Source: Chlorobiaceae bacterium (GTDB taxonomy: Bacteria; Bacteroidota; Chlorobiia; Chlorobiales; Chlorobiaceae). From it: a DNA stretch of 56,103 bases. This document shows, piece after piece, positions 1 through 56,103 of the stretch. The translations under genes were made by a program, and so were the position numbers. A model generated the notes under the pieces. It did no database searches and was not told the origin of the DNA. It saw only the letters and a program-made list of their open reading frames with translations. The stretch spans positions 1 to 56,103 of the forward strand of contig JAAXWP010000005.1 in NCBI GenBank assembly GCA_013334925.1, read 5' to 3'. Within the stretch, counting starts at the first letter, position 1; each line of letters begins with the position of its first letter.

Positions 1-59
1 GCCTTGCGGGACAAGCCGGAAAAGTCAACCGGGCAGATGATTTTTTTGATTTTAATCAT
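1..59 (-). CDS. universal stress protein family, N-terminal fragment
   Basis: Partial gene cut by the left edge of the window. The reverse strand from position 59 reads MIKIKKIICPVDFSGLSRKA, the typical first beta strand of UspA-family proteins (hydrophobic run followed by P-V-D-F-S). UspA proteins are cytoplasmic ATP- or AMP-binding stress proteins. Only about 19 residues are visible, so the number of Usp domains cannot be told. No strong ribosome binding site precedes the ATG. Confidence 0.72.
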   Translation of the reverse strand, partial: MIKIKKIICPVDFSGLSRK

Positions 60-443
60 AGCCAGTCAATTGGTTTTGGTTTAATGAACTGCTGGATCCT
101 TTGAACAAAAAGATGCAATCTTCCCCCAGTGCCTGCTGCAAAGGAGGATAAAATTCCTGTTCGGCAGCGGCTGCCTAGACAGGGATATGCTGGTAAACGG
201 TAATGTCCTGGATAAAACTCGCCGGTATGACTGATGGTGGCGAAAAGAACAACAAGGGTGTATCAAACGGAGCGGAATCGGAGCTCCGAAGCTGCCGTCG
301 GTCAGGAGAAGGACCAGGCCGGCGTAACGTATCAGGTGGTGATCAGCGTAAGCTTAACAATATTCTACACCAGTAATATAATTATATAAACCATATCCAC
401 CAAGCATTGCTGCAATAATTTGGCGTAGTCAGCGAAAGAGGGT
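60..443. other. intergenic region, no gene seen
   Basis: About 380 bases between the divergently placed end of the porin gene and the start of the stress-protein gene. No reading frame with protein-like composition is present. An AT-rich stretch near 355-395 could hold a promoter for the leftward stress-protein gene, but no convincing -35/-10 pair was identified. Confidence 0.5.
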
Positions 444-477
444 AAAAAAAAAAAGCCGCAGTTTCCTGCGGCTTTTT
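444..477. terminator. bidirectional rho-independent terminator
   Basis: GCCGCAG (55-61 of the 400s, i.e. 455-461), loop TTTC, CTGCGGC (466-472), flanked by an A-run on the left and TTTTT on the right. It lies 19 bases beyond the stop of the leftward porin gene, which it should terminate; on that strand the stem is followed by a run of T. Confidence 0.88.
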
Positions 478-495
478 CATTGCTGCGGGACAGCC

Positions 496-1692
496 TTAGA
501 AGGTCACGGTTGCCCAGAGCTCGGTGCGGAGGCGCTGCAGATCCGTAGAGGTGGCTACATCGTCCTTAACCTTGGTTGCGAGGTAGCGTACGGTCGGCTG
601 GATGCTGAAGGTACCTGCGGCAGACTCGTAGACCGGGATCTTGTACTGAGCCCACACGAAGTGGTTGGTTGATTTCATCTTGCCGTTGATAGCATTGGCA
701 CCATAGAAATCAGATTTGTCGGTCGTGTGGTTGTAGTCGTACCAGGCCATGAACTTGCCCACTTCACCCTTGACCCTGAACTGGTAACCGTCATACTTGA
801 CTTTGGAGCCAGGAATGCCGGTGACAGCTGCTTCGTCTGTCGTGTCGTTGCAGTGGGTGTAGAAGCCGCCGAAGGAGAGCTTGGCGGAGCCAGCCGGAAC
901 GCCGACCATCGCACCGACGGTGTAAGGCGTCACGTTGGAGTGAACTGGATTTGCTCTCTGATCCCAGATGTCGGTGTTGGTCAGAACTGCGAGGCCCATC
1001 GGCTCGACGGTCACGTTACCGAGGTTGAACTTGTAGCTGAGAAGCAGTCCATAGCCGTCGTTGAACTTGCCATCGCCAGAGTTAGACGTGTTGGTCCAAG
1101 AATTGTCATCAAGCATGACAATCGTGGCATTCATCATGCCGGAACCGATCTTGGTGCCGTAGTTGGCGCCATAGACACGATCCATGTTGATGTTTGCGAC
1201 CGGGTTCTCGAGCGGCTGGTTCGGGTAGAGGGTCAGGTCGAAGACCGGGTTGTTGAACGAACCGAGCGGAAGACGACCGAGAGCATAGTGGCAGTTTTCC
1301 AGGTTGCGGCCGAAGTAGAAGTTAGAGACTTCAAGCTTGTAAGCCTCACCATTGCCATAGCCAACAGTCCTCCAGCCGCCTGCTGGTACTCCGCCAGTCA
1401 GGAAGCCACCAGCATCAGCATCTGCAGTCTCATCGGTGACCAATGCTTTGAAGTAGTAACCGTTGCCGAGGTCTGCAGCGGCGTTGAAACGAACCCTGTA
1501 CTGCCATTTCAGGTCGCTCGATTTTTTGTAGGTTTCACCAGTAGTGGGATTAACCTTGTTCACGGTGTCACCGTAGAAGTTCTCGTCCCTGACCCTGACG
1601 CTGGCGTCTCCACCAAACTTCAGTTCAGCCGAAGCGGGAGCTGCATACGACAGTACTGCGCACATCGCAGCAAGTGACAGCATTTTTTTCAT
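496..1692 (-). CDS. porin-like outer membrane beta-barrel protein
   Basis: 398-residue protein beginning MKKMLSLAAMCAVLSYAAPASA, a clear Sec signal peptide with cleavage after ASA. The start at 1692 is chosen because GGAG lies a few bases upstream; the reading frame stays open 28 codons further but that extension would bury the signal peptide. The mature part is rich in alternating aromatic/polar strands and ends in Phe (ATVTF), as expected for BAM-dependent barrels. Similar alginate-porin/phosphate-porin-like proteins are common and abundant in green sulfur bacteria. A long 5' leader with a small hairpin (GACCGC/GCGGTC, 1741-1757) precedes it. The solute is unknown. Confidence 0.8.
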   Translation of the reverse strand: MKKMLSLAAMCAVLSYAAPASAELKFGGDASVRVRDENFYGDTVNKVNPTTGETYKKSSDLKWQYRVRFNAAADLGNGYYFKALVTDETADADAGGFLTGGVPAGGWRTVGYGNGEAYKLEVSNFYFGRNLENCHYALGRLPLGSFNNPVFDLTLYPNQPLENPVANINMDRVYGANYGTKIGSGMMNATIVMLDDNSWTNTSNSGDGKFNDGYGLLLSYKFNLGNVTVEPMGLAVLTNTDIWDQRANPVHSNVTPYTVGAMVGVPAGSAKLSFGGFYTHCNDTTDEAAVTGIPGSKVKYDGYQFRVKGEVGKFMAWYDYNHTTDKSDFYGANAINGKMKSTNHFVWAQYKIPVYESAAGTFSIQPTVRYLATKVKDDVATSTDLQRLRTELWATVTF

Positions 1693-1938
1693 TGTGTGTT
1701 CTCCGTTAGGTTGTGTGATGCGTAATGCTAAGACAAATGGTGACCGCTTTTCGCGGTCTGTCGCCTCTAACTGCATGGCAACGGAAAAAGACGAAAGAAC
1801 AGGTGTGGTTATGGTTAACGTTAAAATAAGTGATAATTATCCATTAGTCCAAATAAAAGATGTTTTCTCTGCTTGATCGTTATTTGTATAGATCATCATA
1901 CAGTGATGAATTGTCGCACCAGGCATAATGCGGATGAC

Positions 1939-3186
1939 TTATATATCAGTTCTCTGCGGGCTTTCGTTCTCGACGAGGCCATAACGCAGGGCAAGTTCAT
2001 GTATATGCGAAGGAACGAGCACCTGAAAGCGTTCCGGATAGTGTTTCCTGACGAAAACATAGTTCCTCAGGGCATGGATATGCACGGAGTAGCGTGCGAA
2101 CTCCGTACCGAAAGGCCCGCTGAAACGGGCGATCAGGCACAGCAGGTTTCCGGCGATGCGAGGCAGTTGTTTCCGGTGTGCCACCAGCTCGGGATGCAGT
2201 ACCGGTTCGATGGTCGTTTCCAGACCTGCACGCACGGACCTGCCGGCATCGCCTCGCCTGACTTCCGGGCTGATGTCGATCTCTCCGGAGATCAGGTCGA
2301 AAAGACGCTCACCTTTTTCCGTGCGGAGAATCAGCCATTGCCGTTTCCAGTCATGGCTGAACGGGGCTCCGAAGTAGCCGACGGTGATATCTGCCAGGCT
2401 GTTGATGTAATCGAAGCAGCTCATGCAACTATCGGCAAATACACCGGGCCTCATGACGTCGGGGGGCAGGCAGAAGAACGGGATCTTTTCCGTTCTGCCC
2501 GTTTTGTGTCTGATATGTACCCTGTAGTCCTGCATGAACTCCATGCACGTGATGGTATCCGGACTGTCGCTGACGAGTTCGAGCACCCAGCGAAGGTGGG
2601 CGGCTTCGAGATTGTCCGTGCAGGGGATGCCCACGACGTACAGCTCAAGATCCTGCAACTGCGGATTGCTGGCGTGAAAATCCCTGATTGCATGGACATG
2701 GCATGGGGCGCCGATGACCAGCAGCTGTTTGATCCCCTGTTTCCATGCGTCGTGCAGGGCGGTCAGCGTTGGTGAAAGGACCGGTTTGTTGCCTCGTCCC
2801 CTGAGCACTTCATCCGGTGTCCTGGCCAGGACCGCTTTTGGCTGCAGCATGGTGCCATGCAGGGTGATCACGCCCTGGACAAGTCCTGTTTCGAGGGCTC
2901 GAAGGGCGAGCCTGGTAATGATACCTCCCCACTGAGCACCTTCGACAGGTTGTTTCAGCTGTCCATAAAATCGTCGGCGAGCGATACCGAAAGCAATTTC
3001 GTCATCGTCCTGCAGATCTCTTGTCCTGCCGAAAATCCGCTCTTCATGACTGCCGAGCCAACCGGTGTTGAAGACGCAGCTGCGGAGTGTCTCCTCCGCA
3101 GGCCACGCGTCGCCCATGCATAATCCGCAATGGCTGCAGAGCTTTTCGCTGAATTTCGGTGAGGCGATTTTTGGAGGCGTGCTCAT
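1939..3186 (-). CDS. bciB: ferredoxin-dependent 8-vinyl (proto)chlorophyllide reductase, BciB type
   Basis: 415-residue FrhB-family iron-sulfur flavoprotein. An N-terminal Cys pair (SHCGLC, near residues 17-22), the segment with VLARTPDEVL and NKPVLSPTL, the EFMQDYRVH motif and the late cluster FADSCMSCFDY match the BciB/7-hydroxymethyl-chlorophyll reductase branch rather than F420-reducing hydrogenase subunits. BciB reduces the C8 vinyl group of divinyl chlorophyllide on the way to bacteriochlorophylls, using ferredoxin. It stands alone, divergent from the Nudix gene, with an AT-rich promoter region at about 3190-3240. The alternative within the family is another chlorin ring reductase; the 8-vinyl assignment is by recalled motif similarity. 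Confidence 0.82.
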   Translation of the reverse strand: MSTPPKIASPKFSEKLCSHCGLCMGDAWPAEETLRSCVFNTGWLGSHEERIFGRTRDLQDDDEIAFGIARRRFYGQLKQPVEGAQWGGIITRLALRALETGLVQGVITLHGTMLQPKAVLARTPDEVLRGRGNKPVLSPTLTALHDAWKQGIKQLLVIGAPCHVHAIRDFHASNPQLQDLELYVVGIPCTDNLEAAHLRWVLELVSDSPDTITCMEFMQDYRVHIRHKTGRTEKIPFFCLPPDVMRPGVFADSCMSCFDYINSLADITVGYFGAPFSHDWKRQWLILRTEKGERLFDLISGEIDISPEVRRGDAGRSVRAGLETTIEPVLHPELVAHRKQLPRIAGNLLCLIARFSGPFGTEFARYSVHIHALRNYVFVRKHYPERFQVLVPSHIHELALRYGLVENESPQRTDI

Positions 3187-3353
3187 TTCACGTGAACTTC
3201 ATTTGTTTGATCGATGTAACCCTATATTAATATAGCATCTGTGTGTTGGGTGTACAATCCGGAGGAGCCGGTCGGGAGAACGGAGGATATCCGGTGTACT
3301 GTTTTTGATCAGTTCCGCCTGACACACGACTCATTCAACCGAACGAAAAACTT

Positions 3354-3875
3354 ATGTCATCATTGCAGAGAAGAGCGGTGGATCTCAGGGTCAGTGCCTT
3401 GTGTGTTCAGGACGGCAAGGTGCTGCTTGTGGAGCATCGCACGTTTGCGCCCGGGGATCCCGGCATGCCGGACAGCTGGTGGATTCTGCCAGGCGGTGTC
3501 GTCGAGCGTGGCGAGACGCTCGAGGAGGCCGTGAAGCGCGAAATGATCGAAGAGACGGGACTGGAGTGTTCGGTCGGGGAAATGGTTTTTGTCAAGGAGC
3601 TGCTCTATCCGCATCCTGGATACGAAGGACAGGGAAGCCGTCATCATTCGGTGTCCCTGGGTTTTATTTGTGAAGTGACCGGCGGAACACTGGTTACCGG
3701 CAAGGACCCCGAGTTTCCCGACGACCGCCAGGTTATCCTGCAGACAAGCTGGCTGCCGCTTGAACAATTGCACACCTACAGTCTCTATCCTCCATTTCTT
3801 CCCGGATTCATCGAAGCTGGCCTGCGTGACGGATTCAGCTCCATGTGCCCGGGATTCTTCGATTCGCTGCTGTAA
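3354..3875 (+). CDS. Nudix hydrolase
   Basis: 173 residues. The Nudix box is complete: G-G-V-V-E-R-G-E-T-L-E-E-A-V-K-R-E-M followed by IEETGL (about residues 45-69), with the glutamates that bind Mg. It hydrolyses a nucleoside diphosphate linked to another group; the substrate cannot be read from sequence. The start ATG at 3354 follows an A-rich leader. The stop codon lies inside a 26-bp perfect hairpin. Convergent with the outer-membrane protein gene at 3985. Confidence 0.88.
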   Translation: MSSLQRRAVDLRVSALCVQDGKVLLVEHRTFAPGDPGMPDSWWILPGGVVERGETLEEAVKREMIEETGLECSVGEMVFVKELLYPHPGYEGQGSRHHSVSLGFICEVTGGTLVTGKDPEFPDDRQVILQTSWLPLEQLHTYSLYPPFLPGFIEAGLRDGFSSMCPGFFDSLL

Positions 3876-3927
3876 AAGCAAAGTGCCAGGTAATTTGAAG
3901 ATACCTGGCACTTTGCTTTTACAGCAG
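3867..3927. repeat. 26-bp perfect hairpin overlapping the Nudix stop codon
   Basis: Left arm 3867-3892 and right arm 3902-3927 are exact reverse complements with a 9-base loop (ATTTGAAGA). The core of the arm is AAAGTGCCAGG/CCTGGCACTTT. It starts inside the last codons of the Nudix gene and lies between convergent genes, so it may act as a terminator or be a REP-like mobile palindrome; it has no T-run. Confidence 0.85.
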
Positions 3928-3984
3928 GTCCGAGTCCGATCTGATGCAGGGGGCACGGCAACCGTGCCCCACTGCAGGAAACCG

Positions 3985-4866
3985 TCACAGGTCGATGATC
4001 ATGCCCAGCGACGTGAAGCTTTCGGACTTGTTGAGATACATGCCCTGCCTGCTGATGCCGCTGAAGTAGCTGCAGGCGACCCTGACATTGTCGAGACCGA
4101 TGGACGAAAGCCGCATGCCAGCCTGGATGTTCCAGGTTCCTCTGAACGCATCGCTTTTCTCCTTCTCCCGGTCCCATACAGGCAGCAGTTTGAAATCGGC
4201 TGCCAGATAGGTGTTGTAGGGCAGCCCGACTTCGGCGCCTGCCTGGATGGAGTGCGGGCTGATGTGAGCAGGAAGCGTATGGAACATGTACTGGTAGCCG
4301 AGATAGACCTTGTGTCCGGGGGCGCTGAGTGCGGTGGTCACGTTGATGAATTCACGGCTGTAGGTGAACGGAATCACGCCGAGAGGTGCCTCTTCAGGAT
4401 GGAGCCATGCGCCGGTGTCGTCAGTGTGACCGTCCTCGAAGTGGGCCGAAATATGGCTGAGCCGCAACTTCGTGGTCATGGTATCGAACGGCAGCGAGCT
4501 GTTTTCGAGCTTGTGTTTCCAGGTGGCGTTGACGCCGAAGAGGTAGTCGATGGTGTCTACCGGGAACTTGAAATTGTTCGAGCGCCTCAACTGTGACCAG
4601 GTGGCGAAATCGACACCGGCGGCGAAGGTTTTGCTGTCGTTCTGGTAGAGATCTGCCGAGGTTCCGATATCGAGCTGAAGCTCTCTTTCATCGAGCTTCG
4701 GCATGACGGCGATGTGAGGCTGCATCGGGTCGGCAAGCAGCGGCTCGAAAAGCGTGTCAAAGCTGGGTTTGATCGCCGATTCGGCCTGGGCAGCGCACAG
4801 CGGTGTGCAGGCTGCCACTGCCGCCAGGAGTGCGGCCCTGATCAGATGTTTGGGGCGAGGAGTCAT
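3985..4866 (-). CDS. outer-membrane-type protein, possibly DUF1207 family
   Basis: 293 residues. The start MTPRPKHLIRAALLAAVAA at 4866 gives a signal peptide ending near CAAQA. The frame is open upstream far into pyrB, but those codons are a shadow of pyrB. The rest has many beta-strand-like segments with aromatic residues (for example SHISAHFEDGHTDDTGAW, KVYLGYQYMFHT) and closes SLGMIIDL, suggesting a small barrel. The resemblance to DUF1207 proteins is from memory and only moderate. It lies 38 bases downstream of the pyrB stop in the same direction and may be cotranscribed. Confidence 0.65.
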   Translation of the reverse strand: MTPRPKHLIRAALLAAVAACTPLCAAQAESAIKPSFDTLFEPLLADPMQPHIAVMPKLDERELQLDIGTSADLYQNDSKTFAAGVDFATWSQLRRSNNFKFPVDTIDYLFGVNATWKHKLENSSLPFDTMTTKLRLSHISAHFEDGHTDDTGAWLHPEEAPLGVIPFTYSREFINVTTALSAPGHKVYLGYQYMFHTLPAHISPHSIQAGAEVGLPYNTYLAADFKLLPVWDREKEKSDAFRGTWNIQAGMRLSSIGLDNVRVACSYFSGISRQGMYLNKSESFTSLGMIIDL

Positions 4867-4904
4867 GATGGTGCGTGGTCGTTGTTGTTGTTGTGAGTTA
4901 CTGC

Positions 4905-5855
4905 TTATCGTGCCAGAAGCCGGTGCAGCACCGCCATTCTGACGGCCACTCCGTTGGTCACCTGTTCCATGAGCATACTGCTCGAGTAACCGGGAGGCTG
5001 GATTCTGTCGGCTACGTGATTCGAGATTTCGATCTCTCGGTTGATCGGGCCGGGATGCAGCACCGGAAGATGCTTCTGCAACCGGTCGAGCTTCTCGTCG
5101 GTCAGTCCATATGACGCAGAATACTCCTGGAGTGATGGAATGTAACCTCCTGTTGCCCGTTCGAGCTGCAGACGCAGCACGATGGCGGCATCGGCCCAGG
5201 CGATGGCCTTTTCCAGCTCGGTGAAAATTGTTATTCCCAGCTCGCTGATTCCTCCTGGCAGAAGCGTCGATGGACCGCATACGGCGATCTCCGCACCAAG
5301 GGTTCTGAGCGCGAAGATGTTGGAGCGTGCGACGCGGCTGTGCAGGATATCGCCAAGAATCATGATTTTGAGACCAGCGATCTTGCCGAAGTGCTCACGA
5401 AGGGTCAGGATGTCGAGCAGTGCCTGGGTCGGGTGTTCGTGGGTTCCGTCACCGGCGTTGACCACCGGGCGGTCCGTGATCGATGCGACGAACTCCGCAG
5501 CTCCCGAAGAGGGGTGTCGCAGGACGAACGCATCGACCTGCATGGCTTCGAGGTTCCTGATGGTGTCCGAAAGGGTTTCGCCCTTGCTGACGCTGCTCGA
5601 TGCAGCCGCAAAGCTGAGCGTGCTGGCGCCGAGGTTGCGGGCGGCGAGTTCGAAGGAGAAGCGGGTGCGTGTCGAGTTTTCGAAAAAGACGAGCGCGATA
5701 CGCCGGTTTCCGAGTACCGGACTGAATGCCGTGTCTCCTTTTTTCAGCCCTGAGCGATACGTCGCGGCCAGGTCGAGAAGCTCTTCGATTTTGGCTGCAG
5801 GCAGATCGTAAAGTCCCGTAAGATGTTTCAAAACTGTGTATTGATTTCTGGGCAC
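4905..5855 (-). CDS. pyrB: aspartate carbamoyltransferase catalytic subunit
   Basis: 316 residues, full length for the catalytic chain. Carbamoyl-phosphate loop FFENSTRTRFSFELA, the HPSSGAAE segment replacing the usual second loop, NAGDGTHEHPTQALLD and the late LHPGPINRE motif are all present. It makes carbamoyl-aspartate for pyrimidines. The most upstream start is GTG at 5855, which lies inside the terminal inverted repeat of the element at 5850-5991; there is no well-spaced Shine-Dalgarno. An in-frame TTG eight codons later (before K-H-L-T-G-L) is the other possibility. Confidence 0.95.
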   Translation of the reverse strand: MPRNQYTVLKHLTGLYDLPAAKIEELLDLAATYRSGLKKGDTAFSPVLGNRRIALVFFENSTRTRFSFELAARNLGASTLSFAAASSSVSKGETLSDTIRNLEAMQVDAFVLRHPSSGAAEFVASITDRPVVNAGDGTHEHPTQALLDILTLREHFGKIAGLKIMILGDILHSRVARSNIFALRTLGAEIAVCGPSTLLPGGISELGITIFTELEKAIAWADAAIVLRLQLERATGGYIPSLQEYSASYGLTDEKLDRLQKHLPVLHPGPINREIEISNHVADRIQPPGYSSSMLMEQVTNGVAVRMAVLHRLLAR

Positions 5856-5991
5856 CTCTAAAAACTTGTTCCGCGACCCGGTAGCTGCGTTGGTCGGTGC
5901 TCGAAATCCTCATGTACTCTGTGTACACTCCGGTTTCTGCGCTCCGTCTGCCTTGCTCTCGGGCCGCTCACGACACTTTGTAGAGGTGCCC
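5850..5991. repeat. 142-bp element with 11-bp terminal inverted repeats
   Basis: Perfect inverted ends GGGCACCTCTA (5850-5860) and TAGAGGTGCCC (5981-5991). The left end overlaps the pyrB start. An internal 30-base segment (5888-5917) recurs exactly, in the opposite orientation, at 55909-55938. No open frame of note, so this is a non-autonomous MITE-like or REP-like repeat. The rest of the stretch up to 6172 holds only the hypA leader. Confidence 0.75.
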
Positions 5992-6172
5992 TTCTGATTG
6001 GATGGCGCATAGGTGCCGTTAATTTACAAAAAATTCGCAGATCATTCATGTTCTGCGAGGGTTACGCGGCATATGGGGAACTCTGCGGCGTGCCAGAGAA
6101 TTTTATCTTGCGACCTGTCGGGAATGCACTCTTTTTTTGCTTATTTAACGATCAGGTAAAAATTATTCTGTC

Positions 6173-6514
6173 ATGCACGAAATGTCCATCGCCATGTCGA
6201 TTGTCGATGCCGTCTCCGACAAGGCGCGGCAGGAGGGGTGCAGCACCGTCACCGGGATCGATCTCGTGGTCGGCCGCCTCTCCGGGATCGAGGTCGAATC
6301 GCTGAAGTTCTGTTTTTCCGCCGCCGCCCGCAATACGCCAGCCGAAAATGCCGAATTGCTCATCGAAGAGCGTGAGGCAGCCGGCAGATGCGAGGAGTGC
6401 GGTGAACAATTTCCCGTTGCGAGCTACCATGTCTGCTGCCCATCCTGCGGAAAATTCAGGGTCAGGGTCATATCGGGCGAAGAGCTTGCCGTCAAATCCA
6501 TAACCATCGAGTGA
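6173..6514 (+). CDS. hypA: hydrogenase nickel-incorporation protein HypA
   Basis: 113 residues, normal for HypA. It begins MHEMS, whose His2 is the nickel ligand, and has the zinc site CEEC...CPSC (CEECGEQF and CCPSCGKF, about residues 74-93). It delivers nickel to NiFe hydrogenase precursors together with HypB. First gene of the rightward hyp cluster hypA-B-F-C-D-E. Confidence 0.95.
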   Translation: MHEMSIAMSIVDAVSDKARQEGCSTVTGIDLVVGRLSGIEVESLKFCFSAAARNTPAENAELLIEEREAAGRCEECGEQFPVASYHVCCPSCGKFRVRVISGEELAVKSITIE

Positions 6515-6573
6515 CGCCAGCCGCCGACTGACTGGCATTCAATACCTGCGAACCATCAACAGAGGATACTTCC

Positions 6574-7401
6574 ATGTGCGATACCTGCGGTTGTTCGTCC
6601 GAAGAGGGAGCAGTGCTCCGCAAGCCCGGCTCGGACGACTTTCATATTCATATCGGTGAAGAGGACGGGCATCATCACCACCACCATGAGCACGATCACG
6701 ATCATTCCCACCATCATGGACATGACCACTCCCATCATCATGGCGAGTCGCGCAAAGTCGAGGTCGAGCAGGATGTGCTGCTGAAGAACAACCTCCTTGC
6801 CGAGCGCAACCGCGGCTGGTTCGAGGCAAAGCGGGTGCTGGCCCTGAATTTCCTGAGCTCTCCGGGCTCGGGCAAAACCACCATTCTCGAAAAGACCATT
6901 CCGATGCTTTCGGGCGAGTGGCCGGTGGCTGTCGTCGAAGGGGACCAGCAGACGACCAACGACGCAGACCGTATCCATGCCCTCGGCGTGCCGGTCATCC
7001 AGGTCAACACCGGGACGGGCTGCCATCTCGATGCGCTCATGGTGCAGCGAGCCATCCGGGAGCTTGATCTGCAGGAGCGTTCGCTGCTCTGTATCGAAAA
7101 TGTCGGGAACCTGGTCTGCCCGGCCATGTTCGACCTCGGCGAGGCGGCCAGGGTTGTCGTGATCAGCGTCACCGAAGGCGAGGACAAACCGCTGAAGTAC
7201 CCGACCATGTTCCACCATGCGGACGTCTGCATCCTGAACAAGACCGATCTTCTGCCATACGTCGATTTCGATGCCGAGAAGTGCCGTGAGTATGCGATGC
7301 AGGTCAACCACCACCTCGAGTGGATCGAAGTGTCGGCAAGGAGCGGCGAGGGACTCGATCGCTGGAAGACCTGGCTGACCTCGAGACTGGAGCGCCTCTG
7401 A
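6574..7401 (+). CDS. hypB: hydrogenase nickel-incorporation GTPase HypB
   Basis: 275 residues. N-terminal CGCSS nickel motif region (MCDTCGCSSEEG), then a His/Asp-rich nickel-storage stretch at about residues 28-57 (HHHHHHEHDHDHSHHHG), then a SIMIBI GTPase with Walker A SSPGSGKTT, ENVGNLVCP and NKTDLL guanine motif. It drives nickel insertion by GTP hydrolysis with HypA. It lies 59 bases after hypA; its 3' end overlaps the upstream part of the hypF frame. Confidence 0.96.
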   Translation: MCDTCGCSSEEGAVLRKPGSDDFHIHIGEEDGHHHHHHEHDHDHSHHHGHDHSHHHGESRKVEVEQDVLLKNNLLAERNRGWFEAKRVLALNFLSSPGSGKTTILEKTIPMLSGEWPVAVVEGDQQTTNDADRIHALGVPVIQVNTGTGCHLDALMVQRAIRELDLQERSLLCIENVGNLVCPAMFDLGEAARVVVISVTEGEDKPLKYPTMFHHADVCILNKTDLLPYVDFDAEKCREYAMQVNHHLEWIEVSARSGEGLDRWKTWLTSRLERL

Positions 7402-9716
7402 GGAAGCCGGGGGAACAGCATCCCGGCGGCGTCGCGCGGCTTCGCATCGAGGTCGGCGGCATCGTTCAGGGGGTCGGTTTCCGGCCCTTTGTCTGGAGGC
7501 TTGCCGGCCGTTACGGACTTGGGGGTTTTATCCGGAACACCTCTTCCGGTGTGCAGGTCGAGGTCGAGGGACCTGTAGCCCTGCTCGACCATTTCCGGGA
7601 GGCTCTCGAAAAAGAGGCGCCTCCGCTTGCCCGGATCGCTTCGGTGAAAAGCGTGGAGATCGAACCGCAGGGGAGCTGCAGGGATTTCGAGATTGCCGGT
7701 TCTTCAGGCGGCGATGCGATCGATACCATGATCTCTCCGGACATCGCAACCTGCAAGGCGTGCCTCAGGGACCTCGAAGAGCCTTCCGGCAGACGTTTCC
7801 GTTACCCCTTCACCAACTGCACGGATTGCGGACCACGCTATACCATCGTCGAGGGGATTCCCTACGACCGGCCGCTTACCACGATGAAGGGTTTTGCCCT
7901 GTGCCCGGAATGTGAGCGGGAGTATCGCGATCCCTCGAACCGCAGGTTCCATGCCCAGCCCAATGCCTGCCCGGTCTGCGGACCGAAACTTACGCTCTGC
8001 GACCGATCGGGTGCCATCGTCGATGCGGACGACGTTTTCGCCGTGGCGGCGGATCGGCTTGCTGCCGGTGAGATTCTCGCCATCAAAGGAATCGGCGGTT
8101 TCCACCTGGCGGTCGATGCGTCGAACGACGAAGCGGTGCTGCGACTGCGCCAGAGAAAGATGCGCGAAGAGAAACCCTTCGCCGTCATGGCGCGAGACCT
8201 GGAAACCGCAAATGCGTTGTGCGAAGTCGGCGAAGAGGAGGCCGCTGCCCTCGTTTCGCCTGAAGCGCCTATCGTACTGCTCCATAAAAAGGATGTATCT
8301 GGTGTCGCTCGATCGGTCGCTCCGGGTAACGACCGTCTCGGCGTGATGCTGCCCTATGCGCCGCTGCACCATCTTCTGATGCATGTGGCTCCGCCGGTGC
8401 TGGTGATGACGAGTGCCAACCTCAGCGAGGAGCCGATCGCCTCCGGCAATGAGGAAGCGCTGGAGAGGCTTGGAGGTATCGCGGACCTGTTCCTCATGCA
8501 CGATCGTCCGATCGCCCAGCGGTGCGATGATTCGGTCGCCATGCGGTTTGGCGGACGGATGCGCATCATCAGAAGAAGCCGTGGATACGTTCCCGCTCCG
8601 CTTTTCCTGAAAGAGGGAGGGCCTGCCGTGCTCGCGACCGGCGGGGAGCTGAAGACGGCCCTTTGTCTGATGAAAGGTTCCGAGGCGATCATGAGCCAGC
8701 ATATCGGGGACATGAAGAACTTCGAGGCCTGGCGCAATTTCGATGCCGTCTCGGAACACCTGCAGCGGATCTTCAGGACGAAGCCTGAGCTGGTGGTTCA
8801 TGATCTCCATCCATCCTACCTGACGACCCGATGGGCGCAGATGACGGGAAAGCCGTTGCTTGGCGTGCAGCATCACCATGCCCACCTGGCTTCCTGCCTC
8901 ACGGAGTGCCGCTTCGACGGGCCGGCCATCGGGATCATGCTCGACGGTTCCGGCTACGGTATCGACGGTACGGTCTGGGGCGGCGAAGTGCTTCTGGGCG
9001 ACTCATCCGGAGCGACCAGGTTCGCTTCGCTCGAACCTATGCCGCTTCCCGGTGGCGACGCCGCCGTCAGACATGTCTGGAGGACGGCGCTCGGTTATCT
9101 CTACCGGAGCGGGGTCGTTCCGGACGGTCTTTCCTGCATGGTCCTGCCTGGAGCTGACATGGTGGCAGAATTGCTCTCCAGGGGAACCGGTTGTGCCGAA
9201 ACGTCGAGCTGCGGGCGCCTGTTCGATGCTGTGGCTTCGATCTGCGGAGTCCGGCATGAGGTGCACTACGAGGGGCAGGCTGCGGTGGAGCTCATGCAGG
9301 CCGCTTGCGGACGGGTGGCGGATTCCGGTTTCAGTTTCGGGTTCGAACGACGGAACGGCCTCTGGCTGATGCTGGTTTCAACGATTGTCGATGAGGTGGC
9401 GGAAGCCGTCCGGAGCGGTATGGACGCTGGTGAGGTGAGTCGTCGCTTCCACCGGACCCTTGCCGGTATGCTTTCAGAAGTTGCCCGGATGGCCTATCTT
9501 GAGACGGGTCTGAAGACTGTAGCTCTGGGAGGCGGTGTTTTCCAGAACGCACTGCTCCTCGAAACCCTTGTGCATGACCTGGAGACCAATGGTTTCAGGG
9601 TGCTTTTCCACGAGCAGGTGCCGACCAGCGATGGTGGACTCTCACTCGGTCAGGCGGCCATCGGAAGGGAATTTCTGAAGGGCCGGTACAGGGGAGTAGT
9701 GACGAGTGACACGTGA
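7320..9716 (+). CDS. hypF: carbamoyltransferase HypF
   Basis: Up to 798 residues. Order: acylphosphatase domain (LRIEVGGIVQGVGFRPFVWR), two zinc-finger-like Cys motifs (CKACLRDL...CTDCGPRY, CPECEREY...CPVCGPK), a YrdC-like domain (ILAIKGIGGFHLAVDA, MTSANLSEEP) and the Kae1-like carbamoyltransferase part (HHHAHLASCL, GIDGTVWGGE, ALGGGVFQN). It makes the CN ligands of NiFe hydrogenase from carbamoyl phosphate with HypE. The coordinates use the only standard upstream start, GTG at 7320, which overlaps hypB by 82 bases. The real protein may start near 7398 at a CTG preceded by GGAG, overlapping the hypB stop as CTGA. Confidence 0.93.
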   Translation: MDRSVGKERRGTRSLEDLADLETGAPLRKPGEQHPGGVARLRIEVGGIVQGVGFRPFVWRLAGRYGLGGFIRNTSSGVQVEVEGPVALLDHFREALEKEAPPLARIASVKSVEIEPQGSCRDFEIAGSSGGDAIDTMISPDIATCKACLRDLEEPSGRRFRYPFTNCTDCGPRYTIVEGIPYDRPLTTMKGFALCPECEREYRDPSNRRFHAQPNACPVCGPKLTLCDRSGAIVDADDVFAVAADRLAAGEILAIKGIGGFHLAVDASNDEAVLRLRQRKMREEKPFAVMARDLETANALCEVGEEEAAALVSPEAPIVLLHKKDVSGVARSVAPGNDRLGVMLPYAPLHHLLMHVAPPVLVMTSANLSEEPIASGNEEALERLGGIADLFLMHDRPIAQRCDDSVAMRFGGRMRIIRRSRGYVPAPLFLKEGGPAVLATGGELKTALCLMKGSEAIMSQHIGDMKNFEAWRNFDAVSEHLQRIFRTKPELVVHDLHPSYLTTRWAQMTGKPLLGVQHHHAHLASCLTECRFDGPAIGIMLDGSGYGIDGTVWGGEVLLGDSSGATRFASLEPMPLPGGDAAVRHVWRTALGYLYRSGVVPDGLSCMVLPGADMVAELLSRGTGCAETSSCGRLFDAVASICGVRHEVHYEGQAAVELMQAACGRVADSGFSFGFERRNGLWLMLVSTIVDEVAEAVRSGMDAGEVSRRFHRTLAGMLSEVARMAYLETGLKTVALGGGVFQNALLLETLVHDLETNGFRVLFHEQVPTSDGGLSLGQAAIGREFLKGRYRGVVTSDT

Positions 9717-9738
9717 CCAGTGGAAAACAGAAAAAATG

Positions 9739-9875
9739 TCATGGACGATATGGACGTAATGGACTGCATGGACAGAATGGACTGAATGGACCGGAAGGGA
9801 TTGAGATGGTTTTCATCTTTTATATTGTCCATTATGTCCATCAAGTCCATGATTTTCTTCGTCCATTCCGTCCAT
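9739..9875. repeat. ATGGAC 9-nt repeat hairpin, copy 1
   Basis: Six ATGGAC units exactly 9 bases apart (starting 9741, 9750, 9759, 9768, 9777, 9786) are followed by five inverted GTCCAT units (9827, 9836, 9845, 9861, 9870). The two arms can pair in several registers to form a long imperfect hairpin. It fills the gap between hypF and hypC. Two more copies lie at about 16990-17158 and 55757-55877. Confidence 0.88.
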
Positions 9876-9903
9876 TTTTCTGAATAAGTAACAATTGTAC
9901 ATC

Positions 9904-10173
9904 ATGTGTTTAGCCATACCTGGGAAACTCATTGAAATCAATGACGAGAACGGCCTGAAGATGGGCACGGTCGATATCAGCGGCACCCTGACCAAAGCGT
10001 GTCTCGAATATGTTCCCGACATCGCGGTCGGACAGTATACGATCGTGCACGCAGGTTTCGCCCTGAAGGTGATCGATGAGGCAGAAGCTGCCGAAAGCCT
10101 GAAGCTCTGGGACGAGCTGATCCGCAGCGGAGCGTTCGACACCGGTCACGATCTTCCGCCAGCAACCATCTGA
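9904..10173 (+). CDS. hypC: hydrogenase assembly chaperone HypC/HupF
   Basis: 89 residues. The start at 9904 is fixed by the family rule that HypC begins Met-Cys (MCLAIPGK); Cys2 binds the Fe(CN)2CO unit. The frame is open three codons upstream but this would displace Cys2. It escorts the iron moiety from HypD to the hydrogenase large subunit. Followed 11 bases later by hypD. Confidence 0.95.
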
Positions 10174-10184
10174 ACCGGACGCCG

Positions 10185-11279
10185 ATGAAGTTTATCGACG
10201 AATACCGCGATCCGAAGCGTGCCCTTGCCCTTCTGGAAGAGATCCGGCGGAAAGCGGTGCACGAGTGGACCATCATGGAGATCTGCGGTGGCCAGACCCA
10301 CTCGATCATGCGCAACGGCATCGATCAGCTGCTCCCTCCGAACGTTCATCTCGTTCACGGACCAGGCTGCCCGGTATGCGTCACGCCGCTCGAGACTATC
10401 GAACGGGCCCTCGTCATCGCTTCCCGGCCCGGCGTGATCCTTACCAGCTTCGGCGATATGCTGCGCGTTCCCGGCAGTTCGAAAGATCTCTTCATGGCGA
10501 GGAGCGAAGGGGCCGATGTGCGTATCGTCTTCTCACCCCTCGAGGCATTGCAGATCGCCCGCGACAACCCCGATCGCGAGGTGGTGTTCCTCGCTGTCGG
10601 CTTCGAGACCACGGCACCCGCCAATGCGATGGCTGTCCGGCAGGCCGCCCGCGAAGGCATCGCCAACTTCAGCGAACTGGTCAGCCAGGTGATGGTTCCG
10701 CCAGCCATGCGCGCAATCCTCTCCTCTCCGGACAACCGGGTGCAGGGATTTCTTGCCGCCGGCCATGTCTGCGCCATCATGGGATGGGAGGAGTACGAAC
10801 CGGTCGCAGAGGAGTTCGGAATCCCGGTCGTTCCGGCAGGTTTCGAACCGGTCGACCTGCTTGCAGGCATCCTGAAGGTCGTGGAGATGCTCGAATCCGG
10901 CACGGCGGGTGTCGAGAACGCCTATGGGCGGATAGTCTCGAGAGAAGGAAATCCGGAAGCCCGCAGAGTTATGAATGAGGTGTTCGAAGTCGCCGACCGT
11001 CCCTGGCGCGGTATTGGTGTCATACCGCAGAGCGGCCTCGTCCTACGGGAACACTATTCGGCCTTCGATGCCGAAAAGCGGTTCGACGTCGGGCATATTT
11101 CACCCTGCGAATCGCCATTGTGCCGCAGTGGCGAGGTGCTTCAGGGCCACCTGAAGCCGTCCGAATGCCCGGCGTTCGGACGGGAGTGCACACCAATGAC
11201 TCCGCTTGGTGCCACCATGGTCTCATCCGAAGGCGCCTGTGCGGCTTATTACAAGTATCATCGCAATACAACCGTCTGA
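10185..11279 (+). CDS. hypD: hydrogenase formation protein HypD
   Basis: 364 residues, full length. Has [13 protein letters not shown], the redox-active [10 protein letters not shown] motif, and the C-terminal Fe-S cysteine region ([30 protein letters not shown]). HypD is the iron-sulfur scaffold on which Fe(CN)2CO is assembled with HypC and HypE. Sits between hypC and hypE with 2 bases to the hypE ATG. Confidence 0.97.
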
Positions 11280-11281
11280 TC

Positions 11282-12319
11282 ATGCAACTCAGCTGTCCTG
11301 CCCCCATTCTCCGCCACGAAACGGTCCAGATGGCCCACGGGGCCGGAGGGCGCCTGTCACAGGAGCTAACGCAGCGGGTCTTCATGCCGCATCTGCAGAA
11401 CGCGTTTCTCGACCAGCTCGACGACCAGGCCAAGTTCGACACCGTGCCCGGACGAATGGCTTTTTCAACCGACACCTACGTCGTCTCGCCGCTCTTTTTC
11501 CCCGGAGGCAATATCGGTGAACTTGCCGTGAACGGTACGGTCAACGACCTGGCGGTCGGCGGGGCCGTGCCGATGTACCTCAGCGCAGGCTTCGTGCTCG
11601 AAGAGGGGTTGCCGCTTGCCGAGCTCGAAGAGATCGTCAGGAGCATGGCCGAGTCGGCCCGCAAGGCTGGGGTGATGATCGTGGCGGGGGATACCAAGGT
11701 GGTGCAGAAGGGGCAGTGCGACAAGATTTTCATCAACACCTCGGGCGTCGGCTTTGTTCGGGAGGGGGTGGATGTCTCCTGCCGGAACCTGAAGCCCGAT
11801 GATGCGGTGATCGTGTCGGGCACGATCGGTGACCACGGCATGGCCGTGATGACCACCCGTGAAGGTCTTTCGTTCCAGAGCCGCATATCAAGCGATACGG
11901 CAGCCCTGAACGGCATGATCCATGCCGTGCTCGACGTCGTGCCAGGAGTTCATGCCATGCGTGATCCCACCAGGGGTGGCGTCGCGGCTACGCTCAACGA
12001 ACTCGCATCGTCGTCTTCGGTCGGCATCGAACTTCAGGAGTCGTCGATTCCTGTCAGGGAAGAGGTTCGCGGTGCGGCGGAACTGCTCGGCATCGATCCG
12101 CTCACGGTCGCCAACGAAGGAAAGCTGCTGCTGATCGTGCCGGAAGCTGAAGCTGGAAGGGTGCTCGAGGTGATGCACGCCCACGAATACGGCCGGGAGG
12201 CAGCGCTTATCGGTAAGGTTGTCGATGATCATCACGGCATGGTGGTCATGCGAACTCCGTTCGGCAGCCGCCGCATCGTCGAGATGCCTCTTGGCGAGCA
12301 GCTTCCCCGCATCTGCTGA
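11282..12319 (+). CDS. hypE: hydrogenase maturation protein HypE
   Basis: 345 residues from ATG 11282 directly after the hypD stop; the frame is open further upstream but inside hypD. PurM-like ATPase features HGAGG, FSTDTYVVSPLFFPGGNIG, VAGDTKVV, MRDPTRGGVAATLNE, and the required C-terminal PRIC, whose Cys carries the thiocarbamate dehydrated to thiocyanate. Last gene of the hyp cluster; convergent with modA. Confidence 0.97.
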   Translation: MQLSCPAPILRHETVQMAHGAGGRLSQELTQRVFMPHLQNAFLDQLDDQAKFDTVPGRMAFSTDTYVVSPLFFPGGNIGELAVNGTVNDLAVGGAVPMYLSAGFVLEEGLPLAELEEIVRSMAESARKAGVMIVAGDTKVVQKGQCDKIFINTSGVGFVREGVDVSCRNLKPDDAVIVSGTIGDHGMAVMTTREGLSFQSRISSDTAALNGMIHAVLDVVPGVHAMRDPTRGGVAATLNELASSSSVGIELQESSIPVREEVRGAAELLGIDPLTVANEGKLLLIVPEAEAGRVLEVMHAHEYGREAALIGKVVDDHHGMVVMRTPFGSRRIVEMPLGEQLPRIC

Positions 12320-12323
12320 AATA

Positions 12324-12389
12324 CTGGGGTCAGGCCTTGCAAAAGTTGCATAATCTGAAAAACACAAGTTTTGCAAGGCCTGACCCCAG
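12324..12389. repeat. 66-bp palindromic repeat, copy 1 (hypE/modA)
   Basis: Arms of 21 bp, CTGGGGTCAGGCCTTGCAAAA (21 bases written as positions 12324-12344; core GGGGTCAGGCCTTGC) and its exact complement at 12369-12389, plus three more pairs after one mismatch. Nearly identical to the copy at 13218-13283. Ends 2 bases from the modA stop codon. Palindromes starting GGGGTCAGG are familiar near REP-associated (RAYT/IS200-like) transposases; no such transposase is in the window. Confidence 0.9.
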
Positions 12390-12391
12390 GG

Positions 12392-13153
12392 TTATTTCAG
12401 TTCATACCCCCACTTTCTCAGCACACTCTTTGCTTCGGTGCTTTTCAGGTAGTCGAAAAACGCCGAGGCTTCATGGTTGGTCGAGCCTTTCCTGGTTACG
12501 CCCATCGTGTAGGGAACCCTGGTGTAAAGGTTTTGGGGCACCCTGAAGAGGATCTTTGCCGATCTGGCGGTCAGGGCTTCGGTCAGATGGACGAACGAAG
12601 CGTCGACCGTTCCCGATTCGGCATACATGAGGCTTTCGAGAACGTCTTTGGTCAGTACCAGCCGGCCTTCGAGCTGTCGTTCGAGTCCGGATTTCCTGAT
12701 CGCTTCAAGGGCCATCTCACCTGCAGGAGCGCTTTTGGGATTGCCGAGGGCTATCTTGCCGGCATTGGCAAGGTCTTTCATCGATGAAATTCCTGAAGCA
12801 GGATTACCGATGACGACGATGGAGTTCCAGGCGAATGGAGCAATCCGCCTGTTATCCAGCAGGTTTTTATCCCTCAGGTAGTAAATCCACTTTTCGTTGG
12901 CCGAGATGAACAGATCGGTCGGGGCACCGTTTTCGATCTGTGCCGCGAGAGCACCCGACGGTCCCCAGTTTCTGACAAAGGCAGTACCCGGATGCTTTTT
13001 CGTATAGTTGTCGGCAAGTTCGTTGACCACATCCTTCATTCCTGCGCCCGCTGAAATGCGTACCTCATCGGCAAAGGCTGTCGAGATGGATGTCATGGTA
13101 AGCAGCAGGCTGAACATGAGTGTTTTACAAGTTGTCATAGGGTTGTGTGGCAT
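12392..13153 (-). CDS. modA: molybdate ABC transporter substrate-binding protein
   Basis: 253 residues with a signal peptide (CKTLMFSLLLTMTSISTAFA, cleavage near AFA-DE). The mature part has the ModA features VRISAGAGMKDVVNELAD, GPSGALAAQIENGAPTDLFISA, and a C-terminal SAFFDYLKSTEAKSVLRKWGY. It binds molybdate or tungstate in the periplasm. A ModE-type operator lies at 13169-13192, just upstream. The start could also be the ATG five codons in (13138). No modB or modC adjoins it: downstream is the convergent hyp cluster. Confidence 0.92.
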   Translation of the reverse strand: MPHNPMTTCKTLMFSLLLTMTSISTAFADEVRISAGAGMKDVVNELADNYTKKHPGTAFVRNWGPSGALAAQIENGAPTDLFISANEKWIYYLRDKNLLDNRRIAPFAWNSIVVIGNPASGISSMKDLANAGKIALGNPKSAPAGEMALEAIRKSGLERQLEGRLVLTKDVLESLMYAESGTVDASFVHLTEALTARSAKILFRVPQNLYTRVPYTMGVTRKGSTNHEASAFFDYLKSTEAKSVLRKWGYELK

Positions 13154-13168
13154 TTGGTTGCTGTATTG

Positions 13169-13192
13169 CGTTATGTTTTTATAAATATAGCG
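13169..13192 (-). promoter_or_regulatory. ModE-type operator upstream of modA
   Basis: CGTTAT-N12-ATAGCG, a 24-bp near-palindrome of the shape known for ModE sites (CGTTAT-N12-ATAACG in the E. coli modA operator, as recalled). It starts 15 bases upstream of the modA start, where molybdate-bound ModE would block transcription. Confidence 0.75.
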
Positions 13193-13217
13193 ATGGCCAT
13201 AGAAACTGTTGTTTTAC

Positions 13218-13283
13218 CTGGGGTCAGGCCTTGCAAAAGTTGCATAATCCGAAAAATGCAAGTTTTGCAAGGCCTGACCCCAG
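13218..13283. repeat. 66-bp palindromic repeat, copy 2 (modA/modE)
   Basis: Same 21-bp arms (13218-13238 and 13263-13283) as the copy at 12324-12389, with only a few differences in the loop. It ends 7 bases before the modE stop triplet region at 13291 and follows the modE gene on the coding strand, mirroring how copy 1 follows modA. Confidence 0.9.
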
Positions 13284-13290
13284 AGTTATA

Positions 13291-14139
13291 TCAGTTTACG
13301 CCGATGATGACGCTCGAGGCCTTGAAGAGCGCACAGGCCTTGTCTCCCTCTTTGAGCTCCAGCCGCTCGCGGCTGCCATGGGTGATGATGGCCGAGATGA
13401 TGTTGCCCCCACCGATTTCGATGTCGATTTCGCAGCTGACCGGTCCGTCGATGACTCGCTGGACCTTGCCGCACATGATGTTGCGGGTGCTGATGTTCGT
13501 CCCTTCCAGATCCCGGCCCACGATCACCGAATTCGATTTGACGATTGCATAGGCGCTCATTCCGTTTTTCAGGCCGAGGTTGTCCACGGCGCCATTGGTG
13601 ATGATCGATGCGATCTGCTGGCCTCCGCTCAGGCTCAGGATCACTTCGGCATTCACGGCCCCTTTCCTGATCTCCACGATCTTTCCGGAGAATACATTTC
13701 GGGCGCTGATCCTCATGGAGATTCTTCTGAGGAACTGGTAGAGGTCCCCGGTATCGCCGATTCTCTCTTCGAGGTTTTCAAGGAACTTGCGGTGCTCCTC
13801 CTGCACGATCCGGTACTGTTCGATCACCTGCCGGCCCTCGCGGGTGAGCACGGTACCTCCGCCTCCTTTGCCACCGATCATGCGGTCGACCAGCGGCTTG
13901 TCGGAGAGGTTGTTCATCATGTTCACCAGATGCCAGGCGGTTTTGTAGCTGATGCCGACAGCCTTGGCGGCGCTGTTGATCGAACCGAGCTCGTCGATCT
14001 TTTCGAGCAGCGCGATCCGGTCACCGCCAAGAAACTTGTTCTGGGATTTCTGGAACCAGATGGAGCCTTCGAGTCCGATAGGGTCTTTTGTCCTGTTCAC
14101 GTTGCGGGTCCGGTTAAAGTGAAACGAGCCATACATCAA
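13291..14139 (-). CDS. modE: molybdate-responsive regulator ModE
   Basis: 282 residues. N-terminal winged helix (about 40-125) with FLGGDRIALLEKIDELGSIN, AAKAVGISYKTAW, GGKGGGGTVLT, the typical LysR-like HTH of ModE. Then two molybdate-binding Mop/TOBE domains: ISARNVFSGKIVEIRKGAVN (about 145-212) and ISTRNIMCGKVQRVIDGPVS (about 215-282). It binds molybdate and represses uptake genes. It sits between modA and the TonB receptor, all leftward, and three matching operators lie in front of these two neighbours. Confidence 0.93.
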   Translation of the reverse strand: MMYGSFHFNRTRNVNRTKDPIGLEGSIWFQKSQNKFLGGDRIALLEKIDELGSINSAAKAVGISYKTAWHLVNMMNNLSDKPLVDRMIGGKGGGGTVLTREGRQVIEQYRIVQEEHRKFLENLEERIGDTGDLYQFLRRISMRISARNVFSGKIVEIRKGAVNAEVILSLSGGQQIASIITNGAVDNLGLKNGMSAYAIVKSNSVIVGRDLEGTNISTRNIMCGKVQRVIDGPVSCEIDIEIGGGNIISAIITHGSRERLELKEGDKACALFKASSVIIGVN

Positions 14140-14157
14140 TATAGGACCTCATAAAAT

Positions 14158-14187
14158 AAAATCCCGGCGGAGGCGAACCGCCGGGAT
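14158..14187 (-). terminator. terminator of the TonB receptor gene
   Basis: ATCCCGGCGG (14161-14170), 7-base loop, CCGCCGGGAT (14178-14187). Read leftward the stem is followed by TTTTATTTTAT. It lies 42 bases beyond the receptor stop codon and just upstream of modE. Confidence 0.82.
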
Positions 14188-14229
14188 GGTATAACGGAGA
14201 AAGAACACGCACGTCAGGAGAGAAAATCT

Positions 14230-16431
14230 TCAATAATGAAGGGCGACCGTGGCCACTACGGTAAATGGCGCTCCGGGCAGGTATGAGGTTTTCAGGGTTT
14301 TGTAGTCGGAGGTGCTGATCATGCTCACATAGTGTTTGTCGAACAGGTTCAGGAACGAGAGCGAGCATTCGACATTTTTCATCCCGAGCATGGCTTTACT
14401 CCAGGTCAGGTCGATGTCGAAGAGTGTCGCACCGTCGATCTTTTCGTTGTGCAGGACGTCGCCATAACGGGTCGAAGTGTATCTGGCGATCGGTGAGATC
14501 GTCAGATCGCCGACTTTCCAGCTCACCATGCCTTTAGCCATGAATTCAGGTGCATCGGGGACCTGATCGCCCTTGACGCTGATCGCAGGATTGCCCGTGG
14601 CATCGGAGAGGATGTCCTGGGTGAAACAGAACCGGTTCCATGAGAACGATCCGTAGCATTTCAGGTTTTCGTGCGGCCGGGCTTCCGCTTCGAGCTCGAA
14701 TCCATATCCCTCGGCGTCTGCGTTGTTCATCGGATAGATGGCGTTGAGGGCATCGTCGTAGAGTACGGCCTGCTTGTTATGGTGTTTCGCATAATAGATC
14801 GTTGGCGTGATGCTCCAGTTCCGGCCATTCAGCTTCATGCCGAGTTCGAGGTTCTGAGAGGTTTCCATCTTCCGCTCGTCCCAGAGCTTCTGGAAATCGA
14901 TCCCTTTCGAGGCGAATGCCGCGTACTGGGCGATATAGTACGGATAGATGTCGACATGGGTCACGTAGTTCTCTCCGTATGCCAGATGTATCGACGCATT
15001 CTCGCCGATACTCCTTGACACCGTCAGATCCGGGAAGAGACGGCTGAAGGTTTTCGTCCCTTCGGCGCTCTTGAAGCTGTTGAGCGTGGCGGCATCGAGC
15101 GCGTCATCGTAATCGACATCCTTTGCCGTCGTGCTGTAGGTGAGAATCGATGGCAGCGTGTAGTTGACATATTTGACACCACCCTGCAGCTGCCACTCAC
15201 CGGCCTGGTACTTCAGCTCTGCGAACGGGGTGTGCAGCTCATGGCTGGAGCTGTTCGAAAGGATATACCAGCTGCTGTATGCCAGGTTTCCGGCTGACGT
15301 GACCGTGTAGAGCTTCTGGGAGGTCGGCGGACCAGGGCGTTCCTGCGAATGGTACAGGTAACCGAGGTCGAGATCCGCTTTGCCGAGCTTTGTCGTGTAT
15401 TCGGCGAGCACCCCTTTCAGGTCGTGATCGATGTCCCATCGCCGGACGTTGCTTGCGGAAACGGTTTCGAGGTAGTAGCCCTTGTCGCTCCAGTAGTACG
15501 GCTTGATGTTGAGTTTTGAATCCTCCCCGGTCCTGATTTCGAGGTTTGCCATCAGCATCAGGTCCTCGAAATGATTTTTGTTGTAGCCGTAATAATCGGT
15601 TCTGGACGGATTGGAACCGAAGTCATCGGAGTAGATGTCAAGGCTGTTCAGCTCGGAATAGGTGAATGCTCTGTAGGGGCTGATGTCTCCCTTGCTCCAG
15701 GTGAGAAAGGTTTCCAGCTTGACCTTGTTGCCGAACGGCCTGGTAACGCCGATCATCAGGTTGTCACGGTCGCTGTGCCCGTTGCCTTTCCATTTGTCGG
15801 CATAGCTGCTGGAGTAGGATATGAAGCTCTTTACCCCGCCGTTGAGTTCGCCGGAGTCGACGCGGACATAGGTGCGCCTGAAGCTGTCGCTGCCGATTCC
15901 CTGCTTGAGCGTGACTCCAAACTGGTCTTCAGGCCTGCGGATCTGCATGTCGATCTTGCCGCCGACGTCAGTCAGTCCGAGGCCGATGCCAGCAGGCATG
16001 ACACCGCTGTAGATGTTGATGTTCTGGAAGTTCTCGAGGTCGTAGATGGTTGCACCGCCGCCGGGCCTTCCCGTAACCGGCAGCCCTTCGATGTTGACCG
16101 TCGTGCCGGGCACACCGCCCGCTGTAGCTTCGACACCCCTGAAACGGAACGCCTCGTGATAGTTGACAGTGTCCGCAAGACCATAGGGGTCGACACTCTG
16201 CTGGCTCAGCGACGGCATCAGGTTGATAACCTTGTAGACTGACATCTGTGAGGGATTCAGGACTTTGGATTCCTGGCCGGTAACCTGTTGCAGCACATCC
16301 CCTTTTTTGCCTGAAACGGTGATCTCCCGGGCGATGTAGGTATCGGAGTCATTCTGCCCGATTTCGGTTTCCGCAGCATGCGCCGTTGACGCAATCATCG
16401 CGAGCAGAACGATAAGCGATGTTTTTTTCAT
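14230..16431 (-). CDS. TonB-dependent outer membrane receptor, probably for a molybdenum compound
   Basis: 733 residues. Signal peptide MKKTSLIVLLAMIASTAHA. Plug domain at about 35-160 (EITVSGKKGD, FRFRGVEATAGGVPGTTVNI, GLPVTGRPGGG, YSGVMPAGIGLGLTDVGGKI), then a 22-strand type barrel ending in ATVALHY, with the aromatic-X-aromatic end expected. It would import a scarce solute across the outer membrane using TonB/ExbBD energy. Substrate is not shown by the protein itself, but two ModE-type operators in its promoter and the adjacent modE-modA point to molybdate or a Mo-chelate. Confidence 0.88.
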   Translation of the reverse strand: MKKTSLIVLLAMIASTAHAAETEIGQNDSDTYIAREITVSGKKGDVLQQVTGQESKVLNPSQMSVYKVINLMPSLSQQSVDPYGLADTVNYHEAFRFRGVEATAGGVPGTTVNIEGLPVTGRPGGGATIYDLENFQNINIYSGVMPAGIGLGLTDVGGKIDMQIRRPEDQFGVTLKQGIGSDSFRRTYVRVDSGELNGGVKSFISYSSSYADKWKGNGHSDRDNLMIGVTRPFGNKVKLETFLTWSKGDISPYRAFTYSELNSLDIYSDDFGSNPSRTDYYGYNKNHFEDLMLMANLEIRTGEDSKLNIKPYYWSDKGYYLETVSASNVRRWDIDHDLKGVLAEYTTKLGKADLDLGYLYHSQERPGPPTSQKLYTVTSAGNLAYSSWYILSNSSSHELHTPFAELKYQAGEWQLQGGVKYVNYTLPSILTYSTTAKDVDYDDALDAATLNSFKSAEGTKTFSRLFPDLTVSRSIGENASIHLAYGENYVTHVDIYPYYIAQYAAFASKGIDFQKLWDERKMETSQNLELGMKLNGRNWSITPTIYYAKHHNKQAVLYDDALNAIYPMNNADAEGYGFELEAEARPHENLKCYGSFSWNRFCFTQDILSDATGNPAISVKGDQVPDAPEFMAKGMVSWKVGDLTISPIARYTSTRYGDVLHNEKIDGATLFDIDLTWSKAMLGMKNVECSLSFLNLFDKHYVSMISTSDYKTLKTSYLPGAPFTVVATVALHY

Positions 16432-16451
16432 GTGATATGTGGTAATTCTGT

Positions 16452-16475
16452 CGTTATGTTTGTTTAGTTATAACG
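16452..16475 (-). promoter_or_regulatory. ModE-type operator 1 of the TonB receptor
   Basis: CGTTAT-N12-ATAACG, a perfect inverted repeat in its 6-bp arms, 20 bases upstream of the receptor ATG. Same shape and spacing as the modA site. Confidence 0.8.
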
Positions 16476-16528
16476 TTGGGCAAAAAAAAGAGATTTACGG
16501 GTGGGCAATCGTTGTTTCGACGGGTAGT

Positions 16529-16552
16529 CGATATGAAATTTATGTTATAACG
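16529..16552 (-). promoter_or_regulatory. ModE-type operator 2 of the TonB receptor
   Basis: CGATAT-N12-ATAACG, about 97 bases upstream of the receptor start. It lies directly beyond the nif operon terminator. Two sites 77 bases apart would allow cooperative binding. Confidence 0.7.
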
Positions 16553-16556
16553 ATCG

Positions 16557-16600
16557 GTAAAAAAAATGTTGTCCTCCGTCTCCAGTTACAGAGGACAACA
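16557..16600 (-). terminator. terminator of the nif operon
   Basis: TGTTGTCCTC (16567-16576) and GAGGACAACA (16591-16600) form a perfect 10-bp stem; read leftward it is followed by eight T. It lies 17 bases after the ferredoxin stop codon and closes the nifH-to-ferredoxin unit. Confidence 0.9.
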
Positions 16601-16616
16601 CGAGCGAAGGGGCGGG

Positions 16617-16925
16617 TCAGTTGATCAGGTGATCTTCACAGGCCTCACCCTCTTCGAGGGCATCCAGAATTTCGTCGATCTTGTCTTCGCTGTCGATCTC
16701 GCCATACCAGAAGTTCTCGGGATAGACGACGACGACCGGTCCTTTCTCGCAGAGGTTCAGGCAGGCGGTTGCCGAGACGGCGACGTCGGACATGCCACGA
16801 TCGGAAAGCTCGCTTTCCAGGTAGGGGATGAGGCCCAGAGCCTCTTTCTTGTGGCAGATGCCCTGGGGTGCGCCCTGAGCCCTGAAGCTCGCGCAGACGA
16901 AGATGTGGTGTTTCGGTTTGTCCAT
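16617..16925 (-). CDS. thioredoxin-like [2Fe-2S] ferredoxin in the nif operon
   Basis: 102 residues. Has the four cysteines of the Shethna-type/clostridial 2Fe-2S ferredoxin fold: C11 (IFVCASFRAQG), C24 (GICHKK), and CLNLC followed by EKGPVVVVYPENFWYG. Such ferredoxins often follow nifB and may donate electrons to nitrogenase or to NifB-linked cofactor steps. Last gene of the nif operon, separated from nifB by the second ATGGAC repeat hairpin. Confidence 0.88.
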   Translation of the reverse strand: MDKPKHHIFVCASFRAQGAPQGICHKKEALGLIPYLESELSDRGMSDVAVSATACLNLCEKGPVVVVYPENFWYGEIDSEDKIDEILDALEEGEACEDHLIN

Positions 16926-16980
16926 GATGGTTGGTTCGTGATTAGTTGTTAGCTGAACTTATATAAGGTTGTGCCGTTGC

Positions 16981-17160
16981 CTGTCGGACATGGACCTGAT
17001 GGACATTATGGACTGAGTGGACGATATAAGAGAAAACAAACAGGACGTGGCTTCCTGGGGAATCCTGCAAAGTACCTCCTGCATTACCGGTTGTTTTTCT
17101 CTGACATTGTCCATGACGTCCATCGCTTTAATTCGTCCATTGTGTCCACAACGTCCATTT
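16981..17160. repeat. ATGGAC 9-nt repeat hairpin, copy 2
   Basis: Units start at 16990, 16999, 17008 and 17017 (the last GTGGAC), 9 bases apart; the inverted arm has GTCCAT-type units at 17109, 17118, 17135, 17144 and 17153. It lies between nifB and the ferredoxin gene, so it should be part of the nif transcript. Confidence 0.85.
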
Positions 17161-17173
17161 CCTCTTTTGATTC

Positions 17174-18448
17174 TCAGTCGCATCCGTTGCCGGTACCTCC
17201 ACACCCCGACTTGCAGGCATGAATCTGGCTGCTCTTCATCAGGTGTTTCAGGTTCTGCCCGGTAAAGACACCATAAACAGCCTCTTCGATCACACCTTCG
17301 AGCGACATGACGTCGATTCCCTTGGCATTCAGCACCGATTTCGGCGAGTCGCCTGCACTGTTGACCAGGACGGCCCTGCAGTCGGCCAGGCGATCGGCCA
17401 GTGCTTCCCAGCGGTTTTTGCCGCCGCCGGGGGGCGGTGCAGGACGGGAGTCGATGAGGGCGCAGCTCCTGCTCGCTTCATCGAGTGCGTAGACCAGGAA
17501 CCGGTCAGCTTCACCGAGATGCTGGTTGATGAGCACCCCTTCGAGGCTGGCCACGGCGATATAGGGGCGGTGCTCCTCGGGATTTTTCGGCAGTCGGGCG
17601 GCTTCGTCCAGTTTTTCCATGATCTCCTGGCTGTTGACTTCACCGATGATGCCGACCGCGTCTGCACGGCAGCGGGCGCAGTGCTTCATCTGGGGCAGCA
17701 TTTTACCGGCCTCTTCCTGGATCTCTTTCACCATGACAGGATCGGGTTCGGGGATGTTCTCGAACACCGTTTCGGTGGTGTTGTAGTAGGGCAGGCAGTT
17801 CAGGATGTCAGCGCCCATGGATGCAACCTGACGGGCAACTTCGACCACGTGTGTGTCGTTGATGCCCGGGATGATGATCGAATTGACCTTGGCCGTCACG
17901 CCAAATCTTTTCAGTTTCTGCAGCGCGGCAAGCTGGTTTTCGAGCAGCAGCTCGGCGGCCTGCAGGTCACGGTACATACGTTTCTGGTAGCGGACCCAGG
18001 CGTAGATCTCGGCACCGATCTTCGGATCGATGGCATTGATCGTGAGCGTTACGTGGCTCACCTGCAGTTCGGCGAGCTCTTCGATATAGGGCAGCACGTC
18101 GAGGCCGTTGGTGGCGACGCAGAGCAGCATCTCGGGATACGTCTCCCTGACCAGGCGAAGCGTTTCCATGGTCTCCTCCGGATTCGCGAATGGGTCGCCA
18201 GGTCCGGCGATACCCACCACAGAAATGTTCGGGGAGAGCTTCAGGGCACCGTCGAGATAGTGGAGCGCCTGCTTCGGGGAGAGCACCTTGCTGGTGACCC
18301 CGGGGCGGTTCTCGTTCATGCAGTCGAACTTCCGGTTGCAGTAGTTGCACTGGATGTTGCACTTGGGTGCGACCGGGAGGTGGATACGTCCGAATTTGTG
18401 CCGGGACGAATCGTTGAAGCAGGGGTGGTTCTGGATATTGAGTGTCAT
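17174..18448 (-). CDS. nifB: FeMo cofactor biosynthesis radical SAM protein NifB with NifX-like tail
   Basis: 424 residues. Start at 18448 because GAGG lies 8 bases upstream; the longer frame starting at 18529 lacks support. N-terminal HPCF motif, radical-SAM cysteines C30, C34, C37 in PKCNIQCNYCNRKFDC, GIAGPGDPFANPEETM, and CARCRADAVG. A NifX/NafY-like domain (about 285-405) follows, with HLGEADRF, and a Cys-rich end (CKSGCGGTGNGCD). It makes NifB-co, the 8Fe-9S-C precursor of FeMo-co. Next gene after nifN. Confidence 0.96.
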   Translation of the reverse strand: MTLNIQNHPCFNDSSRHKFGRIHLPVAPKCNIQCNYCNRKFDCMNENRPGVTSKVLSPKQALHYLDGALKLSPNISVVGIAGPGDPFANPEETMETLRLVRETYPEMLLCVATNGLDVLPYIEELAELQVSHVTLTINAIDPKIGAEIYAWVRYQKRMYRDLQAAELLLENQLAALQKLKRFGVTAKVNSIIIPGINDTHVVEVARQVASMGADILNCLPYYNTTETVFENIPEPDPVMVKEIQEEAGKMLPQMKHCARCRADAVGIIGEVNSQEIMEKLDEAARLPKNPEEHRPYIAVASLEGVLINQHLGEADRFLVYALDEASRSCALIDSRPAPPPGGGKNRWEALADRLADCRAVLVNSAGDSPKSVLNAKGIDVMSLEGVIEEAVYGVFTGQNLKHLMKSSQIHACKSGCGGTGNGCD

Positions 18449-18538
18449 GGTAGTGCCCTCGTTATGCCCGTTTTCTTTTACCAGGTACCTATTGAAATCA
18501 TCTGGAGCGAATTGCGTAACAGATTTCAACAGGTAGCG

Positions 18539-19912
18539 TTACATATAGGTGTAGCCGATCGGTGACGATTTCTGGCGTTCTTCGATGACCGTATTCACGA
18601 TGCGGTCGAAGAGCTCCTGGGTGCCACGGTACCCAAGGTGATGCACTCGCTGACCACCGAACCGGTCGTGAATCGGGAAGCCGATTCTGAGCAGCGGCAG
18701 ATCATGCTTTTTCGACATCGTGAATCCTTTGCTGTTGCCGATCAGCAGGTCCGGCTTCAGTTCGTCGGCCTCGTGCTCGATATCCACGAAATCGACACCT
18801 TCGCGCACCTTGATGCCGAGATCGTCCAGGTCCGGGACAAGCTCAAGGAGGCGCTGCTTCATGAGGCCGCTCTTGCCGCCTGATGCGCAGAGTACCGGGA
18901 CGACGCCGATCTCGTGCAGGAACGCGGCCATCGAGATGACCAGATCCTCCTCACCATACAGGATCGCCCTTCTGCCGAAGATGTATTTGTGTCCATCGGC
19001 GTAGGCATCGACAAGGCGCCGGCGTTCGTCTTCGTAGATCTCTGGCATCGGCTTTTCGGTCAGCTGTTCGAGCGCGGCGAAGAAGCGGTCGCTTGCCTTG
19101 ATGCCGATCGGCAGTGGCAGGTGGTGGCGCGGTACGCCGAACCGCTCCTCCAGATAACCGGCGGCCGATTTGTTCGCTTCGAGCGTCGAACCGAACTCGA
19201 TGCTTGCCGCAGCGCTGCCCGTGCTGGCGATTGCCCTCGTCGGGGTTCCGCCCGGCGGGATCCGGTGGTACTCGGCCCAGGGACCTCCATCGAGCGTCTG
19301 CGAGTAGTCCGGCAGGAGCACGAACGGCATGCCGAAAGCGGTCAGGATCTCTTTCAGGTAACGGATGTCAGCCGGCGAGATCATGCCCGGGAAGATATTG
19401 ATCAGGTTCTTTTTCGGTCCCTCTTCGGCAAGCGTTTTCACGGCGGATCGCACGGCGGCGTGGAAGCCGTCGATGTGGGTGCCGCTGTAGCTCGGCGTCG
19501 AGGCGAAGATCATCACCGGCAGCGCTCCCTCGTCGGCCATGATCGACGCATACTCCTTCAGGATCATCGGGACGTCGTCGCCGATGGTCTCGGACAGGCA
19601 GGTCGTGGCGATTCCGATCACCTCGGGCTTGTACTGCTGCGACACGTTCTTCAGGCCCAGTTTCAGATTGTGGCTGCCGCCGAAGACCGCAGTCTCTTCG
19701 TTGAAGTTCGAGGAGGCGATATCGATCGGCTCCTTGTAGTGGCTGATCAGGTAGCGCCGGATATAGGTGGCGCATCCCTGTGAACCGTGCAGGAACGGTA
19801 CGCACTTTTCGATTCCCCTGAATGCCAGGCAGGCTCCCAGTGGGTTGCAGAGCTTGCATGCGTTCTGCGTCGCTGTCTTGGCCGTCATGGCCGTTGGTGC
19901 CTGTGTTGTCAT
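18539..19912 (-). CDS. nifN: nitrogenase cofactor scaffold subunit NifN
   Basis: 457 residues. The start ATG at 19912 overlaps the nifE stop as ATGA and is preceded by AGGAGG at 6 bases. NifN/NifK family: CKLCNPLGACLAFRGIEKCVPFLHGSQGCATY, TTCLSETIGDD, GGKSGLMKQRLLEL. NifEN is the scaffold on which NifB-co becomes FeMo-co. Translationally coupled to nifE. Confidence 0.96.
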   Translation of the reverse strand: MTTQAPTAMTAKTATQNACKLCNPLGACLAFRGIEKCVPFLHGSQGCATYIRRYLISHYKEPIDIASSNFNEETAVFGGSHNLKLGLKNVSQQYKPEVIGIATTCLSETIGDDVPMILKEYASIMADEGALPVMIFASTPSYSGTHIDGFHAAVRSAVKTLAEEGPKKNLINIFPGMISPADIRYLKEILTAFGMPFVLLPDYSQTLDGGPWAEYHRIPPGGTPTRAIASTGSAAASIEFGSTLEANKSAAGYLEERFGVPRHHLPLPIGIKASDRFFAALEQLTEKPMPEIYEDERRRLVDAYADGHKYIFGRRAILYGEEDLVISMAAFLHEIGVVPVLCASGGKSGLMKQRLLELVPDLDDLGIKVREGVDFVDIEHEADELKPDLLIGNSKGFTMSKKHDLPLLRIGFPIHDRFGGQRVHHLGYRGTQELFDRIVNTVIEERQKSSPIGYTYM

Positions 19913-21276
19913 TTGAGACCTCCTTTTCTCGGAGCGAACTGCCATACGGGGCTCATCACCGATTCATAAACCTCTTTTGCGAAATAGTACATGCCGATGA
20001 ATCCGGCGAGCGGGATCTTCCGCTCATGGTTGTGGTCGCAGAATCCGACTCCCAGCTTGAAGGCGATCGGACGCTCCTTGACACCGCCGATGAGCAGGTC
20101 GGCCTCCTTTTCGAGCACGAACTTGGAGAGCTCCACCGGGTTCGAGTCGTCGACGATCACCGTGCCTTCGTCGCACATCTCCTTGAGCCGGCGATAGTCG
20201 TCCTGGTTGCCGGTCTGGGATCCTGCAAGCACCACCGACATACCGATCGTGCGCAGGGCCTTGATGAGCGAGAAGGTCTTGAATGCGCCGCCAACGTAGA
20301 TAGCGGCTTTCTTCCCGGTCAGGGCTGCCTTGAACTTCTGCATCTCCGGATAGTATTTCCGGATTTCGTCCCGTACGATCTCCTTTGCCTTCTCCATGAT
20401 CTCGGGCCGGTCGGGGAAGAGCTGCGCCACATCGTAGAGTGACTTGGACATATCCTCGAAACCGAAGTAGGAGACGCGGATGAACGGGATGCCGTACTTC
20501 GCTTCCATATCCTTGGCGAGCGTGGTCATCGAGCCGGAGCACTGCACCACGTTCAGCGAAGCGCCGTGAGAGCGCCGGATGTCGTCGATCCTGCCGTCGC
20601 CGGTCATGGTGGCGACGACCTGGATGCCCATCTTTTCATAATATTCCCGGATGATCCAGGCTTCCCCAGCGAGGTTGAATTCGCCGAGGATGTTGATGCT
20701 GTATTTGCTGATCCCCTCGGTAGAACCGGTACCGATCAGTTTCATGAGGGCGTTGCAGGCGGCCTTGTAGCCATCCTTCTTGGTGCCCTTGAATCCTTCG
20801 GAATGCACCGGCATGACCGGGATTCCTTTCTCTTTTGCAACTTTCTTGCAGACGGCGTCGATATCGTCGCCGATCAGGCCGATGATGCAGGTCGAATAGA
20901 TGAACGCGGCATTCGGCTGGTACTGGTCGATCAGTTCGACAAGCGAGCGGTAGAGTTTCTTCTCTCCGCCGTAGATCACGTCCATCTCCTGCAGATCGGT
21001 GGAAAAACTGAGCCGGTGCAGCTCGGGGCCCGACGAGACGGCGCCTCGGATGTCCCAGGTGTAGGCTGCGCAGCCGATGGGGCCGTGGACGATGTGAATG
21101 GCGTCGGCTACAGGGTAGAGGACCACACGGGAACCGCAGAAGACACAGGCGCGCTGGCTGACCGAACCCGAAAGGCTCGTCTTGTCGCAGGCGATGTCGA
21201 CCTCCGGTCCACCCTGCTTCTTCTCGTACACCTGATGTTCCCTGCCTTCGAGGAGGGTTATTTTTTGAGTGTCCAT
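19909..21276 (-). CDS. nifE: nitrogenase cofactor scaffold subunit NifE
   Basis: 455 residues, NifD-like. Cysteines in QRACVFCGSRVVLYP, GPIGCAAYTWD and YSTCIIGLIGDD; NVVQCSGSM in place of the FeMo-co cysteine loop of NifD; end SPVWQFAPRKGG. Partner of NifN. Separated from nifK by a 69-base gap carrying a small GC hairpin (around 21298-21322). Confidence 0.95.
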   Translation of the reverse strand: MDTQKITLLEGREHQVYEKKQGGPEVDIACDKTSLSGSVSQRACVFCGSRVVLYPVADAIHIVHGPIGCAAYTWDIRGAVSSGPELHRLSFSTDLQEMDVIYGGEKKLYRSLVELIDQYQPNAAFIYSTCIIGLIGDDIDAVCKKVAKEKGIPVMPVHSEGFKGTKKDGYKAACNALMKLIGTGSTEGISKYSINILGEFNLAGEAWIIREYYEKMGIQVVATMTGDGRIDDIRRSHGASLNVVQCSGSMTTLAKDMEAKYGIPFIRVSYFGFEDMSKSLYDVAQLFPDRPEIMEKAKEIVRDEIRKYYPEMQKFKAALTGKKAAIYVGGAFKTFSLIKALRTIGMSVVLAGSQTGNQDDYRRLKEMCDEGTVIVDDSNPVELSKFVLEKEADLLIGGVKERPIAFKLGVGFCDHNHERKIPLAGFIGMYYFAKEVYESVMSPVWQFAPRKGGLK

Positions 21277-21345
21277 AGTCGCCGACTGTTTGGGGAACCC
21301 CCGGCTTTCGCCGGAGGCTTACCCTGTTTACAAATGCTGCACTGA

Positions 21346-22725
21346 TTACATCACGAGTTCGAACTTCTCTTCGAGCGCATCGCGGTCCTGACGGTCCTGC
21401 AGCACGCCGAGGATCTTTTCGAGAATCCTCAGGCCGCCCTTGTAGCCGACGCTCGCAAAGTAGCTGTGGCCGATGCGGTCCAGGATCGGGAAGCCGAACC
21501 TGACAAACGGGATGTCTTCGTCACGGGCGATATACTTGCCGTAGGTGTTGCCGATGAGCAGGTCGACCGGCTCGTTCTTGATCCACTGGTGGAGCAGGAA
21601 CATGTCGGCGCCCATGCCGAGCTTGAAGTTCGCGTACGGTGCCCTCTCGAGAATCTCCTTCATGCGCTTGTCGAAACGAAGGCCAGGGGTGCCGCTGACG
21701 ATGTGCATCGGCTTCATGCCCAGGTCGAGCAGGAACTCGACGAGCGGAATGAGCTGGTCAGGGTCGCCGAACAGGGCGACTTTTTTGCCGTGGAAGTACT
21801 GCTCCATGTCGGCCATCACGTCGACGAGGCGGCCGCGATCAGCGGTGATCTCGGCTGGGACCGATACGCCGGCAGCCTTGCTGAGGGCCATGATGAAGCG
21901 GTCGGTTGCAGAGAGGCCGATCGGGATCTCGACCGTTTCGAACGGCACCTTGCATTTTTTCTCCAGGGCGATGGCGGCCGGTTCGGCGCTCATGCAACCG
22001 AGTGCAACCGTGGCCTTGCTGTCACCCGTGCTCCTGAGCGCATCGATGGTGACGCCGCCTTTCGGATAGAACTCGTGCTTGCCGGTCTGCGGTGCGTCGA
22101 GAACGTCTGAGGTATCCGGGAAGAGTACGATCTTTGCACCCATCACCTTGGCGATGTCCTTGATTTCGCGCATGTCGGATGGTTCCATCCAGCCGGCGAC
22201 GATGTTGACCTGGTCCTTCTTTTCACCGGTCGATACGGCGAACTGCTCAGCCATGCCGGTCACCATGTTGGCGTAGCCGGTGACATGCGAGCCGACGAAG
22301 CTCGGGGTGCTGGCGTAGATCACATACTTGCCTTCCGGAATCTTGCCGTCGTCGCTGGCTTTTTTGGTGATCTGCTGCAAGTCGTCGCCGATGGTTTCGG
22401 ACAGGCAGGTCGAGTGTACCGCGATGACCTCGGGATCGTAGACCGAGAAGATGGTCTCGACCGACTGGAGAAGGTTGGCCTGGCCGCCGAACACCGAAGC
22501 ACCTTCAGTGAACGAGCTGGTTGCTGCCATGACCGGCTCCTTGTAGTGCCTGGTCAGGGTGCTGCGGTGGTAGGAGCAGCATCCCTGTGAGCCATGGCTG
22601 TGGGGCAGGCAGCCGTGGATGCCGAGTGCCGCGTACATGGCACCGATCGGCTGGCAGGTCTTGGCCGGGTTGATCGTCAGCCCCTCCCGCTCCATGACCT
22701 CTTTTGGTGTGTGACGTAATAACAT
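21346..22725 (-). CDS. nifK: nitrogenase MoFe protein beta chain
   Basis: 459 residues, the short form seen in green sulfur bacteria and anaerobes (proteobacterial NifK is about 60 residues longer at the N terminus). P-cluster cysteines in KTCQPIGAMYA, GSQGCCSYHRS and STCLSETIGDD. AAGGAG lies 8 bases before the ATG. Forms the alpha2-beta2 MoFe protein with NifD. A stable 11-bp hairpin lies in the nifD-nifK gap. Confidence 0.97.
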   Translation of the reverse strand: MLLRHTPKEVMEREGLTINPAKTCQPIGAMYAALGIHGCLPHSHGSQGCCSYHRSTLTRHYKEPVMAATSSFTEGASVFGGQANLLQSVETIFSVYDPEVIAVHSTCLSETIGDDLQQITKKASDDGKIPEGKYVIYASTPSFVGSHVTGYANMVTGMAEQFAVSTGEKKDQVNIVAGWMEPSDMREIKDIAKVMGAKIVLFPDTSDVLDAPQTGKHEFYPKGGVTIDALRSTGDSKATVALGCMSAEPAAIALEKKCKVPFETVEIPIGLSATDRFIMALSKAAGVSVPAEITADRGRLVDVMADMEQYFHGKKVALFGDPDQLIPLVEFLLDLGMKPMHIVSGTPGLRFDKRMKEILERAPYANFKLGMGADMFLLHQWIKNEPVDLLIGNTYGKYIARDEDIPFVRFGFPILDRIGHSYFASVGYKGGLRILEKILGVLQDRQDRDALEEKFELVM

Positions 22726-22741
22726 CGATAATCTCCTTGTT

Positions 22742-22767
22742 GCATCTCCGGCAGGAGCCGGAGATGC
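22742..22767 (-). promoter_or_regulatory. nifD-nifK intercistronic hairpin
   Basis: GCATCTCCGGC (22742-22752), 4-base loop, GCCGGAGATGC (22757-22767): a perfect 11-bp stem between nifD stop and nifK start. It has no T-run on the coding strand, so it more likely stabilises or directs processing of the mRNA than terminates it. Confidence 0.75.
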
Positions 22768-22791
22768 TTGTAATTTTTTTTGATTCAGTCT

Positions 22792-24420
22792 TTATGCGAC
22801 GTAGGTGGCTTCCAGAGATCCGGCGCCTTCCTTTTCCCACGGAGCCTTGATCAGCTTCCAGACCGGGTTGTTGACCATACGGTCGATATCCTTGTAGAAG
22901 TTGACAGCGCCTTCGAAGCCGGTGTAAGGACCGCCGTAGTCGTAGCTGTGAAGCTGCTTGAGCGGCACACCCATCTTCTGGACCACATACTTCTCCTTGA
23001 TGCCGGCGCAGAAGATGTCGGGCTTGTAGAGCTCGATGAGCTTTTCAGACTCGTAGTGGCTGACGTCGTCGACGACCAGCGACTTCTTGACCATCTGCTT
23101 CATCATGCCCTCGTAGCCGTTGATCTCAAGGCCTTTGGCTTTCAGCTCTTCCAGTTCGGCTTCGCTCTTCCTCGGGTTGTAGAGTTCCGGATCGGCCGAG
23201 ACCTTCAGCTCTTCGATGTTCTTGCTGTCGGCGTCGATCTTGATGTTCGGGAGCACCTCGCGGCCTTCGTAGTCGTCGCGGTGGGCGAATTCGTAACCTG
23301 CAGCCAGGGTGGTCATGCCCAGCTCGCTGAACAGATCCTGGTAGTGGTGGGCGCGGGAGCCGCCGACGAACAGCATGGCGGTCTTGCCTTCGGTCCTCGG
23401 GCGGATCTCGTCGATGATGGCCTTCACTTTAGGCATCTCCTCGGCGATCACCTCTTCGACGCGAGCCTTGAGCTCGGCGTCACCGAAGTATTCGGCGATC
23501 TTGCGGAGCGACTTGGCTGACGATTCGGCGCCGACGAAGTTGACCTTCATCCATGGAATACCATACTTGGTTTCCATCATGTCGCCCATGTAGTTGATCG
23601 AACGGTGGCACAGAATCACGTTGAGGTCAGCCGTGTGGGCGTTCTCGATCGCACCGACTGTCGAGTTGCCGCTGAATGAGGCAACCAGGGTGATGCCGCA
23701 CTTCTCGAACAGACGCTCAATTTCGAAAGCGTCACCGCCGATGTTGTACTCACCGAGCAGGTTCAGCTTGAACTTGCCGGGCTTGACTTCGTTGTTGTTG
23801 CCGACCATGTGCTTGAACACGCCGTTGTTGGCGATGTGGTGACCTGCCGACTGGCTGACGCCGCGGTAGCCTTCGCAGCTGAATCCGAACACGTTGCAGT
23901 CGCCGAGCTTCTCCTTCATTTCACGGGCAGCGGCATGGACGTCGTCACCGATGAGGCCGACCGGGCAGGTCGAGAAGATCGCGATGGCTTTCGGGTGGAA
24001 GAGGTCGTAAGCTTCCTGGATGGCCTGCTTCAGTTTCTTCTCGCCGCCGAACACCACATGCTCTTCCTGCATGTCGGTCGAGAAGCAGTAGGTGATATAG
24101 TTTTCATCGGTCGGGTTTTCCGGCCTGGTCTGGTTACGCCTGGTCAGCCAGCTGTAAAAGCTGCAGCCGATCGGGCCGTGCGTGATGTTCACGATATCGC
24201 GGGTCGGTCCGAGAACCACACCCTTGCAACCGGCATAGGAGCAGCCGCGCTGTGTGATGATACCCGGTACGGTACGAACGTTCGCCTGCACCTCGGGGAT
24301 CGTCTCCGGATCGTTGATCACGATCGACTTGCTGCGCTTCTTTGCAACCTTCGCCGGATATTTGTTGATCAGCTCCTCCTTGATGACGGAAGGATCTGGT
24401 AAATTGATTTTCGCCTGCAT
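22792..24420 (-). CDS. nifD: nitrogenase MoFe protein alpha chain
   Basis: 542 residues. P-cluster cysteines in QRGCSYAGCKG, GPIGCSFYSW and CPVGLIGDD; FeMo-co cysteine in VILCHRSINYM; cofactor histidine in KQLHSYDYGGPY. A region of about 50 extra residues (near 380-450, with DADSKNIEELKVSADPELY) matches the insertion known in clostridial-type NifD. Reduces N2 in complex with NifK and NifH. Confidence 0.98.
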   Translation of the reverse strand: MQAKINLPDPSVIKEELINKYPAKVAKKRSKSIVINDPETIPEVQANVRTVPGIITQRGCSYAGCKGVVLGPTRDIVNITHGPIGCSFYSWLTRRNQTRPENPTDENYITYCFSTDMQEEHVVFGGEKKLKQAIQEAYDLFHPKAIAIFSTCPVGLIGDDVHAAAREMKEKLGDCNVFGFSCEGYRGVSQSAGHHIANNGVFKHMVGNNNEVKPGKFKLNLLGEYNIGGDAFEIERLFEKCGITLVASFSGNSTVGAIENAHTADLNVILCHRSINYMGDMMETKYGIPWMKVNFVGAESSAKSLRKIAEYFGDAELKARVEEVIAEEMPKVKAIIDEIRPRTEGKTAMLFVGGSRAHHYQDLFSELGMTTLAAGYEFAHRDDYEGREVLPNIKIDADSKNIEELKVSADPELYNPRKSEAELEELKAKGLEINGYEGMMKQMVKKSLVVDDVSHYESEKLIELYKPDIFCAGIKEKYVVQKMGVPLKQLHSYDYGGPYTGFEGAVNFYKDIDRMVNNPVWKLIKAPWEKEGAGSLEATYVA

Positions 24421-24459
24421 GGTAACGTTTCTCCGTTTACACCTTGATTATTGTTCTCC

Positions 24460-24837
24460 TCAGTTCAGTGCCTCGTCACCTTCCTCACCGGTCCTGACCC
24501 TGATGGTATCGAGGATCGGCGTCACGAAGATCTTGCCGTCGCCGGGTTTGCCGGTCTGGTTGGTTTTGATGATCGTATCGATCGCCAACTGGCAGAGTTC
24601 GTCGGGAACGACGACGGTGAGGATCCTCTTGGCCACGAGCCTCGGAGCGTTACCCAGCTGGGCGATCGCTTCCGGGTGGCCGGCTTCCGCACCCTGGAGA
24701 ATGTCGAAGTGAACCTGGCCTTTGCCGCGTCCCATGACTCTGCCCGTTGCCGTGAAGGCCGGGATGCCAGCGTCGATGAGCGCCTTTTTGGTTTCGTTCA
24801 CCTTGTTGATCCGGATGACTGAAATGATCTCTTTCAT
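24460..24837 (-). CDS. nifI2: nitrogen regulatory PII-like protein NifI2
   Basis: 125 residues of the GlnB family. Has the NifI2 features TATGRVMGRGKG and GDGKIFVTPILDTIRVRTGE, with a longer T-loop region (VHFDILQGAEAGHPEA). Lying between nifH and nifD, NifI1/NifI2 bind dinitrogenase and block NifH docking when ammonium is ample, relieved by 2-oxoglutarate. Its ATG overlaps the nifI1 stop by one base (TGATG on the coding strand). Confidence 0.95.
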   Translation of the reverse strand: MKEIISVIRINKVNETKKALIDAGIPAFTATGRVMGRGKGQVHFDILQGAEAGHPEAIAQLGNAPRLVAKRILTVVVPDELCQLAIDTIIKTNQTGKPGDGKIFVTPILDTIRVRTGEEGDEALN

Positions 24838-25187
24838 CAGGCCTCCTTTGCTGCCAGCAGCGATTCGCTTTCCTTGGTTCCGGAGCTGATGGTGTAGACC
24901 TCTTCGACAGCCGAGACGAAGATCTTACCGTCACCGAACTTGCCTTCGCCGGTCTTTGCATTGTCGAGGATAGCCCTGATTACGAAATCCTTGTCGGCAT
25001 CGGGAACCACGACGAAGAGCATCTCTTTCGGGAGTTCGTCATAGACCACATCGCCCACGCGCAGGCCTCGCTGCTTACCGCGACCGACAACCGAAATCTT
25101 GGTGACGGCGGGATAACCTGCATCGAGCAGACCCTGCATGACTTCGTGGACTTTCTCAGGCCTGACGATTGTTCTGATCATTAACAT
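24837..25187 (-). CDS. nifI1: nitrogen regulatory PII-like protein NifI1
   Basis: 116 residues, GlnB family: MIRTIVRPEKVHEVMQGL, ISVVGRGKQRGLRVGD, and GKFGDGKIFVSAVEEVYTI. It lacks the classical PII uridylylation tyrosine context. Partner of NifI2 in post-translational nitrogenase switch-off. 30 bases after nifH. Confidence 0.95.
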   Translation of the reverse strand: MLMIRTIVRPEKVHEVMQGLLDAGYPAVTKISVVGRGKQRGLRVGDVVYDELPKEMLFVVVPDADKDFVIRAILDNAKTGEGKFGDGKIFVSAVEEVYTISSGTKESESLLAAKEA

Positions 25188-25217
25188 GTGCGTGTTCTCC
25201 TTTATTACTGTTCTTGT

Positions 25218-26054
<837 letters not shown>

Positions 26055-26128
26055 TTAGGTTTACTGATTGTTTGCTTGAAAATATTCAGGAGGAATATGT
26101 TTATAACCTGAATAATTAAGGATTATAG

Positions 26129-26144
26129 TGCAACAGCTGTGCCA
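26129..26144 (-). promoter_or_regulatory. sigma-54 promoter of the nif operon
   Basis: On the reverse strand TGGCACAGCTGTTGCA, an exact match to the -24/-12 consensus TGGCAC-N5-TTGCA. Transcription should start near 26118, giving a leader of about 76 bases before nifH. A second TGGCAC (26150-26155) lies 11 bases upstream, overlapping in a tandem-like way with a -12-like TGGCA. Confidence 0.92.
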
Positions 26145-26609
26145 GAGTAGTGCCAACAGTTTCATTTATTTCGGATTATTTTTGGCGAAATGACATAAGT
26201 TACTGTGAGAAAACAAGTTATGGTTTTGTGTCAGGAGCGTGCCGAACTCGCTGAGCGGTGTTTGTCAGGAGCTGTTTCCGTAATTCCTGTCGGAAAATTT
26301 CTACCAGGTGGTAGGAATGATGTGGTTTCTACATTTTTGTAGACGGATCGGGAAGCCGGTATGCCTCGCTTTTTGCAGATGAGTCGGGTGCGAGTGACTT
26401 GAACCCGGAATTTGAGGGTGTATTGGGGATTGTGTATCGGAAAATGCGGGCTCCGATGTTGCGGAAAGGATGAGAAGTTACAATTTCGTATGAAATGAGT
26501 TATTCCGCCTCATACTGATGCGGAACGGGGAGGTGATGAGGTGTGTTATGTCGTTGAACACAAGGTCTCGGTCAGTCATCATTCGTGAAGCAAAGCGAAA
26601 GGAACGGTT
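26145..26609. other. nifH upstream control region
   Basis: About 465 non-coding bases between nifH and the aldo/keto reductase. The NifA enhancer form TGT-N10-ACA was looked for and not found. Instead there are two CTAC-N6-GTAG palindromes (26301-26314 and 26329-26342, both preceded by TTT, centres 28 bases apart) and TTTCCG-N10-CGGAAA at 26275-26296. TTCCGC/GCGGAA (26503-26525) is a weak hairpin near the reductase. The AAAGGAAC before 26610 serves as its ribosome binding site. Confidence 0.55.
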
Positions 26610-27569
26610 ATGGAGATGCGCATACTGGGAAGGACAGGGTTAGAGATATCAGCCCTTGGTATGGGAACCTGGGCTATCGGTGGAACTGGCTGGGCATACT
26701 CCTGGGGTAGCCAGGACGATGGCGAAGGGATTGCGGCCATTCGTCGTGCTGTCGATCTCGGCATGAACTGGATCGACACAGCCGCTGTGTATGGGCTTGG
26801 CCATGCCGAGGAGCTGGTGGGCAAAGCGATCAAAGGTTTGCCCGATCCTCCCTGTATCTTTACCAAATGTTCTCTGGTCTGGGATCATGAGCGCAAAATC
26901 AGCAACCGGCTCAGTGCCGCCTCGGTCAGGAGAGAGTGCGAGGAGAGTCTGCAGCGTTTGGGTGTCGATGCCATAGATCTCTACCAGATACACTGGCCGA
27001 ATCCCGAAGAGGAGATCGAAGAGGGTTGGGAAGAGATGGCAAGACTCAAACGAGCGGGGCTGGTCCGGCATATCGGTGTGTCGAATTTCAGCGTGGATCA
27101 GATGGCGCGGGCTGAGGCCATCGCCCCGGTGGAGACCCTGCAGCCCCCATACTCCATGCTGCGGAGAGCTGTCGAACAGGAGATCCTGCCCTGGTGTCAG
27201 CAGCGGGACGTAGGGGTGATTGTCTATTCTCCGATGCTTTCGGGAATGCTGACCGGTGCCATGACCAGAGCGCGAGCCGAAAACCTGCCCGCAGACGACT
27301 GGCGGAGAAGCAACAAGGAGTTTCAGGAGCCTCGTCTCTCCAGAAACCTTGAGCTTGTCGAACTGCTGCGCTCGATAGGCGCTCGTCATGGATGCTCTCC
27401 TGCGGAAGTTGCCGTTGCATGGACACTGCGCAATCCTGTCGTTTCCGGAGCGATCGTTGGCGGGCGCAGTCCGGCACAGGTGGAAGGGGTTGCCGGTGCA
27501 GGGGACTTCCGGCTCGATGAATCGGAGATCGCCGGTATCGATGCTTTCATTGCGAAAATGCCGGCATGA
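26610..27569 (+). CDS. aldo/keto reductase
   Basis: 319 residues, AKR fold. MEMRILGRTGLEISALGMGTW, catalytic Asp/Tyr in GMNWIDTAAVYGLGHAEE, Lys in FTKCSLVW, His in YQIHWPNPEEE, and the NADP end VVSGAIVGGRSPAQVEG. NADPH-linked reduction of a carbonyl; substrate unknown. Divergent from nifH, with no sign that it takes part in nitrogen fixation. Confidence 0.93.
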   Translation: MEMRILGRTGLEISALGMGTWAIGGTGWAYSWGSQDDGEGIAAIRRAVDLGMNWIDTAAVYGLGHAEELVGKAIKGLPDPPCIFTKCSLVWDHERKISNRLSAASVRRECEESLQRLGVDAIDLYQIHWPNPEEEIEEGWEEMARLKRAGLVRHIGVSNFSVDQMARAEAIAPVETLQPPYSMLRRAVEQEILPWCQQRDVGVIVYSPMLSGMLTGAMTRARAENLPADDWRRSNKEFQEPRLSRNLELVELLRSIGARHGCSPAEVAVAWTLRNPVVSGAIVGGRSPAQVEGVAGAGDFRLDESEIAGIDAFIAKMPA

Positions 27570-27606
27570 TTGCAGTCGCCCTGTATAATCATAATCCGCA
27601 AGCGAT

Positions 27607-27912
27607 ATGGAATCAGCTCATTTCCAGGATCTGCCTGTTGGTACCGAGATTCGGGTTGTCAACAGCGCCGGGCGTTCGGTATGCTGTCATGACGGTTCAT
27701 CCGCACGAAGTTTGCCTGCTGCAGCCATTGGCGCAGCAGCACTTGGCGCATTGGCCACTGGCGCGATATCTGTTGGCTCGCTGGCTGTCGTGCGTATGAT
27801 TGTCGGCAGGCTGCTGGTAAGGTTCGCCAGGATAGGGCGGCTTGAGATCGGCACGCTCAAGGTCGGCCGGCTCGAAGTTGCCGAACAGCTGAAGATACCT
27901 GAATCCCGTTGA
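27607..27912 (+). CDS. small protein with short Gly/Leu repeats
   Basis: 101 residues. After a polar start (about 1-35) comes an Ala/Gly-rich stretch (AAIGAAALGALATGAISVGSL) and then a repeating pattern IGRLEIGTLKVGRLEV with a five-residue rhythm (x-G-x-L-x), resembling pentapeptide-type solenoids. No catalytic motif. ATG at 27607 has no clear ribosome binding site. It may be cotranscribed with the reductase 37 bases upstream. Function not recognised. Confidence 0.55.
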   Translation: MESAHFQDLPVGTEIRVVNSAGRSVCCHDGSSARSLPAAAIGAAALGALATGAISVGSLAVVRMIVGRLLVRFARIGRLEIGTLKVGRLEVAEQLKIPESR

Positions 27913-27933
27913 TTCGAAGTCTGAGTCAGCAGG

Positions 27934-29985
27934 TCAGTCGGTCTTTTGGATGGGTAGCCATCGCTGCACCACTTCGGAGACGGTACGCATGGTGATCGGT
28001 TTCGAGGTATAATCGTTCATGCCGACCGACAGGCAGCGCTGACGGTCCTCCTCCATGGCATTCGCTGTCATGGCGATGATCGGTACTTCAGGATTGACGA
28101 GAACCTCCGGATTGCTCCTGATTTTCATGGTCGCCTCCAGACCGTCCATGATCGGCATCTGCAGGTCCATGAATACCAGGTCGTAGGCTTGTGACTGCAG
28201 ATGTTCAAGAGCTTCGGCACCGTTATTGGCTATATCTACCAGGTATCCGAGCTTTTTTATCATTGCCGAGGCGACGCTCTGGCTGGTCAGATTGTCTTCC
28301 ACCAGCAGGATTTTTACCGCAGGTACTGCGCAGGATGGAGGTGCGGTTTCGGTTTTTCCCGCCATTTCGACCGGAGGATATGTAAATGTTGTGCTCTCTC
28401 TGCCATCGGAGCTCTCTTTCGAAGTCAGGGCCATCGCACCTTCGCGTTTTACCGTTGCGAGTTCAATGGTGAAAAAAAACTCGGATCCTTCATGTTCCCG
28501 GCTTTTCAGCTCGATTCTTCCACCCATGAATCTTACGAGTTTCGATGCGATGGCCAGTCCGAGTCCCGTTCCGCTCGTTTGCCGGACTTCGGTGGAGTCG
28601 ATACGGGTAAAGCGCTGAAATACCTGTTCCTGCATCGATTCAGGAATACCGATGCCGGTATCGCGAACCCCTATCCTGATACTGGCGCTGTCAGGAGTTA
28701 CGGAAACAGCTGACGCCGTAATGGATATTTCTCCCGAGTCGGTGAACTTGATCGCGTTCTGCACCAGATTGATCAGTACCTGTCGCAGGTAGACGGGATA
28801 ACCTTCGAGTAGCTCAGGGATCTCCTGTTCGACAGAACCGTTCAGCTCCAGCCCTTTTTTTGACGTGCTGGTGAGCATCATGGCCTGCAGTTCGCGGATG
28901 AGGCTCCTGAGATCGAACGCGGACGGTTTTTCGTCCAGATGACCCGACTCGATCCTGCTGAAATCGAGAATGTCATTGATCAGCTGCATCAGCAGCTTTG
29001 CGCTGCTGTGTGCCGTTTCAGCGAAAAACCTGGGTTCCCTGTCCAGATCCGATGCCAGCAGCAATTCACACGTGCCGATGACGGCATTCAGCGGTGTCCG
29101 GATCTCGTGCGACATGTTCGCCACGAATTCGGTCTTTGCCCTGTTTGCGCTTTCCGCCTGGCTTCGAGCCCTTTGCAGCTCAATGACCATCGTGTTGAGT
29201 TCCTGCTGCTTCTCTTCTACGAGCCTCTTTTCGTTGATCAGTTTTTCGTTGAGCTGACGGGCCTGATCCAGCGCCTGTTCGATATGCTCTTTCTGAACTT
29301 TTTCTTTGAGAAGAAGCTCCCTCAGGTCTGCATTCAGGACCGCGATGATCTTGTAGAGTTCGTCGATCGGGCGGTCGGTTCTCGACGGCAGCATGACCGG
29401 TATCGGTGAGTCCTGTTCATAGATGAGCTGACCGCAACGGGCGGCGAACTCCTCAACCTCCCTGATCGAGAGATCCATGTTTCCGGAGTTCTCTCTGTCA
29501 GCGATATACCGGTTTTTACTGTTCAGGGCCTCGAATGCCTTGTCAACGCTTTCCACGAACAGGAAGCGCTGTTTTACATAGAGCGCGAAAAGCCGGAGTG
29601 TGGTCTTGAGCAGCGGTGATGCTCCGCACACATACGTGGTTTCAGGCCAGGCGTTGTAGAGCTTGTTCAGCCGGTTGAGTGCATTCGCATACTGGATTCT
29701 GGTCTGAAGCGGCGGCTGGACGACTTTGGAGTAGTCGGCGATCCGAATGTATCGGCAGTCGGTGAATCCTCCCTCGGCAAAGATGCCCGTGAATGTCTGG
29801 ATAACCTTTTCCGTATCCTCCTGGCTGGCCAGGCCTCCCATGGAGGTGAAAAAAAGCTTGCCGGGTATTATGCCGCTGAAGTAATGGAATCCGGTTTCCG
29901 GGTTCTCGATGCGCCATTCCGGGCGGAATTCGATCTGTCCATAGTGAAATGGTTCAGGAGCGTTCTTTCGAGTCCAGAGATTCAT
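27934..29985 (-). CDS. hybrid sensor histidine kinase/response regulator
   Basis: 683 residues, cytoplasmic (no membrane segment). Residues 1-205 form an unrecognised input region; 215-285 is a coiled coil; HisKA with H293 in [11 protein letters not shown]; HATPase_c with [20 protein letters not shown] and GTGLGLAI; then a receiver domain (about 560-680) with VEDN, phospho-acceptor Asp in [10 protein letters not shown] and the TSKP lysine. No output domain, so it must signal by phosphotransfer or contact. Downstream of nifA on the same strand, 258 bases away. Confidence 0.92.
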
Positions 29986-30138
29986 GATAAGCTGGGGTTA
30001 TCTGGAAATACGAACAGAAGATGTTTTATCCGCCTGGTTCTGGCAGCAGGAGTGTCCAGATCTCCGAGAACATGCTGGGGATGCAGTTCTCATCCTTTTC
30101 GGTAAGGTAATAAAAACGCCGCTTTATACACAATGCCT

Positions 30139-30181
30139 CTATACACCGGGACTCTGCGTGGGAGCAGGGCCCGGTGTATAG
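30139..30181. terminator. strong hairpin after nifA
   Basis: CTATACACCGGG (30139-30150) pairs exactly with CCCGGTGTATAG (30170-30181), with inner CTGC/GCAG pairs. It lies 63 bases beyond the nifA stop and upstream of the kinase gene. No T-run, so the terminator role is an inference; it could be a repeat element. Confidence 0.6.
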
Positions 30182-30243
30182 CAGGAACGATTACTGGCTG
30201 TTACGGGTAGTCGCCGGTGATGGCCGGGATGTTCGAAAAGCTC

Positions 30244-31872
30244 TCAGGTTCTGAACTTACGGTAGTCGATGCCGAACTTTTTCATTCTCAGACCCATGAT
30301 TCTGTCAGACAGACCAAGCTGCGCAGCAGCACGTGACATGTTCCCCTTGGTGCGCTTGAGCGCCTCGATGATCATCTCGTTCTCGATGGCGTCAAGCTTC
30401 TGCTGGAGCGATCCGGTGTACGGTGTCCCGCTCGATTCGGCAGTCTGCAGCGAAGGGGGCAGATGGTAGCCGTGGATGACGTTGTCCTCGCTCAGGATCA
30501 CCGCCCGCTCGATGCAGTTCTGCAGTTCCCGGACATTGCCTGGCCAGTGGTAGCGGACAAGCATGTCGATGGCTGTGGTGGAGATACGCCGTATGCCCTT
30601 GTGGTTGAGTGCATTGAACTTCTCGACGAAGTAGTCCGCCAGAAGCATGATGTCTGTTTTGCGTTCCCGGAGAGCAGGTACGGTGATCGGGAAAATGTTC
30701 AGACGGTAGTAGAGATCTTCGCGGAAAGCGCCCTCACGGATCTGATCTTCGAGGTTCCGGTTCGTGGCCGCGATGATCCTCACATCCGTCTTGATGGTTT
30801 TCGTGCCGCCCAGTCGCTCGAACTCCTTTTCCTGGATGATCCTCAGCAGTTTGGCCTGCACGGTCAGACTCAGCTCGCCGACCTCGTCCAGAAAGATCGA
30901 TCCACCATCTGCGAGCTCGAAACGTCCATGCCTCTGTGAAGCAGCCCCTGTGAATGCTCCGCGCTCATGTCCGAAAAGCTCGCTTTCGACGATACTCTCC
31001 GGAAGTGCTGCACAGTTGAACTTGATGAATGGTTTTTCGGCTCTCAGGCTCTTGAAATGAATGGCATTGGCCACCAGCTCCTTTCCGACGCCGCTCTCGC
31101 CAAGGATCAGGGCTGTTGCGTTGGTACGGGCGATCTTGTCGATCATCCGGAACAGCGACATCATCGGCTTGGAATTGCCGATGATATTTCCAGGCCGCAT
31201 GGACTCTCCCAGTTCATCCTCACTCTCCTCCTCACTTGCGACGTGACTTGAAACGCTGACTGCCTGGGCCACAGGGCGCGGAGTTCCCGATTTCTCTTCG
31301 GCAGCCAGCTGTTTGATCCTCACAGCCTGTGAAATCATGGCCGCGATGATCGAAAGCAGGTCGACATAGTACTGGAGCGTATCCTTTCGAGCCTCCTCGA
31401 CCTTGCTTCTTCTGGCAGAAGCGCCCTCATAGGGAGCCGAAATCCGTCGGTCGGCACTCAGGGTGCCGATCACCTCGACTCCCGCTTTGATCGGTACGCA
31501 GATGAAACAGAGCTCCTCCTTTTTCTCCTTGCTTCTGGAACCGGTCCGGTCAAGAAAGAGCGGTTCCTCGTTGATTCTGGGCACGATAGCCGGTTTGCCG
31601 GATTTGACCACCTTGCCGATGATGCCTTCGCCGACCTTGTAGCGACCTCGCTGGCTCTCAGTTTCGCTCAGGCCGAACGATTCGTTGATCACGATTTCGT
31701 TGGTATCGCGGTTCAGGATGGTGATCATGCCTCGCAGCATGTTCATGTGCTCGGACAGGATGAACAGCACGAGACGAAGGACCTTGCTGATGTCCTCTTC
31801 GTTGTTCACCGTCCTGCTCACTTCGGCGAGTAGGCTGATGCTGCTTTGTTCCTGCTGTTGTGGTATGAGCAT
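30244..31872 (-). CDS. nifA: sigma-54-dependent nif activator NifA
   Basis: 542 residues. N-terminal GAF domain (about 10-190), an acidic linker (SEEESEDELGES), central AAA+ domain with Walker A GESGVGKE, the sigma-54 contact loop GAFTGA, Walker B SIFLDEVGEL, and a C-terminal Fis-type HTH (RAAAQLGLSDRIMGLRMKKFGI). It should activate the nifH promoter and other -24/-12 promoters. It begins 2 bases after the nifV stop, so the two are one unit. No obvious oxygen-sensing Cys-X4-Cys linker motif was seen. Confidence 0.93.
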   Translation of the reverse strand: MLIPQQQEQSSISLLAEVSRTVNNEEDISKVLRLVLFILSEHMNMLRGMITILNRDTNEIVINESFGLSETESQRGRYKVGEGIIGKVVKSGKPAIVPRINEEPLFLDRTGSRSKEKKEELCFICVPIKAGVEVIGTLSADRRISAPYEGASARRSKVEEARKDTLQYYVDLLSIIAAMISQAVRIKQLAAEEKSGTPRPVAQAVSVSSHVASEEESEDELGESMRPGNIIGNSKPMMSLFRMIDKIARTNATALILGESGVGKELVANAIHFKSLRAEKPFIKFNCAALPESIVESELFGHERGAFTGAASQRHGRFELADGGSIFLDEVGELSLTVQAKLLRIIQEKEFERLGGTKTIKTDVRIIAATNRNLEDQIREGAFREDLYYRLNIFPITVPALRERKTDIMLLADYFVEKFNALNHKGIRRISTTAIDMLVRYHWPGNVRELQNCIERAVILSEDNVIHGYHLPPSLQTAESSGTPYTGSLQQKLDAIENEMIIEALKRTKGNMSRAAAQLGLSDRIMGLRMKKFGIDYRKFRT

Positions 31873-31874
31873 AA

Positions 31875-33044
31875 CTACTGGGGTAGTTTGATACGTGTTT
31901 TACAGTATTGCTTATAAATGGCATCGAGCTCCTCTTCCCGCAGTGCACGTTTACGGCGGTCTGCGGCTATGCGCACCATTTCGAGCACATCGAGAGACTC
32001 CTCCCGTGAAAGGTCGATTCCTCTCTTTCTGAAATGATCCCGTATTGCGGCGGAGCCTGAGTGTTTGCCGATGACCATCTCGAAATGTTTACGTCCTACC
32101 TGAGCGGGCAGGAATGGCTGATACGACAGTGGTTCCTGAAGCAGTGCCGCACAGTGAATGCCGGATTCATGCTGGAAAGCGGCGCGCCCAACCACGGGTT
32201 TCTGGTCCTGGATCGAACGACCGGCTGCGGCGGCAACCACATCGCAGAGGACAGCAAGTCTGGTGGTGTCGATGCGGGGTTCCATGGTGGTTGACAGCGC
32301 GATGGCAACGGCGAGCTCTTCGAGTGCCGCATTACCTGCCCGTTCGCCGAGACCCGTCACCGATACACTGACTGCTGCAAAACCCGCTTCGAGTGCCGTC
32401 AGGGCATTGGCGGATGCCATGCCGAGGTCATTGTGCGCATGAAATTCCAGAGGTATTGTATATGAGGCAAGCCTTTTCGCCATTTCGATGATCGACAGTG
32501 GGGTCGAGATCCCCACGGTATCGGCGATTCTGACCCGGTCAGCTCCGGCGGATGAGGCATCGGTCACGAATCGTTCGAGAAGCTCCCAGCCGGCTCTTGT
32601 GGCATCCTGTGCTCCGACGCTGACATAGTCGAACATGCCTCTTGCATAGGAGACGAGCTCATGCAGCTGTTCCTGAACCCAGGAGTACTCCTTTTTCATG
32701 AGGCCGAGATAGAGCGGCGAGAGCGGAAAACTGATATGAACAGCCCTGGTCGCGCACGCGGCGGCATGATCGATATCGTTACGGTTTGCCCTTGACCATG
32801 AAGTGAGTCTTACCGGGAGGTTCATGGCTGCTATTTCCCGGATAACCTTCCGTTCCGATGCGCTTATGGCCGGGTAGCCGACTTCGATTTCACTGACACC
32901 GGCTTCAGCCAGAAGCTTCGCGATGCGCTTCTTTTCCGGACGCCTGAAGACCACCCCAGGAGCCTGTTCCCCGTCCCTGAGGGTCGTATCGATGATCCAT
33001 GGCCCGCGAGTCGCTGTGGGCGGGGCGGTCATTCCTTCAGGCAT
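31875..33044 (-). CDS. nifV: homocitrate synthase
   Basis: 389 residues from ATG 33044; a second candidate start is 33032, and the frame is open to 33164 without support. Alpha-isopropylmalate/homocitrate synthase family: DTTLRDGEQAPGVVF, EVGYPAISASE, RIADTVGISTP, FHAHNDLGMASANAL, and GKHSGSAAIRDHF. Shorter than LeuA, lacking its leucine-binding domain, as NifV does. Makes homocitrate, the organic ligand of FeMo-co. A perfect CCTAA-N5-TTAGG palindrome lies upstream at 33105-33119. Heads the nifV-nifA unit. Confidence 0.92.
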   Translation of the reverse strand: MPEGMTAPPTATRGPWIIDTTLRDGEQAPGVVFRRPEKKRIAKLLAEAGVSEIEVGYPAISASERKVIREIAAMNLPVRLTSWSRANRNDIDHAAACATRAVHISFPLSPLYLGLMKKEYSWVQEQLHELVSYARGMFDYVSVGAQDATRAGWELLERFVTDASSAGADRVRIADTVGISTPLSIIEMAKRLASYTIPLEFHAHNDLGMASANALTALEAGFAAVSVSVTGLGERAGNAALEELAVAIALSTTMEPRIDTTRLAVLCDVVAAAAGRSIQDQKPVVGRAAFQHESGIHCAALLQEPLSYQPFLPAQVGRKHFEMVIGKHSGSAAIRDHFRKRGIDLSREESLDVLEMVRIAADRRKRALREEELDAIYKQYCKTRIKLPQ

Positions 33045-33104
33045 GTGCTGATTAGGTCTTGTGAGTCTGGTGTTGTTTTTAATTAAGGTAAATATAATAA
33101 AGAT

Positions 33105-33119
33105 CCTAAAATTATTAGG
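33105..33119. promoter_or_regulatory. palindrome upstream of nifV-nifA
   Basis: CCTAAAATTATTAGG, arms CCTAA and TTAGG with a 5-base centre, 61 bases upstream of the likely nifV start in AT-rich DNA. Could be an operator for a dimeric regulator; the protein is unknown. Confidence 0.4.
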
Positions 33120-33239
33120 GCTAAAATGAGGAATGTTAGGGGAAAACAGACGAAAATGTAGCAAGTCTTTCAGGGCAGGTGCTCTGGAGCGGTATTTGCA
33201 GGATTTATGTATCAGAGTGGCGACATTATCGTCAGGTAT

Positions 33240-33779
33240 TCATGGACGGTAAACGCCAATGTACGGTAACTCACGGAATTTTCCGGCGATATCGAGGCCA
33301 TATCCTACGACGAAATAGGCGGGAATGGTGAAACCGGTATAGTCGGGGCTGACCATGACCCTTCTTTGCGACGGTTTGTCGAGAAGCGTGCAGACCCGGA
33401 GAGAGAGGGGATCGAGATTGCGCAGTTCAGCAATGATGCCGGAGATCGTCAGTCCCGTATCGACGATGTCCTCGACAAGGAGTACGTGACGCTTTCCGAT
33501 ATCGATATCATGGGTGATGGTTACCTTGCCGGACGAGGTCTGACGGTTTCCATAGCTCGAAGCCCTCAGGAATTCGATGCGGCAGGGAAGATCGATATGA
33601 CGGACCAGATCGGCGGTGAACATGAACGCACCGTTCAGCACGCAGATCACGACAAGCTCCGGGCATCCGGCATAGTCATTCGTGATGTTTTTGCCCAGGT
33701 CGCGGATTCGTTCTTCGATCCGTTCAGCCGATATCAGGTCTCTGAGATCTCTTTTGTCCATACGGCGCGGTTTGTTCAT
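33240..33779 (-). CDS. hpt: hypoxanthine phosphoribosyltransferase
   Basis: 179 residues, full length. PRPP-binding loop HVLLVEDIVDTGLT, the flexible-loop region LRASSYGNRQTSSGKV, and VVGYGLDIAGKFRELPYIGVY at the end. Salvages hypoxanthine/guanine to IMP/GMP. Leftward, upstream of nifV; divergent from ackA. Confidence 0.95.
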   Translation of the reverse strand: MNKPRRMDKRDLRDLISAERIEERIRDLGKNITNDYAGCPELVVICVLNGAFMFTADLVRHIDLPCRIEFLRASSYGNRQTSSGKVTITHDIDIGKRHVLLVEDIVDTGLTISGIIAELRNLDPLSLRVCTLLDKPSQRRVMVSPDYTGFTIPAYFVVGYGLDIAGKFRELPYIGVYRP

Positions 33780-33980
33780 CTAAATTATGCTTTTTATTAA
33801 AGAAAACCGTTTCGGGGTGTTCGAATGTTATCCCGGTGCCAAGGCGTCCGGTTTTTACAGGAACGTAACGCGATACGGTGCGGGTTAGTGTTCTGTATCG
33901 GGTAAATTCATAAGGTTGTTCACCGGGACTGCACTGCTCCAGTTTAAGTTTTTGATGGATATCAGGAAGGAGAAACTCTC

Positions 33981-35168
33981 ATGAGGCCTACAGTTACTAT
34001 TCTTGCCGTCAACACCGGCTCTTCGAGCATCAAGTTTTCCCTCTACGAGAGCGCCAGCACTGACGACCTGCTTTTCACCGGAACGCTCACCAGGATAGGG
34101 TTGAAGGACGAACGATTTTCGGTTACGGATGCCGAGGGTAACTTTCTTGAATGCAAGCGATTTGAGACAGCGGATCATGCCTCGGCCTGCAGGCAGGTTT
34201 TTACCTGGCTTCGGGAGCATGGCCCCGGTATGCCCGATGCGATCGGTCACCGGATTGTCCATGGTGGACCACGCCACACCGCCCCTGAAAAAATCTCCCC
34301 CGAACTCATCTCATCGATCACGGAACTGGTTCCTTACGCTCCGGAACATCTTCCCCAGGCACTGAATGCCGTACGCCATGCCGCCTGGGTCTTTCCCGGC
34401 GTGTTCCAGGTAGCCTGTTTCGATACGGCGTTTCATACCACCATGCCCCGGGAGGCCCGCATCTATCCGCTTCCCGAGCCATATCGGAGTGAAGGCGTTC
34501 AGCGTTACGGTTTCCATGGTCTTTCCTACGAGTACATTCTTGCCGAACTGGCCGTGCATCGGGAGCCGCTTGCCCGGAAGGGAAGACTCATTATCGCCCA
34601 CCTTGGACATGGCGCCAGCATGGTCGCCGTCAGGGACGGGAAAAGTATCGATACGACCATGGGTTTCTCGCCGGCCGGAGGGATGGTCATGGGCACGAGG
34701 ACCGGCGATCTCGATCCGGGCGTTCTCCTGTTCCTCATGCAGAACAAACACATGAAGGCGGCTGAGATCAGGGAGCTGGTGAACCGCAAGTCCGGCATGC
34801 TCGGTGTATCGGGTCTGAGTGATGACATGCAGGACCTGCTCGATGCCGAGAATGCAAGCGATCCTGCCCATGCAGCCATAGAGCTCTTCTGCTATCAGGC
34901 CCGCAAGCAGATCGGAGCCCTTGCCGCGACACTCGGCGGGCTCGATATGCTGGTGTTTACCGGAGGCATTGGAGAGCATGCCTGCGACATCCGCAGGCGA
35001 ATCTGTACAGGTCTCGAATTCATGGGCATCCGGCTCGATCCGCTGAAAAATCGCGAAGATATGCAGGTTATTTCACATGGTTCGTCACCGGTTGTCGTCA
35101 AAGTCATGAAAACAAACGAAGAGCTGACCATGGTGCGACAGACACGCCGTCTGCTCGAAACACGATGA
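33981..35168 (+). CDS. ackA: acetate kinase
   Basis: 395 residues. NTGSSSIKFSLYE near the start, RYGFHGLSYEYI, HLGHGASM, GFSPAGGMVMGTRTGDLDPG and FTGGIGEHA, all signature motifs of the family. Converts acetyl phosphate and ADP to acetate and ATP. AAGGAG before the ATG. Followed by xfp at 54 bases; the two form a phosphoketolase-acetate kinase module. Confidence 0.97.
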   Translation: MRPTVTILAVNTGSSSIKFSLYESASTDDLLFTGTLTRIGLKDERFSVTDAEGNFLECKRFETADHASACRQVFTWLREHGPGMPDAIGHRIVHGGPRHTAPEKISPELISSITELVPYAPEHLPQALNAVRHAAWVFPGVFQVACFDTAFHTTMPREARIYPLPEPYRSEGVQRYGFHGLSYEYILAELAVHREPLARKGRLIIAHLGHGASMVAVRDGKSIDTTMGFSPAGGMVMGTRTGDLDPGVLLFLMQNKHMKAAEIRELVNRKSGMLGVSGLSDDMQDLLDAENASDPAHAAIELFCYQARKQIGALAATLGGLDMLVFTGGIGEHACDIRRRICTGLEFMGIRLDPLKNREDMQVISHGSSPVVVKVMKTNEELTMVRQTRRLLETR

Positions 35169-35222
35169 AACCGGAAAGGCCATTTCCGGATCGTGTATGT
35201 CAATCTGATCAAAATTACCGCA

Positions 35223-37613
35223 ATGATGAACCCTACAGTCTCAGAACAACCGCTCACTCCTCAGGAACTCGATCTCATACAGGCATACTGGCGGGCAGCC
35301 AACTACCTGTCGGTTGGCCAGATCTACCTCCTTGACAACCCGATGCTGAAGGAACCGCTGCTTCCCGTGCATGTCAAGCCCCGTCTGCTGGGACATTGGG
35401 GAACGACGCCCGGCCTGAATTTTTTATACGTCCATCTGAACCGGATCATCAGGAACCGGGAGCTCGATATCGTCTATATTGCAGGCCCCGGCCATGGCGG
35501 ACCTGCACTGGTGGCCAATGTCTGGCTCGAAGGGACATACAGTGAATATTATCCGGATGTGTCGTTCGACGAGGCCGGCATGAAGCGCCTGTTCCGCCAG
35601 TTCTCTTTCCCTGGCGGCATTCCCAGCCACGTCGCCCCCGAGACTCCAGGCTCCATCCATGAGGGGGGTGAGCTTGGGTATTCGATCGCCCATGCCTATG
35701 GGGCTGTGTTCGACAATCCCGATCTGATCGTCGCCTGTGTGGTCGGTGACGGAGAGTCCGAGACAGGTCCGCTCGCCACTGCCTGGCACAGCAACAAGTT
35801 CCTGAATCCGGAGCGTGACGGAGCGGTTCTGCCAATTCTGCATCTGAACGGTTACAAGATCGCCAATCCGACCGTTCTGGCCAGGATTCCTCATGATGAG
35901 CTTGAAAGCCTGATGATCGGCTATGGTTATCAGCCTTACTTCGTCGAAGGCGACGACCCCGAAGCGATGCACCAGGCGATGGCCGCAACGATGGACCGCT
36001 GCTTCGACGAGATTGCCGCCATCCAGCGAAAGGCGCGCGAGGGAGGCAGCGTGGAACGACCGCGCTGGCCTATGATTGTGCTGCGATCGCCAAAGGGCTG
36101 GACCGGTCCCAAAGAGGTCGATGGCAAGCCTGCGGAGGGGAGCTGGAGGTCACATCAGGTGCCTTTCGGGGAGGTCAGGAGCAACCCTGCACATCTGCAG
36201 TTGCTCGAAAACTGGCTGAAAAGCTATCGTGCCGAGGAGCTGTTCAGTCCGGATGGCGTGCTGCGTCCCGATCTTCAGGCACTCGCGCCGAAAGGAAAAC
36301 GGCGTATGGGCGACAACCCGCATGCCAACGGCGGCCTCTTGCTCAAGGAGCTGCGTATGCCCGATTTCCGTGATTATGCGATCGAAGTCAACAAACCCGG
36401 TTCTGTCGAGGCCGAGGCTCCGAAGCCGATGGCCCGTTTTCTGCGCGATGTGATGAAGCTGAACGAGTCGAGCGCCAACTTCCGGGTGTTCGGTCCTGAC
36501 GAGACCGCTTCGAACCGCCTGGGAGACCTTTTCGAAGAGACCAACCGGAGCTGGATGGCCGAGAAACTGCCGTCAGACGACCATCTGTCGCCCGATGGAC
36601 GGGTGATGGAGATTCTTTCGGAGCACACCTGCCAGGGGTGGCTCGAAGGGTACCTGCTGACCGGCCGGCATGGTTTCTTTTCCTGCTACGAGGCGTTCAT
36701 CCATATCGTGGACTCGATGTTCAACCAGCATGCCAAATGGCTCAAGATCACCGACAGCGAAATCCCGTGGCGTCGTCCTATCGCCTCGCTGAACTACTTC
36801 CTGACCTCCCATGTCTGGCGTCAGGATCATAACGGCTTTTCCCATCAGGACCCGGGATTCATCGACCATGTCGTGAACAAGAAGGCGGAGGTGATCAGGG
36901 TCTACCTTCCTCCGGACGCCAACACGCTGCTTTCGGTCACGGACCACTGCCTGAGGTCGCGCAACTACATCAACGTGATCGTGGCCGGCAAGCAGCCTGC
37001 ATGGCAGTGGCTCGACATGGAGTCGGCCGTGCGTCACTGCACGACCGGCATCGGTATCTGGGAGTGGGCCTCGAACGACCGGGGCCATGGAGATCCTGAC
37101 GTGGTCATGGCATGTGCCGGTGATGTGCCAACGCTGGAGACCCTTGCCGCCGTCGATATCCTGAGGAAGCAGGTGCCCGACCTGAAGATCAGGGTGGTCA
37201 ACGTGGTGGACCTCATGACCCTGCAGCCGAAAGAGGAGCATCCGCATGGCCTTGACGACCGTGAGTTCGACGACCTGTTCACCACTGACCGTCCGATCAT
37301 TTTCGCCTACCACGGCTATCCCTGGCTGATCCACCGTCTGACCTACCGGCGCAATAACCACAACAACCTGCATGTGCGCGGATACAAGGAGGAGGGTACG
37401 ACGACGACGCCATTCGACATGGTGGTGATGAACGACCTCGACCGCTTCCATCTGGTGGCCGATGTCGCCAACCGTGTTCCCAAACTTCGGGATCGGGCGG
37501 CCTATCTGAAACAGTTCGTGCGTGACCGGCTCATCGAACATAAGGAGTATATCCGTACCTACGGCGAGGACATGCCGGAGATACGTGACTGGCGCTGGGA
37601 GCCCTGGTCGTGA
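35223..37613 (+). CDS. xfp: xylulose 5-phosphate/fructose 6-phosphate phosphoketolase
   Basis: 796 residues from ATG 35223 (an adjacent ATG at 35226 is equally possible; GTG 35193 less so). Thiamine-diphosphate enzyme: [47 protein letters not shown], and C-terminal [12 protein letters not shown]. It splits sugar phosphates to acetyl phosphate, used by the adjacent ackA. Confidence 0.96.
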
Positions 37614-37647
37614 TGAGGTGAGGCTGTTTCAAAAGCTGAACAAATTG

Positions 37648-37705
37648 AACGGAGGGCGGGTTTTCCAACCCGCCATGTGGCGGACAGGAATGTCCGCCCT
37701 CCGTT
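37648..37705. repeat. three-way-junction palindromic repeat
   Basis: Outer stem AACGGAGGG (37648-37656) with CCCTCCGTT (37697-37705) encloses two perfect hairpins, GGCGGGTT-TTCC-AACCCGCC (37655-37674) and GGCGGACA-GGAA-TGTCCGCC (37679-37698). Lies between the convergent xfp and lipoprotein genes, where it may also act as a terminator. Confidence 0.82.
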
Positions 37706-37736
37706 ATTGGTGTTCAACCAGGTTGTTGAGATGGCC

Positions 37737-38327
37737 TTACCTCGTCAGGGGCGGGAATTTAGCCAGCACTTTGGCTACAGCCGCGTCCAGGTCGCGATGC
37801 ATCGATTCGGTGGAGTAGTAGTCGCTCAGGATTCCGCTGCCGATTCCTCTCCATGCCATCTCACCGCTTCTGCCGTCATAGATATCGATGATGAGTGTAC
37901 CCTCTTCGTAGTAGGTCATTCTTGGATATGGACCGTAAGGATCATACCAGACACCGGAGTAGTATCCGTGTCTGCCCCGGTAATACCCCTGGCGCCAGGC
38001 AAATGAGATCGTCGGTTGCTCGACCATGACCCGCTCCCTTATGCCGGCATGAACCGACACGGTAAAATCCACAGGCCCTTTCTCCCTGGGGACGAAGCCT
38101 TTGGCCTGAAGCTCACGGTCCACGGCGGTTCTGATCCGTTTGTAAATGAGCGGATTCCTGGCGAGCAGGTCGTTGCCATTCGGAGCAGGGGAATCCGCTG
38201 ACCATCGATAGCTACGGTAGGAACCGAAAGGTATGCTGCTGTCGTAATCACTGACGACGGAAATAGTGGAACATCCCGCAAGCATGAACAGACCGAACAA
38301 TGACAGAATCCACAATCGCATGCGCAT
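37737..38327 (-). CDS. lipoprotein, DUF4136 family
   Basis: 196 residues. Start 38327 is preceded by GGAGG at 7 bases; the lipobox is LAGC at about residues 15-18 of MRMRLWILSLFGLFMLAGC. The mature part has the DUF4136 pattern: SYRSYRW near the start, RIRTAVDRELQAKGF, VDFTVSVHAG, YEEGTLIIDIYDGRSGEMAWRG and a C-terminal helix VAKVLAKFPP. Cell-envelope protein of unknown role. Confidence 0.83.
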   Translation of the reverse strand: MRMRLWILSLFGLFMLAGCSTISVVSDYDSSIPFGSYRSYRWSADSPAPNGNDLLARNPLIYKRIRTAVDRELQAKGFVPREKGPVDFTVSVHAGIRERVMVEQPTISFAWRQGYYRGRHGYYSGVWYDPYGPYPRMTYYEEGTLIIDIYDGRSGEMAWRGIGSGILSDYYSTESMHRDLDAAVAKVLAKFPPLTR

Positions 38328-38565
38328 GGTTTTGCCTCCGGATGGTTGCTGGCTCATAACATTTTCACCGACTGCCCGATTATTTTGACGCTGACGAATC
38401 GAAAAACCTGCAGCAGGTTGCTTTCGGGCAAGGTCGGCGTATGTTTATCAACGCTGTTTCTGGAAATTTCTTCACCTCGGAGTGTTGAAATGGTTCTGGT
38501 TGATCTCTGGTGAGTATTTTGTAAAAGGATGTGTTTCAGGTTAGTGAACCCAAGGACGGTTTTTT

Positions 38566-39690
38566 ATGAAGAAAGATCTCCCTCCCGATCCGGTGCAACC
38601 CCAGGATCATGACAGGACGGACATCGGTGGAAAAGTGCTCAAACGTCGTTCGAAGACTGCCGGAAAACCACCGGGAACGCTCATTCATATCGGTGAGAAG
38701 CGGCTTGAAAAGCCGGTCATCACGATGATTGCCTATTCCGATGAGCAGACCGTCGTTCGAACGCTGTCGGACCTGCGCGAGTGCCTGCCATTCAGGGAGA
38801 GCCACAAGGTCGTCTGGATCAATATCGACGGACTGCATGACGTCACCCTGATCGCCAGGGCCGGCGAAGTGTTCGGTATCGAATCACTGACCCTCGAGGA
38901 TATCCTGCATACAGGGCAACGGGCAAAGGTCGAGGATTTCGACCGTTATGTCTACATGGTGTTGCAGATGCTCGAATACTCCGGTGATGACGCCAGTATC
39001 ACTCGGGAGCAGCTCAGTATCATCCTGACCGACGGAGTGGTGATAACTTTCCAGGAAATGCCGGGTGACATGTTCGATGCCGTGCGCCAGAGGATAGCCA
39101 ATTCAGGTACCAAGGTCAGGCGTAATAGCGCGGATTTTCTGGCGTATGCACTGATCGACGCCGTTGTCGACCACTGTCTTTCCATTCTCGAAGAGGTCGA
39201 AAATACCATCGACCGGCTGGAAGAGGGGCTGCTCGAACATTACGACCGGCATACCTTCGAGTCGATCTATGCCCTGAAACGCGAGCTTATCATCCTGCGC
39301 AAATCGGTATGGCCGCTCAGGGAGGCTGTGGGGAGCCTGATGCGTGATGATTTCAGGCTGATCGGCGATCCGGTCGAACCCTACTTCAGGGATGTCTACG
39401 ACCACATCATCCTGGTTATCGATACGGTCGAGGTGTTCCGCGATATCGTGACCGGCATGCAGGAGACCTATCTTGCGGCGGTCAACAACCGGATGAACGA
39501 GGTGATGAAGTTTCTTACCATGATCGCCACCATTTTCATGCCGCTCTCGTTCATCGCAGGCCTGTACGGTATGAATTTTCATTACATGCCGGAACTGGAG
39601 TGGCACTGGGGTTACTTTTATGTACTTGCCCTTATGGGAAGTATCGTGTTGTGGATGGTAAAGTTCTACCGGTCACGCAAATGGTTCTGA
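38566..39690 (+). CDS. corA: magnesium/cobalt transporter CorA
   Basis: 374 residues. Long N-terminal cytoplasmic domain with VVWINIDGLHD and LTLEDILHTGQRAKVEDF, a coiled helix, then two membrane helices separated by the signature YGMNF (TIFMPLSFIAGLYGMNFHYMPELEWHWG) and ending KFYRSRKWF. Pentameric Mg/Co channel of the inner membrane. Confidence 0.94.
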   Translation: MKKDLPPDPVQPQDHDRTDIGGKVLKRRSKTAGKPPGTLIHIGEKRLEKPVITMIAYSDEQTVVRTLSDLRECLPFRESHKVVWINIDGLHDVTLIARAGEVFGIESLTLEDILHTGQRAKVEDFDRYVYMVLQMLEYSGDDASITREQLSIILTDGVVITFQEMPGDMFDAVRQRIANSGTKVRRNSADFLAYALIDAVVDHCLSILEEVENTIDRLEEGLLEHYDRHTFESIYALKRELIILRKSVWPLREAVGSLMRDDFRLIGDPVEPYFRDVYDHIILVIDTVEVFRDIVTGMQETYLAAVNNRMNEVMKFLTMIATIFMPLSFIAGLYGMNFHYMPELEWHWGYFYVLALMGSIVLWMVKFYRSRKWF

Positions 39691-39711
39691 ACGCGGGGAG
39701 CCTGCATTCGG

Positions 39712-40179
39712 TCATTTTTTCTTTCCGTATGCCAGGAAAAACGTCATCGATGATACGACCAGTGCGATGGCACCGCCGATCCAGATGATCTCCTGTTCTC
39801 CATGCCAGTTGATGACATGACCGAGAAAGACGACAGCCATGACAACCACGACGACTCCGAGCAGCTTGCTTTTCAGGTCGTCAAGCGTATGGATGACGAG
39901 CCATGAAGGAACCGGAATCGTATCGTCGATGAAGAGTTCGTACAGGCCCATCGCGATGATCTGGAAAACTGTTCCGAGCAGGAAGAGGTCGACAGCTTCG
40001 ATAAAGCCGAGTGCAAGTGTTTTTGCTGCTTTTCCTCCAAAGTCACCGGTTTGCAGCAGCTCTGCAAGAAGTCTTATGACCGAAAAACCGCCAAAAACGA
40101 GCATTGCCGTGCCTGCGATGAATGAACCGGTAACGGCGATGATGACGAGCCAACGGGAGGATGAAAAGAATCGGTGCAT
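39712..40179 (-). CDS. YqhA/UPF0114-family membrane protein
   Basis: 155 residues from ATG 40179 (MHRFFSSSRWLVIIAV), a better start than the upstream frame. Four probable membrane helices: residues 8-30, 52-75, 102-122 and 130-150. GFIEAVDLFLLGTVFQIIAMGLYELF and the polar ending AYGKKK fit the family. Role unknown. Convergent with corA. Confidence 0.8.
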   Translation of the reverse strand: MHRFFSSSRWLVIIAVTGSFIAGTAMLVFGGFSVIRLLAELLQTGDFGGKAAKTLALGFIEAVDLFLLGTVFQIIAMGLYELFIDDTIPVPSWLVIHTLDDLKSKLLGVVVVVMAVVFLGHVINWHGEQEIIWIGGAIALVVSSMTFFLAYGKKK

Positions 40180-40362
40180 AGGTATCGTTGTGGAAATGAT
40201 CAGGTTTGCATAATGGTTATCATGTGGTAATGTAGGGAATTGAAGATGCAATTTTCAACAGCGTCCTGCCTTCTTGGCGACGTGGTTCCTTCGATTCAGG
40301 TTCTTGCGATGCATAATGGGTTTTACCGGTTCGACAGACCGTCATTTCATGAGGGATACAGT

Positions 40363-40734
40363 TTGAGAAAAACCATCACCTTTGCAGTCAGGTTGCTTTT
40401 TATCGCAGCCATGAGTTTCATCATGTATGAAGCGACCATTCCAAAGCCGTTCGACCCACAGGTCAGTAACGGAGACAAGCTTCTTCACGCGCTGGCGTTT
40501 TTCAGCCTTTCGATGCTTGCCGATTTCTCTTTTCCCGGATCAGGGTTCGGTTTCATGAAGGTTTTGCTGGTCATCGGGTTCGGCTTTCTGATCGAATACG
40601 TGCAATCGTTTCTTCCCTGGCGCAGTTCGGATTTTGCCGACATTCTGGCGGATGGGGCCGGTCTGTTCGTGTATATCCTGGTAATACCGCTATTGCGGCA
40701 GTTGCCGTTGATACGACGGCGCTGGGCTAACTGA
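40363..40734 (+). CDS. VanZ-like membrane protein
   Basis: 123 residues if it starts at TTG 40363, chosen because GAGGG lies about 8 bases upstream; the frame is open to 40240 (ATG), which would add 41 residues of non-typical sequence. Membrane helices near 5-22, 38-56, 65-83 and 95-113. The pattern DKLLHALAFFSLSML, EYVQSFLPWRSSDFADILADGAG is the VanZ core (H...E...R..D..D...N/D..G). Function unknown. Confidence 0.78.
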   Translation: MRKTITFAVRLLFIAAMSFIMYEATIPKPFDPQVSNGDKLLHALAFFSLSMLADFSFPGSGFGFMKVLLVIGFGFLIEYVQSFLPWRSSDFADILADGAGLFVYILVIPLLRQLPLIRRRWAN

Positions 40735-40748
40735 AATTCTGGTCCACC

Positions 40749-41258
40749 ATGAGTGATGTATCGATAATCTGTGATTTCAGGTCGCGTTGCCTCGAGTGGC
40801 GCAATGTTGACGATGTGGTCATGGGCGGTGTTTCACACAGCGCCCTGCAGTCAGACTCCGGCAAACCCGCGATTTTTTCGGGAGTACTGTCCCTGGATCG
40901 GAATGGCGGTTTTGCTTCGGTCAGGACAACGCTTGAGCGTCACGATTTCTCGGCTTTCGACCGTTTCAGGATCAGGGTGATGGGGGATGGAAAACGGTAC
41001 AGTTTCAGGGTCAGAAACGATGCACGCTTCGACGGCGTGGTGTATGCCTGTGATTTCGGTACGGTTGAAGGGCAGTGGATGGAGATCGATCTGCCGTTTT
41101 CTGCATTCAGGCCTCTGTTCAGGGGGGCGACCGTATCCGGAGCACCGCCTATGGACCCCGGGAAGATCGTGCAGATAGGTTTTCTCATCGCCTCGAAGCA
41201 GGAGGGGCCTTTCTGCCTGGAGCTCGACTGGATCGGCGTTACGAGTGCTGAATGCTGA
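40749..41258 (+). CDS. CIA30-family protein
   Basis: 169 residues. Starts at ATG 40749, 14 bases after the VanZ-like stop. WRNVDDVVMGGVSHS, GVLSLDRNGGFASVRT, YSFRVRN, IDLPFSAFRPLFRG and IVQIGFLIASKQEGPFCLELDWI are the typical jelly-roll CIA30 (complex I intermediate-associated protein 30) motifs. In bacteria the role is not defined. The last codons (TSAEC) and stop run into the heptamer repeat that begins at 41243. Confidence 0.85.
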   Translation: MSDVSIICDFRSRCLEWRNVDDVVMGGVSHSALQSDSGKPAIFSGVLSLDRNGGFASVRTTLERHDFSAFDRFRIRVMGDGKRYSFRVRNDARFDGVVYACDFGTVEGQWMEIDLPFSAFRPLFRGATVSGAPPMDPGKIVQIGFLIASKQEGPFCLELDWIGVTSAEC

Positions 41259-41494
41259 ATGCTGAGTGATGAATGCTGAGTGAGGAGTGCTGAATGCTGA
41301 ATGCTGAGTGAGGAGTGCTGAATGCTGAATGCTGAGTGAGGAGTGCTGAATGCTGAATGCTGAGTGATGAATGCTGAGTGCTGAATGCTGAGTGAGGAGT
41401 GCTGAATGCTGAATGCTGAATGATGAGTGCTGAATGCTGAGTGAGGAATGCTGAGTGAGGAATGCTGAATACTGAATGCTGAGTGATGAATCTT
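41243..41494 (+). repeat. heptanucleotide tandem array, GARTG type
   Basis: About 35 contiguous 7-base units, all in one register, chiefly GAGTGCT, GAATGCT, GAGTGAG and GAGTGAT, decaying at 41488-41494. The stop codon of the CIA30 gene lies within the second unit. The reverse strand is open in this region as a seven-residue peptide repeat (SIQHSAF type), which is a by-product of the period. Confidence 0.9.
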
Positions 41495-41746
41495 TACTTG
41501 TCACTTGTCACTCGTCACTCGTCACCCGTCACTTGTCACTCGTCACTCGTCACCCGTCACTCGTCACTCGTCACTCGCTACCCGTCACTCGCTACCCGTC
41601 ACTCGCTACCCGTCACTCGCTACCCGTCACTCGTCCCCCGTCACTCGTCACTCGTCACTCGCTACCCGTCACTCGTCACCCGTCACTCGTCACCCGTCAC
41701 CCGTCACTCGTCACTCTTCCCCCGTCACTCGTCACTTGTCACTACT
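41495..41746 (+). repeat. heptanucleotide tandem array, CACTCGT type
   Basis: 36 further 7-base units in unbroken register, mainly CACTCGT, CACCCGT, TACCCGT and CACTTGT, ending CACTACT at the hisF stop codon. Its complement (ACGAGTG) resembles the units of the preceding array, so the two form a long inverted pair. Confidence 0.9.
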
Positions 41747-42501
41747 CACAGCCTTACCGCAATGCCCCGGTTACGGAGATACTCCTTCGCCTCACGTATC
41801 GAATGCTGGCGGAAATGGAAGATCGACGCGGCAAGCGCGGCATCGGCATGTCCTTTCGTGAATCCTTCGTAGAGATGTTCGAGATTTCCTGCACCTCCCG
41901 ATGCGATGACCGGGATGTGGACCGAAGTGGATATCCTGCACAGAATATCGTTGTCGTAACCCTCTTTGGTGCCGTCGCGGTCCATGCTCGTCAGCAGAAT
42001 TTCCCCTGCTCCAAGTTCCTGCACTCGGTGTGCCCACTCTACGGCCTCCATACCGGTCGAGTTCTTGCCCGAATGGGTATGGACGATGTATTCGCCGTTG
42101 ATTTTCTTGACATCGATTGCCACGACAACGGCTTGTGAACCGAACTTTTCAGCAATCCGGGAGATCAGCTCGGGTTCTTTGACTGCCGCCGTATTGACCG
42201 ACACCTTGTCGGCCCCATGCAGGAATGCGTCACGGGCTCTTTCAACCGAACTGATGCCGCCTCCTACCGTCAGGGGTATAAAGACCTCGCCGGAAACTTT
42301 GAGCACCTCCTCGAGTGTTGTCCTTCGGGATTCGAGCGATGCCGATATGTCGAGAAACACCAGTTCGTCCGCCATTTCGCCGTTATAGAACCTGGCCTGT
42401 TCAAGAATGGAGCCGGCGTCCCTGAGTCCTTCGAAATTGATACCCTTGACAACTCGTCCGTCACGGACGTCGAGGCAGGGAATGATCCTTTTGGCTAGCA
42501 T
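41746..42501 (-). CDS. hisF: imidazole glycerol phosphate synthase subunit HisF
   Basis: 251 residues, (beta-alpha)8 barrel. [23 protein letters not shown], catalytic Asp in CLD and in [38 protein letters not shown], and [11 protein letters not shown]. Cyclase half of the histidine and AICAR-forming step, partner of HisH (not in the window). Its stop abuts the second heptamer array, and its promoter region is divergent from the Cys-protein gene. Confidence 0.97.
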
Positions 42502-42803
42502 CGTATGGCGGCGTTTGTTAATCGGATTGTTGCTGCTGACAGAATAGCAAAGCTCTTAAGAAATCACAAAACTTTGAATCTGCAACAATATATTAAAGGT
42601 GTTATATTGGGCCGCATTCAAGGGTATACCTTCCAGATCGTCCAGCGACCCGTTTTACTTGCCGAGCGGTTCCCGTCAACCCCGTTTATCGGCTCCTGTG
42701 GCCCTTTCTGTGGGGATAGCGGGACGTTTGTTCCTCGTGGAATCAATAGTGGACGAAAGGAGGAGCGGCCCAAACCAGCAGTTATGAAAAAGGAGAACGC
42801 GTC
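42502..42803. other. divergent intergenic region
   Basis: About 300 bases between hisF and the small Cys protein. An AT-rich segment at 42575-42612 (AATATATTAAAGG, TTATATTGG) could carry promoters for either side. GGAG at about 42791 serves the 42804 gene. A 100-codon frame crossing the region has atypical composition and is not called. Confidence 0.5.
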
Positions 42804-43130
42804 ATGAAATTTCCTGTTTGCGACTACGCCGATTCGGAAGAGGGTTTCTACTCTCAGTGTGCAAGCTGTCCGATCGACGCCAAAAATCCGGGATGTGCCC
42901 TCGATGAGCTCGGGGACGGTACCTATCAGTTTGCCGGCGACACGCCTCATGGTGGTGTCCGGGCTGTCTTTTTCTTCAAGAACGATGCGGGCGACCAGGT
43001 AACCAAGCAGGACGCTGCGCATGTCGAAATCCACGAGCTGGATGAAAATGATCATCTGATCGCCATCCTCTATGGCATGGTCGATCCTGAAGGGATGATC
43101 TACCTGAAAAAGTCGGATCGCGGCAACTGA
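42804..43130 (+). CDS. small Cys-containing conserved-looking hypothetical protein
   Basis: 108 residues with GGAG about 9 bases before the ATG. Four cysteines at 6, 19, 22 and 31 (VCDYADSEEGFYSQCASC, NPGCALDE) could bind a metal or Fe-S cluster; the rest is an acidic beta-rich domain (GGVRAVFFFKND, HLIAILYGMVDPEGMIYLKK). Not recognised. 44 bases upstream of the FNR gene in the same direction, suggesting a redox context. Confidence 0.7.
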   Translation: MKFPVCDYADSEEGFYSQCASCPIDAKNPGCALDELGDGTYQFAGDTPHGGVRAVFFFKNDAGDQVTKQDAAHVEIHELDENDHLIAILYGMVDPEGMIYLKKSDRGN

Positions 43131-43150
43131 GCCCCCGGCGCCACGGCTAA

Positions 43151-44224
<1,074 letters not shown>

Positions 44225-44230
44225 CACAGC

Positions 44231-45142
44231 ATGTCAACTTCTGTATCATCGAAACCATCGGCAGTTCAGTCGTGGCTTCTGGCCATCAGGCCGAAAACGT
44301 TGCCGGCCGGAGCGATTCCCGTGGTACTGGCTTCGGCGCTTGCCGCTGCCGACGGGAAGTTTCGTCCGATTCCTGCTCTTGTCGCGCTCGTCTGCGCTCT
44401 TGGAATCCAGGTGGCGACCAATTTCATCAACGAGATCTACGACTTTCGCAAGGGAGCCGATACCAGTGAGCGGCTGGGTCCCACCAGGACCGTTGCCGCG
44501 GGCATCATCAGCGAACAGACCATGATCCGGGTCTCTGCGATGCTCATGATATCCGTGTTCTTTCTCGGCCTTTATCTGGTGTACATTGGCGGGTGGCAGA
44601 TCCTGCTTATCGGCATACTGTCGCTGCTGTTTGCCTGGGCTTACACCGGAGGTCCCTTTCCCATCGCCTATTCAGGCCTTGGTGACGTCTTCGTATTCAT
44701 CTTTTTCGGTCTCGTCGCAGTCGGAGGTGCCTATTATGTCCAGGCGCTTACCCTCTCTTCATCGGTGCTCGTCGCGGCGGCGGCTCCCGGGGCCTTTTCG
44801 GTCAACATCCTGCTGGTCAACAACATCCGTGACATCGACACCGACAGAAAGGTGGGCAAAATGACTCTGCCGGCCAGAATCGGCGCATCCGGTGCCCGGA
44901 TGCTGTATCTTCTTCTGACGGTGCTCGCCTACTGCGTCCCCGTCTATCTGGTATTCTCCGGCTACTCGATCTGGTGCCTGCTCTCACTGCTGAGCCTGCC
45001 CCTGGCCATCGGTATGGTCCGCAAGCTCTACAGTTCGGAGGGCAAGGCGCTCAACCTCGTCCTGGCAGGCACCGGCAAGGTGCTGACGGTCCATGGACTG
45101 CTGTTCTCCGCCGGGTTGATCATTCACACAATCTTTCCATAG
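44231..45142 (+). CDS. menA: 1,4-dihydroxy-2-naphthoate prenyltransferase
   Basis: 303 residues, UbiA superfamily. Prenyl-diphosphate motif NFINEIYDFRKGAD (N-x3-D-x3-D type), second motif NNIRDIDTDRKVGK, and about eight membrane helices. RPKTLPAGAIPVVLASAL at the start is typical of MenA. Attaches the isoprenoid tail in menaquinone synthesis. 6 bases after the FNR stop; 2 bases before the next ATG. Confidence 0.92.
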   Translation: MSTSVSSKPSAVQSWLLAIRPKTLPAGAIPVVLASALAAADGKFRPIPALVALVCALGIQVATNFINEIYDFRKGADTSERLGPTRTVAAGIISEQTMIRVSAMLMISVFFLGLYLVYIGGWQILLIGILSLLFAWAYTGGPFPIAYSGLGDVFVFIFFGLVAVGGAYYVQALTLSSSVLVAAAAPGAFSVNILLVNNIRDIDTDRKVGKMTLPARIGASGARMLYLLLTVLAYCVPVYLVFSGYSIWCLLSLLSLPLAIGMVRKLYSSEGKALNLVLAGTGKVLTVHGLLFSAGLIIHTIFP

Positions 45143-45144
45143 TC

Positions 45145-46020
45145 ATGCATTCCGACCCCGTACGTATCGCGCTCGTCCAGATGTCATGCCGTGAAAATCC
45201 GGCTGAAAACCTTGAAAAGGCGGTGAGCCGCATTCGCGAAGCAGCTGCTGGTGGAGCCCGTATCGTTTGCCTACAGGAGCTTTTCACGACGCTCTATTTC
45301 TGTCAGACCGAAGAGTATGAACCGTTCGGCTATGCCGAGCCGATTCCAGGGCCGTCGACGGCAGTGCTCCAGGAGCTCGCACGTGAACTTGAAGTGGTCA
45401 TCGTGGCCTCGATGTTCGAACTTCGGGCCAAAGGGCTCCATCACAATACCGCAGCCGTCATCGATGCCGATGGCAGCTATCTCGGCAAGTACCGGAAGAT
45501 GCATATCCCTGACGACCCCGGTTTCTATGAGAAGTTCTATTTCATACCGGGTGACCTCGGTTACAAGGTGTTCAGGACGCGTTATGCGAACATCGGCGTC
45601 CTGATCTGCTGGGATCAGTGGTATCCGGAGGCTGCAAGGCTTACGGCTCTTCATGGAGCCGATATCCTGTTTTACCCGACCGCCATCGGCTGGGCGGTTT
45701 CCGAAACCTCAAGCGAGGTCAGGGCATCGCAGCGCCAGGCCTGGAAAACCGTTCAGCTCGGGCACGCGGTTGCCAATGGAGTTTTCGTCGCGGCGGCAAA
45801 CCGTGCCGGTACCGAGGGAGAGCTCGAGTTCTGGGGTAACAGTTTTGTCTCCGATCCGTTCGGCCAGGTGATCTCCGAAGCCGCACATGGTGACGAAGAG
45901 ATTCTGTATGCCGACTGCGATCTGTCCCGTATTTCGTTCTACCGGTCCCACTGGCCGTTCATGAGGGATCGGCGAGTCGATTCGTTCGGCGACCTGACCC
46001 GACGCTGGATCGACGAGTAA
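45145..46020 (+). CDS. aguB: N-carbamoylputrescine amidase
   Basis: 291 residues, nitrilase superfamily. Catalytic Glu in CLQELFTTLYF, Lys in YRKMHIPDDPGFYEKFYF, Cys in GVLICWDQWYPEAARL. DDPGFYEKFYF and the WDQWYPE context are features of the AguB clade. Converts N-carbamoylputrescine to putrescine; aguA for the preceding step lies two genes on. Confidence 0.93.
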   Translation: MHSDPVRIALVQMSCRENPAENLEKAVSRIREAAAGGARIVCLQELFTTLYFCQTEEYEPFGYAEPIPGPSTAVLQELARELEVVIVASMFELRAKGLHHNTAAVIDADGSYLGKYRKMHIPDDPGFYEKFYFIPGDLGYKVFRTRYANIGVLICWDQWYPEAARLTALHGADILFYPTAIGWAVSETSSEVRASQRQAWKTVQLGHAVANGVFVAAANRAGTEGELEFWGNSFVSDPFGQVISEAAHGDEEILYADCDLSRISFYRSHWPFMRDRRVDSFGDLTRRWIDE

Positions 46021-46032
46021 GCCGGGAGGAGC

Positions 46033-47283
46033 ATGAACGTTTATGGCGCCCTTATCCTCCTGACGCTGCTGGTGGCCTTTCTGGTCAGGCTTGTTGCGGA
46101 TATCCTGAATCTCAGGGCAGCCTCGCCCGACATCCCGGAGCAGTTCCGGGGTGTTTACGAAGGCGATGCCTACCGCCGCTCGCAGGAGTATCTCAGGGCC
46201 AACACCCTTTTTTCGATCACGGACGGGGCCTTCGATCTCTTCCTGTTGCTCGTTTTCTGGTTCACCGGTGGTTTCAACCTGCTCGACAGGTTCGTACGTG
46301 GTTTCGGCTTTGATACGGTCGTCACCGGAGTGCTCTTCACCGGGGCGCTGCTGTTGCTCCAGTCGCTTGTGGGCCTGCCGTTCAGGATCTACAATACTTT
46401 CGTGCTCGAAGAGCGCTTCGGCTTCAACAAAACCACGCCGCAGGTATTTGTGGCCGATCTGCTGAAAACCTTCGTCCTGGGCATTCTGCTTGGCGGGCCG
46501 CTCCTGGCGCTTATCATCTGGTTTTTCGAACATGGAGGATCGCTCGCCTGGTTCTGGGCATGGGCAGGTGTCACGCTGTTCAGCCTGCTGCTGCAGTATG
46601 TGGCGCCGACGCTGATCATGCCGATCTTCAACAAGTTCACACCGCTCGGGGAGGGTTCGCTCAGGAAAGCGATCATGGACTATGCGGCGAGCGTCCACTT
46701 TCCTCTTGCCGGCATCTATGTCATCGATGGCTCGAAACGCTCATCGAAAGCGAACGCATTTTTCACCGGTTTTGGCAGGAACAAGCGTATAGCCCTCTTC
46801 GATACCCTTATCGCCAATCATACCCAGGATGAGCTGGTAGCCGTGCTCGCACACGAGATAGGGCACTATCGCAAGAAGCACATCCTCATCTCGATGGTGC
46901 TCAGCACACTCAACATGGGAGCGGTATTTTTCCTGCTCTCCCTGTTCATGAACAACCGGCTGCTGTTCGACGCTTTTTACATGCAGGAGACCTCTGTATA
47001 CGCCAGTCTTCTGTTTTTCATGCTGCTCTACACTCCGGTCGAGTTTATTCTTTCCATGCTTCTGCAGATGCTCTCAAGGCATCATGAGTTTCAGGCAGAC
47101 CATTTCGCCGTTTCCACCTATTCCGGAGGCATGGCACTTGCCGACGCGCTGAAGAAACTTTCACGCGCGAACCTGTCGAACCTCACTCCGCATCCCTTCT
47201 TCGTATTTCTGAACTATTCGCACCCACCCGTGCTACAGCGCATTCTTCGAATCGAGGCCGGTGCTGCGAAGCATTCCTTATAA
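46033..47283 (+). CDS. M48-family (CAAX protease-like) membrane metallopeptidase
   Basis: 416 residues. Zinc motif HEIGHYRKKH (about residue 275), EFQADHFAV for the third ligand, and the Ste24-type extension GRNKRIALFDTLI. Six or more membrane helices. N-terminal portion matches the CAAX prenyl protease 1 N-terminal domain. Likely membrane protein quality control; prenyl-CAAX processing is not expected in bacteria. Confidence 0.92.
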   Translation: MNVYGALILLTLLVAFLVRLVADILNLRAASPDIPEQFRGVYEGDAYRRSQEYLRANTLFSITDGAFDLFLLLVFWFTGGFNLLDRFVRGFGFDTVVTGVLFTGALLLLQSLVGLPFRIYNTFVLEERFGFNKTTPQVFVADLLKTFVLGILLGGPLLALIIWFFEHGGSLAWFWAWAGVTLFSLLLQYVAPTLIMPIFNKFTPLGEGSLRKAIMDYAASVHFPLAGIYVIDGSKRSSKANAFFTGFGRNKRIALFDTLIANHTQDELVAVLAHEIGHYRKKHILISMVLSTLNMGAVFFLLSLFMNNRLLFDAFYMQETSVYASLLFFMLLYTPVEFILSMLLQMLSRHHEFQADHFAVSTYSGGMALADALKKLSRANLSNLTPHPFFVFLNYSHPPVLQRILRIEAGAAKHSL

Positions 47284-47308
47284 CCGTCATTGTACAAGAG
47301 GTATACCG

Positions 47309-48352
47309 ATGACTGAACCCAGATATTTCATGCCGCCCGAATGGGCGAAACACAGCTCGACCTGGCTTTCGTGGCCGCACAAGCTCGAATCGTGGCCAGG
47401 GAAATTCGAACCGGTGCCGGCAGTATTTGCCGAGCTTGCCTGGCAGCTCAGCCGCTCCGAAGCGGTAAACATCAATGTGCTCGATGAAGCCATGGAGATG
47501 CAGGCCCGGGAGCTTCTCAGGGTTAAAGATCCTGAAGGGCGTTATACGAGCCGTATCACCTACCATAGCATTCCCACCAATGACGCCTGGTGCCGCGATC
47601 ACGGACCGAACTATGTTTTCCGTGAACAGGACGGCAAAAGGGACAAAGTGATTCTCGACTGGGATTACAACGCCTGGGGAGGAAAGTACGAGCCATATGA
47701 CGATGACGATGCCGTTCCGGCAAGAGTAGCTGAAGCTCAGGGTCTGCCCCGAATCGTTCCCGGGATGGTTCTCGAGGGCGGCGCTATCGATGTGAATGGC
47801 GAAGGGTTGCTCCTGACGACCGAGGCCTGCCTGCTCAACCCGAACAGAAACCCCGGATTGAGCCGTCAGGAGATCGAGGAGCGCCTGGGGTACTACCTTG
47901 GCATACGAAAGGTGTTATGGCTCGGTGATGGCATCGTTGGCGATGATACCGATGGCCATGTCGATGACATGACCCGTTTTGTAGGGTCGTCAACGGTCGT
48001 CACCGTTGTCGAGGATGACCCGGAAGACGAGAATTACGAGATCCTTCAGGATAATCTGCGCAGGCTGGAGAGTTTCACCGATCTTGAAGGCCGTCCGCTT
48101 GAGATTGTCAGGCTGTCCATGCCCGAACCGGTATTTTATGACGGTGAACGGCTTCCCGCCAGCTATGCCAACTTCTACATTGCCAACACGGCGGTTCTTG
48201 TGCCGACCTATCGCTGTTCCCGTGACCAGCAGGCTATCGAAGTGCTCCAGAAGTGCTTCCCCGGCCGTGAAGTTGTCGGCATCGATTGCAGTGACCTCAT
48301 CTGGGGTCTCGGCGCCATCCACTGTGTTACCCACGAAGAACCCTCCCTTTGA
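47309..48352 (+). CDS. aguA: agmatine deiminase
   Basis: 347 residues from ATG 47309 (AAGAGG upstream). Peptidyl-arginine deiminase superfamily: MPPEWAKHSSTWLSWP, NDAWCRDHGPNYV, VLEGGAIDVNGEG, DDTDGHVDDMTRF, and the catalytic Cys end WGLGAIHCVTHEEP. Makes N-carbamoylputrescine from agmatine. With aguB gives a polyamine route; the arginine decarboxylase is not in the window. Confidence 0.95.
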   Translation: MTEPRYFMPPEWAKHSSTWLSWPHKLESWPGKFEPVPAVFAELAWQLSRSEAVNINVLDEAMEMQARELLRVKDPEGRYTSRITYHSIPTNDAWCRDHGPNYVFREQDGKRDKVILDWDYNAWGGKYEPYDDDDAVPARVAEAQGLPRIVPGMVLEGGAIDVNGEGLLLTTEACLLNPNRNPGLSRQEIEERLGYYLGIRKVLWLGDGIVGDDTDGHVDDMTRFVGSSTVVTVVEDDPEDENYEILQDNLRRLESFTDLEGRPLEIVRLSMPEPVFYDGERLPASYANFYIANTAVLVPTYRCSRDQQAIEVLQKCFPGREVVGIDCSDLIWGLGAIHCVTHEEPSL

Positions 48353-48358
48353 AGCCTG

Positions 48359-48386
48359 ATCAGGTGTCTCATTTGAGGCACCTGAT
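48359..48386 (+). terminator. hairpin after aguA
   Basis: ATCAGGTG...CACCTGAT outer stem with CTCA/TGAG inside (13 pairs including one wobble), 6 bases after the aguA stop. No T-run, so termination is a guess. The AGGTG/CACCT core recurs in the small RNA hairpins downstream. Confidence 0.55.
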
Positions 48387-48456
48387 TGTCTCATATTGCG
48401 AATACTGTCTCAAAAAGAAACAAATAATCTCATTGTGAGATGACTTTGGCGCTTGT

Positions 48457-48488
48457 GACAATTGTGTCGATGTTGTAATATTTGTCAT
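48457..48488 (+). promoter_or_regulatory. conserved block upstream of small RNA unit A
   Basis: Contains GTTGTAATATTTGTCAT (48472-48488) preceded by GACAATTG and TCGATG. A near copy stands upstream of unit C (48927-48960). It begins GACAA and ends TTGTCAT, an inverted pair, 66 bases from the sigma-54 -12 element: candidate activator site. Confidence 0.5.
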
Positions 48489-48540
48489 AAGTGCCCATTG
48501 GGGCGGCATATACAGGGATTCGCCATTTATTCTGCGTATT

Positions 48541-48556
48541 TGGCACGCATATTGCA
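48541..48556 (+). promoter_or_regulatory. sigma-54 promoter of small RNA unit A
   Basis: TGGCACGCATATTGCA, an exact TGGCAC-N5-TTGCA match with GG and GC 12 bases apart. No reading frame follows; the next feature is the conserved RNA unit. Confidence 0.85.
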
Positions 48557-48564
48557 ATAATATT

Positions 48565-48657
48565 GATGGTCTGCACAGGAATGCCGCACGCAAGTGAGGT
48601 AGAGTAGGTGAAATGGGGGACACCTGCTCATTAAAAAGCGGCCTCAAGCCGCTTTTT
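48565..48657 (+). ncRNA. candidate sigma-54-driven small RNA, unit A
   Basis: Predicted RNA of about 93 bases from GATGGT (11 bases beyond the -12 GC) to the end of the terminator. Parts: 5' segment GATGGTCTGCACAGGAAT, then AGTGAGG, hairpin AGGTG-AAATGGGGGA-CACCT (48606-48625), and terminator AAAAAGCGGC-CTCAA-GCCGCTTTTT (48633-48657). No frame with a ribosome binding site of useful length. Shares 5' end, loop and terminator with unit C. Confidence 0.75.
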
Positions 48658-48789
48658 CCTGCAGGCCAACAGTTGTGATGAGGTAATGTACAATATGGTA
48701 TAAGTGGTTACGGTTGTTACAGGACAAGCTCATATGCACATCGAAGAGCCCCGTTGAATATCGCGTAGAGCGATGAACAGACATTACGA

Positions 48790-48867
48790 GTGTCCTGCGC
48801 AAGCAGGGCTGGGCAGGTGAAATGGGGGACACCTGTTCGCAAAAAAAGCGGCTTTGCCGCTTTTTTT
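48790..48867 (+). ncRNA. candidate small RNA or repeat 3' module, unit B
   Basis: Hairpin CCTGC-GCAA-GCAGG (48794-48807), then CAGGTG-AAATGGGGGA-CACCTG (48814-48835), then AAAAAAAGCGGC-TTT-GCCGCTTTTTTT (48841-48867). Same loop and terminator as units A and C but no sigma-54 promoter is visible; the 5' end is not determined and may lie as far up as about 48700. Confidence 0.6.
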
Positions 48868-48926
48868 GTTTTATGCTTTTTTATCTGCAATCAGAATTTT
48901 AGCAGCACGCTATGCAGTCAGACGTC

Positions 48927-48960
48927 GACAATGCTCGATGCGTGTTGCAATATTTGTCAT
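48927..48960 (+). promoter_or_regulatory. conserved block upstream of small RNA unit C
   Basis: GACAATGC, TCGATG and GTTGCAATATTTGTCAT (48944-48960), matching the block before unit A. It lies 152 bases upstream of the unit C -12 element, further than in unit A, as enhancer sites may. Confidence 0.5.
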
Positions 48961-49098
48961 CTTTGTGTCTTTCTGAGATTTATATCCCGGTTTGAGACAG
49001 ATCTGAAGACCTCCTATAGCCCCTTTTTTTCTGTTCTGAACTTATTAAAGCCTTGATTTACAGTGCTTTTCGGTGATTATGCCGAAAAAAAGAGCTTT

Positions 49099-49114
49099 TG
49101 GCAAGCTTCTTGCC
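49099..49114 (+). promoter_or_regulatory. sigma-54 promoter of small RNA unit C
   Basis: TGGCAAGCTTCTTGCC, with GG and GC 12 bases apart; two changes from TGGCAC/TTGCA but all invariant bases kept. The site is also a palindrome (TGGCAAG/CTTGCCA). Confidence 0.78.
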
Positions 49115-49122
49115 ATACTATT

Positions 49123-49221
49123 GATGGTTTGCATAGAATTGTCTCGCGCCAGTGAGGCACGGTGGGTGAATGGGGGACACCTGCCAACAAAAAAAGCGGC
49201 TTTTGGCCGCTTTTTTTGTTG
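49123..49221 (+). ncRNA. candidate sigma-54-driven small RNA, unit C
   Basis: Predicted RNA of about 99 bases starting GATGGTTTGCATAGAATT, again 11 bases after the -12 GC, as in unit A. Then AGTGAGGCA, hairpin GGTG-AATGGGGGA-CACC (49165-49181), and terminator CAACAAAAAAAGCGGC with its complement (49185-49221). The terminator also serves the leftward mdh gene. Confidence 0.75.
49185..49221. terminator. bidirectional terminator between small RNA unit C and mdh
   Basis: Perfect 16-bp stem with A/T tails: 49185-49200 and 49206-49221, loop TTTTG. T-runs follow on both strands. It lies 20 bases beyond the mdh stop codon. Confidence 0.9.
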
Positions 49222-49241
49222 TATGACTTAATCTTATGCGA

Positions 49242-50584
<1,343 letters not shown>

Positions 50585-50620
50585 AGGACAAAAAAATTTG
50601 TGTTGTAAATCTCTGGATGT

Positions 50621-50911
50621 TTAGAGGGACAGCACTTCGACCTGGGTCATGTGCTGCCTGTGGCCATTCCTTTTCTGGAAGCGCTTGCGGCGGTTCTTCC
50701 TGAAAACGACCACTTTCTCGTCACGTACGTGATCGAGAACCTTGACCTTGACGGTCCCGGCCGGCTCCAGCGAAGACTGCTCTTCGGCAACATGCATAAG
50801 GGGCTTCACTTCAAAAACATCGCCTGCTGCGGCATCCTGCCTGGGTACGAACAGTTTGTCGCCCTGTTTTACCAGATACTGTTTGTCGGAAATCTCGATC
50901 AGCGCCTGCAT
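50621..50911 (-). CDS. rplU: 50S ribosomal protein L21
   Basis: 96 residues from ATG 50911 (MQALIEISDKQYLVKQGD); the ATG just upstream at 50914 would add one Met. Ends FRKNRRKRFQKRNGHRQHMTQVEVLSL, the RNA-binding signature of L21. First gene of the rplU-rpmA pair. Confidence 0.98.
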   Translation of the reverse strand: MQALIEISDKQYLVKQGDKLFVPRQDAAAGDVFEVKPLMHVAEEQSSLEPAGTVKVKVLDHVRDEKVVVFRKNRRKRFQKRNGHRQHMTQVEVLSL

Positions 50912-50998
50912 CATAGTCAATAGTTTAGTGATAAAGAACTCGAATATAACGGATCTTCCAAACTTTTCAAAAAAGAAGCGGATGCAAATATGAGACTT

Positions 50999-51490
50999 TT
51001 ACAACAGGAAAAAAGTCACGCCCAGCACCACGGCGAACATGGAGAACGAGATGCCGAAAAGCCGGTACCATGTCGAATATCTGGCGGCATCGCAGGGGTA
51101 GGTGATCGGCTGTATTTTTTTGACGATGAAGCCCATGGTGAGGGCGATCTGCAGAACAAGGAGGGCCAGTTTGACGATAACCCAGATGGTCCAGCCGTGG
51201 TAGAAATGCGCGAGCAGCAGGCCGGAGACCAGAACCGAAATCACGGCCACGTCGGCAACCTTCGTTTCGAGTCCGATGAATCGCATCAGCAGCGCCTTGT
51301 GTGTCTTTGCCGTCGCTTCGTCGCCGGTCATGCCGGGTTCGAGCGTTCTGAGCAGGAACAGCGAGGCGAATATGGTGCCGAACCATGCGGCGAAGCCGGT
51401 AATGTGCACCAGGCGCAGGATGGCGTGGAAGTTCATGTCACGTGGAGCGTTGAGCGGTTTGGAAATGTCACCGGAAAGATATTGACTCAT
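50999..51490 (-). CDS. four-helix membrane protein, CopD-like
   Basis: 163 residues from ATG 51490 (MSQYLSGDIS); 51436 (MNFHAILRLVHITG) is a shorter alternative. Membrane helices near residues 24-46, 72-93, 97-120 and 143-162. Histidines in RLVHITGFAAWFGTIF and LLLAHFYHG could ligate haem, as in CopD/DUF2269-type proteins. Role unknown. Lies alone between rplU and mutS. Confidence 0.68.
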   Translation of the reverse strand: MSQYLSGDISKPLNAPRDMNFHAILRLVHITGFAAWFGTIFASLFLLRTLEPGMTGDEATAKTHKALLMRFIGLETKVADVAVISVLVSGLLLAHFYHGWTIWVIVKLALLVLQIALTMGFIVKKIQPITYPCDAARYSTWYRLFGISFSMFAVVLGVTFFLL

Positions 51491-51676
51491 GTCCGTCTTG
51501 TCAATAGGTTGTCTCAGAAGAAGTATCTGAAGGTTGGAAAACATCCGGGAGGGATGAAACTGCCTCGGTTTTGCTGCTGATACAGCCTCCGGATCGTTTG
51601 TTTTTTTTACCGGCCTGATTTAGCTTGAGGGCACCTGAAACCCGGCACCTCCCAACCACAAACCGACCAAGAGGAT

Positions 51677-54316
51677 ATGGCCACTTCCGACGCCGAAGCA
51701 CGCAAAAAAGAGGCGACCCCGATGATGCGCCAGTATCTCGAAGTCAAGGATCGCTATCCCGACTTTCTCCTGCTGTTCCGCGTGGGTGACTTTTACGAGA
51801 CCTTTTACGATGACGCGATTTCGGTTTCCAGCGCGTTGAATATCGTGCTGACCAGGCGTTCCAACGGCAGTTCGGCAGAGGTTCCGATGGCCGGATTTCC
51901 GCACCATGCCAGCGAAGGCTATATCGCCAAACTCGTCAGGAAAGGGTTCAAGGTTGCCGTCTGCGACCAGGTCGAGGATCCGGCGGCCGCCAAGGGAATC
52001 GTCAGGCGTGAGATCACCGACATCGTTACCCCGGGTGTCACGTACAGCGACAAGATTCTCGATGACCGGCACAACAACTACCTCTGCGCCGTGGCCATCG
52101 AGAAACGTGGTCGTGAGCGCGTCGCCGGTGTCGCGTACGTCGATGTCACGACCGCTGAATTCCGGATGGCGGAGATCGCACTCGATGGGCTGAAAGATTT
52201 CCTCCAGTCGCTCCATCCTGCCGAGATTCTCATCTCCTCGAAGGAGCGGGAGCTGCGTGATTCCCTGAAAAAAAGCCTGCATGCCGAGGCGGTCTTCACC
52301 GAGCTGGAAGAGTGGATGTTTGCCGGGGAGCAGGCCTCGAGGGTGCTTGCCGGCCATTTCAGGACCCACTCCATGAAAGGTTTCGGCATTGAAGGTTACG
52401 AGGCTGGAAAGATAGCCGCAGGTGTGGTGCTTCAGTACCTCGAAGAGACCAGACAGGGGAGTCTGCAGTATCTGGTAAGGATCGGCCTGGTGGAAAGCTC
52501 GGAGAGCATGATGCTCGACATACAGACACGCCGGAATCTCGAAATCATCTCTTCGATGCAGGACGGTACGCTGAACGGCAGTCTGCTCGAGGTGATCGAC
52601 AGGACCAGGAATCCGATGGGGGCCAGATTGCTGCGGCGCTGGTTGCTTCATCCGCTGAAGCAGCTCGAAGCGATCACTCACCGGCACGATGCGGTCGAGG
52701 AGCTGGTCGATGACCAGCACCTGCGTGACGGCCTGCGCCAGCTCCTTGCGGGGGTGATCGACCTCGAACGGGCATTGTCGCGTATCGCGACCTTCCGGGC
52801 CATGCCTCGCGAGGTCAGGATGCTCGGCGGATCGCTCGACATGCTTCCGCAGATCAGGGCGCTGCTTGCCGATACGAGTTCATCCAGGCTCCGTCAGCTC
52901 ATGGCTGAACTCGAGGAGCTGCCCGAGCTGGCCGATTCAATCGGACGGGCACTTGATCCCGAGGCGACCGGCACGCTGCGTGACGGCGGCTATATCCGGG
53001 AGGGTTACCATGCCGAGCTCGACGAGCTTCGGGCCATCTCCTCCGGCGCGCGTGACCGTCTGCTCGAAATCCAGCAGGAGGAGCGCAAAAAGACTTCGAT
53101 CTCGACACTCAAGGTGCAGTACAACAAGGTGTTCGGCTACTACATCGAGGTAAGCCGTGCAAACAGTGACAAGGTTCCAGCCTACTATGAAAAGAAACAG
53201 ACGCTGGTCAACGCCGAGCGCTATACCATTCCCGACCTGAAGGAGTACGAGGAGAAGATTCTGACTGCCGAAGAGAAGAGCCTCCTGCTCGAACACCAGC
53301 TCTTTCACGACCTCTGCGCCAGCACCGCATCGTGTGCCGGGTCCATCCAGAAGAGCGCGGCCGCCCTCGCTGAACTGGACTGCCTGGCCTCGTTCGCCTG
53401 GTGCGCGGCCGAGTACCGTTACTGCCGTCCGGTGATGTCGCCGAGTGCTGAACTCTCCATCAGGGGCGGGCGCCATCCGGTGCTGGAGCGGATCATGAGC
53501 GTCGACGAACCTTATGTCTCGAATGACTGCGAAATCGGCCAGAGCCAGCAGCTCCTGATCATCACCGGTCCCAACATGGCCGGCAAAAGCTCGTTCCTGC
53601 GGCAGACCGGCCTCATCGTGCTGCTGGCCCAGGTTGGGAGTTTCGTGCCGGCAGACGAGGCGGAGATCGGACTGGTGGACCGGATCTTCACCAGGGTGGG
53701 GGCGTCGGACAATCTGGCCTCCGGAGAGAGCACCTTCCTGGTCGAGATGAACGAGGCCGCCAGCATCCTGAACAACGCGACGTCGCAGAGCCTTCTGCTG
53801 TTTGACGAGATCGGTCGCGGCACCAGTACTTTCGACGGCATGTCGATCGCCTGGTCGATGAGCGAATACATCCACGACCGTCTGCGTGCAAGGACCCTTT
53901 TCGCCACCCACTACCATGAGCTGGCCGAGCTTGAGGAGCGTCTCGAACGGGTAGTCAACTTCAATGCCACGGTCATCGAGACGGCTGACAAGGTCATCTT
54001 CCTGCGCAAGATCGTGCGGGGAGCATCCGACAACAGTTATGGCATCGAAGTGGCCAAGATGGCCGGCATGCCTCCCGAGGTGATCGCACGAGCCAGGGAG
54101 ATTCTCGCCGGAATGGAGAAACGCGAGATCGAAGTGCCCGGCACACGTCCGGTGACCCCGCAGATCCAGACCCGCCAGATATCGCTCTTCGAGGAGGAGG
54201 AGAGTGTGCTGAAGAAGGAGCTTTCGACGATTGACCTGAACAGCCTGACGCCGATTGACGCGCTGCTTGAACTGAAGCGACTCCAGGAGATCGCGCTCGG
54301 CAGAAACGCGCGTTGA
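51677..54316 (+). CDS. mutS: DNA mismatch repair protein MutS
   Basis: 879 residues. N-terminal mismatch-recognition motif [14 protein letters not shown] (the Phe-x-Glu wedge), clamp and lever domains, Walker A GPNMAGKS at about residue 632, [12 protein letters not shown] and [11 protein letters not shown], and a C-terminal helix-turn-helix tail. Start ATG has AAGAGG upstream. Recognises mispairs and recruits MutL. Followed 4 bases later by the radical SAM gene. Confidence 0.98.
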
Positions 54317-54320
54317 CCCC

Positions 54321-55757
54321 ATGAGCTCGATGGAAAAGAACAAATCGGTACTTCTGGTGTTCGTCCAGGCCTCGAGTGGTGTGGATGGTGCGGCTTCGCT
54401 CGATGCCGAAGCTTCAAAAGGGCTTTTTTCGCTGCTGAAGGACCGGGCTCTGTCCGGTGTGATCAAGCGGGCGCAGTTCGCCATCCCCCCGTTGTCGCTT
54501 ATGATCCTCGCTTCTGTCGATGTCCCCGGGGTAACCCAGGAGTTCTGCGACCTGCGCTTCGACCGGTTGCCGCTTGACCGGCACTGGGACCTCGTTGGCA
54601 TCGGTGTCCAGACCGGAGCGGCTCGGCCCGCGTTCGAACTTGCCGCCCGTTTTCGCCAGCGTGGCACCAAAGTGGTGCTCGGAGGCCCCTATGCCACGAT
54701 CTTTCCGGAGCGATGCCGCGAACACGCCGATGCGCTGGTTATCGGTGAGGCCGACGATATCTGGGAAAAACTGCTCGAAGATCTCCGCGACGGTCACCTG
54801 AAAGCTGAATACCGGCAGGGAGCGTTTCCTGACCTGTCGCTCGAGCGCCCGGTCAGCAAGTCGATGCTCGATATCGGCAGCTACTTCACCACCAACGTAG
54901 TCCAGACGACAAGGGGATGCCCGTTCAGCTGCGATTTCTGCAGCGTGCACGTCATGAATGGCCATCGGTTACGCCACCGGCCGGTCGACACCGTCGTCAG
55001 GGAGGTCGAGCGGTTCCTCGAACAGGATCGAAGGATCTTCTTTTTCCTCGATGACACGGTCAACGCCGACGAGGCTTATGCACAGGAGCTCTTCTCAAGG
55101 CTCATACCCCTGAAGATCCGGTGGGTCGGTCAGTCGACGACCGCGCTCGGCGAAAATCCCCGTCTGCTCGAGACCTTTGCCCGTTCGGGATGCGGTGCAC
55201 TGCTGGTCGGTATCGAAAGCCTCGCCGACGCAAGCAACCAGGCTCATCACAAGTTCCACAATCCGGCAGCACGCCAGGCCCGGTGCATCAGGGCGATCAG
55301 GGATGCTGGCATCTGTGTATACGGCAGTTTCATTTACGGACTCGATGGCGATACGGCTGCCATGGCCGGGACGATCGAAGAGTTCATCGAAGAGACGGAG
55401 ATTGACGTGCCGGGCATCAACCTGCTGCGTCCCATTCCAGGAACACCGGTCTTTGACCGGCTCGCCGACGAAGGACGGCTGCTGCATGGGCGCGACGACC
55501 ACGAAGCCTTCAGGTTTTCCTGGGCGCAGGAGATGCTCTACCTGCCGAAACAGATGAGCCTCGAAGAGTTCGTGCCCAGTTATACCGGCCTGACATCACG
55601 GGTGTTCACGATCGGAAACGCCGTGCGCAGGGCATTGCGGGCCCCCACGCTTCCATCAGCGGTGCTGATGTTCAATTCGCTTTACGTGCACATGTACGGG
55701 CTGTCGAGGCGGGATCTGAGGAAACAGATGGCGGGACTCAGGAAAGGAGTGAACTGA
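54321..55757 (+). CDS. B12-binding-domain radical SAM protein
   Basis: 478 residues. N-terminal Rossmann-like cobalamin-binding domain (about 60-165, GIGVQTGAARPAFELA, GGPYATIFPE), radical-SAM site CPFSCDFC at about 198-205, FFLDDTVNADEAY, and GIESLADASNQAHHKF; C-terminal DUF4070-like region. Similar proteins methylate unactivated carbons (for example BchQ/BchR in bacteriochlorophyll c tails) or build hopanoids; which one cannot be told here. Ends in the TGA that overlaps the ATGGAC repeat. Probably cotranscribed with mutS. Confidence 0.88.
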   Translation: MSSMEKNKSVLLVFVQASSGVDGAASLDAEASKGLFSLLKDRALSGVIKRAQFAIPPLSLMILASVDVPGVTQEFCDLRFDRLPLDRHWDLVGIGVQTGAARPAFELAARFRQRGTKVVLGGPYATIFPERCREHADALVIGEADDIWEKLLEDLRDGHLKAEYRQGAFPDLSLERPVSKSMLDIGSYFTTNVVQTTRGCPFSCDFCSVHVMNGHRLRHRPVDTVVREVERFLEQDRRIFFFLDDTVNADEAYAQELFSRLIPLKIRWVGQSTTALGENPRLLETFARSGCGALLVGIESLADASNQAHHKFHNPAARQARCIRAIRDAGICVYGSFIYGLDGDTAAMAGTIEEFIEETEIDVPGINLLRPIPGTPVFDRLADEGRLLHGRDDHEAFRFSWAQEMLYLPKQMSLEEFVPSYTGLTSRVFTIGNAVRRALRAPTLPSAVLMFNSLYVHMYGLSRRDLRKQMAGLRKGVN

Positions 55758-55877
55758 TGGACTTTATGGACAGGATGGACCTGATGGACTGCATGGACGA
55801 AGAATCTGAATTCCGCTCTTGTGCCAAGGTCCATTACGTCCATGACGTCCACACCGTCCATTCTTGCATTCGTCCAT
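55757..55877. repeat. ATGGAC 9-nt repeat hairpin, copy 3
   Basis: Five ATGGAC units at 55757, 55766, 55775, 55784, 55793 (9-base period), and inverted GTCCAT-type units at 55829, 55838, 55847, 55856 and 55872. It starts within the radical SAM stop codon. It could be read as MDFMDRMDLMDCMDEE, but this is a by-product. Confidence 0.88.
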
Positions 55878-55908
55878 TTTCTTGCTCATTTCCCCTCTTC
55901 AGCATGGC

Positions 55909-55938
55909 GTACATGAGGATTTCGAGCACCGACCAACG
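55909..55938. repeat. 30-base repeat shared with 5888-5917
   Basis: Exact 30-base match, reverse orientation, to the inside of the pyrB-proximal element. Beyond it the similarity continues weakly up to about 55975, so this is probably a truncated copy adjoining the ABC transporter 3' end. Confidence 0.8.
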
Positions 55939-55976
55939 AAGCCATCAAATCGCGCAACAGATCTGCTGGAGCACCA

Positions 55977-56103
55977 TCAGCTCAGCGAGCTGATCTCCTC
56001 CTCAAGCAACTGCTGCATATACAGATCCGCGTAGAACTTTCCATTCTGCAGCAGCTCTTCATGGGTGCCGCTTTCGGCGATCTCGCCATCGTGCAGCACG
56101 ATG
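55977..56103 (-). CDS. ABC transporter ATP-binding protein, C-terminal fragment
   Basis: Partial gene cut by the right edge. The visible 41 codons read IVLHDGEIAESGTHEELL, then FYADLYMQQLLEEE and end ISSLS with stop at 55977-55979. The DGEI.E.GTH.ELL pattern is the D-loop/H-loop-distal end of an exporter-type (MsbA/lipid A or multidrug) ATPase. Substrate unknown. Confidence 0.8.
   Translation of the reverse strand, partial: IVLHDGEIAESGTHEELLQNGKFYADLYMQQLLEEEISSLS

Follow-up and report, generated by a model that had tools for sequence, protein, structure and literature searches.

Hairpins just past gene ends in a Chlorobiaceae genome carry the terminal repeats of a resident Y1 transposase gene

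REP transposases cleave at C|T, and in one system a tetranucleotide acts as the guide (PMC8266576). In REPIN/RAYT systems, which hold about one transposase type per genome, the transposase-related repeats are extragenic and occur as inverted doublets (PMC3116915, PMC8049555, PMC2817692). TIRtron/TIRYT elements consist of a Y1 gene between terminal repeats (TIRs) with the motif GGGGWSAS, and some of these TIRs also occur scattered as single copies, dimers or groups (Di Nocera et al. 2013, PMC3733652). Subclass 2.1 of the TnpA Y1 transposases has been equated with RAYT group 1 and is probably TIRYT; that study found no REP-like sequences near subclass 2.1 genes (Corneloup et al. 2018, PMC6006769). 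In E. coli, 446 of 4,072 predicted REPs (about 11%) lie within 15 nt of a stop codon (PMC12306157).

Here we analyze a 56,103-nt stretch of Chlorobiaceae DNA (contig JAAXWP010000005.1 of assembly GCA_013334925.1; hereafter the window), in which two near-identical hairpins stand beside molybdate genes, and the wider family to which these hairpins belong. Like REPIN/RAYT systems, this family combines two inverted units in one hairpin with a matching transposase in the genome, as seen in 40 full elements from three genomes. It differs from them in numbering about 20 copies rather than hundreds, in including a unit of 950 bp in which single arms enclose the transposase, and in having no GTAG tetranucleotide, since its flank is AACYCT and its arms start with GGGGTCAGG. 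The transposase, encoded on contig C74, resembles subclass 2.1 in being a long protein with Y-x3-NP and a sub-threshold C-terminal HTH-like stretch; unlike what is described for that subclass, the ends of its gene are dispersed as palindromic copies (PMC6006769). A hairpin a few nt past a stop is also found in E. coli, although there about 11% of REPs fall within 15 nt, against 17 of 20 sites within 7 nt here (PMC12306157). Judged by its TIR motif GGGGWSAS, the hairpin set appears to match the TIRYT/TIRtron kind best, with the difference that neither near-exclusive placement at stops nor an occurrence in this lineage was found reported for GGGGWSAS repeats in the available text (PMC3733652). 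Among the matches listed, the literature held no report of such elements in the Chlorobium lineage.

Two hairpins at the molybdate locus

The earlier note on this DNA had described two 66-bp hairpins lying a few bases beyond stop codons, and this holds, with the coordinates exact as given (Table 1). The copies share an identical, perfect outer stem of 21 bp, followed by an imperfect inner stem, and differ at 3 of 66 positions (95% identity). Folded as DNA (four strand folds) they reach z values of -8.9 to -12.2, and none of 200 shuffles matched their stability. The note had overlooked the far end of copy 1, which faces the plus-strand stop of hypE; this copy ends near two stops and therefore fills the gap between convergent genes. 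Copy 2, on its non-modE side, faces the start of modA. The gene names were tested by profile, with TIGR01256 (modA) and TIGR02124 (hypE) both above cut-off, and ModE is supported by TIGR00637 (above cut-off) and by Mop domains.

Table 1. Hairpins, arms, flanks and neighbouring genes in the window
Feature	Position	Strand	Remarks
Copy 1, full palindromic element CTGGGG...CCCCAG	12324..12389	.	Between convergent hypE and modA stops
Copy 2, full palindromic element	13218..13283	.	7 nt past modE stop, upstream of modA
Copy 1 arm with TIR motif GGGGTCAGGCCTTGC (fits GGGGWSAS)	12326..12340	+	Partner arm 12373-12387, minus strand
Copy 2 arm with TIR motif GGGGTCAGGCCTTGC	13220..13234	+	Partner arm 13267-13281, minus strand
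Copy 1 stop-side flank	12390..12394	-	modA TAA inside TAACC, then CT|GGGG; family flank consensus AACYCT
Copy 2 stop-side flank	13284..13293	-	modE TGA, then TATAACT ahead of CT|GGGG
hypE	11330..12319	+	Stop 4 nt from copy 1; gene end also occupied in G006 and G010
modA	12392..13153	-	Stop 2 nt from copy 1; gene sits between both copies
modE	13291..14139	-	Stop 7 nt from copy 2; gene end also occupied in G010

The window also holds other repeats. A perfect 26-bp inverted repeat with a 9-nt loop at 3867-3927 is unrelated to the hairpin family, and a 51-nt inverted repeat (86% complementary) spans 50 kb between 5867-5917 and 55909-55959. Tandem 14-bp units (TCACYYGTCAC-like) form a long array at 41187-41785, with a related stretch at 9688-9722, and nine-base ATGGACnnn repeats occur at 9732-9800, 16981-17022 and 55748-55798; similar ATGGAC runs lie near modE in relatives (L091). 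At 48565-49220, three local repeat copies end in GGGGGACACCTG and a terminator-like hairpin and are found nowhere else in the genome; GGGGACAC also fits GGGGWSAS.

The hairpin family and its resident transposase gene

Using copy 1 as a BLAST query against the window's own genome (G000; 2.73 Mb, 101 contigs), we obtained 45 matches, which we grouped into 21 entries (elements or single arms), including 13 full palindromes. Merging a third arm at L063:3693, which lies 36 nt from a counted element, turned these 21 entries into 20 sites. The motif GGGGTCAGGNNTTGC has 32 exact matches in this genome, and 38 at one mismatch against 7 for the reversed control. In each repeat unit a small TGCAAxxxTTGCA-like hairpin comes after CTGGGGTCAGGCCT, and the long hairpin is built from two such units in inverted orientation. 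Across the 40 full elements, the outer eleven arm positions are nearly invariant except for the outermost two, and positions 12, 15 and 17-25 vary in pairs that keep Watson-Crick pairing. Of the 34 G000 arms, 32 are flanked by C at -2 and 33 by T at -1; AA and C are over-represented at -6 to -4, and the consensus is AACYCT. The family adjoins unrelated genes as well. A second ModE/molbindin-like gene (L067:3814, contig C73) also has an arm 4 nt past its stop.

A search for a RAYT gene had been proposed alongside the two hairpins, and a Y1/RAYT-type transposase gene does lie between family arms, at G000:C74:5252-6201. The PF01797 (Y1_Tnp) profile finds eight genes in G000; in the C74 gene its match (45.9 bits, cut-off 23) spans 5360-5689, between inward-facing single arms at 5252 and 6201 that are each 3 nt past the stop of the neighbouring gene. 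Alignment places the HYH motif at H59-H61 and Y118-x3-NP as YIVLNP. Against the NCBIfam RAYT model NF047646 the protein scores 72.6 bits, below the cut-off of 80, and its C-terminus matches HTH_23 and HTH_3 below cut-off only; a search for a solved structure returned one weak match, to an unrelated molecule. The reading frame crosses the right arm and stops in the flank: at L069:5288-6217 the element's terminal repeat itself codes for the C-terminal end of the transposase (ARPDP...), and the stop codon falls beyond the element, in the antisense strand of the neighbour. The family arms are the terminal repeats of a resident Y1 transposase gene, which makes the hairpins a REPIN-like, non-autonomous set. 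The association of GGGGTCAGG palindromes with RAYT transposases, which the note had named, is in print in the form of the GGGGWSAS motif of TIRYT terminal repeats (PMC3733652).

Within the 21 genomes of the genus (Chlorobiaceae) that we compared, only G000, G006 and G010 encode close full-length relatives of the C74 transposase, with at least 58% identity over nearly the whole protein; G010 has a further partial one at 44%. Inward-facing arms surround the transposase gene in the same layout in all three, and one neighbour gene of the transposase locus is common to them. The sequence GGGGTCAG is present in all counted arms by construction of the search, and the six RAYT-flanking arms also carry it. 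Arm motifs number 32 in G000, 16 in G006 and 43 in G010, then 4 in G012, 4 in G016 and 2 in G013, with none in fifteen genomes; in G016 and G013 the few related palindromes occur without a close transposase. Each species has the arm type of its own transposase: GGCCTTGC in G000, GGCCT[TC]GC in G006 and mainly GGTCTTG in G010. Elsewhere in G000, four Y1 transposase genes lie within 23 kb (G000:C59:20690-43004; L075, L076), some of them near a second terminal motif, GGGGACGTTGTAC, that is found 8 times in exact form across the genome and 5 of these times on C59; an exact 14-mer match was obtained for the terminal repeats of one of these four transposases.

Position at gene ends and its recurrence among relatives

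Each distance runs from the last stop base to the C that opens CTGGGG, with genes taken as plain ORFs of 60 aa or more (the ORF used at L071 has 69 aa; other gene calls come from our own script). The genome-wide count suggested in the earlier note yields 20 sites, of which 17 lie 0-7 nt past a stop. The remaining three comprise gaps of 12 and 18 nt and one ORF that runs 21 nt into the arm, so that 18 of 20 fall at 0-14 nt, inside the 15-nt range used for E. coli. As a null we drew random intergenic points in 416 kb of G000, leaving out intergenic gaps above 400 nt, and 6.7% of these points fall within 7 nt of a stop. Stop-adjacent sites (0-7 nt) make up 11 of 13 in G006 and 11 of 23 in G010, counts that omit the G006 arm at C1:22386 and, in G010, three arms lying at the ends of contigs C4, C32 and C33; binomial probabilities against the null are 9e-18 for G000, 8e-12 for G006 and 7e-8 for G010, where the preference is weaker. 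The copies in G000 therefore follow gene ends and share their genome with a matching transposase, and the interpretation offered in the note was largely right.

The flank motif accounts for part of this placement at most. Non-coding AACYCT sites in the 416 kb of G000 lie within 3 nt past a stop in 3 of 64 cases, against 7 of 13 arms with an AACYCT flank by our reading, so that either stop context or selection adds to the motif; we rejected motif-only targeting as the full cause on this ground. Placement at gene ends can come from a stop-overlapping target, from selection, or from both.

By flank alignment and our own count, 15 of the 20 G000 sites have a gene end in common with G006 or G010. 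The hypE end is occupied in all three species and the modE end in G000 and G010; the L072 end is common to G010 and, by our reading, to G013 and G016. Since gene ends are shared while arms are species-specific, sites would persist or recur as their sequences are renewed, and the occupied place either predates the present arm sequence or does not depend on it. Loop sequences at shared sites did not separate independent insertion from in-place conversion.

Genome G016 is near G000 at the window locus (92% identity in hypE, 91% in modE) and is without the element at 12 of the 13 orthologous gene ends read. Its hypE-modA site is empty, at about 10% divergence and with a junction that is not alignable base for base; no exact empty/filled pair was found with this closest relative, and L187 gave no alignment. 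Among the relative loci read, several of which (together with the window's own and that of G006) have reading frames that could not be settled, only G016 has the hypE-modA arrangement. In G010 the order is hypE-element-modE, with no modA between, a layout that may be the outcome of recombination between two such copies. In a separate case, a pair of gene ends opposed across a single G006 element (L127) lie on different G000 contigs (L058, L062), where both still carry an arm or element; a rearrangement through the palindromes is possible.

The CT flank is present at both ends in most full elements of G000 and G006. Among the 17 full elements of G010 it stands at one end only in 10, at both ends in 7 and at neither in 0.

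Origin of the hairpins and competing explanations

We consider it very probable that the hairpins derive from a resident Y1 single-strand transposon of the TIRYT kind, as non-autonomous dimers of its terminal repeats (REPIN/MITE-like), and that they settle at gene ends. The transposase would cut single-stranded DNA at C|T. Such cutting, and a mobile unit T-GGGG...CCCC-A, fit the near-invariant CT ahead of GGGG, which 10 of the 17 G010 elements have at one end only; this polarity would be expected of an IS200/IS605-type insertion, but most full elements of G000 and G006 have CT at both ends. The hairpin unit T-GGGGTCAGG...CCTGACCCC-A would be inserted after a target close to AACYC, and CAGG in the arm might serve as the guide by pairing to (Y)C|TG, an idea of our own. 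Targets of this kind may overlap TGA or TAA stop codons. Because an insertion directly behind a gene would disturb neither coding sequence nor promoter, copies could settle and persist at gene ends. At old gene-end sites they would come to match the current transposase ends of their host, through conversion or re-insertion, and the two window copies may be recent sisters, one having seeded the other locally. A strong RNA hairpin this near a stop could also have effects on the mRNA, with ribosome stalling or protection of the mRNA end as the predicted ones.

In one alternative there is no targeting: copies would insert blindly, and those just past stops would remain through selection alone, this being the sole safe and perhaps useful place. 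This reading deserves serious attention, even if we would not call it probable: few stop sites (3 of 64) are predicted from the flank motif by itself, 12 of 23 sites in G010 lie outside 0-7 nt, and convergent REPs of other families are mostly less than 20 bp from ORF 3' ends without a stop-like target (PMC3733652). Neutral survivors should, however, fill the whole gap, yet co-directional gaps show hugging of the stop end and not of the start end; the motif A-A-C-Y-C-T often shares bases with the stop codon itself, and TIRYT arms in five genomes from other groups or phyla lie 0-7 nt past a stop in 0 of 27 instances. Selection could also act on function, with the hairpins serving as gene-end RNA devices (bidirectional terminators, 3'-end protectors or ribosome stallers) whose mobile origin is incidental. 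Three RNA folds of the window copies at -45.6 to -50.5 kcal/mol are in keeping with such a role, as are the gene ends common to several species and the 11 arm positions that show several Watson-Crick pair types with few mismatches, although perfect arms are equally expected from hairpin repair or transposase upkeep. Ribosome stalling is reported for those E. coli REPs that lie within 15 nt of a stop (PMC12306157), and in G016 terminator-like hairpins stand, by eye, near several orthologous stops that bear elements in G000. We nevertheless regard RNA devices as a doubtful explanation, given that arms match the transposase ends species by species, that G016 does without the element at nearly all orthologous ends, and that at L061 and L064 a terminator-like hairpin, again by eye, still stands beyond the element. 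A search for intrinsic terminators (a G+C stem followed by a T run) found no U tract and made no call at either window copy, and that reading was rejected.

The pair in the window might instead have arisen by local recombination or template switching through native AACTGA, one copy being made from the other and not by transposition. The two are each other's closest relatives (95%, next best 89%), and the G010 layout lacking modA is as expected if such copies recombine. Their stop-side flanks are also identical at 12 of 14 nt outside the hairpins, and AACTGA stands at both the modA and the modE end in element-free G016, so much of this match is older than the elements; it consists mostly of native sequence and the usual flank motif of the family. 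Against local copying, the far-side match stops at the palindrome edge, the modE end is occupied in G010 too, and TAACYCT is the ordinary flank of the family, so that independent insertions give the same look; we hold local copying to be a tentative account of the pair. The position beside modA and modE could further suggest a structured RNA of known type, such as a molybdenum-cofactor riboswitch, yet the family stands beside unrelated genes too. This was rejected as next to impossible, with no Rfam match at gathering and sub-threshold matches at the copies nearly all to microRNA-precursor hairpin models. Chance as the origin of the pair and of the family placement was likewise rejected, by the shuffles, the motif control and the intergenic null.

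Returning to the transposon-derived dimers, we put forward as a speculative extension, itself rather unlikely, that a green-sulfur transposon evolved recognition of gene ends through a stop-overlapping target, T(G)A-A-C-Y-C|T as read along the coding strand, as a safe harbour; hairpins would then be renewed in place, gene ends staying occupied clade-long while the sequence tracks the current transposase. As mobile elements they belong to a known kind, of which this lineage has its own, new variant, and their unusual points are the near-exclusive placement at stops and the gene ends shared by species with different arms. They tie a large group of transposases that is still little understood (TIRYT, subclass 2.1) to a set of hairpins dispersed in this lineage, and they offer a small natural system, of some twenty copies and three species with shared gene ends, for separating targeting, selection and sequence renewal.
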